Shown: in pieces, positions 1-38,606 of the stretch
Layout: each line of letters opens with the position of its first letter
How positions within the stretch are numbered: position 1 is the stretch's first letter
Notes under the pieces: model-generated
Told to the model about the DNA's origin: nothing
What the model saw: the letters and a program-made list of their open reading frames with translations, nothing else
Database searches by the model: none
Assembly (NCBI GenBank): GCA_017464815.1
Contig: JAFTYI010000017.1
Span: forward strand, 1-38,606
Reading direction: 5' to 3'
Length of the DNA: 38,606 bases
From: Bacteroidaceae bacterium
Lineage (GTDB): Bacteria > Bacteroidota > Bacteroidia > Bacteroidales > Bacteroidaceae
Translations under genes and position numbers: made by a program

Positions 1-41
1 AGGTCCGTTTCAGAGGAATCTGAGACGGGCCTCTTTTTTTT
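1..41 (+). terminator. Rho-independent terminator of an upstream gene
   Basis: A 13-bp stem (1-13 with 20-32, allowing G-U pairs) closes a 6-base loop and is followed by a run of eight T. The gene it ends lies left of the window. Confidence 0.8.
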
Positions 42-393
42 GTCGGGGATGGGTGGAAAATTGAATGGGTGGAATGGGGTTGATGGGATTAATGGGTGGT
101 GATTGGAGTGAATAGGATTGATGGGATTAAAGGATTGGGGACGTGTGAAATGATGTTAGATGTAGTTGTCCGGCTGTGAATTAAGGTTAATCTTTGGCTG
201 TAAATCGGCTTTTGCGTTGGGATTATAGTTTTATGGATAACTTGCATCGTTGTGATGAAAATGTGTTTGTCGGACATATAAATCTTGTGTGATGAGAATC
301 TACATTTATGAAGAAGAAAACGTTTTCTAAGGGTAAATGGATAGGTTAATAGAATACAGTTCTTATGGTAAGAATTACGTATCTTTCTAAAAC
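42..393. other. Intergenic stretch with G-rich degenerate repeats
   Basis: No convincing gene. Positions 46-160 hold a drifting repeat of the type TGGGATTAATGGG / GGATTGATGGG, all G on the plus strand. A perfect 14-bp palindrome AGAAAACGTTTTCT lies at 315-328 and a second dyad TTCTTA-TGG-TAAGAA at 360-374. Both could be operators but no adjacent gene start uses them. Confidence 0.5.
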
Positions 394-428
394 AGCCTGC
401 ACCTCTCTTTCACAGAGAAGTGCAGGCT
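394..428 (-). terminator. Terminator of gdhA
   Basis: A 14-bp stem (394-407 with 415-428, one G-U) with a 7-base loop lies just after the gdhA stop codon. On the minus strand it is followed by GTTTTAG, a weak T tract. Confidence 0.8.
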
Positions 429-466
429 TACAATTAAATCACTATGGTGTAAAAAAAGGAGTCTTT

Positions 467-1801
467 TTATACGATACCTTGTGCCATCATGGCTTTGGCT
501 ACCTTCATGAAACCGGCGATGTTGGCGCCCTTCACGTAGTTGACGTAACCGTCTTCTTCGGTACCGTACTTCACACAGTTCTCGTGGATGTTCTCCATGA
601 TGTAGTGGAGCTTGTTGTCTACCTCTTCGCTGCTCCATGAGAGGCGTTCTGAGTTCTGGCTCATTTCCAGACCCGACACTGACACACCACCGGCATTAGC
701 TGCCTTACCCGGTGCGTAGAGAATCTTGGCATCCTGGAAGACTTTGATTGCTTCGGGGGTAGAGGGCATGTTGGCACCTTCGCTGACGGCGATGACACCG
801 TTGGCTACCAACTGCTTGGCGTGCTCGCCATTCAACTCGTTCTGAGTGGCTGAGGGCAGAGCGATGTCTGCCTTTTCGCCCCAAGGCTTGGCTCCTTCTA
901 CATATTTCACATTGTACTTTTCGGCATATTCGCGGATGCGGCCACGGTAGAGGTTCTTCAACTCCATGATGTAGTCGAGTTTCTCGCGATCGATGCCATC
1001 GGGATCGTATACATAGCCGTCAGAGTCTGACATGGTGAGTACCTTACCACCCAATTGGAGAACTTTCTCGGCAGTGTACTGTGCTACGTTTCCTGAACCG
1101 GAGATGAGCACGGTCTTACCCTTGAGATCCATACCCTTGGTCTTCAGCATTTCCATCAGGAAGTAAACGTTTCCGTAACCTGTTGCTTCGGGACGGATAA
1201 GTGAACCTCCGAACTCGCGGCCCTTGCCTGTGAAGGTGCCGGTAAATTCGCGGGTCAGCTTCTTGTACATACCGAACATGTAGCCTACTTCGCGACCGCC
1301 AACGCCGATGTCACCAGCGGGGATGTCCATGTCGGGACCGATGTGACGCCACAACTCCAACATGAAGGCTTGGCAGAAACGCATTACTTCGGCGTTGCTC
1401 TTGCCACGCGGAGAGAAGTCGGAACCTCCCTTGCCACCACCCATGGGCAGGGTTGTGAGTGAGTTCTTGAATGTCTGCTCAAAAGCGAGGAACTTCAGGA
1501 TACCGAGGTTTACTGATGAGTGAAAACGGATACCGCCTTTGTAGGGGCCGATGGCGTTGTTGTGTTGTACGCGATAGCCCATATTGGTGTGGATGGCGCC
1601 TTTGTCGTCGGCCCATGTTACACGGAACTGGAACACGCGATCGGGGATGCAGAGGCGCTCAATGAGGTTTGCTTTATCAAATTCGGGGTGCTTGTTGTAT
1701 TCTTCTTCAATCGTACCGAGTACTTCTTCTACTGCCTGATGGTACTCTGGTTCATTGGGGAAACGACGCTTCAAGTCTTCCAATACTTTTGCTGCATTCA
1801 T
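467..1801 (-). CDS. gdhA: Glutamate dehydrogenase, hexameric type
   Basis: This enzyme makes glutamate from 2-oxoglutarate and ammonium (or the reverse) with NAD(P)H in the cytoplasm, the main ammonium entry route in Bacteroides. The 444-residue length is that of the 50-kDa hexameric family. Visible signatures are the substrate-binding PYKGGIRFH (K88) and LPMGGGKGG (K124), the catalytic aspartate region PAGD (D164) and the dinucleotide fingerprint SGSGNVAQ (about 234-241). The fold is complete and ends naturally. The gene is alone, with its own promoter upstream and a terminator downstream. The cofactor cannot be settled by eye; the overall sequence resembles the NADP-dependent biosynthetic group more than the NAD-dependent one. 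Confidence 0.95.
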   Translation of the reverse strand: MNAAKVLEDLKRRFPNEPEYHQAVEEVLGTIEEEYNKHPEFDKANLIERLCIPDRVFQFRVTWADDKGAIHTNMGYRVQHNNAIGPYKGGIRFHSSVNLGILKFLAFEQTFKNSLTTLPMGGGKGGSDFSPRGKSNAEVMRFCQAFMLELWRHIGPDMDIPAGDIGVGGREVGYMFGMYKKLTREFTGTFTGKGREFGGSLIRPEATGYGNVYFLMEMLKTKGMDLKGKTVLISGSGNVAQYTAEKVLQLGGKVLTMSDSDGYVYDPDGIDREKLDYIMELKNLYRGRIREYAEKYNVKYVEGAKPWGEKADIALPSATQNELNGEHAKQLVANGVIAVSEGANMPSTPEAIKVFQDAKILYAPGKAANAGGVSVSGLEMSQNSERLSWSSEEVDNKLHYIMENIHENCVKYGTEEDGYVNYVKGANIAGFMKVAKAMMAQGIV

Positions 1802-1865
1802 CTTTTTACTCTTTTAATTTAGTAATATAATTGTTATTTATTCACTGCTTTTTTATAAAACGCTG

Positions 1866-1897
1866 CAAAGATAAAGTGAATATTTTGTTTGTGCAAC
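1866..1897 (-). promoter_or_regulatory. Bacteroidales-type promoter of gdhA
   Basis: On the minus strand a perfect -7 box TATCTTTG (1866-1873) is preceded after 20 bases by GTTG (1894-1897), close to the TTTG -33 element. The start codon is about 65 bases further on. Confidence 0.7.
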
Positions 1898-2127
1898 ACT
1901 TTTCTAATAAAATCACAGGAAAAATTGCAAATTGTATTGGTAATAACGCAAAATGTGGCAAAAGATAACTTTTTAGCTCTTTTTTTAAGGAAAAATGTAA
2001 TTGTGGTTCATAGAATATGTGACCTATAGCTCAATTTGTAGGATATAGATCCATATATGTAAATAAGGCGTGTGAATTGGTTCGCAAATTTTATAATGAT
2101 ATTTCTAGTTGGGTATATACAAAATAT
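1898..2127. other. Intergenic stretch without a gene
   Basis: AT-rich DNA between the gdhA promoter and the terminator of the next minus-strand gene. I see no coding frame or clear repeat. Sites controlling gdhA could lie here but none is recognisable. Confidence 0.5.
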
Positions 2128-2158
2128 GGGCGTTGGATACAAAATTCAACGCCCTTTT
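2128..2158 (-). terminator. Terminator of the DUF4270 gene
   Basis: An 8-bp GGGCGTTG / CAACGCCC stem with an 11-base loop lies 20 bases past the stop codon. A T-rich run follows on either strand (ATATTTTG on minus, TTTT on plus), so it may stop transcripts from both sides. Confidence 0.65.
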
Positions 2159-2177
2159 AGCATATGTTGTGTACCGT

Positions 2178-3593
2178 TTATTCGTTGAACTTGCTATAGG
2201 TGATGCGCACCTGCAACTCGTTGCCGGGGTTGAATCCGCCCATGAGGCGGGCACTGGTGAGGTTGAGGTTGTGGCGGATGGTGACGATGTTGCCTGTGTT
2301 GTCCGTGGTGGTTACGACGGGAATCAGTACTACCTTGTTCCAGTCCTCGTCAACTTGTCCGTTGGCTTCGTCCCTCTCGTTGATGCAGTTGGTGATGAGC
2401 TGCGACATGTTGTTGAAGGTGTAGGTGTTGTAGGTGGAGTTGAACGAGGTCAGGTAGGAGGTCTTGTTGTCTGCCACTTGATTTTTTTCGAAGAAGGTGT
2501 ACATGTCCTTCTTACGCACCATCAAGATGGTTTTGGGAACTCCCATCTTGAAGGAGACACCTTCGGGGGCGCTTGTGGATTCGTTGTAGCGAGTGATGGT
2601 CAGTTTCACCGAGTTCAGTGTGTCGCCCCGGTTGATGTGGTTGGCGGCAATTTCGTCCAGTGGGAGGGTCAGTTCGGTGAAGATGCCGGCTGGTGTCTTC
2701 AGGTAGGTGCAACTTCCGTCTTCCTCCACCAGTTGTTTCAGCTTTTCCTTGTCTGTTTGGAAACGGTTGGCTTGGATGACCTCTTGTGTGCCGGCAAATT
2801 GGGCGATGACGGTCACCAGTGAGTCAGTCTTTCCACTGCTGCTTTTGATGAAGTACTTGAAGGAGATGTTCAGCTGTGCCTGTTGTACGTAGAGGATGCT
2901 GCCGTCGCCTTGGTCGCACTTGAAGTACATGCCCTTGCACACATTGTTGATGAAGGCTTCGGAATTGGCAAAGTTGGCAGGGTCTTCGTAGTACTTGCGG
3001 ATGATGTCGGTGCCGAACTGGCGTGGCAGTTGCACACGGATGTAGGGCACGTAGTTGCTCTCGGACGAGATGGAGTCGGGCACGGTCTTGTCCTCAGCGG
3101 TATAGGGGCGTGAGGCGATGGGGGCCTGTGTGGCATCGTAATATTCCTCGGGATTGAGATCGGTGTAATAGTTCTTGTCTTCCTCCAACACTTTGTCGAG
3201 GGGGTAGACGCTCAGGTGGCTGGGGGTGATGGAGTCGCCGAAGAATGAGCTGACGTAGAGGCGCACCTCGGCTGAAACGGCTGTGTCGCCGGCAACGCCT
3301 CCTTCGGGGAACTGGAAGTCCTCTACACAATGGAACTGTGCCAGGAAGTCGGCCTCGAAGGTGCCATACGTCGGGTCGGTGTAGCGTCCCAGATAGGCGG
3401 TTGATGTTTTTGCCAGAATGGAGTCGCCTGCCAGAAGTGAGCGGCTGGTGGCATTATACACTTGTTGGGCTATGCTGATGTTGTCTTCGTCGGGCATCAT
3501 GCTTCCGCCCAACCCTTCGGTGTTGTCGTCGCATGCGACAAACACAGTGGACAGCATCATCGCAAGGATGATCCAGAATTGATTTCTTTTCAT
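2178..3593 (-). CDS. DUF4270 family outer-membrane-type lipoprotein
   Basis: A 471-residue secreted protein. It opens with a lipoprotein signal peptide ending in the lipobox VFVAC (acylated Cys21) and continues as a beta-rich, Ser/Thr-rich exported chain (YLGRYTDPTYGTFEADFLAQF, split here: YLGRYTDPTYG then TFEADFLAQF), the pattern I recognise from DUF4270 proteins of Bacteroidota. The molecular function of the family is not established. It lies 84 bases downstream of the GT5-like gene on the same strand and may be co-transcribed with it. The mature protein probably sits in the outer membrane or faces the periplasm. The family call rests on memory of such sequences and the conserved gene order DUF4270 - GT5-like - panC - panD. 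Confidence 0.8.
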   Translation of the reverse strand: MKRNQFWIILAMMLSTVFVACDDNTEGLGGSMMPDEDNISIAQQVYNATSRSLLAGDSILAKTSTAYLGRYTDPTYGTFEADFLAQFHCVEDFQFPEGGVAGDTAVSAEVRLYVSSFFGDSITPSHLSVYPLDKVLEEDKNYYTDLNPEEYYDATQAPIASRPYTAEDKTVPDSISSESNYVPYIRVQLPRQFGTDIIRKYYEDPANFANSEAFINNVCKGMYFKCDQGDGSILYVQQAQLNISFKYFIKSSSGKTDSLVTVIAQFAGTQEVIQANRFQTDKEKLKQLVEEDGSCTYLKTPAGIFTELTLPLDEIAANHINRGDTLNSVKLTITRYNESTSAPEGVSFKMGVPKTILMVRKKDMYTFFEKNQVADNKTSYLTSFNSTYNTYTFNNMSQLITNCINERDEANGQVDEDWNKVVLIPVVTTTDNTGNIVTIRHNLNLTSARLMGGFNPGNELQVRITYSKFNE

Positions 3594-3677
3594 TTTACTC
3601 AGTTATAGAAGTACTGCAGATGGTAATGGGAATGTCTCAGACGAGGTTGATGGAGAGGTGGGGGAGGGAAGTGTGTA

Positions 3678-4520
3678 TCAGTCTTCCTCCTCTTCCTCCT
3701 CTTCTTTACCCACGCTCCACACTTGGTCGTAGAAGTTACAGAAGCTTTCGGCATAGTTCTCTTCGCCTTGGTAGGGCAGGGTGGGGATGCCTAATCCTTG
3801 TGCATACTCCAATAACTCGGGATGCACATCGGGACTGTTTTGGATAAGGCCGTCGCTATACTTGATGGCCAATCTGTTCAGTTCGGCTGCGCTGACTGGT
3901 GTCTGGATTCCCTCCAATTGCTCGGCGGTCATGTCTTTGATGAGCAGTTGTTGCGTGAAGTTTTCTTTCAGGTTGTTGTGGAAACCGTCTTCATACATGG
4001 AGTACACCACACGTGAGTCGCGGAATGAAGGCTCGTCGCGGTAAGCGGTCTTGATGTAGATAGGAATCAGGGCCGACATCCATCCGTGACAGTGAATCAC
4101 ATCGGGACACCAACGCAACTTCTTGACCGTCTCCAACACACCGCGGGCATAGAAGATGGCGCGTTCGTCGTTGTCTTCGTATTCAACACCATTTTCGTCA
4201 GTGGCCATCAGGCGGGGATGGAAGTAGTCGTCGTTGTCGATGAAATAGACCTGCATACGAGCCGACTGGATGCTGGCCACCTTGATAATCAATGGGTGGT
4301 CGGTGTCGTCGATAATCATGTTCATACCGCTCAGGCGGATAACCTCGTGCAATTGGTTGCGGCGTTCATTGATTACTCCCCATTTGGGCGTGAAAGTCCG
4401 TATCTCACGTCCTTTCTCCTGAACAGCCTGTGGCAACCGGCGACCGATGACCGACATGGGCGATTCGGAAACGTACGGGGTGATTTCCTGGGTTATGAAT
4501 AAAACCTTTTTTGCCTTCAT
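3678..4520 (-). CDS. Short GT5-like (glycogen/starch synthase N-half) protein
   Basis: The 280 residues match only the N-terminal Rossmann half of glycogen/starch synthases, which are normally about 480 residues with a second nucleotide-sugar domain. Family features are the start KVLFITQEITPY, the DVIHCHGWMSAL block and VVYSMYEDGF. The KTGGL substrate loop, expected after EITPY, reads SESPMSV instead. The chain ends in an acidic tail of seven Glu and one Asp. With neither the loop nor the C-terminal half, glycogen synthase activity is doubtful; a scaffold, regulator or sugar-binding role is possible. Databases usually label such proteins glycogen synthase. It has its own -7 box upstream and is divergent from panC. 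Confidence 0.8.
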   Translation of the reverse strand: MKAKKVLFITQEITPYVSESPMSVIGRRLPQAVQEKGREIRTFTPKWGVINERRNQLHEVIRLSGMNMIIDDTDHPLIIKVASIQSARMQVYFIDNDDYFHPRLMATDENGVEYEDNDERAIFYARGVLETVKKLRWCPDVIHCHGWMSALIPIYIKTAYRDEPSFRDSRVVYSMYEDGFHNNLKENFTQQLLIKDMTAEQLEGIQTPVSAAELNRLAIKYSDGLIQNSPDVHPELLEYAQGLGIPTLPYQGEENYAESFCNFYDQVWSVGKEEEEEEED

Positions 4521-4548
4521 TATGATAGATATTTCTCAAAAGATTTTG

Positions 4549-4556
4549 CAAAGGTA
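4549..4556 (-). promoter_or_regulatory. -7 box for the GT5-like gene
   Basis: The minus strand reads TACCTTTG, a perfect -7 element, 28 bases before the start codon. The -33 element is not clear. Confidence 0.6.
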
Positions 4557-4692
4557 CGAAAAAAACGCGAATAAAGTCGTTTTTTCTACCTTAATAAAAG
4601 GTTATGTTTTGTTAAGTCGCTGATTATTAGCATGAATTTGTTAGGCAGTGAAAACGACTGCAAAACTTTTTGTGCATAAATCGGCCGTTTTC

Positions 4693-4724
4693 TTTCGTCA
4701 TGTGGCAAATTATAGCTTACTTTG
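4693..4724 (+). promoter_or_regulatory. Probable promoter of panC-panD
   Basis: TTACTTTG (4717-4724, seven of eight consensus bases) is preceded after 20 bases by TTTC (4693-4696). The panC start codon is 43 bases downstream. Confidence 0.45.
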
Positions 4725-4767
4725 CACCGTTTTTCACGACATAGGTGAATATTCATATTCAAGAGAG

Positions 4768-5610
4768 ATGAAAATAATACAGACAATCAAAGAATTGCAG
4801 GCTGAACTTTCTATACAGAAGGCCGCAGGAAAGAAGATAGGGCTTGTGCCGACCATGGGTGCTTTGCATGCCGGCCATGCGTCACTGGTGGAACGCAGTG
4901 TTGCCGAGAATGAGGTGACGGTTGTGAGCATCTTTGTGAATCCAACCCAGTTCAACGACAAGAATGATTTGGCAAAATATCCACGTACATTGGAGGCCGA
5001 TTGCCAGTTGCTTCAGTCGGTGGGAGCTTCCATCGCTTTTGCTCCTTCGGTGGACGAGGTATATCCTGAGCCGGATACTCGCTCGTTCTCATACGCTCCG
5101 CTTGACACGGTGATGGAGGGGGCTTTCCGTCCCGGACACTTCAATGGCGTGTGTCAGATTGTGAGCAAACTGTTCGACATGGTGCAACCTCATCGGGCTT
5201 ACTTCGGTGAGAAGGATTTCCAGCAGCTGGCCATTATCCGCGAGATGGTGCGCCAGATGGATTATCCCCTCGAAATAGTCGGATGTCCCATTGTGCGCGA
5301 GGCCGATGGCTTGGCCATGAGCAGTCGTAACACCCGCCTTTCGCAGGAGGAACGTACTACAGCGCTCAACATTTCACGCATCTTGTTTGAAAGTCAAGAG
5401 TATGCCAAATCTCACACGTTGGTTGAAACAAAGACCTTTGTGGAAGAGGGTATTGCCGCTGTCGACGGTCTTCGTCTGGAGTACTACGAGGTGGTGGACG
5501 ATCGCACCTTGCAGGCCGTTCGTGCATGGGACGAGGCTGAGGGAGTAGTTGGCTGCATCACCGTCTTTTGTGGTGAGGTCCGGTTGATTGATAATATTAG
5601 ATATGTCTGA
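4768..5610 (+). CDS. panC: Pantoate--beta-alanine ligase
   Basis: PanC condenses pantoate with beta-alanine using ATP, the last step of pantothenate (vitamin B5) synthesis. The 280 residues match the usual length. The ATP-binding HIGH-like motif is in GALHAGHASL (31-40, His34 and His37), followed by VNPTQF, GEKDFQQLAIIR and the KMSKS-like block DGLAMSSRN. I chose ATG 4768 because the frame is open for 40 codons upstream but that extension has no family similarity, contains the promoter, and AAGAGAG just before 4768 can serve as ribosome site. panD follows after 33 bases, giving a two-gene operon that supplies beta-alanine and uses it. Confidence 0.95.
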   Translation: MKIIQTIKELQAELSIQKAAGKKIGLVPTMGALHAGHASLVERSVAENEVTVVSIFVNPTQFNDKNDLAKYPRTLEADCQLLQSVGASIAFAPSVDEVYPEPDTRSFSYAPLDTVMEGAFRPGHFNGVCQIVSKLFDMVQPHRAYFGEKDFQQLAIIREMVRQMDYPLEIVGCPIVREADGLAMSSRNTRLSQEERTTALNISRILFESQEYAKSHTLVETKTFVEEGIAAVDGLRLEYYEVVDDRTLQAVRAWDEAEGVVGCITVFCGEVRLIDNIRYV

Positions 5611-5643
5611 ACTCCAGAATTCCTAAAGAAACATAGAATTCAC

Positions 5644-5994
5644 ATGTATATAGAAGTACTGAAATCCAAAATTCATTGCGCCCGTGTTACAGAGGCTAAT
5701 CTCAATTACATGGGCAGCATCACCATCGATGAGGATTTGATGGATGCAGCCAACCTGATAGCCGGTGAAAAGGTACACATCGTAAACAACAACAACGGCG
5801 CTCGCTTTGTCACCTATATAATAAAAGGTGAACGAGGAAGCGGATGCATCTGTCTCAATGGTGCAGCAGCCCGTCTGGTTCAAGTCGGTGATGTGGTCAT
5901 CATCATGTCTTATGCTCAGATGGACTTTGAGGAAGCCAAAACGTTCAAACCTGCCATCGTATTTCCCGATGCGATGACGAACCGATTGGTGTGA
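5644..5994 (+). CDS. panD: Aspartate 1-decarboxylase proenzyme
   Basis: PanD makes beta-alanine from aspartate, the substrate of the neighbouring PanC. The 116-residue precursor has the self-cleavage site Gly24-Ser25 (YMGSITID), which gives the pyruvoyl cofactor on the new alpha chain. Lys9, the expected substrate-carboxylate contact, and the [13 protein letters not shown] segment are in place. Length is slightly below the E. coli enzyme, normal for the family. It ends just before a strong bidirectional terminator shared with the convergent sodium-pump operon. Confidence 0.95.
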
Positions 5995-6023
5995 CCTTTC
6001 TTTGCAGATTGTTAAAGACGAAG

Positions 6024-6068
6024 AAAAAAAGAGGAGGATGCGCATGTACGTGCATCCTCCTCTTTTTT
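6024..6068. terminator. Bidirectional terminator between panD and the decarboxylase operon
   Basis: An 11-bp perfect stem (6031-6041 with 6052-6062) is flanked by A7 on the left and T6 on the right, so it works as terminator for both convergent operons. Confidence 0.9.
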
Positions 6069-6084
6069 CGATTTTATCACTGGA

Positions 6085-7251
6085 TTACACCAGGAATCCA
6101 AGCAGGACACCAGCTGCTGCTGCTGAGCCGATAACGCCAGCTACGTTGGGACCCATGGCGTGCATGAGCAGGTAGTTGGTTGGGTCGTATTCCAAACCAA
6201 GGTTTTGTGAAATACGAGCCGACATAGGTACGGCAGATACACCGGCATTACCGATAAGCGGATTAATCTTGTTGCCCTTACGCAAGAACAAGTTGAAGAA
6301 CTTAACGAACAATACACCCGATGCAGTGGCGATGCAGAATGCACAGAAACCAAGGAAGAAGATGAAGACTGTGCTTGTTGTCAAGAACTCAGATGCTTGG
6401 GTTGAGGCACCTACGGTAACACCCAACAGGATGATGATGGCATCGGTAAGCGGACCGCGGGCTGTTTCTGCCAAACGGCGGGTTACACCACTTTCCTTCA
6501 ACAGATTACCGAAGAACAACATTCCCAAAAGAGGCAATGCGGACGGAACCAGGAAGCAGGTGAGCAACAGACCGATGATGGGGAACATGATCTTTTCTGT
6601 CTGGGAAACGGCACGTGCCGGCTTCATACGGATAAGACGTTCTTTCTTAGTCGTGAGCAAGCGCATGATAGGCGGTTGGATTACCGGTACCAAAGCCATG
6701 TAGGAATATGCCGATACGGCAATGGCTCCTAACAAGTTGGGCGCCAACTTGGATGTCAAGAAGATGGCTGTAGGACCATCGGCACCACCAATGATGGCGA
6801 TACTGGCAGCCTGAGCCGGTTCGAAATCCAAAGCCAACGCTACCATATAAGCACCAAAGATACCAAACTGGGCAGCGGCACCTACCAACATCAACTTGGG
6901 ATTGGATATCAAGGCCGAAAAATCGGTCATGGCACCAATGCCGAGGAATACCAAAGGAGGATACCAACCACTCTTTACACCTTGATAGAAAATGTTCAGA
7001 ACGGAACCTTCTTCATAAATTCCGATTTCAAGACCGGCATCCGTCGGGAACGGAATGTTACCGATAAGGATACCGAAGCCGATGGGCACCAACAACAATG
7101 GCTCAAAATCTTTCTTGATAGCGAGGAACAAGAAGAAAAGGCCTATCAGAATCATGATGAGGTGTTCGGATGTGGCATGCGCAAATCCGGTATACCCCCA
7201 GAAATCGGCAAGGTTATTGGCCATGAAGCCTAAAAAACTCTGTTCTTCCAT
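6085..7251 (-). CDS. Na+-translocating decarboxylase, beta subunit
   Basis: The membrane subunit that couples decarboxylation of carboxybiotin to Na+ export (OadB/GcdB/MmdB family). It is strongly hydrophobic with about nine to eleven membrane segments and carries the family blocks GGADGPTAIFLTSKLAP, NPLIGNAGVSAVPMSARI and the ending HAMGPNVAGVIGSAAAAG. I take ATG 7251 (388 residues, MEEQSF...) as the start: a longer reading would need TTG at 7263 and would overlap the preceding gene, while 7251 lies seven bases past its stop. It is the last gene of the operon with the biotin carrier, OadG-like subunit and carboxyltransferase, so methylmalonyl-CoA is the likely substrate. Confidence 0.93.
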   Translation of the reverse strand: MEEQSFLGFMANNLADFWGYTGFAHATSEHLIMILIGLFFLFLAIKKDFEPLLLVPIGFGILIGNIPFPTDAGLEIGIYEEGSVLNIFYQGVKSGWYPPLVFLGIGAMTDFSALISNPKLMLVGAAAQFGIFGAYMVALALDFEPAQAASIAIIGGADGPTAIFLTSKLAPNLLGAIAVSAYSYMALVPVIQPPIMRLLTTKKERLIRMKPARAVSQTEKIMFPIIGLLLTCFLVPSALPLLGMLFFGNLLKESGVTRRLAETARGPLTDAIIILLGVTVGASTQASEFLTTSTVFIFFLGFCAFCIATASGVLFVKFFNLFLRKGNKINPLIGNAGVSAVPMSARISQNLGLEYDPTNYLLMHAMGPNVAGVIGSAAAAGVLLGFLV

Positions 7252-7255
7252 GATA

Positions 7256-7669
7256 TTATTCAATAATAATTAAGTCAGTACCTTCAAGAACGGATTCTCC
7301 CTTGCTTACCTTAATGGCAACAACCTTTCCGCTGCGGTCAGAACTAATGCTGTTTTCCATTTTCATGGCTTCCAGAATGACAACGGTTTGTCCCTTCTTT
7401 ACTTCATCGCCTTCCTTCACCTTGATGTCGAGAATGACGCCTGGAAGCGGACTCTTGATACCACTTTGGGTGGTAGCAGGTGCAACCGGTTTGGATACAG
7501 GTTTGGCTACAGGGCGGACAACAGGCTTCGGTGCTTCTGCCTTAGCCTTCTTTTCCATCTCTACATTGAAGGGAATGCCGTTCACTTCAACACGTGCTAT
7601 ATTGTCTTCCACATCGTTTACAGTTACGTTGTAGAGATTGCCATTGATTTTATACTTATACTGTTTCAT
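7256..7669 (-). CDS. Biotin carboxyl carrier protein of the decarboxylase
   Basis: A 137-residue carrier that shuttles CO2 as carboxybiotin from the carboxyltransferase to the membrane subunit. An N-terminal segment of about 45 residues is joined by an Ala/Pro/Lys/Val-rich flexible linker (about 46-66) to a biotinyl-lipoyl domain (70-137). The biotin-accepting lysine is Lys103 in EAMKMEN. ATG 7669 is chosen because the 16 upstream in-frame codons have no family similarity and reach into the 3' end of the preceding gene. It corresponds to MmdC of Veillonella or the gamma-type subunit of related pumps. Confidence 0.93.
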   Translation of the reverse strand: MKQYKYKINGNLYNVTVNDVEDNIARVEVNGIPFNVEMEKKAKAEAPKPVVRPVAKPVSKPVAPATTQSGIKSPLPGVILDIKVKEGDEVKKGQTVVILEAMKMENSISSDRSGKVVAIKVSKGESVLEGTDLIIIE

Positions 7670-7713
7670 TGTTTTAAGAGTATTTTTAGTTATGAGTTTC
7701 TGCTTTCGCCCAA

Positions 7714-8658
7714 TCATTTAGGCATGTTACGCAAATTGTAAATCTTGGAACTCCACGGTGAATAGTTACGTTTTACCTTATTAATGGTAAGGACGGTGTT
7801 TTCCACATCGTGTACATCGGTTTGGTATTCATGGAGTGCCATGGAGATGGCTGCATAAATTTCGGCCGATTCGGTTCCTACATTCTTTTCTCTGGCTTCG
7901 GCTTCATCTTCAATACCATGGTGGCGCATAGCGTTGCGTTGGGCAATCTTCATTCCGATGGTACTTACAAACTTGAAAGCCACATAGAGTATACACAATC
8001 CGGAGAATACAATCAGCATGGCCATAATAGTCATACCAAATCCGTGCGGGTCTTTTTGCTTGAATCCGTCAATCTTTTCATTGGTGTCCAATGTTACGTT
8101 GTTGGTGCTGGGAGTAACGAATGTATTAGGCGCATTACCCACGATTTGCCATCCTTCAGCCTTGATGCCGTCCTTCTTGAGTGCGTATGAGCAATCGACG
8201 GGCAGATTGGCGGGGACTGTAACAGAGTCAATCAGTGTAATGGCATTGGCGTCATACAAGGCAATCCAATTGGGACCGATGGAATCCAACTCGAAATTCA
8301 AGTGGAAGTTGCCACGCTTGGGATAAGCGTCTGCCCAGAACAACAGATGTTGGCGGGGCGGCATTTGGGTCAGGACATCACCTTTGGGAATGGGATACAT
8401 CATGGCTGCACGTTCGGGAGCCGACAATGACTTGTCCAACACACGCTTGTCGCAAGTAAGGTAGCATTTGCGTACGTCTACGGTTGCGAACGAAGTGTTG
8501 AACAGTTCAATCCAAGCATGATGTTGGCCGTAGTCATCTTGGAAATTGGCTTTGTTGTTAACCAATACTTCATTGATGACAACGCTCTTGGTTCCTTGAG
8601 CGGAGATGTTGACACAAGCTGCAATCAATGTAATGATTAATATTCCTATTTTCTTCAT
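7714..8658 (-). CDS. OadG-like decarboxylase subunit with N-terminal lamin-tail-like domain
   Basis: OadG-type subunits are small single-span proteins that assemble the Na+ pump. Here the 314-residue chain starts with a signal peptide (about 1-21), then an exported domain of some 160 residues whose opening VVINEVLVNN and HHAWIELFNTS are typical of the lamin-tail (LTD) fold. One membrane span follows (about 208-232), then a charged cytoplasmic tail with AISMALHEYQ, as in OadG proteins. The position between mmdA (12-base gap) and the biotin carrier supports the assignment. The extra periplasmic domain makes it about three times the size of classical OadG; its role is unknown. I am sure of the OadG part from context and topology, less so of the LTD label. 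Confidence 0.85.
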   Translation of the reverse strand: MKKIGILIITLIAACVNISAQGTKSVVINEVLVNNKANFQDDYGQHHAWIELFNTSFATVDVRKCYLTCDKRVLDKSLSAPERAAMMYPIPKGDVLTQMPPRQHLLFWADAYPKRGNFHLNFELDSIGPNWIALYDANAITLIDSVTVPANLPVDCSYALKKDGIKAEGWQIVGNAPNTFVTPSTNNVTLDTNEKIDGFKQKDPHGFGMTIMAMLIVFSGLCILYVAFKFVSTIGMKIAQRNAMRHHGIEDEAEAREKNVGTESAEIYAAISMALHEYQTDVHDVENTVLTINKVKRNYSPWSSKIYNLRNMPK

Positions 8659-8670
8659 ATCGGTCGATGT

Positions 8671-10224
8671 TTAGAGTGGAATATTACCGTGCTTCTTGGC
8701 AGGATTACTCAACTTCTTGGTTTGCAATTGTTGCAAAGCACGAATTACACGGAAACGGGTATTGCGCGGTTCGATAACATCGTCAATGTAGCCATACTTG
8801 GCTGCATTGTACGGATTGGCGAACAGCTTGGTGTATTCGGCTTCCTTTTCGGCAAGGAATGCAGCCGGGTCAGCTTGTTCCTTGGCTTCGCGAGCGTACA
8901 ATACTTCAACGGCACCAGCTCCACCCATCACGGCAATTTCGGCAGTAGGCCATGCGTAGTTCATGTCGCCACGGAGCTGCTTGCAGCTCATTACGATGTG
9001 TGAACCACCGTATGACTTACGCAGGGTAACGGTAACCTTGGGCACTGTAGCTTCACCGTATGCATAAAGCAACTTGGCACCGTGAAGGATAACACCATTG
9101 TATTCCTGGCCTGTACCTGGGAGGAATCCTGGTACGTCTACAAGTGATACGATGGGAATGTTGAAGGCATCGCAGAAACGAACGAAGCGGGCTCCCTTAC
9201 GAGAGGCGTTGCTGTCCAATACGCCTGCCAGGAACTTAGGCTGGTTGGCCACGATACCTACTGACTGACCGTTGAAACGGGCAAAGCCGATAATGATATT
9301 CTTGGCAAAATCCTTTTGGATTTCGAGGAATTCACCATTGTCCACAATCGCACCAATTACTTCATACATATCGTAAGGCTTGGTAGGGCTGTCGGGGATA
9401 ATTTCGTTCAGTGAATCTTCCAAACGGTCAATGGGGTCTTTGCAATCCAAGAAAGGAGGCTCTTCCAGATTGTTCTGCGGAATGTAGCTCAACAATTTGC
9501 GGATAAGCAGCAAAGCTTCTTCTTCGGTCTTTGCAGTGAAGTGGGTTACACCACTCTTAGTAGAGTGAACGCTTGCACCACCCAAGTTTTCTTGCGATAC
9601 GTCTTCACCTGTTACGGTCTTCACTACCTTCGGACCTGTAAGGAACATGTATGATGTACCTTCCATCATCAAAGTAAAGTCTGTCAAAGCAGGAGAATAA
9701 ACAGCACCACCGGCACAAGGGCCAAAGATTCCGGAAATTTGAGGAATTACACCCGAAGCAAGGATGTTGCGCTGGAAGATTTCAGCATATCCGGCCAAGG
9801 CGTTGATACCTTCCTGGATACGTGCACCGCCCGAATCGTTGATACCGATACAGGGAGCACCCATCTTCATGGCTTGATCCATCACCTTACAAATCTTGAG
9901 CGACATGGTTTCGGAGAGTGAACCGGCCGATACGGTGAAGTCTTGTGCAAAGATATATACCAGACGTCCGTCGATAGTACCGCAACCGGTTACCACACCA
10001 TCACCTGCATAATGTTTCTTCTCCATACCGAAGTTGGTGCAACGGTGTTCAACGAACATGTCCATTTCTTCGAAGCTGCCTTCGTCCAACAGCATGGCAA
10101 TGCGTTCACGGGCAGTATACTTGCCCTTTTCATGTTGTTTGGCAATGGCCTTTTCGCCACCACCCAGACGTGCTACCGCACGGCGTTCAATAAGTTCCTG
10201 TATTTTTTCAAGTTGATTGCTCAT
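8671..10224 (-). CDS. mmdA: Methylmalonyl-CoA decarboxylase / acyl-CoA carboxyltransferase subunit
   Basis: A 517-residue cytoplasmic carboxyltransferase that moves the carboxyl group of methylmalonyl-CoA to biotin, releasing propionyl-CoA. Both crotonase-like halves are present. Oxyanion and CoA-binding glycine motifs are visible at [11 protein letters not shown] (129-139) and [11 protein letters not shown] (168-178), with [16 protein letters not shown] and LRKSYGGSH in the second half. The protein could also act as a propionyl-CoA carboxylase beta chain, but no biotin carboxylase gene is here, while the epimerase and membrane subunits are. The Na+-pumping decarboxylase is therefore the better reading. 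It lies 35 bases after the epimerase gene. Confidence 0.93.
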
Positions 10225-10259
10225 CTTCTTATTGATTTATGATTTATAAATTAGGTCCT

Positions 10260-10676
10260 TTATTCGGGCTTTTCACAAAGTTCAGTCAATACACCCAAGG
10301 TTGATTTCGGATGAAGGAATGCAATGTTCAATCCTTCGGCACCCTTACGCGGAGCCTTGTCAATCAGACGGATTCCAGTTGTTTCAGCTTCGGCCAAAGC
10401 ATTGGCGACACCATCTTCTACGGCAAATGCCAAGTGGTGCATACCACCGTTGCCGTTGTTCTTCTCAATAAACTTGGCAATCGTACTTTCGGGGCTTGTA
10501 GGCTCCAGAAGTTCAATCTTTACATCACCCACCTTCAAGAAAGCTGTGCGCACTTTCTGGTCTTCTACTGTCTCGATGTTGTAGCACTTCAGCCCCAACA
10601 CATTCTCGTAATAGGGAAGAGCCTCTTCTATGCTTTTAACGGCAATTCCCAAATGCTCGATATGAGAAATTTTCAT
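10260..10676 (-). CDS. mce: Methylmalonyl-CoA epimerase
   Basis: This enzyme interconverts (R)- and (S)-methylmalonyl-CoA, linking the B12-dependent mutase to the decarboxylase encoded next. The 138 residues form the vicinal-oxygen-chelate fold with two beta-alpha-beta-beta-beta modules. Probable metal ligands are His8 (IEHLGIAV), Glu56 or a neighbour (KIELLEP), His81 (GMHHLAFAV) and Glu132 (LTELCE). The length is normal for the family. It is the first gene of the operon and directly follows a consensus promoter. Confidence 0.95.
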   Translation of the reverse strand: MKISHIEHLGIAVKSIEEALPYYENVLGLKCYNIETVEDQKVRTAFLKVGDVKIELLEPTSPESTIAKFIEKNNGNGGMHHLAFAVEDGVANALAEAETTGIRLIDKAPRKGAEGLNIAFLHPKSTLGVLTELCEKPE

Positions 10677-10726
10677 AACGCGTTTTTATTTAGTTAATTA
10701 TACCTTTATTAATATATAATATTGCG

Positions 10727-10758
10727 CAAAGTTACGAAGAATGTGCATAACTATCAAA
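10727..10758 (-). promoter_or_regulatory. Consensus promoter of the methylmalonyl-CoA operon
   Basis: The minus strand reads TTTG (10755-10758), 20 bases, TAACTTTG (10727-10734): both elements match the Bacteroidales sigma factor consensus exactly. The mce start is about 50 bases downstream. Confidence 0.85.
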
Positions 10759-10849
10759 CATTTCTCCCATTAATTCCTTTTTTTATTAACTTTTCTAAAG
10801 AATTTGTTGAATTGTTGCTTCTCTGCGCTTCTTTTTGAAAAAACATTCG

Positions 10850-10857
10850 TACCTTTG
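10850..10857 (+). promoter_or_regulatory. -7 box for the acetyltransferase gene
   Basis: TACCTTTG, a perfect -7 element, lies 30 bases before ATG 10888. No TTTG sits at the expected distance. Confidence 0.55.
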
Positions 10858-10887
10858 TTTCAATTAAAACAAAAGAGATAAGAGACA

Positions 10888-11451
10888 ATGACAGAAAAAC
10901 AACTGACTCCATCGCTTGCCGATGATGCACAGATACGCACGCTCTATGAGACGGCTTTCCCTGTGGAAGAGCAGATTCCCTATGAAGACCTGAAGCGCCT
11001 GATGGTGGAAATGCCGCTTGACTTCACGGTTTATTACGAGGGAGAGGAGCTCTTGGGCTTTACCATCGTCTATCCCCGGCGGTCGTTCAATTGGTTTTGG
11101 TACTTTGCCGTGCGCGATGAACTTCGTGGCAAAGGGATTGGTCAGCAAATTCTTACCCTTCTGTTGGAAAGATACAAGGATAAGGCTAACATCCTTGACA
11201 TGGAGTCGCCCGAGCAACTGGAGTGTGACAATCGTGAACAACGTCGTCGGCGTCATGCTTTCTATTTGCGAAATGGCTTCCGCGATACGGGGGTCGGCAA
11301 ATCGTTTGATGGAGTGGACATGACTATTCTGATGAATGGCGAGGGCACTTTCACCTTGCAAGATTATAATACGGTACTCGATGAACTACGCTCGTTTTGG
11401 AGTGCAATGCCGGATGGAAAGAATCATGAAACTACTTTGGATAGACCTTAA
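10888..11451 (+). CDS. GNAT-family N-acetyltransferase
   Basis: A 187-residue protein with the acetyl-CoA pyrophosphate-binding motif A in ELRGKGIGQQIL (R80 to G85), preceded by the beta4 strand FAVRDE and followed by FYLRNGF, the typical late GNAT block. The acyl acceptor is unknown. Its last 26 bases overlap the start of the radical SAM gene in another frame, so the two are probably translated from one message. Nothing about the sequence indicates a specific substrate such as a ribosomal protein, tRNA or antibiotic. Confidence 0.85.
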   Translation: MTEKQLTPSLADDAQIRTLYETAFPVEEQIPYEDLKRLMVEMPLDFTVYYEGEELLGFTIVYPRRSFNWFWYFAVRDELRGKGIGQQILTLLLERYKDKANILDMESPEQLECDNREQRRRRHAFYLRNGFRDTGVGKSFDGVDMTILMNGEGTFTLQDYNTVLDELRSFWSAMPDGKNHETTLDRP

Positions 11452-13234
11452 CTGTTCGTATGCCCATAGCTCTTTGGCCTTGCCGGCACTTCATGCTCAG
11501 GTGATGGAGCGCGAGGAGGTGGAGTGGGAGGTGGTGCGCACTACGAATAACGAATCTGTGGGCACAACCGTTGATGCCATCTATGCCCGTCGTCCCGACG
11601 TGATTGCCGCCACGGCCTGGCTCTTCACCCACGAGCAGTTGCTCCACATCATCGTGCGTGCAAAGGCCCTGATGCCTCATGTGAAGGTGATATTGGGAGG
11701 CCCCGAGTTCTTGGGTGATAATGAAACTTACCTGCGCCAGCGTCCCGAGGTGGACGCCGTCCTCCGTGGTGAGGGAGAGGAGAGCTTTGCCCGTTGGCTC
11801 CGAGTGTGGGACAAGCCGGATGAGTGGGCGGAGATTGAGGGGGTATGTTATCTAAGGGAGATAAAAGGAGATATTTCTAAGGAGTGTAGGAGGCAGGAGT
11901 GCAGGAGTGTAGACGATACTTCTGCTTGCATAAAGCCAACATCTGGAGAAAGACTATTGTCCACACTCCTAAGTGAAGCGTCACTCCTTCACTCCTCTAC
12001 TCCTAAAAGAAGCGAAACGATATCTCCTCAAAAAATCTATCACGACGGCGGCCTTGCCCGCGTGCTCTCCTTCGACAAGTTGCTCCCTCCTGAGGAGAGT
12101 CCCTTCTTCATGTGGGACAAGCCCTTTGTGCAGGTGGAGACTACGCGCGGATGTTTCAACACCTGCGCCTTCTGTGTCAGTGGGGTGGGAGACCCCGTGC
12201 GGACACTCTCCTTGGACGTCATCCGCCAACGCCTCCACCGCATCCGTGAGCGTGGCATTCGTGATGTGCGGGTGCTTGACCGCACATTTAACTACAATCC
12301 CCGTAAGGCCATAGAGTTGCTGAGGCTTTTTGCCGAGTTTCATCCCCACTTGCGCTTCCATCTCGAGATTCATCCGGCTTTGCTCCCCTCGTCGGTGCGC
12401 GAGATGCTGGCCACTCTTCCCAAAGGGTTGCTTCATTTGGAGGCTGGCATTCAGAGTCTCCGTCAGGAGGTGTTGGACAAAAGTCAACGCAAAGGCACGC
12501 TCGAACAGGCACTCGACGGCCTCCGTTTTCTCTGTTCACTACCCAATCTCGTCACTCATGCCGACCTCATTGCCGGCCTTCCCCTCTACACCCTTACGCA
12601 AATCTACGAGGATATCCGCACCCTCGCCGAATATCAGGCTGGAGAGATTCAGCTCGAATCCCTGAAACTCCTTCCCGGCACAGCCATGCGGCGCGATGCG
12701 GAGGCGCTTGGCATCCGCTATTCGCCCCTTCCTCCGTACGAGGTGCTGGAGACTCCCTCCATCACCAGTGCCCAGTTGCAGGAGGCACGTCGCCTTTCGC
12801 GCCTGCTCGATGCCTACTACAATACGTTCGCTTGGCAGAGGCTGACCCGCCAACTCATTGTCAGTGAGGAGGACTTCCTCATCCGTTTTCTCACCTACCT
12901 GACGGAGCATAACTATATCGATCAGCCCATGAGCCTTGAGCGCCGTGGCGAGTTGCTCTACCTCTTCTGTCGCGACTACTATCCCGCCTACGTCACCCAA
13001 GCCACGGTGGCGTGGATTGAGGCCGGCATGTCCTTGCGCAAAACACCGGCCGAGCACGTCGTCCGTGGCCGGCTCCAACCACCCGCCGATTGGCATGTGG
13101 AGTATGGCGTGTATGACGAATCGCTCCGCCTCTGCCACCTCCCCACCGGCCCCGACGGACAAGGCTACTGGTTCGGCTACGATAGCACCTCGCAACGTCC
13201 GGCACCCATCTTTAAGGCGGTTGTCCCTTTGTGA
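11426..13234 (+). CDS. B12-binding-domain radical SAM protein with in-frame repeat insert
   Basis: A 602-residue protein. An N-terminal B12-binding-like Rossmann domain (1-140, with ILGGPEFLG) is followed by a radical SAM core with the 4Fe-4S cluster motif CFNTCAFC (Cys243, Cys247, Cys250) and a C-terminal DUF4080-like region. The substrate is unknown. ATG 11426 gives the family start MKLLWIDLNCSYAHS; the open frame upstream lies inside the acetyltransferase gene. Residues about 146-202 have no place in either domain and are encoded by an imperfect inverted repeat (11863-12029), so they look like an intergenic-type repeat captured in frame. Conserved sequence resumes at KIYHDGGLARV. Whether the protein tolerates the insert is unknown, but both flanks remain in frame. 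Confidence 0.88.
   Translation: MKLLWIDLNCSYAHSSLALPALHAQVMEREEVEWEVVRTTNNESVGTTVDAIYARRPDVIAATAWLFTHEQLLHIIVRAKALMPHVKVILGGPEFLGDNETYLRQRPEVDAVLRGEGEESFARWLRVWDKPDEWAEIEGVCYLREIKGDISKECRRQECRSVDDTSACIKPTSGERLLSTLLSEASLLHSSTPKRSETISPQKIYHDGGLARVLSFDKLLPPEESPFFMWDKPFVQVETTRGCFNTCAFCVSGVGDPVRTLSLDVIRQRLHRIRERGIRDVRVLDRTFNYNPRKAIELLRLFAEFHPHLRFHLEIHPALLPSSVREMLATLPKGLLHLEAGIQSLRQEVLDKSQRKGTLEQALDGLRFLCSLPNLVTHADLIAGLPLYTLTQIYEDIRTLAEYQAGEIQLESLKLLPGTAMRRDAEALGIRYSPLPPYEVLETPSITSAQLQEARRLSRLLDAYYNTFAWQRLTRQLIVSEEDFLIRFLTYLTEHNYIDQPMSLERRGELLYLFCRDYYPAYVTQATVAWIEAGMSLRKTPAEHVVRGRLQPPADWHVEYGVYDESLRLCHLPTGPDGQGYWFGYDSTSQRPAPIFKAVVPL
11863..12029. repeat. Palindromic GGAGTG-rich repeat inside the radical SAM gene
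   Basis: The left arm (from about 11867, GGAGATATTTCTAAGGAGTG) and the right arm (ending at 12028, CGATATCTCC) are inverted copies with several GGAGTG/CACTCC units. The right-end motif GCGAAACGATATCTCCT differs at one base from the reverse complement of 25619-25635, in the intergenic repeat after the V-ATPase operon. Confidence 0.7.
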
Positions 13235-13252
13235 CTCATTTTTGCGTGAATT

Positions 13253-13345
13253 TCATTTTTCGGTTTCAAGATTGCGGTACGTTTTAACAGTTTCTTCTCC
13301 GGCACGTGCCATCTGGTCGGCAATGTATTGCACAAGGTCTTTCAT
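13253..13345 (-). CDS. Possible 30-residue small protein
   Basis: A minus-strand frame of 30 codons starts at ATG 13345 (a second ATG directly before it, 13348) and ends at TGA 13253. The peptide begins MKDLVQYIADQMARAG and is charged and helical in character. AAGAGA lies just upstream and a perfect -7 box TATCTTTG is 26 bases before the start. I do not recognise it. The evidence is the match of promoter, start and compact frame in a stretch otherwise without genes; conservation is untested. It is convergent with the radical SAM gene. Confidence 0.4.
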   Translation of the reverse strand: MKDLVQYIADQMARAGEETVKTYRNLETEK

Positions 13346-13373
13346 CATAACAATCTCTTTAAATATTTTTCCG

Positions 13374-13381
13374 CAAAGATA
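13374..13381 (-). promoter_or_regulatory. -7 box in front of the small minus-strand frame
   Basis: The minus strand reads TATCTTTG here, with TTTT 19 bases further upstream (13401-13404) as a weak -33 element. Confidence 0.5.
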
Positions 13382-13525
13382 CGGCTTTGTACCGAGGGGA
13401 AAAAATATTTCCCGCTAAAACATATAAGGACGGAGCATCATAAATGTTCGGCGGACACAAGACCAAAGCCTCCGCCAACGCTCTGCTATTTTCCCATCGG
13501 CATACCGCTATCCGTTCATCGACAT

Positions 13526-13544
13526 ATAACGGAATTTCCGTTAT
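13526..13544. repeat. 19-bp odd palindrome ATAACGGAA-T-TTCCGTTAT
   Basis: Perfect 9-base arms around one central base, the same geometry as the dyads that begin 21 bases further on, but with a different sequence. Confidence 0.75.
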
Positions 13545-13564
13545 CAAACCGTTATCTCCTGAAA

Positions 13565-13629
13565 GTGCAGTGCCGCATTATGCAAAAGTACAGTGCGGCA
13601 CTATACAATTGTGTAATGCCGCATTACAC
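13565..13629. repeat. Three 19-bp dyads at an exact 23-bp period
   Basis: Units at 13565-13583, 13588-13606 and 13611-13629 share the form GTnnAnTGCsGCAyTAyrC, each centred on one base, with AT-only 4-base spacers AAAA and AATT. The third is a perfect 9+1+9 palindrome (GTGTAATGC-C-GCATTACAC); the second is nearly perfect. The array resembles a multi-site operator, and its purpose is unknown. Confidence 0.75.
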
Positions 13630-13807
13630 TTTTCACCTATCGAAGAACTCGCACGAAAAAACAGGCATAGTCCGTCGGACAAACAAGTGTCGTCGGACAG
13701 ACTTTCCTATAAAGTCCGTTGAACGGGATCCCCCCCTCCAACATAAGAATCTCTCCCCTTTCATCATTTTTCCTCCACTTTTTCATCCAACCTATTGATT
13801 TTATTGA

Positions 13808-13815
13808 TATATTTG
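13808..13815 (+). promoter_or_regulatory. -7 box for the fimbrillin-like gene
   Basis: TATATTTG matches the TAnnTTTG element. It would give a leader of about 260 bases before ATG 14085. No good TTTG at the right distance. Confidence 0.45.
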
Positions 13816-13839
13816 CAGCGGATTGAGGAAACTCGGTTC

Positions 13840-14005
13840 AAAGACATTAGAAAAAAGAGGCGTTATGTCTTCATCTTGTATATGCGAAGCCTGAGAAACT
13901 TCATAAAGGAAACAAGAGATGATGTAATGGTCTCCGCGCGTATGCGTGGGGCTGTTATTCCCACATCTGTTTCCAAAGGTTTTCTCAGGGCCTGCATATT
14001 AGGAC
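13840..14005 (+). ncRNA. Structured 5' leader of the fimbrillin-like gene
   Basis: A hairpin AAGACAT / ATGTCTT (about 13840-13872) precedes a long inverted repeat: ATATGCGAAGCCTGAGAAA (13880-13898) pairs with the reverse complement of TTTTCTCAGGGCCTGCATAT (13981-14000). GGAAACA / TGTTTCC lies inside and a CCGCGC-GTAT-GCGTGG hairpin is at the tip (13938-13953). The frame running through it has no protein character. It could be a regulatory leader or a separate small RNA. Confidence 0.5.
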
Positions 14006-14084
14006 GTGGTCATACAGTCCTACGCTTCTTTGTGAAACAAAAAATGCAGCATTGAGGGCTGGTGGGTATTTGGAATAAATTAAA

Positions 14085-15062
14085 ATGAAAAGGAATTTAT
14101 TAATGAGCTTTCAAACATTATTCGTTTCAGCTCTATTAATGGTTGGTTGTAGCTCCTCTACAGAGGATATCATTGAACCTGACACGCCTAAAGTGGAAAA
14201 AGATATTCAAGTATCAATCGGTTTCTCTGGTGAAATTTTGAATATTACAGAAAGCCCTTTGTCAAGAAGCACGGATGCTAAAGATTGGTATGCATTTCAA
14301 GTTTATTCTGCACCAGAAGATGGTTCTGAAGGATATTCATATTATGCATACGGTTTCTTTGACAACAAAGAAAACATGATTATCAACCTAAAGGAAGGAT
14401 ACAAATACAAGTTTGATGTATGTATGGTAGTAGACGGTTCCGAAAAGGTATATAAGTTTTCATTGGTAAATGCAGGATGGGCATCGATTGGTAATAGCTT
14501 CTACATTTCTTCTGATGAACATGTAAGATATATGTACGAAGGTTATTTATATCTGAAATCTAATGATACTTATGATCGCCCCAACGTAGACCGCTTCTTC
14601 GGTAGAACTACTGATTATGTTCCCACAGAGGGTGGAAAAGTAGATATCAATATGAAGCGTGTATCTTTTGGAGCTAAATTTGTAGCCAAAGAATTTACAG
14701 GAGGTAACCTTGAAATCAGCGTTGAAGGTGCTCCCATCATCAATTTGGCAGCTAGCGAAGGTAGCGAAACACAAGAAATCATTTCATTCAACAATCTTGA
14801 GAAAGCATACACCTCTACAACTGAATATTCAGAAAGTATTCCGGTCAACATCACATGGGTGAAGACAGATGGCATAAGAATCCCAATTGCATCTGAATCT
14901 GTCGCGTTCAAAAGAAACAAATTAACAACAATAGAGTTTGAAATAAAAGAGAGCACATCAAGAAGCACATTCAATCTCAATACAGACGAAACAATGGAAA
15001 CGGGAGAAACGATTTCCATTGGAGGAGATGGAGCAAATACTGAAGTAAATCCTAATACATAA
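14085..15062 (+). CDS. Fimbrillin-like surface lipoprotein
   Basis: A 325-residue exported protein with a lipoprotein signal ending in LLMVGC (acylated Cys22). The mature part is rich in beta-strand patterns, aromatic residues and Ser/Thr. The arrangement of lipobox, short acidic stretch and then SPLSR-STDA (Arg61) resembles type V pilins of Bacteroidales, which are cut after an arginine about 30-45 residues past the lipidated cysteine, but I cannot confirm the fold. Base composition is more AT-rich than the neighbours, in line with a variable surface gene. It stands alone between a long structured leader and a strong terminator; no anchor, usher or tip genes adjoin it. Alternatives are a DUF-type lipoprotein of unknown role. 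Confidence 0.55.
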   Translation: MKRNLLMSFQTLFVSALLMVGCSSSTEDIIEPDTPKVEKDIQVSIGFSGEILNITESPLSRSTDAKDWYAFQVYSAPEDGSEGYSYYAYGFFDNKENMIINLKEGYKYKFDVCMVVDGSEKVYKFSLVNAGWASIGNSFYISSDEHVRYMYEGYLYLKSNDTYDRPNVDRFFGRTTDYVPTEGGKVDINMKRVSFGAKFVAKEFTGGNLEISVEGAPIINLAASEGSETQEIISFNNLEKAYTSTTEYSESIPVNITWVKTDGIRIPIASESVAFKRNKLTTIEFEIKESTSRSTFNLNTDETMETGETISIGGDGANTEVNPNT

Positions 15063-15095
15063 ATTTTAGGACTGACAATAAAATTATAAAATTAG

Positions 15096-15140
15096 CGGCT
15101 CTACAAATGAAAACTTCACTTTGTAGAGCCGTAACTTTTT
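15096..15140 (+). terminator. Terminator of the fimbrillin-like gene
   Basis: A 12-bp perfect stem (15096-15107 with 15120-15131), extended inward by TGAA/TTCA with one bulged base, is followed by TAACTTTTT. Confidence 0.9.
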
Positions 15141-15230
15141 ACTCAGAAGATTTATATTCTTTACCTTCGCTTCTTCCCCTTTGGAAGTTTCTTACAAGTG
15201 GTAATAGCGAGGGAAAAAAGGTCTTCCAAG

Positions 15231-15317
15231 TTTTTTAGGCACGGATTACTCAGATTCTCGGATAATCTTTTGTTAGTTATAATAATCCGTGTAATCCGCG
15301 AAATCCGTGCCTAAAAA
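15231..15317. repeat. Inverted repeat of the AATCCGTG type
   Basis: TTTTTTAGGCACGGATT (15231-15247) is inverted at AATCCGTGCCTAAAAAG (15301-15317 region), with further CGGAT / ATCCG repeats inside (three AATCCG-type copies at 15284-15306). The layout is that of an intergenic palindromic repeat and it may also end the minus-strand peptidase transcript. Confidence 0.7.
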
Positions 15318-15324
15318 GAATATT

Positions 15325-17415
15325 TTATTCAATCAACCCACGATTGCGGAGCAGCGCTTCGGGATTGGGCTCGGCGCCACGGAAGCGTTTGTAGAGCGTC
15401 ATGGGCTCTTCACTGCCTCCCATCTCGAGGATGTTCTGGCGGAAGCTGCGTCCGGTGGCCTCGTCGAAGATGCCCTTCTCCTTGAAGGCTTCGAAGCCGT
15501 CGGCGTCGAGGACTTCGGCCCACAGGTAGCTGTAGTAGCCTACGGCATAGCCACCGCTGAAGACGTGGTTGAAGTAGGTGCTGCGGTAGCGGAAGGTGAT
15601 TTCGGGGATGAGGCCAATCTTCTCGGCGATGGTCTTCTCGAAGGCGTTGGCATCAAAGTCGGTGTAGTCGGTGAGCATGTGGTACTCCATGTCGAGCAGG
15701 GCGGCAGCCACCAACTCCACGGTCTCGAAGCCCGAGTTGAACGATGAGGCGGCCTGCATCTTGGCAATCAGTTCGTCGGGGATGGCCTCGCCCGTCTGAT
15801 AGTGGTGGGCATAGAGCTTCATCACCTCGGGTTCGATGGCCCAGTGCTCCATGATTTGTGAGGGAAGCTCTACGAAGTCGCGAGCCACGCTGGTACCGGC
15901 CACTGAGGGGTAGCGCGTCTGGGTGAGCATGCCATGCAGGGCGTGTCCGAACTCGTGGAAGAGGGTGCGTGCCTCGTCTATATTAAGCAGTGAGGGTGTG
16001 TCACCTGTGGGGCGGGTGAAGTTGCACACGTTCACAATCATGGGGCGCTTGTTCTCGCTGTCCACATTGAGTGGGTCAACGATATTGTTCATCCATGCAC
16101 CGGCACGCTTGGTAGCGCGGGGGAAGTAGTCGGCATAGAAGAGGGCCAGGTGCGACGAATCGCCGTCGAGCACTTCAAAGGTCTTCACCTCGGGGTGGTA
16201 GATGTCAATGCCTTCGATGGGGCGGAAGTTGACGCCGAAGAGTTTGTTGGCCACCATGAACGACCCCTTGCGTACGTTGTCGAGCGAGAAGTAAGGCTTC
16301 AGTTCGCTTTCGCTCAGGGCATATTTGGCTTCGCGCAGTTTCTCTGTGTAGTACCACCAGTCCCATGCTTCCAGTTTTTCTCCCTTTCCCTCGGCATCCA
16401 TCATCTTTTGCAGTTCGGCAGCCTCGGCTTTCGCCTTGGGCAGTGCGGCATTCCAGATGGTCATCAGCAGGTCGTAGGCCGCTTGGGGAGTCTTGGCCAT
16501 TTTGTCCTCCAACTGATATTCGGCAAAGTTGTTGAAGCCGAAAAGTTGGGCTTTCTGTTGGCGCAGCTTCAGGATGCGGGTAATGACGGCCTTGTTGTCA
16601 TTCTCGTTGTTGTTGTCGCCACGGTTGATGTAGCCGAGGTACATCTGGCGACGCAGGTCGCGGTTGTCGGCATACTGCATGAAAGGTATCCAACTGGGCT
16701 TCTGCAGGGTGAAGAGCCATCCCTCCTTGCCAACGGCTTGAGCCGATTCGCGTGCGGCGTCGATGCTGCTTTGGGGAAGTCCGGCGAGGTCCTTCTCATC
16801 GGTGATGACCAGTTGGAAAGCATTCGTCTCGGCCAGTGAGTTGTTGCCGAACTCGATGCTGGCCAGTGAGAGCTGCTTCTCAATCTCCATGAACTGCTCC
16901 TTCTGTTCAGCGTTCAGCAGGGCACCGCCGCGCACAAACATGCGGTAATACTTGTCGAGCACCATCTCCTGCTCGCGGGTCAGTCCCAAGTTAGCTTTGT
17001 TGTCATAGATAGCCTTCACGCGGGCAAACAGTGCCTCGTTCATCGTCATGTAGGCGTTGTGTTCGGTCATCAGGGGCATGATTTTCATCTCTGTCTCCTT
17101 CATCACCGAGTCGGCATCCGTCTCGTTGAGGTTGAAGAACACGCCCACCACCCGGCTCAGCAACCGTCCGCTACGCTCCAAAGCTCCGATGGTGTTGTCA
17201 AACGTAGGGGCTTCCGTGCAGGCCACGATGGCGTCGATTTCCGCCCTCTGCTGCTTGAAAGCTTCGAGGAAAGCCTCCTCGTAGTGAGTTGATTCATACT
17301 TGCTGAATTCCGGCGCGCCGTGGGGCAAAGCCGACTCCTTCAGCAACGGGTTCCCTTGTTGCCCTGTGCAGGCAACCATTGCTAACATAGCCATTCCAAT
17401 AAATGCTTTTTTCAT
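15325..17415 (-). CDS. dcp: M3-family dipeptidyl carboxypeptidase, lipoprotein
   Basis: A zinc peptidase that releases C-terminal dipeptides from small peptides. The 696 residues match the Dcp / oligopeptidase length. The zinc site is HEFGHALHG (His487, Glu488, His491), with Glu516 in RDFVELPSQ as probable third ligand. The C-terminal substrate block FNHVFSGGYAVGYYSYLWAEVLDADGF (about 623-649, seen as FSGGYAVGYYSYLW) is typical. The start carries a lipoprotein signal ending LAMVAC (Cys16), so unlike the cytoplasmic E. coli Dcp this enzyme is exported and anchored, probably serving peptide scavenging in the periplasm. It is a single gene with a -7 box upstream. Confidence 0.93.
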   Translation of the reverse strand: MKKAFIGMAMLAMVACTGQQGNPLLKESALPHGAPEFSKYESTHYEEAFLEAFKQQRAEIDAIVACTEAPTFDNTIGALERSGRLLSRVVGVFFNLNETDADSVMKETEMKIMPLMTEHNAYMTMNEALFARVKAIYDNKANLGLTREQEMVLDKYYRMFVRGGALLNAEQKEQFMEIEKQLSLASIEFGNNSLAETNAFQLVITDEKDLAGLPQSSIDAARESAQAVGKEGWLFTLQKPSWIPFMQYADNRDLRRQMYLGYINRGDNNNENDNKAVITRILKLRQQKAQLFGFNNFAEYQLEDKMAKTPQAAYDLLMTIWNAALPKAKAEAAELQKMMDAEGKGEKLEAWDWWYYTEKLREAKYALSESELKPYFSLDNVRKGSFMVANKLFGVNFRPIEGIDIYHPEVKTFEVLDGDSSHLALFYADYFPRATKRAGAWMNNIVDPLNVDSENKRPMIVNVCNFTRPTGDTPSLLNIDEARTLFHEFGHALHGMLTQTRYPSVAGTSVARDFVELPSQIMEHWAIEPEVMKLYAHHYQTGEAIPDELIAKMQAASSFNSGFETVELVAAALLDMEYHMLTDYTDFDANAFEKTIAEKIGLIPEITFRYRSTYFNHVFSGGYAVGYYSYLWAEVLDADGFEAFKEKGIFDEATGRSFRQNILEMGGSEEPMTLYKRFRGAEPNPEALLRNRGLIE

Positions 17416-17460
17416 GTTTTCAGTTTATGATAGTTTGTTCCTTATTATCTAAAATGTGCG

Positions 17461-17468
17461 CAAAGGTA
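17461..17468 (-). promoter_or_regulatory. -7 box of the peptidase gene
   Basis: The minus strand reads TACCTTTG 45 bases before the start codon. A TTTTTG lies upstream but only 12 bases away, so the -33 element is uncertain. Confidence 0.6.
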
Positions 17469-17629
17469 GTGAAAAACCTGCAAAAACTTCTCTTAATGTT
17501 CGCTTTTCCCTTCTTTTTCGTGTTTTGTAGATGTATGATTCAAGAACTTTCCCTGAATCTTTTGAAAAAATCACTAAGTATTAGTTTCGTAATGGAGGAA
17601 TGCTTTAAAATGGAGAATGGATAAAGGGG

Positions 17630-17760
17630 CAGTTCGCAGAAAAATGTAAATTAATGGTAGAAGCATAAAATCTTATGCTTTGTAGAACGAATACTTCGAT
17701 GGGAAAGTGAAATAAAAGAATAAGAGGGGCGGAAGTAAACACTTTCTGCCTCTCTTTTGT
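17630..17760 (+). ncRNA. Possible small RNA or orphan leader ending in a terminator
   Basis: A perfect 8-bp hairpin AAGCATAA-AATC-TTATGCTT (17661-17680) is followed by a terminator-like stem AGAGGGGCGGAAGT / ACTTTCTGCCTCTCT and TTTTG (17723-17758). No protein gene on the plus strand ends before it, so it may terminate an unannotated small transcript. The rest of 17470-17875 holds no recognisable gene. No clear promoter was found. Confidence 0.4.
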
Positions 17761-17824
17761 TCTATATTTCGATGAGGATTAAAAGTGTTTTAGGTTTTGT
17801 GGGCGGAATATGAAAAATAGTTTG

Positions 17825-17832
17825 TATCTTTG
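17825..17832 (+). promoter_or_regulatory. -7 box of the V-ATPase operon
   Basis: TATCTTTG lies 43 bases before the first start codon. TTTG at 17796-17799 is 25 bases upstream, longer than the usual 19-21. Confidence 0.6.
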
Positions 17833-17875
17833 CCGCTAATTTAGTAACACCTATTTATAATATATATCTTAGATT

Positions 17876-18466
17876 ATGGAAAATAAGATTCAAGAGCTGA
17901 CAGACAAGCTTTTCCGCGATGGTGTGGAAAAGGGTAACGAAGAGGCGCAGCGAATCGTGGAGAAAGCTAATGGCGAGGCTGCCGAACTGGTGAAGAATGC
18001 TCAGAAGGAGGCCGAGGAGATTGTGGCTGCTGCTGAGAAGAAAGCGGCTGAGTTGCTGAACAACACGAAGAAGGAGTTGGGACTGTATGCCGGACAGACA
18101 GTGAACGCATTGAAGAGCGAAGTTGCCAACTGCTTGACAAATAATGTGGTGGCCGATGCTGTGAAGGGATTGGTGGAGGACAAGGATTTCCTCTGCAAGT
18201 TTGCCGTGGCACTGGCCGAAAAGTGGGTTGCTGACGAGGCTGTGGTTATATCTTCGGCTGAAGCTGAAACATTGAAGTCTTATTTTGCATCGAAGGCAAA
18301 GGCTTTGCTGGACAAGGGAGTGAAGATTGAACAGGTGAACGGACAGAAATCGCTCTTCACGATTGCTCCGGCCGACGGTTCGTACAAGGTGAACTTTGGT
18401 GCTGAGGAGTTTGAGGAGTTCTTCAAGTCGTTCCTGCGTCCGCAGTTGGTGGAGATGTTATTTTAA
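17876..18466 (+). CDS. atpE: V/A-type ATPase subunit E
   Basis: The peripheral-stalk subunit that holds the catalytic head to the membrane part. The 196 residues have a long Ala/Glu/Lys-rich helix (about 1-75, EAAELVKNAQKEAEEI) for coiled-coil pairing and a globular C-terminal half, the arrangement of subunit E. The partner G/H subunit is not encoded nearby. It is the first gene of the operon. The assignment depends on the helical pattern plus the position ahead of the A and B subunits. Confidence 0.88.
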   Translation: MENKIQELTDKLFRDGVEKGNEEAQRIVEKANGEAAELVKNAQKEAEEIVAAAEKKAAELLNNTKKELGLYAGQTVNALKSEVANCLTNNVVADAVKGLVEDKDFLCKFAVALAEKWVADEAVVISSAEAETLKSYFASKAKALLDKGVKIEQVNGQKSLFTIAPADGSYKVNFGAEEFEEFFKSFLRPQLVEMLF

Positions 18467-18548
18467 TGAAGGAATTAAGGAATTAAAGAATTAAAAGGTG
18501 ACTTTCACTGGGTTAATTTTTTAATTGTTAATTATTAATTTTGAAAGA

Positions 18549-19391
18549 ATGAGTAGCTATTATTGCCTGATGGCGGGATTGCCTGACATTGCGCTGAACG
18601 GTGGCGGACAGAGGGCACAGTCGGTGGCTGGCTTCAAGGAGGTGCTTTCCGAGGTGCTGACTGAGGCGGACAAGAAGCTGATGTTCTACTTCTACCTGCG
18701 GTATGATTGCTTGAACTTGGTGAAACTGCTGAAGTCACCCGAGGCGGAGATCAGTCTGTTGGGCAACTACTGCCGTGAGCAGTACGAGGAGGTGATGGAG
18801 TCGGTTCGTGAAAAGAGCTTCAATGCACGTCGCTATCCGTCGTTCTTCGCTACCTTCGTTGGCGACTATGCCTGCAACAAGGACAAGAAGGGGTACTTTC
18901 CCGAGGATGCCATCTTGCTGGAGTATTATAAATATGCCTTGAAGTGTCCTGACCAGATGTTGCGCCAATGGTTTGAGATGAACCTGAACGTGACCAATAT
19001 CCTGACGGCCTTGATTGCCAGGAAGTATGATTGGAACGTGGCTGACTATATCCAGGGTGATAACGAGGTGTGCGAGATGATACGCCAAAGCAGTGCGCGC
19101 GACTTTGGATTGGGTCTGGAATTGGACTATGTGGCCGAACTGATGAAGATTGTCGAGTGTGAAGACCCCGTAGAGAAGGAGAAACGCATCGATGCTTTCA
19201 AGTGGATGTGGCTGGAGGACAAGACTTTTATGGATGTGTTCTCCATCGACGCCGTGTTTGCCTACATGTGCAAGCTGGAGATGCTGGAGCGCTGGGAGAA
19301 ACTGGATGTGGAGACGGGACGCGAGACTTTCCGCCAGATTATCGAGAATCTGCGTAGCGAGGCACAGGTGCCGGAGGAATTTAAACGATAA
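18549..19391 (+). CDS. DUF2764 protein, V-ATPase operon subunit (possible C-subunit counterpart)
   Basis: The 280 residues start MSSYYCLMAGLPDIAL, which I recognise as DUF2764. The family travels with V/A-ATPase genes in Bacteroidota and relatives and sits where subunit C (the rotor-to-ring adaptor) would be expected. A role as C analogue is an inference from position and the helical, all-alpha appearance. ATG 18549 is used rather than an upstream TTG at 18525, since the family begins with MSSYY and GAAAG lies just before it. The 82 bases to the preceding gene hold AGGAATTA-type direct repeats. Confidence 0.8.
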   Translation: MSSYYCLMAGLPDIALNGGGQRAQSVAGFKEVLSEVLTEADKKLMFYFYLRYDCLNLVKLLKSPEAEISLLGNYCREQYEEVMESVREKSFNARRYPSFFATFVGDYACNKDKKGYFPEDAILLEYYKYALKCPDQMLRQWFEMNLNVTNILTALIARKYDWNVADYIQGDNEVCEMIRQSSARDFGLGLELDYVAELMKIVECEDPVEKEKRIDAFKWMWLEDKTFMDVFSIDAVFAYMCKLEMLERWEKLDVETGRETFRQIIENLRSEAQVPEEFKR

Positions 19392-19414
19392 AACTAAAAA
19401 AATAGAATCATTAT

Positions 19415-21163
19415 ATGACAAAAGGAACTGTTAGTGGCGTTATCGCCAACATGGTAACGCTGAAGGTGGACGGCCCCGTAGCTCAAGGCGAGATATGCTA
19501 CATTGAGACCGGTGGCGACCGTCTGATGTCGGAGGTCATTAAGGTGGTAGGTTCGGACGTGTACGTACAGGTGTTCGAGAGTACCCGTGGCCTGAAAGTG
19601 GGAGCCGTGGCCGAGTTTACGGGTCACATGCTGGAAGTGAAGCTGGCTCCTGGTATGTTGTCGAAGAACTTCGACGGATTGCAGAACGACCTGGACAAAA
19701 TGGAGGGTGTGTTCTTGAAACGTGGACAGTACACCGACCCCATTGATGAAGACCGCCTGTGGGAGTTTACCCCCATTGCCAAGGTGGGCGATGAGGTGCA
19801 GGCTGCCGACTGGTTGGGCGGTGTGGAGGAGAATTCACAACCGCTGAAAATCATGGCTCCCTTCCAGTTGGAGGGTAAGGCCAAGGTGAAGAGCATCGCA
19901 TCCAAGGGACAATATAAGGTGTCGGACGTGATTGCCGTGTTGACCGATGCTGAAGGAAAGGACATCGAGGTGAACATGATTCAGCACTGGCCGGTGAAAT
20001 TTGCCATGACGAACTACAAGCAGAAACCGCGTCCCTTCAAATTGTTGGAGACGGGTGTGCGCACCATCGATACGTTCAACCCCATCGTAGAGGGTGGTAC
20101 GGGCTTCATCCCCGGTCCCTTCGGTACGGGTAAGACGGTGCTCCAGCACGCTATTTCAAAGCAGGCAGAGGCGGACATTGTTATCATTGCAGCCTGTGGT
20201 GAGCGTGCCAACGAGGTGGTGGAAATCTTTACTGAGTTCCCCGAATTGGTTGACCCCCACACGGGACGCAAGCTGATGGAGCGTACCATCATCATTGCCA
20301 ACACCTCTAACATGCCTGTGGCTGCCCGTGAGGCTTCGGTGTATACAGCCATGACGATGGCCGAGTATTACCGTGCGATGGGTCTGCGTGTGTTGCTGAT
20401 GGCTGACTCTACGTCACGTTGGGCACAGGCTCTGCGCGAGATGTCGAACCGTATGGAGGAGTTGCCCGGTCCCGATGCGTTCCCCATGGACCTCTCGGCC
20501 TTGATTTCAAACTTCTACGGCCGTGCAGGATACGTTTATCTGAACAATGGCGAGGTGGGCTCCATCACCTTCATCGGTACGGTGTCGCCCGCCGGTGGTA
20601 ACTTGAAGGAGCCTGTGACGGAGAACACCAAGAAGGTGGCCCGTTGCTTCTACGCCCTGGAGCAGGACCGTGCCGACAAGAAACGCTATCCGGCCGTAAA
20701 CCCCATCGACTCTTATTCAAAATACTTGGAATATCCCGAGTTTGCCGAATACATCAAGGAGCGCATCAACGACCGTTGGATTCCGAAGGTGCTCGACTTG
20801 AAGACCCGTATGCAACGTGGTAAGGAGATTGCCGAGCAGATCAACATCTTGGGTGACGACGGTGTGCCCGTGGACTACCACGAGACATTCTGGAAGTCGG
20901 AGGTCATCGACTTTGTCATCCTGCAACAGGATGCATTCGACGAAGTGGATGCCGTGACTTCGCTGGAACGTCAGGAGGAGATTCTCGACTTGGTGGTGGA
21001 CATCTGCAACATCGACTTCAAGTTTGACAACTTCCTGGATGTGGTGAATTATTTCAAGAAGATGATTAACGTCTGCAAGCAGATGAACTACTCCGAATAC
21101 AAGTCAGAACAATACTATGACTTCAAGAATCAGGTTCAGGAGATGCTTGCAGCACACAAATAA
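19415..21163 (+). CDS. atpA: V/A-type ATPase catalytic subunit A
   Basis: The nucleotide-hydrolysing subunit of the head. The 582 residues include the P-loop GPFGTGKT (234-241, Lys240), the catalytic glutamate segment ACGERANEVVE, the adenine-pocket region and the non-homologous insert (about 105-200) that separates V/A catalytic chains from F-type beta. The length is standard. It begins MTKGTVSGVIANMVTLK, the typical N-terminal beta-barrel. Spacing to the next gene is 17 bases, so it belongs to one transcript with B. Confidence 0.97.
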   Translation: MTKGTVSGVIANMVTLKVDGPVAQGEICYIETGGDRLMSEVIKVVGSDVYVQVFESTRGLKVGAVAEFTGHMLEVKLAPGMLSKNFDGLQNDLDKMEGVFLKRGQYTDPIDEDRLWEFTPIAKVGDEVQAADWLGGVEENSQPLKIMAPFQLEGKAKVKSIASKGQYKVSDVIAVLTDAEGKDIEVNMIQHWPVKFAMTNYKQKPRPFKLLETGVRTIDTFNPIVEGGTGFIPGPFGTGKTVLQHAISKQAEADIVIIAACGERANEVVEIFTEFPELVDPHTGRKLMERTIIIANTSNMPVAAREASVYTAMTMAEYYRAMGLRVLLMADSTSRWAQALREMSNRMEELPGPDAFPMDLSALISNFYGRAGYVYLNNGEVGSITFIGTVSPAGGNLKEPVTENTKKVARCFYALEQDRADKKRYPAVNPIDSYSKYLEYPEFAEYIKERINDRWIPKVLDLKTRMQRGKEIAEQINILGDDGVPVDYHETFWKSEVIDFVILQQDAFDEVDAVTSLERQEEILDLVVDICNIDFKFDNFLDVVNYFKKMINVCKQMNYSEYKSEQYYDFKNQVQEMLAAHK

Positions 21164-21180
21164 TATAAGGTATAGAAAAT

Positions 21181-22509
21181 ATGGCAACAACAGCATTCCA
21201 AAAAGTATATACGAAAATCAGCCAGATTACGAAGGCCACTTGTTCGCTAAAGGCAAAGGGAGTGGGCTACGATGAACTGGCCACCATCAACGGCAAACTG
21301 GCTCAGGTTGTGAAGATTGCAGGCGATGACGTGACCCTCCAGGTGTTTGAGGGTACGGGTGGCATCCCCACTAACGCCGAAGTGGTGTTCCTTGGCAAGG
21401 CTCCCTCTTTGAAGGTGGGCGAGCAATTGTCGGGACGTTTTTTCAATGCCTACGGACAACCTATTGACGGTGGTCCGGAGATTGAGGGCAAGGAGGTGGA
21501 AATCGGTGGTCCCTCGGTGAACCCCGTGCGTCGTAAGCAACCGAGTGAACTGATTGCAACCGGTATTGCCGGTATCGACTTGAACAATACCCTCGTGTCG
21601 GGTCAGAAGATTCCGTTCTTTGCCGACCCCGACCAGCCTTTCAACGAAGTGATGGCCATGGTGGCCCTGCGTGCCAAGGTTGATAAGATTATCTTGGGTG
21701 GTATGGGTATGACCAACGACGACTATTACTTCTTCCGCAACACATTCTCCAACGCCGGTGCGTTGGACCGCATCATCTGTTTCATGAACACCACCGAGGA
21801 CCCCGCCGTAGAGCGTCTGTTGATTCCCGACATGGCGTTGACGGCTGCCGAGTACTTCGCCGTGGAGAAGAACGAGAAGGTGCTTGTGTTGCTGACCGAC
21901 ATGACCTCGTATGCCGACTCGTTGGCTATCGTGTCGAACCGTATGGACCAGATTCCTTCGAAGGACTCTATGCCCGGTTCGCTCTACTCCGACTTGGCAA
22001 AGATTTACGAGAAGGCCGTGCAGTTCCCCGAAGAGGTGGGTGGTGGCTCCATCACCATCATTGCCGTGACTACGCTTTCGGGTGGCGACATCACGCACGC
22101 CGTACCCGATAACACCGGTTACATCACCGAAGGTCAGCTCTATCTGCGCCGTGATTCCGACATCGGTAAGGTTATCGTCGACCCGTTCCGCTCACTGTCT
22201 CGTCTGAAGCAGTTGGTGGCCGGAAAGAAGACCCGTAAGGACCATAGCCAGGTAATGAATGCGGCTATCCGCCTCTACTCCGATGCGGCTAATGCCAAGA
22301 CCAAGCTTGAGAATGGTTTCGACCTGACGGACTATGACAACCGTTGTCTGGACTTCGCCAAGGATTATGCCGGCAAATTGCTGGCTATTGATGTGAACCT
22401 CGACACCGAGGAGATGCTCGACGTGACGTGGACGCTCTTCCGCAAGTACTTCAAGATTGAAGAGGTGAATATCAAGAAGGAGTTTACCGACATTTACTGG
22501 AAAGACTAA
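21181..22509 (+). CDS. atpB: V/A-type ATPase regulatory subunit B
   Basis: The non-catalytic partner of A in the hexameric head. The 442 residues show the homologous beta-barrel and nucleotide fold but no P-loop (the site reads DPDQPFNEVMAMVAL). The block LTDMTSYADSLAIVSNRMDQIP carries the conserved arginine loop that completes the active site of A. The start ATG 21181 follows the A stop by 17 bases. Confidence 0.97.
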   Translation: MATTAFQKVYTKISQITKATCSLKAKGVGYDELATINGKLAQVVKIAGDDVTLQVFEGTGGIPTNAEVVFLGKAPSLKVGEQLSGRFFNAYGQPIDGGPEIEGKEVEIGGPSVNPVRRKQPSELIATGIAGIDLNNTLVSGQKIPFFADPDQPFNEVMAMVALRAKVDKIILGGMGMTNDDYYFFRNTFSNAGALDRIICFMNTTEDPAVERLLIPDMALTAAEYFAVEKNEKVLVLLTDMTSYADSLAIVSNRMDQIPSKDSMPGSLYSDLAKIYEKAVQFPEEVGGGSITIIAVTTLSGGDITHAVPDNTGYITEGQLYLRRDSDIGKVIVDPFRSLSRLKQLVAGKKTRKDHSQVMNAAIRLYSDAANAKTKLENGFDLTDYDNRCLDFAKDYAGKLLAIDVNLDTEEMLDVTWTLFRKYFKIEEVNIKKEFTDIYWKD

Positions 22510-22555
22510 AACAAGAGGTGTGATAACCCTTTAATTCTTAGTTGGAATAAAAGAA

Positions 22556-23161
22556 ATGGCAATAAAGTTTCAATATAACAAGACATCGCTTCAGCAGATT
22601 GAAAAGCAACTGAAGATGCGACAACGCACCTTGCCCATTATTAAGAGCAAGGAGACGGCGTTGCGCCTCGAGGTGAAGAAATGCAAGGAGGAGGCCGTGG
22701 CTTTGGAGAAGAAACTGGAAAGTCAGATTGGAGGATACGAGACGATGTATGCCCTTTGGGGAGAGTTTGACCCGTCGCTGGTGGCTCTGAAGGATGTGGA
22801 ACTGGATGTGAAGAAGATTGCCGGTGTCCGCGTCCCCGTCCTGAAGAATATACGTCTTGAAGTCCGTCCGTTCGGCTTGTTCAGTGCTCCCAAGTGGTAC
22901 TTCGACGGGATCAATCTGTTGCAGGGCCTTGCCAAGACGGCTGTTGAGCGCGAATTTGTGCTTGCCAAGCTGGGGCTGTTGGAACATGCCCGCAAGAAGA
23001 CCACTCAGAAGGTGAACCTTTTTGAGAAGGTGCAGATTCCGGGATTCCAAGAGGCCGTGCGCAAGATTAAGCGATTCATGGAAGATGAGGAGAACCTCTC
23101 CAAGTCTTCACAGAAAATCTTGAAATCACTTCAGGAGAAGAGAAAGGAGGCTGAGGCATGA
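22556..23161 (+). CDS. atpD: V/A-type ATPase subunit D
   Basis: The central rotor shaft. The 201 residues have long N- and C-terminal helices rich in Lys/Glu/Leu that form an antiparallel coiled coil, with the family start block TLPIIKSKETALRLE. Its stop codon overlaps the start of subunit I (ATGA at 23158-23161), giving translational coupling. Subunit F, which normally binds D, is not encoded in this operon. Confidence 0.92.
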   Translation: MAIKFQYNKTSLQQIEKQLKMRQRTLPIIKSKETALRLEVKKCKEEAVALEKKLESQIGGYETMYALWGEFDPSLVALKDVELDVKKIAGVRVPVLKNIRLEVRPFGLFSAPKWYFDGINLLQGLAKTAVEREFVLAKLGLLEHARKKTTQKVNLFEKVQIPGFQEAVRKIKRFMEDEENLSKSSQKILKSLQEKRKEAEA

Positions 23162-25008
23162 TTCTGAAAATGGAAAAATTAGTGCTTCTTATTCGCAGTA
23201 AGGAGTATCGGGGGTTTTTGGAAGAACTTCGTGGATTGGGAGTTGTTCATGTGGAGATGAATCAGAGCGTCGGTGCTGACAAAGACCTCCTTGAATTCAT
23301 GCAAAAGCGGACGGCGTATCAGGCGTTGCAGAAGAATCTGACCATTGCTGCCACTGCCTGTAAGGATGCCGTGTCGGAGCCTGCCGGGGAGTTGTCCGTT
23401 GAGCAGGTGTCAACCCGATACGATGCGTACCAGCAACAACTTCAGGCCCTGTTCACCCAATCGCAAGAGGTGGCTAAGGACATCGCGGAGCTGGAAGTCT
23501 GGGGCGACTTTGACTGGAAATCGGTAGACCGGCTTGGCGAGAATGGCTGGAAGATGCAGTTCTTTGCTTGTCCCGAAAAGAGCTTCGACGAGGCGTGGGT
23601 GGCCGAGTATAATGCGACTCCCATCAGTAGCAAGAACGGACAGACCTATTTTGTGACGATAAACAACCGGTTGGTGGAATTGCCCGCTACTCCCGTCAGT
23701 TTGCCTCGCAAGAGCCTCTCATCATTGTTGGCCGAGCAGGGCAGCTTGCAGCACGAGGCGAAGGAACTGACCGGTGCGTTCAATGCCTTCTGCAAAACCT
23801 CCCTGCCACAGGTGGATAAAGCCTTGTCCAATCTGGAGAGCGAAATCAATCTGATGGAGGTCGACCAGTTCGGAGGCGAGCGTGTGGCCGGTGGTGCCGT
23901 GGTAGTGATGGATGGTTGGGTGCCGGCCGAGAATGCCGCTGAGGTGCGTCAGATGCTTGATGCCAAGGGCGTGTTCTATGAGATGCGTCCGGCTGAAAAG
24001 GAGGACAATGCCCCCATCAAGTTGAAGAATGGCAGAATCAGTCGCCTGTTCGAGATGCTTACCCGCATGTACGGTATGCCCGACTATGGCGAGTTTGACC
24101 CCACTCCTCTGTTCGCACCCTTCTATGCATTGTTCTTCGGTATGTGCGTGGGCGATGCCGGTTACGGACTCTTCGTCATAGCCTTGGGGCTCTACTTGAA
24201 GTCCAAGTTAAGCAAGTCCATGTCAGGGTTGCTCAATCTGCTCATCACCTTAGGTGCAGCCACCACCATCGTGGGGGCCTTGTTCAACACCTTCTTCGGT
24301 TTTGCACTCACCGATTTCCATTTGCCCGAATGGATGAGTTCGCTCCTCATAACAGGCAAGTGGGACGGCACTGCTTACGACAAGACCATGGTGTTGGCCC
24401 TTCTGGTAGGTATGTTCCACATCTGTTTTGCCATGACGGTGAAGTCCATTTGCACCACCGTCCGCTATGGTTTCAAGAATGCCCTCTCCGATTGGGGATG
24501 GTGGTTGTTGGTTTGTGGCTCCGTTGTGGTGGCCACGCTCAACTACCTGGGAGTCATCGACATGGAAGTTTCCAAGATGGCCTTCATCGGTGTCGGAGGC
24601 GTGTCGGCCATAGGCATCTACCTGTTGAACAACCTTCGTCGCAATGTCTTTGTCAACGTGGGTGCCGGCCTTTGGGACACCTATAACATGGCCACAGGCC
24701 TTATGGGCGACCTCTTGTCTTACCTCCGTCTCTACGCCCTTGGCTTGGCCGGTGGTATGTTGGGAGGTGTGTTCAACGACTTGGGCCTCCAGCTCAAGGA
24801 CTCCATGGACGGTGTGCTTTTCGGCATCCCCGGCTGGATTTGTTGCGGACTGATTTTCGTGGCAGGCCACACGTTGAACATTGCCCTCTCATGCTTGAGC
24901 GGATATGTACACTCCATTCGTCTGACCTTTGTCGAGTACTTCAAGAACTCCGGTTACGATGGTCGTGGCGTGGCTTACAATCCCTTTGCAGAGAAGAAGG
25001 GGGAGTAG
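23158..25008 (+). CDS. atpI: V/A-type ATPase subunit I (a-subunit)
   Basis: The membrane stator that forms the ion half-channels next to the rotor ring. About 300 residues of soluble N-terminal arm are followed by seven or eight membrane segments from residue 310 on (FAPFYALFFGMCVGDAGYGL region). The essential arginine is Arg524 in SYLRLYALGLAGGMLGG. The 616 residues match the family. Start ATG 23158 overlaps the D stop; an ATG four codons later is an alternative. Confidence 0.95.
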   Translation: MILKMEKLVLLIRSKEYRGFLEELRGLGVVHVEMNQSVGADKDLLEFMQKRTAYQALQKNLTIAATACKDAVSEPAGELSVEQVSTRYDAYQQQLQALFTQSQEVAKDIAELEVWGDFDWKSVDRLGENGWKMQFFACPEKSFDEAWVAEYNATPISSKNGQTYFVTINNRLVELPATPVSLPRKSLSSLLAEQGSLQHEAKELTGAFNAFCKTSLPQVDKALSNLESEINLMEVDQFGGERVAGGAVVVMDGWVPAENAAEVRQMLDAKGVFYEMRPAEKEDNAPIKLKNGRISRLFEMLTRMYGMPDYGEFDPTPLFAPFYALFFGMCVGDAGYGLFVIALGLYLKSKLSKSMSGLLNLLITLGAATTIVGALFNTFFGFALTDFHLPEWMSSLLITGKWDGTAYDKTMVLALLVGMFHICFAMTVKSICTTVRYGFKNALSDWGWWLLVCGSVVVATLNYLGVIDMEVSKMAFIGVGGVSAIGIYLLNNLRRNVFVNVGAGLWDTYNMATGLMGDLLSYLRLYALGLAGGMLGGVFNDLGLQLKDSMDGVLFGIPGWICCGLIFVAGHTLNIALSCLSGYVHSIRLTFVEYFKNSGYDGRGVAYNPFAEKKGE

Positions 25009-25063
25009 TGAGGTGAAAAAAAACAAAGAAACAAAACATTATTAACAACTTAAAAATTTATAA

Positions 25064-25492
<429 letters not shown>

Positions 25493-25510
25493 GCCTCGCG
25501 CTTGAGCAAT

Positions 25511-25570
25511 AAAAAAAGAGAGAGAGGGTGGGTTCTATCGAAGCAGATAGGGCCCACCCTCTCTCCCTTT
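25511..25570 (+). terminator. Terminator of the V-ATPase operon
   Basis: A 20-bp stem (25520-25539 with 25546-25565, two mismatched pairs) has a 6-base loop, A7 before it and CCCTTT after it. The T tract is short but the stem is very stable. Confidence 0.75.
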
Positions 25571-25608
25571 GGGGTAAGTTTCGCAAGCTCAACTTTCTTG
25601 TAGATAAA

Positions 25609-25653
25609 GGGAGTTAAAAGGAGATATCGCTTCGCTCCCTTTTATCTCCCTTT
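25609..25653. repeat. Palindromic GGAGATAAAAGG-type repeat
   Basis: AGATAAAGGGAGTTAAAAGG (from about 25611) is inverted at CCTTTTATCTCCCTTTATCT (ending near 25656), with the tip ATATCGCTTCG. The tip and arm recur, in inverted orientation, inside the radical SAM gene near 12009-12028. Confidence 0.7.
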
Positions 25654-25693
25654 ATCTCCTTTATCTCCTTTATCTCCTTTATCTCCTTTATCT
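25641..25693. repeat. Tandem TTTATCTCC repeats
   Basis: Five to six head-to-tail copies of TTTATCTCC (9-bp period, first spacing 10) run directly into the next element. Two further copies resume on its far side at 25903-25918. Confidence 0.85.
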
Positions 25694-25901
25694 GGGTCAG
25701 TCCGAAAAGTCGGTTGTATATAATTGGTTTACATGATGTCTCTGTCATTCTGAACGCAGTGAAGAATCTGTAAACGCAAGCAGAATACTATAATGCTGAC
25801 GTATTCAGATTTTTCGGACAGAGTCCTCAACAACCCGTCTTCACTGCGTTCAGAATGACACAGAGACGGAATAATTTGCAACTGGATTTTTGGACTGTCC
25901 C
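25694..25901. mobile_element. MITE-like 208-bp palindromic element without genes
   Basis: Terminal inverted repeats GGGTCAGTCC (25694-25703) and GGACTGTCCC (25892-25901) extend inward imperfectly for about 30 bases. A strong inner inverted repeat pairs 25738-25765 with 25838-25867 (TCATTCTGAACGCAGTGAAG and its complement, with two extra bases in one arm). CTTTATCT flanks both sides (25686-25693 and 25902-25909) like a target duplication, although the surrounding tandem repeat makes this uncertain. Confidence 0.65.
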
Positions 25902-25924
25902 CTTTATCTCCTTTATCCCTAAAT

Positions 25925-26545
25925 TCACTTCGCCTCCAACACATTGGCAGAGAGGCCATCAGAGGCTTGCAGGATGCCCAGCAGAGGAGTCTTTTCACGG
26001 GCGGCATTGAGCGAGCCCATCAGTTCATAGCTCTGAAAGGGGAGGTCCCAGGCGGACATGTGCCAACGGATGGCAAGGATTTCCTCCTTTGTCAGCTCGA
26101 GGCCCGATTGGAGAAGGACGATGACGGACTTCTCGCCATGTCCCACGGGGAAGTCGGAGTAGTCGACGTCGTAGCCCTCATAATCTTCCCAAATGCCTCG
26201 CTCATTTTTGCGACGTTTGATGGCGCGTTTGTAGATTTCGGCCTTGCACGTGTCGTGCAACAAGGTGGTGAGGATGACACTCTCGACAGGCAACTGAGGC
26301 TCCAGTTCGGGCCTGATGAGCAACACCTGCTTGCGCACCATCAGTGCGATGCGACACACGCCCAGCGAATGTTCGAGCAGTCCCCCCTCGTAGGAAAGAT
26401 GGAAGCGTGTGGAGGCGGGTGCTTCGAAGAACCCCGATTCGTCCAACATGCTGATCACTTCGTCCACTCCTTTGCGTCCGGTGGATTGCAGGAGTTCGAT
26501 AAACTTGTCCCTGTTAGCGGTTATCACTTCTTTGTTTGTCGGCAT
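25925..26545 (-). CDS. HD-domain protein, probable metal-dependent phosphohydrolase
   Basis: The 206 residues carry the HD signature: His59 (GLLEHSLGV), His97-Asp98 (TLLHDTCKAEIY) and Asp196 (QASDGLS), with His136 (GHGEKS) and His162 in between. The fold suits hydrolysis of a phosphate ester such as a nucleotide, but the substrate cannot be named. GHGEKS and WHM are seen in a Bacteroidota HD subgroup I cannot specify further. It stands between two copies of AAGTTTCGCAAGCT and has no obvious operon partner except possibly the antiporter upstream on the same strand, 89 bases away. Confidence 0.8.
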   Translation of the reverse strand: MPTNKEVITANRDKFIELLQSTGRKGVDEVISMLDESGFFEAPASTRFHLSYEGGLLEHSLGVCRIALMVRKQVLLIRPELEPQLPVESVILTTLLHDTCKAEIYKRAIKRRKNERGIWEDYEGYDVDYSDFPVGHGEKSVIVLLQSGLELTKEEILAIRWHMSAWDLPFQSYELMGSLNAAREKTPLLGILQASDGLSANVLEAK

Positions 26546-26634
26546 AACTATGTTTCCTTTCTTTTATATTTTTAAGTTTCGCAAGCTTATTTTTTAGGGG
26601 AGATAGAAGGAGAGATTCTTTCATTAATCCGTGC

Positions 26635-28104
26635 TCACTCCACCTTTTCGGGTCCGTCGGTGGTCTTTCCCGAGATGACGAGCAGCTCGTCCCCCTCAAA
26701 GAGTTGCAGCGAGCCGTTGGGCACGATGTATTCCCCCTCGCGTCGCACCAGCATCACCAGGGTGCCTTGTGGCAGATTCATGGTGCGCAGGGTGTCGCCA
26801 TCGGCCAGCAGGTCGGTGGTGAGGGTGATGGTGCGCATTTTGGTGCCCACCTCCTCGGGGATTTCGATGCCAAAGGTGTCTTCCTCCTCAGGCATAGGCT
26901 CGTCCAGATGCAGGCGACGTGCCACGGTGGAGATGGTAGACCCCTGAATCACCAACGACAGGATGGTGATGAAGAAGACGATGTTGAAAATGACTCTCGC
27001 CCCCTCGACCTCGGCCACCACGGGATAGGTGGCAAAGATGATGGGGACGGCTCCGCGCAGCCCCACCCACGAGACAAACCAACGCGATGACAGGCCCAAT
27101 CCCCGGAAGGGCAACAGGCTGATGAAGACGCTGAGCGGACGCGACACCACCATCATGAACACTCCGATGAGGATGGCAGGCAAGGCGATGTCCAACATCT
27201 CGTGGGGATTGACGAGCAGACCCAGCGAGAGGAACATGACGATTTGGAAAAGCCACGTCATTCCGTCCATGAAGCTGGCCATCTCGCGCCGGTTGGTCAG
27301 CTTGTGGGCATTGCCCACCACCATGCCGGCAATGTAGACGGCCAGGTAGCCATTGCCCTTCAGCAACGACACGATGGTGAATATCAGGAACGTGCCACTG
27401 AGCAGAAGCAGGGGATAGAGCGACGAGTTGTTCAGGTTGATGCGGTTGATGACCCTCACCATGAGCCGTCCCAGCAGGTAACCGCCCAATCCGCCCACGG
27501 TGAACTGGACGAGCAACAGGCCAAGGATGCCCCAAAGGCTCATGCCATCCGTCTGTATAACCTGTATCAGGGCAATGGTGAGCATGTAGGCCATGGGGTC
27601 GTTGCTACCGCTCTCCAACTCCAGCATGGGGCGCAGGTTGTGCTTCAGGTGCATCCGCTGGGAGCGCAGGATGTTGAACACCGAAGCCGAGTCCGTACTC
27701 GACATGGTAGCTGCCAACAGGAGCGACGTCATCAATGGCAGCCCGATGCCCGAGAAACCGACATGGGACAGGCCATAGATGAATACTCCCGTGAAGAGCG
27801 TGGTGAGCAGCACACCCAGCGTCGACAGCGCTATGCCCGGCCCCAACACGGGGCGTATCTCCTTGAAATTGGTGTCCATACCACCCGAGAAGAGGATGAC
27901 ACAGAGCGAAATCATGCCGATGAACTGAGCCTCGGCCGCATTGTGGAACTGCAATCCCAGTCCGTCGCTACCGAACGCCATGCCCACCATCAGAAAAACC
28001 AACAACGTGGGCACGCCAAAGCGGAAACCCGCCTTGCTGACAATGATGCTGACAAAGAGCAGGACAGCACCGATGAGAATAATTCCTTCGGGAGTAAATG
28101 TCAT
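26635..28104 (-). CDS. CPA1-type K+(Na+)/H+ antiporter with C-terminal RCK_C domain
   Basis: A 489-residue inner-membrane exchanger of the CvrA/NhaP2 type. Twelve or so membrane helices cover residues 5-390. The unwound-helix motif STDSA (136-140) and the ion-binding pair SNDP (Asn168, Asp169) are those of the CPA1 family. A soluble region follows from about 400 (EEVGTKMRTITLTTDLLADG ... GDELLVISG), a TrkA-C type ligand-sensing domain. The annotated name potassium/proton antiporter fits this layout, but Na+ selectivity cannot be ruled out by sequence. Near the Na+ pump and V-ATPase genes it would help set cytoplasmic ions and pH. Confidence 0.9.
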   Translation of the reverse strand: MTFTPEGIILIGAVLLFVSIIVSKAGFRFGVPTLLVFLMVGMAFGSDGLGLQFHNAAEAQFIGMISLCVILFSGGMDTNFKEIRPVLGPGIALSTLGVLLTTLFTGVFIYGLSHVGFSGIGLPLMTSLLLAATMSSTDSASVFNILRSQRMHLKHNLRPMLELESGSNDPMAYMLTIALIQVIQTDGMSLWGILGLLLVQFTVGGLGGYLLGRLMVRVINRINLNNSSLYPLLLLSGTFLIFTIVSLLKGNGYLAVYIAGMVVGNAHKLTNRREMASFMDGMTWLFQIVMFLSLGLLVNPHEMLDIALPAILIGVFMMVVSRPLSVFISLLPFRGLGLSSRWFVSWVGLRGAVPIIFATYPVVAEVEGARVIFNIVFFITILSLVIQGSTISTVARRLHLDEPMPEEEDTFGIEIPEEVGTKMRTITLTTDLLADGDTLRTMNLPQGTLVMLVRREGEYIVPNGSLQLFEGDELLVISGKTTDGPEKVE

Positions 28105-28216
28105 AATATGCGTAAGAACTTTAATGTTTGTAGTGCAAAGATAAGGATGTCATTTGAAAAAACAAAGAAAAATCAGCGTTTGTTTTTCCCCGAAGGAAAT
28201 ATTTCATCCTTTTTTT

Positions 28217-28313
28217 GACAAAGGTCAAAGGTCAAAGGACAAAGGTCAAAGGTCAAAGGACTAAGGCTATATCGCGAAGCCAGCTTTTGACCCTTAACCT
28301 TTAACCTTTGATT
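28217..28313. repeat. Heptad repeat CAAAGGT/A with inverted partner
   Basis: Six exact head-to-tail heptads at 28219-28260 follow the order T,T,A,T,T,A (CAAAGGT, CAAAGGT, CAAAGGA, twice), so a 21-bp unit is doubled. The complement series CCCTTAACCTTTAACCTTTG at 28290-28310 can fold back on it. Confidence 0.85.
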
Positions 28314-28329
28314 GTGGGCGCAGCTCCCC

Positions 28330-28425
28330 CTACATACACGATACCACGCCCAGGCTCGTACCAATCGCCGTAAGGATGGTGATGAGCGTCTGAATAATGA
28401 TTTTCCAAATATCTCGTTTTTCCAT
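28330..28425 (-). CDS. Smalltalk-family peptide
   Basis: A 31-codon gene starting MEKRDIWKIIIQTLITIL and ending GVVSCM. It is a single hydrophobic helix with a charged start and a Ser-Cys-Met end, the pattern of the short peptides that Bacteroides annotation calls smalltalk protein. They are usually found after an HU-family gene and before an N-acetylmuramoyl-L-alanine amidase. The HU-like gene is upstream here on the same strand, but the amidase is absent and repeats follow instead. Function is unknown. The membrane helix and the VVSC segment may suggest a membrane or lipidated peptide; that is inference only. Confidence 0.85.
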   Translation of the reverse strand: MEKRDIWKIIIQTLITILTAIGTSLGVVSCM

Positions 28426-28490
28426 AAGTCTAATACAATTTGCAAAGTGAAATTTGATTTACTTCTTTTCTTCTTTGTGGAAAGAATAAA

Positions 28491-28663
28491 AAAGATAACA
28501 AAAAAGAAGAACCACCCGACTACACCAGAAAGGCTACTCGTCGGCAAAAATCCTAAGCGTTCTTCTCGTTTAGGAAAAGCATCGCGATTTTTAGCTTCGT
28601 AGCGGGAGCCGGTGGGTCTTCTTTTTGTTACCTTTTCTTCTCACCAAGGAGAAGAAAAAGTAA
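28491..28663. repeat. Large stem between the HU-like gene and smalltalk
   Basis: Arms 28491-28518 and 28610-28634 are inverted (AAAAAAGAAGAACCACCC with GGTGGGTCTTCTTTTTG). The loop contains the hairpins CCTAAGCG / CGTTTAGG (28552-28574) and AAAAATC / GATTTTT. A further 11-bp stem CTTTTCTTCTC / GAGAAGAAAAG lies at 28632-28659 right after the HU-like stop. It lies within the minus-strand transcript and may separate the expression of the two genes. Confidence 0.7.
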
Positions 28664-28665
28664 GG

Positions 28666-29154
28666 TTAAAGCGGATTCCCCCCCGTTCCCGAGCCACCAT
28701 CATTGGTGCCAGTGTCGTCGCCGGAGGTGTCATCGCCACCCTCGGCCTCCTCCTCGGCGCCCAACTTGAGCCACTCCACCGTGTGGGGGATGCAGCTGCG
28801 CGTGGCCACCGTGCCATCGGAGTTGCGGGAGTTCTCGGGGACGAAGCGCACGCGGATGGCGCTAATCTGCGCTGCACTCACCTTCTCCTCCGTCTCCACA
28901 CCCTGCTTGGCCGAGTTGATGACGTAGCGGAAGTTGCCCAGCCCCTCCAGTTTCACACTCTTGCCCTGGGCCATAAACTCGCCCATGATGGCTCCAATCT
29001 CGCTGAGCACGGCGCGGCAGTCCGAGAGGGTCACCGTCGAGCGGTCGCTCAATGCCTGTGCCAGTTCCTTGGTGCTGATGGCCTTGCCCACCACCACCGA
29101 CTGAGGATGCCACAAGCCACTCTTCTTCTGAAATCTTGCTTTGTAAAATGCCAT
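28666..29154 (-). CDS. HU-family DNA-binding protein with acidic-glycine tail
   Basis: The 162 residues begin MAFYKARFQKKSGLWHPQSV, the start of the Bacteroidales HU-HIG proteins, followed by an HU/IHF-like core (about 25-105, with LEGLGNFRYVI). A low-complexity end follows from about 132 (AEEEAEGGDDTSGDDTG, then Gly/Ser). The family is thought to bind DNA as a nucleoid or phage-related factor; the tail is acidic and unlike the basic tails of histone-like proteins. A promoter of consensus type lies 127 bases upstream, leaving a long leader. The smalltalk gene follows. Confidence 0.88.
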   Translation of the reverse strand: MAFYKARFQKKSGLWHPQSVVVGKAISTKELAQALSDRSTVTLSDCRAVLSEIGAIMGEFMAQGKSVKLEGLGNFRYVINSAKQGVETEEKVSAAQISAIRVRFVPENSRNSDGTVATRSCIPHTVEWLKLGAEEEAEGGDDTSGDDTGTNDGGSGTGGNPL

Positions 29155-29280
29155 AGTTTAGTTAAAAATTAAAAGTTAAAAATTAAAAGTTTTAGGGTTA
29201 ATAATCGGTTTGAGCGTCTTTCGGTCACTGATTTCCCCTCACTGGCCACTTGAGAGAACATCATTGCCCGACCGACAATG

Positions 29281-29313
29281 CAAAGATACAACACGAGGGA
29301 GGGGGAATGCAAA
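29281..29313 (-). promoter_or_regulatory. Promoter of the HU-like gene
   Basis: The minus strand reads TTTG (29310-29313), 21 bases, TATCTTTG (29281-29288), matching the Bacteroidales consensus. The roughly 120-base leader holds two direct AAAAATTAAAAGTT repeats (29164-29192). Confidence 0.75.
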
Positions 29314-29450
29314 TATTCTCCCCACTTTCTTTTCCGCCCGTTCGCAACGCACTGATTTACAACACTCTATTTTCATCAAAAATAACATCGAAGCAAAGTG
29401 TTTCGAAATGTTAATAATACCTTTTCCCCAAGCCTCCCCCTAGTTCAGGT

Positions 29451-29654
29451 GGATACAGTTAGTTACAGTTACAGTTTTTTTTTTGCCCTGTGTATGTGTA
29501 TGGTTTGATTGCCTCTCCAAGGTATTATATATATTATATATAATTTTTTATATAATATATATAATAAAATATATTTACACGTTTTCTACACATATCCGCC
29601 AACAAGCGTGTATGAGGGGAAAAATAAAACTGTAACTGTAACCAACTGTAACCT
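29451..29654. repeat. Nested palindrome with GTTACA repeats and an AT cruciform
   Basis: Outer arms of about 40 bases (29451-29490 and 29615-29654) are inverted copies built on GTTACAGTTACAGTT. Between them lies a perfect 18-bp inverted repeat of A and T only (29523-29540 with 29549-29566, loop TAATTTTT). No gene is present. The iteron-like outer units and easily melted centre resemble a replication or recombination site; the function is unknown. Confidence 0.85.
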
Positions 29655-29699
29655 TTGCCGTATCCTTGTCAGCTCAACAACTAATTTTCCGACAAACCC

Positions 29700-29730
29700 T
29701 TTGCACGGACAATTATTTTCCGTATATTTG
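29700..29730 (+). promoter_or_regulatory. Consensus promoter of the restriction-modification operon
   Basis: TTTG (29700-29703), 19 bases, TATATTTG (29723-29730). It points at hsdM, with about 330 bases of leader in between. Confidence 0.8.
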
Positions 29731-29753
29731 CACAAACATAAACATCCTGTCGC

Positions 29754-29804
29754 ATGAACAACTTTAACTGTGTAGTAAATAATATAAACAAATCGGGGGG
29801 GTAA
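29754..29804 (+). CDS. Possible 16-residue leader ORF ending at a G7 tract
   Basis: ATG 29754 opens a frame of 16 codons closed by TAA 29802 directly after seven G (29795-29801). It is the first ATG of the transcript predicted from the promoter at 29700-29730. One additional G would join it in frame to the lipoprotein-like frame that ends at hsdM, giving about 105 residues. It may be a leader peptide, a slippage-controlled start or chance. Confidence 0.3.
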   Translation: MNNFNCVVNNINKSGG

Positions 29805-29838
29805 AAAGTAGCCTTTCTGATTACGGGCGCGCGCGTAT

Positions 29839-29881
29839 AAAGCGGCTGACTGAGCACGGTTGTGCTTGGTTGGCCGCTTTT
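29839..29881 (+). terminator. Terminator-like hairpin inside the hsd leader
   Basis: A 19-bp continuous stem (29839-29857 with 29862-29880, four G-U pairs) with loop GGTT, A-rich before and TTTT at the end. It lies between the promoter and hsdM, so it could act as attenuator or end a short leader RNA of about 145 bases. Confidence 0.7.
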
Positions 29882-30070
29882 GTTGTATCTGTATGCTTCA
29901 TTGGTTGTAGCGAAGAGCCGGAAAATATTGACGAAGCGAGAGTTAACGACACTCGCACCACAGAAAATCCCGACTCTGCGGATACCTTTACGGGAGAAAT
30001 TTCGGATTGGGAGGAGGGCAATGCCAGTGTGCTCAATCAAGTGTCCAACTCTGAAGCCTCGAAGCCATGA
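29870..30070 (+). CDS. Possible small lipoprotein overlapping hsdM
   Basis: The frame ends at TGA 30068-30070, overlapping the hsdM ATG at 30067 (ATGA), the same coupling seen between hsdM and hsdS. Read from TTG 29870 it gives 66 residues with a hydrophobic start ending in CFIGC, then an acidic, Thr/Glu/Asp-rich chain (SEEPENIDEARV...). The frame is open back to 29783 but contains no ATG. A true start may lie at a non-AUG codon or come from the leader ORF through a change in the G7 tract. It could also be a decayed lipoprotein gene. The overlap with hsdM is the best argument that it is or was translated. Confidence 0.4.
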   Translation: MAAFVVSVCFIGCSEEPENIDEARVNDTRTTENPDSADTFTGEISDWEEGNASVLNQVSNSEASKP

Positions 30071-31638
30071 GCACCGACAAGCAGCGCGCCGAGTTGCATA
30101 AAACCATTTGGAAAATTGCAGACCAATTGCGCGGGTCGGTGGATGGTTGGGAGTTCAAGAGCTATGTGCTGGGTACCCTCTTCTATAGGTACATTTCTGA
30201 AAGCATCACCGAATATGTCAACCGTCTGCAACACGAGGCGGGAGAGACTGATTTTGACTACACGCTGATGAGCGACGAAGATGCCGAATACGGCCGCGAG
30301 CAGATTGTGGACGAAAAAGGCTACTTCATCCCACCCAGCCACCTGTTTGCCAATGTGGCGAGAAATGCCAGTGCCGACGAAAACCTGAACGAAACTCTCA
30401 GCCGCGTTTTCCGTGGTATCGAAGCCTCGGCACAGGGTCATCCGTCGGAAGACGACCTGCGCGGTCTCTTTGGCGACTTCCTCGTAGATAGCACCTCGCT
30501 GGGGCGCACCGTGAGCAAGCGCAACGAACTGCTTGCCAAGGTGCTGGAGTCGGTGGCAGGCATGGATTTGGGCGGCTCGTTCACCGACCACAAGATTGAT
30601 GCCTTTGGCGATGCCTACGAGTTTCTGATGCAGATGTATGCCGCCCATGCGGGCAAGAGTGGTGGCGAATATTTCACCCCTCCTGCCGTCAGCGAGCTAT
30701 TGGCTAGGCTCTGCTTGATACGCAATCCCCTCATTCGCCGTGTGTACGACCCTGCTTGCGGCAGTGGCTCGTTGTTGCTGAAGTTTGCAAAAATCATTGG
30801 TCACGACCACTCCGATTTGGAGTACTACGGGCAAGAAATCAACCCCAGCACCTACAACCTTTGCCGCATCAACATGTTTCTTCATGGCATAGGTTTCGAC
30901 AAGTTCGACATCCAGTTGGGCGACACCTTGACCGACCCCCGACACATGGATTTGGTGCACAGTGTGAATGGTTTCGATGCCATAGTGAGCAACCCTCCTT
31001 ATAGCATCAAGTGGGAGGGCGAGGACAACCCCATCCTGATAAACAACGAACGCTATGCCCCTGCCGGCATCCTGGCACCCAAGTCGAAGGCTGATTTGGC
31101 TTTTGCCATGCATATGTATCACCACCTGAGCGAAAGCGGTGTGGCATCTATCGTAGAGTTTCCGGGTGTGCTCTATCGAGGCGGTGCCGAGCAGAAAATC
31201 CGTCAATACCTCGTTGAGCACAATGCCATCGATGCCGTCATCCAGTTGCCTGCCAACCTCTTCTTTGGGGTGGGCATTGCCACTTGCGTCCTTGTATTGC
31301 GCAAAGGCACACGCACGGACAACAAAGTGCTGTTTGTGGATGCTTCTTCCTGCTTTGAAAAGGAAGGAAACAAGAACTATCTGCGCCCCTATCATCAAGA
31401 CCGCATAGCTGAAGCGATAGAAAAGCGTGAGGATGAGCAATACTTCTGCCGTTTGGTAAAGAAAGAAGATATTTTGGCCAACGATTGCAACCTCAGTGTA
31501 TCCAGCTATGTAGAGCAGGAGGATACGCGCGAGGTGATTGACATTGAGCAAATCAACACCAACCTCGCCTCTTTGATAGCAGAAGGCCATGCGCTGAATG
31601 CCCGTATTGAGGAGATAATTAAAGAATTGGAGGGATGA
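30067..31638 (+). CDS. hsdM: Type I restriction-modification system, methyltransferase subunit
   Basis: HsdM methylates adenine in both halves of a bipartite target as part of an M2S or R2M2S complex. The 523 residues have the helical HsdM N-domain (about 7-150) and a N6-adenine methylase core with the SAM-binding motif DPACGSG (228-234) and the catalytic motif NPPY (309-312). FTPPAVSELLARL marks the start of the catalytic domain. The reading frame is intact. The stop overlaps the hsdS start by 4 bases. It is the first gene of hsdM-hsdS-hsdR. Confidence 0.96.
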   Translation: MSTDKQRAELHKTIWKIADQLRGSVDGWEFKSYVLGTLFYRYISESITEYVNRLQHEAGETDFDYTLMSDEDAEYGREQIVDEKGYFIPPSHLFANVARNASADENLNETLSRVFRGIEASAQGHPSEDDLRGLFGDFLVDSTSLGRTVSKRNELLAKVLESVAGMDLGGSFTDHKIDAFGDAYEFLMQMYAAHAGKSGGEYFTPPAVSELLARLCLIRNPLIRRVYDPACGSGSLLLKFAKIIGHDHSDLEYYGQEINPSTYNLCRINMFLHGIGFDKFDIQLGDTLTDPRHMDLVHSVNGFDAIVSNPPYSIKWEGEDNPILINNERYAPAGILAPKSKADLAFAMHMYHHLSESGVASIVEFPGVLYRGGAEQKIRQYLVEHNAIDAVIQLPANLFFGVGIATCVLVLRKGTRTDNKVLFVDASSCFEKEGNKNYLRPYHQDRIAEAIEKREDEQYFCRLVKKEDILANDCNLSVSSYVEQEDTREVIDIEQINTNLASLIAEGHALNARIEEIIKELEG

Positions 31639-32756
31639 GTATGGTGGAGTGGAAGAAGTTAGGGGAGGTTTGTGTTGTTCATACAGGTGGGCAATTAAAT
31701 CGTAATGATATGATTGAAGAAGGGCTGTATCCTGTCATCAATGGTGGAAAGACACCTTCTGGATATACAAATTCTTTTAATGAACGCGCAAATAGTATAA
31801 CAATTTCACAAGGCGGTGAATCTGCCGGCTACGTAAATTGGATAGATACGGACTTTTGGGCTGGTGCACATTGTTATGTTGTAGAGCACGATGATAATAT
31901 TGTGAAAAGATATTTATATCACACACTCAAAAATATAGAAGTCGTTTTACAATCAGTAAAACAAGGCGCAGGAATCCCTGGATTAAATAGGAAAACATTG
32001 TATAAACAAGTCATCCCTATCCCCACCAAGTCAGAGCAATCCCGCATCGTCGGCATCCTCGATACCTTCACCGCCAGCATCGCCAACTTGAAAGCACAAA
32101 TCAAGGAGCGACGCAAGCAATACGAATATTATCGTGACCAACTCCTCGACCTCGAAGGAAAAGAGGGGGTGGAGATGAAGACGCTGGGGGAAGTTGGTGA
32201 AATTAGAGGACGAATCGGTTTCAGAGGATACACACGTGAAGACCAAGTAGGAGAGGGAGAAGGTGTGTTGTCATTAAGTCCAGGAAATATTGTTAATGGG
32301 ATAATGGACTATAATAACTCAACTTATATTACTTGGCAAAAGTATGAAGAATCACCCGAAATAAAGATTTATGATGGCGATATTATTTTCTGTAAAACAG
32401 GTTCCACGGTAGGGAAAGTTTCTATTGTAAGTCATTTACCGTATAAGGCAACAATAAACCCGCAGTTAGTAGTATTAAAGGAGATAAAGATAAACTCAAA
32501 TTTTTTGTTATATACGCTTGGCACATATAGAATTCAATCTTTAGTTAAAGCATTAGCTGGGGTTGGTTCAGTACCCAATATATCGCAAGCAAAATTAAAT
32601 GAACTCATCATTCCATTGCCCTCCAAGCAAGAACAACTCCGCATCGTCTCCATCCTCGACCAATTCGAGGCCAGCATCGCCAACCTCGAAGCCCAGTTGA
32701 AGGAGCGCGAAAAGCAATATGAATATTATAGGAATCAATTATTAACGTTTGAATAA
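31635..32756 (+). CDS. hsdS: Type I restriction-modification system, specificity subunit
   Basis: HsdS recognises the two halves of the DNA target. The 373 residues contain two target-recognition domains (about 1-120 and 180-320), each followed by a similar conserved helical region: EQSRIVGILDTFTASIANL (about 134-152) and EQLRIVSILDQFEASIANLE (about 330-349), with KQYEYYR in both. The recognition domains are visibly AT-rich while the conserved regions are GC-rich, a mosaic that indicates exchange of recognition domains. The last 30 bases turn AT-rich again. No second hsdS or recombinase is in the window. The protein is a little shorter than E. coli HsdS but complete in plan. Confidence 0.93.
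   Translation: MSMVEWKKLGEVCVVHTGGQLNRNDMIEEGLYPVINGGKTPSGYTNSFNERANSITISQGGESAGYVNWIDTDFWAGAHCYVVEHDDNIVKRYLYHTLKNIEVVLQSVKQGAGIPGLNRKTLYKQVIPIPTKSEQSRIVGILDTFTASIANLKAQIKERRKQYEYYRDQLLDLEGKEGVEMKTLGEVGEIRGRIGFRGYTREDQVGEGEGVLSLSPGNIVNGIMDYNNSTYITWQKYEESPEIKIYDGDIIFCKTGSTVGKVSIVSHLPYKATINPQLVVLKEIKINSNFLLYTLGTYRIQSLVKALAGVGSVPNISQAKLNELIIPLPSKQEQLRIVSILDQFEASIANLEAQLKEREKQYEYYRNQLLTFE
32010..32751 (+). repeat. Direct repeat pair of hsdS conserved regions
   Basis: Copies at about 32010-32150 and 32608-32751 encode the two helical regions of HsdS; the shared AGCATCGCCAAC and CAATACGAATATTAT-type blocks give homology suited to recombination. Confidence 0.7.
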
Positions 32757-32765
32757 GCCATTCTT

Positions 32766-35700
32766 ATGACCGAAAACTTCAACATCGTAATCCAGCAAAG
32801 CAACCTCACGGTGATGACCCGCTATGAGGAGTGCCCCAAGGATGCACAGCGCTACCAAGGCGAGGCATCGTTGGAGGATGGCCTGATACGCCAACTGGTG
32901 GCACAGGGGTATGAGCGCCTGCACATCGACACCGAAGAGGGGCTTATCAGCAACCTGCGCACACAACTGGAGAGGCTGAACGGTATCCAACTGAGCGATG
33001 CTGAATGGAAACGGCTCTTCACACTGGAGATTGCCAACGAAAACCTGAACATCGAGGACAAAACCGAGCGCATACAGCGCGACCCGATACTGAACATCGT
33101 GCTGGACAATGGCGAGACAAAGAACATCCGCCTGATAGACAAGCAGGACATCTACAACAACACCGTGCAGGTGATGAACCAATATACCCCCACGGGAGGC
33201 ACAGCCAAAAACCGCTACGACGTGACCATCCTTGTGAACGGCCTGCCACTGGTGCACATCGAACTGAAGCGCCGGGGAGTGGATATCAAGGAGGCATTCA
33301 ACCAGATAAACCGCTACGGACGCGAGACGTTTTGGGCTGACAACGGGCTGTTCGACTATGTGCAGCTGTTTGTCATCTCGAACGGCACCTTTACCAAATA
33401 CTACAGCAACACCACCCGCTATGCCCATGTGCAGGAGGCTGCCAAGCAGAAGACAAGGGTGAAGACACAAAGCAACTCGTTTGAGTTCACCAGCTATTGG
33501 GCCGATGCCGAAAACCGCATCATCAACGATTTGGAGGATTTTGCGGCTACTTTCTTGGCCAAGGAAGCACTGCTGAACATCCTGACCAAATACTGCGTAT
33601 TTACCGTTGACAAGAACCTGATGGTGATGCGCCCTTATCAGATAGCAGCTACCGAGCGCATTCTGCTGAAGATACAGTATGCCCACAACCGCCGCTTGCA
33701 GGGTACACGCCGTGCAGGAGGCTACATCTGGCACACCACGGGAAGCGGCAAGACACTGACCTCCTTTAAGACAGCGCAACTGGCATCGAAGTTGAAGAAA
33801 GACGACAAATCGTACCTGCTCGACAAGGTGCTGTTTGTGGTTGACCGCAAAGACCTCGACTATCAGACGATGAAGGAGTACGACAACTTCGAGAAGGATG
33901 CCGCCAACAGCAATGCCAACGCGGCCATACTGCTGCGTCAGTTGAATGACCCCACGAGCCGCATCATCATCACCACCATACAGAAGTTGAGCAACCTGCT
34001 GAAATCGGGCAAGGAAATCAAGTGCCTGGAGAAGGAGGTGGTGCTGATATTCGACGAGTGTCACCGCTCGCAATTCGGCGACATGCACCAGCTCATCACC
34101 AAGAAGTTCAAGAAATACTATATGTTCGGCTTCACAGGCACACCCATCCTTGGCAAGAATGCCAGCACCACCAGCAAGGACAAGAAACTGGTCACCACGG
34201 CGCAGCTATTTGGCGGCGAACGCGACGATGAGGGTAAACGCACAAAACCCCTGCACAAATACACCATCATCAACGCCATCAACGACAAGAATGTGCTGAA
34301 ATTCAAGATTGACTATGTGCGCACCATGCGCAAGCGCGAGGGCATGGAGGATGAGCAAGTGTGGGGCATTGACTCGGAAGAGTTGCTGAAAAACGACCAG
34401 TACATCACCAACAACGCGAAGTACATCCTTGACAACTTTGCACGCAAGACGAAACGTAGCGAGAACTTCTACATAGGGGTGACAAAGAATGTGGTGGAGA
34501 TGGCCAAGGCTCGCAAGAAGAAGGTAGAAGAGATTAGGGGTAAGGAAGAGGTGCAGGGCTTCAACTCCATCTTTGCAGTAGATAGCACGGAGAAAGCCCG
34601 TCTCTACTACGACAAGTTTGCCCAGTTGCAAGCCGACAAGCCCAAGGACGAACAGTTGCGCATTGCCACCATCTTCACTTTTGCCCCCAACGAGGCCGAA
34701 GGTGACAGCCTTGGCGCACTGGAAGATGAGAACCCCGAAGGCACCGACCGCTTGGATGAAGTGAGCAAGGAGTTCTTGGCTCGTGCCATCGACGAATACG
34801 ACAAGGCGTTTGGCACAACCTACGGGGTGGATGCCCAGCGCTTTGCCAACTACTACAAGGACATTTCCCTGCGCATGAAGAACAAGGAGATTGACATCCT
34901 GATTGTAGTGGGCATGTTCTTGACGGGCTTTGATGCCAAGACATTGAACACCCTGTGGGTCGATAAGAACCTGAAGATGCACGGCCTGTTGCAGGCTTTC
35001 AGCCGCACCAACCGCATACTGAATGCTGTAAAGGATTGTGGCAATGTGGTGTGCTTCCGCAACCTTGAACAGCAGGTGAAGGATTGCTTCGCCCTCTTTG
35101 GCGATAAGGATGCCAGCGGCCTGATAACCATGCGCCCGTTTGAAGACTATTTCAATGGGTACGACGATGACAAGGGCGTGCATCAGCGGGGCTATCGGGA
35201 GATAGAGTTACTGTTGGCTGAGAAATTCGACTTGCACACCATCGGGGAGATGCGGACGCTGGAAGAAAAGAAAGAGTTTGTCCGCCTGTTCAGTGCCCTG
35301 CTGAAATTGCGTAACCTGCTTGGCGCATTCGATGAGTTTGGCGAAGCCCAGCTGACACTGAGCGACTATCAGATACAGGATTACACCTCGTGGTACATCG
35401 ACCTGCGCGACGAATTCAAGAAAGAAGCCAGTGCAGGCAAGGAGAAGGTGAACGACGATGTGGTGTTCGAGATAGAGCTGGTCAAACAGGTGCAGATAGG
35501 CATTGAGTACATCCTGGCACTGGTGGCCGAATACCACCAAGGCAATTGTCAGGATAAGGAAGTGGTGGTGAAGATTCAGAAGGCCATCACCTCGAGCCCC
35601 GACCTGCGTAGCAAGCGTGAATTGATAGAGCAGTTCATCGAACGCATGACACCCAGCGATGCCGACGATGTATATGGCCGTTGGGATGACTATGTGGACG

Positions 35701-35948
35701 AACAGCGAGCAGCCGACCTACAACGCATCATCGACGAAGAGAAATTGAAGCAGGCAGAAACCGAAGCGTTTATGACACATGCCTTCGAAGAGGGCTACGT
35801 CAGCAGCATAGGCACTGCCATCACCAAGATATTGCCACCCATGCCCCTGTTTGGCGGAGGTGGCAAGAGAGCTGAGAAGAAGAAGACTGTATTTGAAAAA
35901 CTGCAGGTGTTCTTCAACAAGTATTATGATTTGATAATCAACAGATAA
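32766..35948 (+). CDS. hsdR: Type I restriction-modification system, endonuclease subunit
   Basis: HsdR cuts DNA far from the recognition site after ATP-driven translocation. The 1060 residues have an N-terminal PD-(D/E)xK nuclease domain (Asp152, Glu166, Lys168 in IELKRRG), then a superfamily 2 motor with Walker A TTGSGKT (324-330), DEAD-like DECH (430-433) and FTGTPI, motif VI-like QAFSRTNR, and a helical C-terminal part that contacts HsdM. All motifs are intact, so the system can be expected to restrict DNA. It starts nine bases after hsdS. Large open frames on the opposite strand are by-products of its codon use. Confidence 0.96.
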   Translation: MTENFNIVIQQSNLTVMTRYEECPKDAQRYQGEASLEDGLIRQLVAQGYERLHIDTEEGLISNLRTQLERLNGIQLSDAEWKRLFTLEIANENLNIEDKTERIQRDPILNIVLDNGETKNIRLIDKQDIYNNTVQVMNQYTPTGGTAKNRYDVTILVNGLPLVHIELKRRGVDIKEAFNQINRYGRETFWADNGLFDYVQLFVISNGTFTKYYSNTTRYAHVQEAAKQKTRVKTQSNSFEFTSYWADAENRIINDLEDFAATFLAKEALLNILTKYCVFTVDKNLMVMRPYQIAATERILLKIQYAHNRRLQGTRRAGGYIWHTTGSGKTLTSFKTAQLASKLKKDDKSYLLDKVLFVVDRKDLDYQTMKEYDNFEKDAANSNANAAILLRQLNDPTSRIIITTIQKLSNLLKSGKEIKCLEKEVVLIFDECHRSQFGDMHQLITKKFKKYYMFGFTGTPILGKNASTTSKDKKLVTTAQLFGGERDDEGKRTKPLHKYTIINAINDKNVLKFKIDYVRTMRKREGMEDEQVWGIDSEELLKNDQYITNNAKYILDNFARKTKRSENFYIGVTKNVVEMAKARKKKVEEIRGKEEVQGFNSIFAVDSTEKARLYYDKFAQLQADKPKDEQLRIATIFTFAPNEAEGDSLGALEDENPEGTDRLDEVSKEFLARAIDEYDKAFGTTYGVDAQRFANYYKDISLRMKNKEIDILIVVGMFLTGFDAKTLNTLWVDKNLKMHGLLQAFSRTNRILNAVKDCGNVVCFRNLEQQVKDCFALFGDKDASGLITMRPFEDYFNGYDDDKGVHQRGYREIELLLAEKFDLHTIGEMRTLEEKKEFVRLFSALLKLRNLLGAFDEFGEAQLTLSDYQIQDYTSWYIDLRDEFKKEASAGKEKVNDDVVFEIELVKQVQIGIEYILALVAEYHQGNCQDKEVVVKIQKAITSSPDLRSKRELIEQFIERMTPSDADDVYGRWDDYVDEQRAADLQRIIDEEKLKQAETEAFMTHAFEEGYVSSIGTAITKILPPMPLFGGGGKRAEKKKTVFEKLQVFFNKYYDLIINR

Positions 35949-36012
35949 TAAAGAAAAAAAAGAGAAAACGATAAACATACATAAGCAAAGTGTAGCGAGC
36001 GACATCCTTCTT

Positions 36013-36149
36013 CACTACCGAATCGCCAATTCATAAACTTACAAGAAGAGTCATTGCCGCCATTACACCACCGTGTAGTAAATACTACAACGGAGGCAGT
36101 GATGGTCATGCAAAAAAATCTTGTAAGTGGTTTGGCGACCATGGTAGTG
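36013..36149. repeat. 137-bp imperfect palindrome after hsdR
   Basis: Left arm 36013-36080 and right arm 36083-36149 pair through CACTACC, TCGCCAA, CTTACAAGA and other blocks. The centre is the perfect palindrome TGTAGTA-AA-TACTACA (36074-36089). It lies between hsdR and the next gene, and 35949-36208 holds no gene. Confidence 0.75.
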
Positions 36150-36208
36150 ATTTTTCATTTCCAAATACCTGCCTTCCGTTTTCACTAAACATACAACGAT
36201 GTACAGAT

Positions 36209-37525
36209 ATGGAAGGTTTGATAAAAAAGAAAACAGTATATCTGACAACCTTGGAGAATCTTTTCCAAGAGTTGACGCAACCTCCACGCTCAATTTCATC
36301 GGGCGGGCGTAAACTTGCATTTCTTAGTTTGTTGTATGATGTCCATCGAGTGCATCAATTTTTCTTGCAGATAGAAAACAATCTTTCTAAATCAGTTGAC
36401 ATTCATAACATTTTGTTGTATGATGCAGATGTAGATTATAATCAATGGCATATAAACTTAAACCGAAAATTTGATGTAAGTGCTTTTTATATGCCAGATG
36501 AGGAAGAGAAAGATGCGGATGAGTCATCTGTAAAAGAAACGCTGTCACATTTAATTTCCACTTTAACAAAGTCTGAACTCAAAGGTTACAATATTCAATT
36601 GGCAGACTACAAATTATGGTTAGAAAGTCTATTGACAAGCAATGCCAATATTGAATACTTAACTTTAGCGCTCAATGAATCTATCTCTTCACTTAGGGAA
36701 AGTCTTTTGCATATACATAGCAGAATCAGTAAGCATAAGATGAACTTGGCCGAAGGTGAAAGACTTTATGAATATGAAAAAAAATTTTTTATTAGTGAAG
36801 CAGAAAGTAAGGTTGTAGAAAAGTTTGAAGAGTGGAAAGATTCTTTTGATGAAAATGAAGATGCACTCAAACGAAACTTGACTGGCAAATATCGTACTGA
36901 AATGCTTAACTTGTTTATGTCAGGCTTTTTATCACCAAGGATAGGCGCACAAGTTGAAACTGATACAACGTGTTTTGATGCAGAATTTGAAGAACTGCGT
37001 TTTTTTAATATCCCTCAAGGTATGGATACAAAATTGCACTACTCAGCTTTGCGCGAACTATTTGATTATAAAGGTCATATTGTTGTACCCAAGACAGGGC
37101 ATATAGGGAAATACTTCTTCAAGCATCGTAAGGAAATAAGTGTCCCCCAGCGTATTGCCTTATTTGAGTTTATCAAGATGATAGAGTTGATAGAGGGAGA
37201 GAGAAAGAATATAGATGATGTATCAAAGAAGAAAATATCCAAACTTCAAACAGATAATAAAAACCTCTTCAATAATATTATTCAGTACGAACAACCTGAG
37301 ATATTGCTTGAAAAACTTCATCAATTAATAGATGGTCGTAAAGGTGCAGACGTTGGTTGTGTATTATTAAAATGCCTTATAGATGGATACATTACTCGTC
37401 GACCGACACAAAAAGAATTCAAATCAGAGTTTACTTTGAATGGTAGGTGGACAAGTATTCATAATTATATGGATGATAACAGCCAAAATGCATTGGATAG
37501 AGCCAATAAAATCATAATTTTCTAA
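36209..37525 (+). CDS. Unrecognised 438-residue protein next to the restriction genes
   Basis: I do not recognise a family. The chain is mainly helical, acidic and without signal peptide or membrane segment. An N-terminal part (about 1-110) is followed by an acidic stretch EEEKDADESS, a Leu/Lys/Glu-rich, possibly coiled-coil centre (about 110-230), and a C-terminal part (about 280-438) with SALRELFDYKG, HIGKYFFKHRKEIS and GCVLLKCLIDGYITRRPTQK. The C-terminal part gives a loose impression of proteins carried by Bacteroides mobile elements. The DNA is AT-rich compared with hsdM and hsdR, suggesting separate origin. ATG 36209 follows a palindrome; the gene ends before its own terminator. A defence accessory role is inference from position. 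Confidence 0.75.
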   Translation: MEGLIKKKTVYLTTLENLFQELTQPPRSISSGGRKLAFLSLLYDVHRVHQFFLQIENNLSKSVDIHNILLYDADVDYNQWHINLNRKFDVSAFYMPDEEEKDADESSVKETLSHLISTLTKSELKGYNIQLADYKLWLESLLTSNANIEYLTLALNESISSLRESLLHIHSRISKHKMNLAEGERLYEYEKKFFISEAESKVVEKFEEWKDSFDENEDALKRNLTGKYRTEMLNLFMSGFLSPRIGAQVETDTTCFDAEFEELRFFNIPQGMDTKLHYSALRELFDYKGHIVVPKTGHIGKYFFKHRKEISVPQRIALFEFIKMIELIEGERKNIDDVSKKKISKLQTDNKNLFNNIIQYEQPEILLEKLHQLIDGRKGADVGCVLLKCLIDGYITRRPTQKEFKSEFTLNGRWTSIHNYMDDNSQNALDRANKIIIF

Positions 37526-37551
37526 AGATTCCCTTCTCAAAAAGTGGATAG

Positions 37552-37608
37552 AGGTGGATGCAAGTGGATGTGAATGGACATCCACCTGTGTCCACCTTTC
37601 TTTTTTTA
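37552..37608 (+). terminator. Terminator after the unrecognised gene
   Basis: A stem of about 20 bp (37552-37571 with 37578-37597, four or so mismatches) built from AGGTGGATG units is followed by TTCTTTTTTT. Confidence 0.8.
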
Positions 37609-37705
37609 TTCCCTCAAAAATAAGTAGTTGCTTTGCACCGTCTTCCGCAAGATGCAGGCAATTATGTGACCGGGCTATCTTATAAAAACGGAGGCTGATT
37701 AAAAC

Positions 37706-37987
37706 ATGATCAAATCATTATTTCGTGTAGTGAAATGCGGTGAACCTTTCACCGTGCAAAGCACCAAAGCCGAGGGTGGCCAAGTGCAGAAGAAGTACAT
37801 CCACCTGCAAGAAATCGGCGGCAAGTTCAGCGACCAGTATGTGGCCACCTTATTAGGTAAAGATGCTGCGTGCAACTTCTATCCGGGCGATGTCTTGGCG
37901 GCTTCGCTGAGAGCCAGTGTGAGTGAATACAATGAAAAGATGTATCAGGACATCTTGGTGGTGGATTTTTACAAATTTAATAAATAA
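37706..37987 (+). CDS. 93-residue protein of unknown function
   Basis: A small cytoplasmic protein beginning MIKSLFRVVKCGEPFTVQS, with alternating hydrophobic residues suggesting a small beta-barrel (an OB-like fold is a guess) and ending VVDFYKFNK. It has a good ribosome site GGAGG ten bases before ATG 37706. It is followed by two more genes in the same direction and may belong to a DNA-replication or mobilisation cassette, but nothing in the sequence proves that. Base composition returns to GC-richer values than the preceding gene. Confidence 0.7.
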   Translation: MIKSLFRVVKCGEPFTVQSTKAEGGQVQKKYIHLQEIGGKFSDQYVATLLGKDAACNFYPGDVLAASLRASVSEYNEKMYQDILVVDFYKFNK

Positions 37988-38080
37988 CTTTTTACTAACC
38001 CGAGTAAAGGTTTGAGGGGAGTCCCATGGGTGAAAAGCTAGCAATCTTCACACTCCGATGCTCACAATCTTTATCGGATT

Positions 38081-38476
38081 ATGAAAAAGAACAATCAATT
38101 TCTTTTCAACAATGTACAGATGGACACAGTGGCCATCTTCAGTGACAACAACGTGACAGTGGTGCCTTGCCCTTGGGATGCAGCAAAGGGGGAGGAAGTG
38201 ACAGGCGGCAAGCGCGTGAGCTTCAAGGGGCGCACGGTACTGGAAGAGAGCGGACGGATGCGGACAACGCCCTACAACATAGGGTCGCAAGGGCCTCGAT
38301 ACGAAACCCTGTTTGCAACGGAGCACTGCACCATCCAACGCACAAACGGGGGCGGGCTGGTCGAACGGTGGGCTTTCCGACGGGAGTTGCCCATGCACAA
38401 GGTGTGCGAAATCAGAGAGCGTGAACGGGCATCGATTGATGCATTTTTTGTAACACTTAAAGAGGATTTGAAATGA
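38081..38476 (+). CDS. 131-residue protein of unknown function
   Basis: Begins MKKNNQFLFNNVQMDTVAIF and contains Arg/Gly-rich segments (GGKRVSFKGRTVLEESGRMR). No domain is recognised. Its stop codon overlaps the ATG of the next gene by 4 bases (ATGA at 38473-38476), so the two are translated together. It lies 93 bases after the previous small gene. Confidence 0.7.
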   Translation: MKKNNQFLFNNVQMDTVAIFSDNNVTVVPCPWDAAKGEEVTGGKRVSFKGRTVLEESGRMRTTPYNIGSQGPRYETLFATEHCTIQRTNGGGLVERWAFRRELPMHKVCEIRERERASIDAFFVTLKEDLK

Positions 38477-38606
38477 AGGAAGTGAAGAACTTTTTCACCT
38501 GCATCGGCAAGGGGCACGGCGCCCCTGCCATCCCCTCCACACGCAAGGAGTGGGAGGAGTTGCGACGCGCACCGTGGCTGGCCGAGATGTGCCGACGCAT
38601 CGAGGC
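38473..38606 (+). CDS. Partial gene running off the window end
   Basis: Only the first 44 codons are present, starting MKEVKNFFTCIGKGHGAPA. By position and this start it may be a large primase/helicase-like protein (VirE-N or DUF3987 type) of the kind often found near HU and smalltalk genes in Bacteroides, but 44 residues are too few to decide. Confidence 0.6.
   Translation, partial: MKEVKNFFTCIGKGHGAPAIPSTRKEWEELRRAPWLAEMCRRIE

Follow-up and report, generated by a model that had tools for sequence, protein, structure and literature searches.

Results

A leader with a G tract ahead of a type I restriction operon

The window, by which we mean the whole 38,606-nucleotide stretch of Bacteroidaceae DNA that was analyzed, contains hsdM, hsdS, and hsdR with their domains, forming a type I restriction-modification operon (Pfam, PADLOC). 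The operon is preceded by a leader on the plus strand at 29700-30070, termed c1, and related leaders, termed c2 to c5, are described below. The features are as follows.

29700..30070 and beyond, all on the + strand:
29700..29730, +, promoter P1: TTTGCA at 29700-29705 (-33) and TATATTTG at 29723-29730 (-7), aligned with c2, c3, and c4
29754..29804, +, leader ORF of 16 codons, MNNFNCVVNNINKSGG then TAA: ATG at 29754, TAA at 29802-29804, with corresponding ORFs in c2, c3, and c4 by alignment
29795..29801, +, G7 tract with the stop directly after it: G9 in c2, G8 in c3, G7 in c4, G8 in c5
29801..30070, +, start-less lipobox (FIGC) frame: from translation and coding-type substitutions relative to c2, joined to the leader ORF at G8
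29839..29880, +, 19-bp hairpin resembling an intrinsic terminator, within the lipobox frame: from folding and shuffles, with compensatory changes in relatives
29881..29888, +, U-rich terminator tail TGTTGTAT, from sequence
30067..31638, +, hsdM: Pfam N6_Mtase (1.6e-106) and HsdM_N
31635..32756, +, hsdS: Pfam Methylase_S (7.6e-46)
32766..35948, +, hsdR of the EcoR124 type: Pfam EcoR124_C (1.1e-58) and HSDR_N

P1 fits the Bacteroidetes -33/-7 form, TTTG / TAnnTTTG. The promoter, the 16-codon ORF ending at G7, the 19-bp hairpin, the lipobox frame, and its ATGA overlap with hsdM had all been listed in a preliminary description of this DNA, and each was confirmed base for base. The hairpin folds at -30.5 kcal/mol (z -7.06), with none of 200 shuffles equally stable, and beyond its last G-C pair the DNA reads TTTTGTTGT, a moderately T-rich tail that is weaker than a canonical U run. 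The RNA from 29736 to 30066, taken whole, is not unusual in structure (z -1.20; 11 of 100 shuffles as good), the excess being confined to the local hairpin, and when 29400-30100 was searched against Rfam nothing reached the gathering score, the sub-threshold hits being to miRNAs and lying on an AT-rich inverted repeat upstream. A stem between the G tract and CCUUUC, seen in the c1 and consensus folds, was not relied on, since c4 has lost several of the pairs.

From the tract to 30070 (VKSSLSDYGRARIKRLTEHGCAWLAAFVVSVCFIGCSEEP...), the lipobox frame reads VKSS...FIGC...SKP*, and by eye it contains no ATG, GTG, or TTG from which a normal signal peptide would start. The frame ends in a TGA that forms ATGA with the hsdM ATG (30067). 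The preliminary description had proposed that one extra G would fuse the leader ORF to this frame to give about 105 residues, and computation from the stop position gives exactly 105 for G8.

Homologous leaders and the genes behind them

A DNA search of 61 genomes recovered a second copy in the genome of c1 itself (c2, L007; G9), which is 76% identical to c1 over 220 bases from promoter to lipobox. A genus search of 15 genomes gave c3 (L002; G8), ahead of hsdM in another species, and a covariance model of c1-c3 matched c4 (L059; G7) in a third genome, a relic whose locus, as read, has no restriction gene. A four-copy model run on 399 family genomes added c5 (L105; G8; E 5e-4), ahead of hsdM in another genus, where the fused ORF is 96 residues long and stops 46 nt 5' of an hsdM-hsdS fusion gene. 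The final five-copy model has strong matches in 4 of the 399 family genomes, which are exactly c1-c5, and the strong matches of the c1-c3 model within the genus set fall in 3 of 15 genomes; this type of leader is rare. Searches of plasmids and phages gave no match, none of seven viral stretches matched model R1 under E 0.01, and among 24 stretches from a genome-contig pattern scan only L078, which bears the contig name of c3, did so (E 4e-24).

An invariant tract and a lack of homologues of the fused frame had been named as grounds for rejecting the reading first put forward, and both points came out in its favor. The homologues carry G7, G8, and G9, each length being a single assembly consensus from one genome per species, and the fused frame has homologues, of which c3 and c5 are uninterrupted as deposited.

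The restriction genes behind these leaders differ. The cargo of c2 is a different type I system in the order R-M-S, with an EcoEI-type R followed by M (Pfam) and an S assigned by reading, and in c5 hsdM and hsdS form one 726-aa ORF (L105 9013-11849), followed by a 217-aa ORF without a PADLOC match and then hsdR. The ATGA overlap is found in c1 and c3 and is replaced by a gap in c2 (19 nt) and c5 (46 nt); because it is absent from these two, ATGA coupling is not essential to the design. On the 3' side of the restriction genes in c1, c2, c3, and c5 lie a 438-497-aa protein and a 131-153-aa protein, the latter homologous among c1, c2, and c3 and similar by eye at c5, and in c3 and c5 a large protein follows further on, with DUF3987 in c5. 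The 131-aa protein is present in 3 of the 15 genus-set genomes and, recurring at c2 and c3, it marks a hotspot of exchanged type I systems. In these settings the same leader therefore stands ahead of exchanged restriction systems.

Several other elements were observed around these loci. The window proteins at 36209-37525 (438 aa) and 38081-38476 (131 aa) are uncharacterized, with no Pfam or PADLOC match and with positional counterparts in L020, L021, and L105. HU-HIG proteins flank c1 (window 28666-29154) and c2 (L020 9848-10348), oriented away from the restriction operon, and both share the C-terminal end GGSGTGGNPL. An inverted repeat lies 5' of c1, c2, c3, and c7 (described below), with arms 125-137 nt apart that are built from short repeated units: window 29451-29489 / 29615-29653 for c1, L007 1877-1909 / 2042-2074 for c2, L002 2192-2211 / 2349-2368 for c3, and L122 454-487 / 614-647 for c7. 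The geometry is alike across loci and the arm sequence is locus-specific, with an AT-rich palindrome between the arms in c1, c2, and c7 (window 29523-29577). No inverted repeat was found in c4 within the stretch searched.

One tract length per leader opens the frame through the hairpin

For each copy, the stop of the leader ORF was computed with the tract one base shorter, as deposited, and one base longer, and its position was expressed relative to the tract end. In that order the stops fall at 7/0/266 in c1 (G7), 298/0/14 in c2 (G9), 0/290/16 in c3 (G8), 179/7/0 in c4 (G7), and 5/238/0 in c5 (G8), and the hairpins of c1-c5 span from 36-39 to 76-78 past the tract end. Exactly one tract-length class thus passes the hairpin in all five copies, the ORF ending short of the hairpin in the other two classes. 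The chance of such one-class passage, estimated on Markov-shuffled downstream DNA, is 0.25-0.34 per copy. The copies c2-c5 were recovered through homology and not through this frame logic, and c1-c4 are close homologues, which means that five of five does not amount to five independent cases. Compared with c1, c2 has 42 bases rather than 41 before the tract and 37 rather than 38 from tract to stem, so that the gain of one base is offset by the loss of another and the frame relation is kept. By eye, c3 (GTG) and c5 (ATG) also have in-frame starts within the hairpin, from which a shorter lipoprotein could be translated.

That such a tract is in itself rare was considered and rejected, as tracts of at least seven Gs are fairly common in the genome of c1 among the matches listed. 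Among 34 distinct G>=7 tracts in that genome, which are those in the loci read rather than every tract of the genome, promoter, ATG, one-frame passage, and terminator come together in two, c1 and c2, and in the C-orientation control of the same genome the full signature occurs in 0 of 34. One further tract of this genome, L020:10394, passes the frame test without a promoter, and we did not accept it. A sample of 74 tracts, more biased than the 34 in that many of its loci were fetched for their hairpins, contains 19 with a downstream hairpin of -15 kcal/mol or below, 12 with one-frame logic, and 9 with an upstream TAnnTTTG as well, compared with 3, 1, and 0 in the C orientation; 7 of the 19 tracts with a terminator-like hairpin lack one-frame logic. 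A version of the frame test with a fixed hairpin position was passed by 12 of 74 other tracts.

Conservation of the hairpin and of the lipobox frame

The terminator hairpins of c1-c5 range from -22.4 to -30.5 kcal/mol, as found by a program that demands a T-rich tail. In the c1-c4 alignment of the hairpin, both sides have changed with pairing kept in 5 of 15 pairs, two pairs are each broken in one copy, and one pair is cut off or lost in c4; with c5 added, compensatory changes affect 8 of the 24 pairs predicted over the whole leader. Over 30 codons of the lipobox frame, c1 and c2 differ at 9, 4, and 13 sites in codon positions 1, 2, and 3, giving 8 synonymous and 12 non-synonymous codons, and each of the other frames over this region has stops in at least one copy. 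This combination of covariation and coding pattern implies that RNA stem and lipobox protein both appear to matter, which fits translation in an ON state.

Similar layouts ahead of other genes

Weak hits of the five-copy model were read at 28 loci, of which 14 have no G run of at least 6 nearby. Among the other 14, only two combine tract, promoter, ATG, hairpin, and one-frame logic: c6 (G217, L114; E 0.05; G9), with fucosidase-like cargo and an ORF open through the hairpin, and c7 (G351, L122; E 0.005, hairpin part only; G9), with fimbrillin-like lipoprotein cargo and a stop before the hairpin. Both show one-frame logic too, although they were picked by eye for tract and terminator with the frames read in the same step and so are not unfiltered cases; c7 fails the fixed-position test because its hairpin is further away and passes with its own hairpin position. 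As for the candidates set aside, L131 (G6) passes the frame test and has an ATG that precedes the tract by 8 nt, yet lacks a promoter, L141 has a hairpin and no ATG, and the remaining 10 loci with a G run of at least 6 have no hairpin by the same test.

A pattern of G7-TAA followed by GCNNTTTTT gave 17 matches versus 4 reversed in the 399 family genomes, and 8 matches, including c2, versus 1 reversed in 274 order genomes. The layout is present in c8 (G286), with BspA-like cargo and no TAnnTTTG upstream, in c9 (G320), with fimbrillin-like cargo, and in c10 (G054, another family), where the cargo is truncated. These three were filtered on frame logic and provide no evidence for it, and the cargo names for c6-c9 come from reading the translations rather than from a family search. 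In c10 (L181, minus strand, about 1375-1625), an ON-frame leader is followed by a truncated, secreted-looking ORF running into a convergent gene, and this cargo is perhaps rearranged. We did not accept as switches the family pattern matches L143-L145, L147-L151, L154, L156, and L157, or the order match L184, which passed the frame test and lacks a promoter. The copies c6-c10 share the layout of c1 and may or may not be kin to it.

Discussion

The anatomy of the window leader, together with the conserved hairpin and frame logic and with relatives in both the fused and the unfused form, makes it probable that c1 is a phase-variable, ribosome-gated transcription attenuator in which slippage of the tract sets hsdMSR transcription. 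For such a switch, leader RNA would be made from P1, and with G7 the ribosome would halt at the TAA that follows the tract, still 34 nt short of the hairpin. With the hairpin then able to form, RNA polymerase would terminate and hsdMSR expression would be low (OFF). Slippage to G8 would place the leader ORF in frame across the hairpin, and the ribosome would disrupt the terminator (ON); the lipoprotein would be made in this state, and in c1 ribosomes would be delivered to hsdM via the ATGA overlap. Under the model, c1 is OFF as assembled, because G8, not G7, fuses the frames; as deposited, c2, c4, and c7 would likewise be OFF and c3, c5, and c6 ON. The switch reading of the preliminary description is thus supported by the homologues and by the conserved hairpin and one-frame logic; slippage of the tract within one strain, termination at the hairpin, and an effect on hsdMSR and restriction output are inferred.

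The closest known system is pil1 of Streptococcus gallolyticus, in which a premature terminator is controlled by the passage of ribosomes, itself set by a frameshifting repeat in a leader-peptide gene (Danne et al. 2014, PMC3894217), a mechanism backed by terminator and start-codon mutants. As in pil1 and pil3, the repeat of c1 lies in a leader-peptide gene, and a change of frame shifts the stop to a site close to, within, or beyond a hairpin terminator; the OFF stop lies 39 or 49 bp before the terminator in pil1/pil3 (the paper gives both) versus 34 nt in c1 (PMC3894217). The pil1/pil3 repeat, in contrast, is a GCAGA pentanucleotide, the cargo a pilus, and the host a streptococcus, and the available portion of that paper describes no counterpart to the lipoprotein fusion of c1 (PMC3894217). 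At the level of sequence, c1 has what characterizes the pil1 kind of switch: a repeat-bearing short ORF between promoter and operon, a premature terminator hairpin, and a repeat number gating passage. The preliminary description had regarded the layout as unfamiliar. Three things are new in it, namely a G homopolymer as the repeat, restriction genes as the cargo, and a host in Bacteroidales; for the mechanism itself we found one published precedent, in S. gallolyticus (PMC3894217).

Other known systems share parts of the design, as far as the accessible portions of the papers go. The Bifidobacterium breve pilus switch also has an intragenic G tract, frameshifting, and downstream transcription that is reduced after a short-ORF stop, whereas termination there is dispersed, arising by polarity, with no specific terminator (Penno et al. 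2022, PMC9187656). Other phase-variable type I systems, with duplicated or inverting hsdS or with repeats, likewise switch stochastically, but in those the hsd genes themselves vary, whereas the c1 operon would be gated by an upstream leader (PMC7394358, PMC6265453). Attenuators of the trp type, which are named in PMC3894217, likewise combine a leader peptide, a terminator, and a ribosome that decides between outcomes. Unlike these, c1 would be controlled by DNA tract length rather than amino-acid supply, and no antiterminator hairpin was identified.

Four other explanations were weighed. One is programmed slippage of RNA polymerase or of the ribosome on the G tract, giving a fixed ratio of fused to short product with DNA length unchanged. 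Stem-loop-mediated transcriptional slippage has reportedly been published (Penno et al. 2015), and neither c1 nor c2 is fused in its deposited form. A fixed ratio, however, requires neither tract lengths of 7, 8, and 9 nor fusion at the DNA level in 2 of 5 leaders, and the hairpin lies about 37 nt beyond the tract rather than adjoining it, and we regard this explanation as unlikely.

Also improbable, in our estimation, is that the G tract acts as DNA, either as a promoter element or as a site bound by protein, with its length tuning a second promoter and the leader ORF and hairpin being incidental. Sites resembling TTAACAAAT-G7-10-TAAAA do occur 5' of other genes in the genome of c1 and in other genera, and among 43 tracts followed by TAA or TGA, the 33 that are not of the leader type include 8 with TAnnTTTG after the tract, 6 of them at exactly 19 nt. 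In the 10 leader-type copies, however, TAnnTTTG never occurs 8-48 nt after the tract and lies upstream in 9, compared with upstream occurrence in 3 of the 33 others, several of which were fetched by models or patterns favoring the motif. By this placement the leader type is not simply the poly-G promoter type, and the promoter explanation leaves one-frame logic, the coding pattern, and the conserved terminator unaccounted for. The motif shared with the poly-G promoter class is nonetheless one of the main reasons to be cautious about the switch, and the preliminary description had not anticipated it. Sites of that class (L110, L104, L107, L085, L134, L141, and L023) have a TTAACAAAT-like sequence, G7-10, TAAAWT, and TAnnTTTG mostly 19 nt past the tract; some precede genes that read as surface proteins, and tract length might tune the promoter in this class. 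The mfa1 promoter of P. gingivalis is said to have a poly-G tract, in a report that our literature search did not find.

It is very unlikely that the tract is an assembly error concealing an intact, ordinary lipoprotein gene whose signal-peptide region contains a stem: homopolymers can be miscounted in metagenome assemblies, and c3 and c5 are intact as deposited, but G7 is short for a miscount, c1 and c2 would both need to be wrong, and the strong terminator within every copy would be left unexplained. Least probable is a decayed lipoprotein gene, its frame broken in the genome of c1 and its hairpin due to chance, as c2 is also unfused at another length and c1 and c2 keep coding-type differences, hairpins, and open hsd frames, even though c4 is a relic whose locus, as read, lacks restriction genes.

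In Bacteroidales, accounts of phase variation center on DNA inversion, and the papers that we found agree with this. For a homopolymer-gated terminator in this order, a literature search covering sources other than subscription papers and preprints found no paper among the results listed. If the switch proposed for c1 is real, a slippage-driven, terminator-based mechanism would be a second route besides inversion, and one that annotation would easily overlook, given so small a variable ORF and a tract outside any annotated gene. A wider proposal, which we hold tentatively and at close to even chances, is that a portable G-tract-gated terminator in Bacteroidales gives stochastic on/off control to restriction and surface genes (fimbrillin-like, BspA-like, and fucosidase-like) by one mechanism, with the ON leader of the hsd version also making a lipoprotein. 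ON and OFF would be predictable from one number, the tract length, which can be counted in metagenome reads. Restriction genes, and perhaps also genes for certain surface proteins, would be turned on or off as a G is gained or lost. If restriction is gated in this way, some cells of a population would at any time be without their DNA barrier, which bears on how phages survive and how genes are transferred in the gut.
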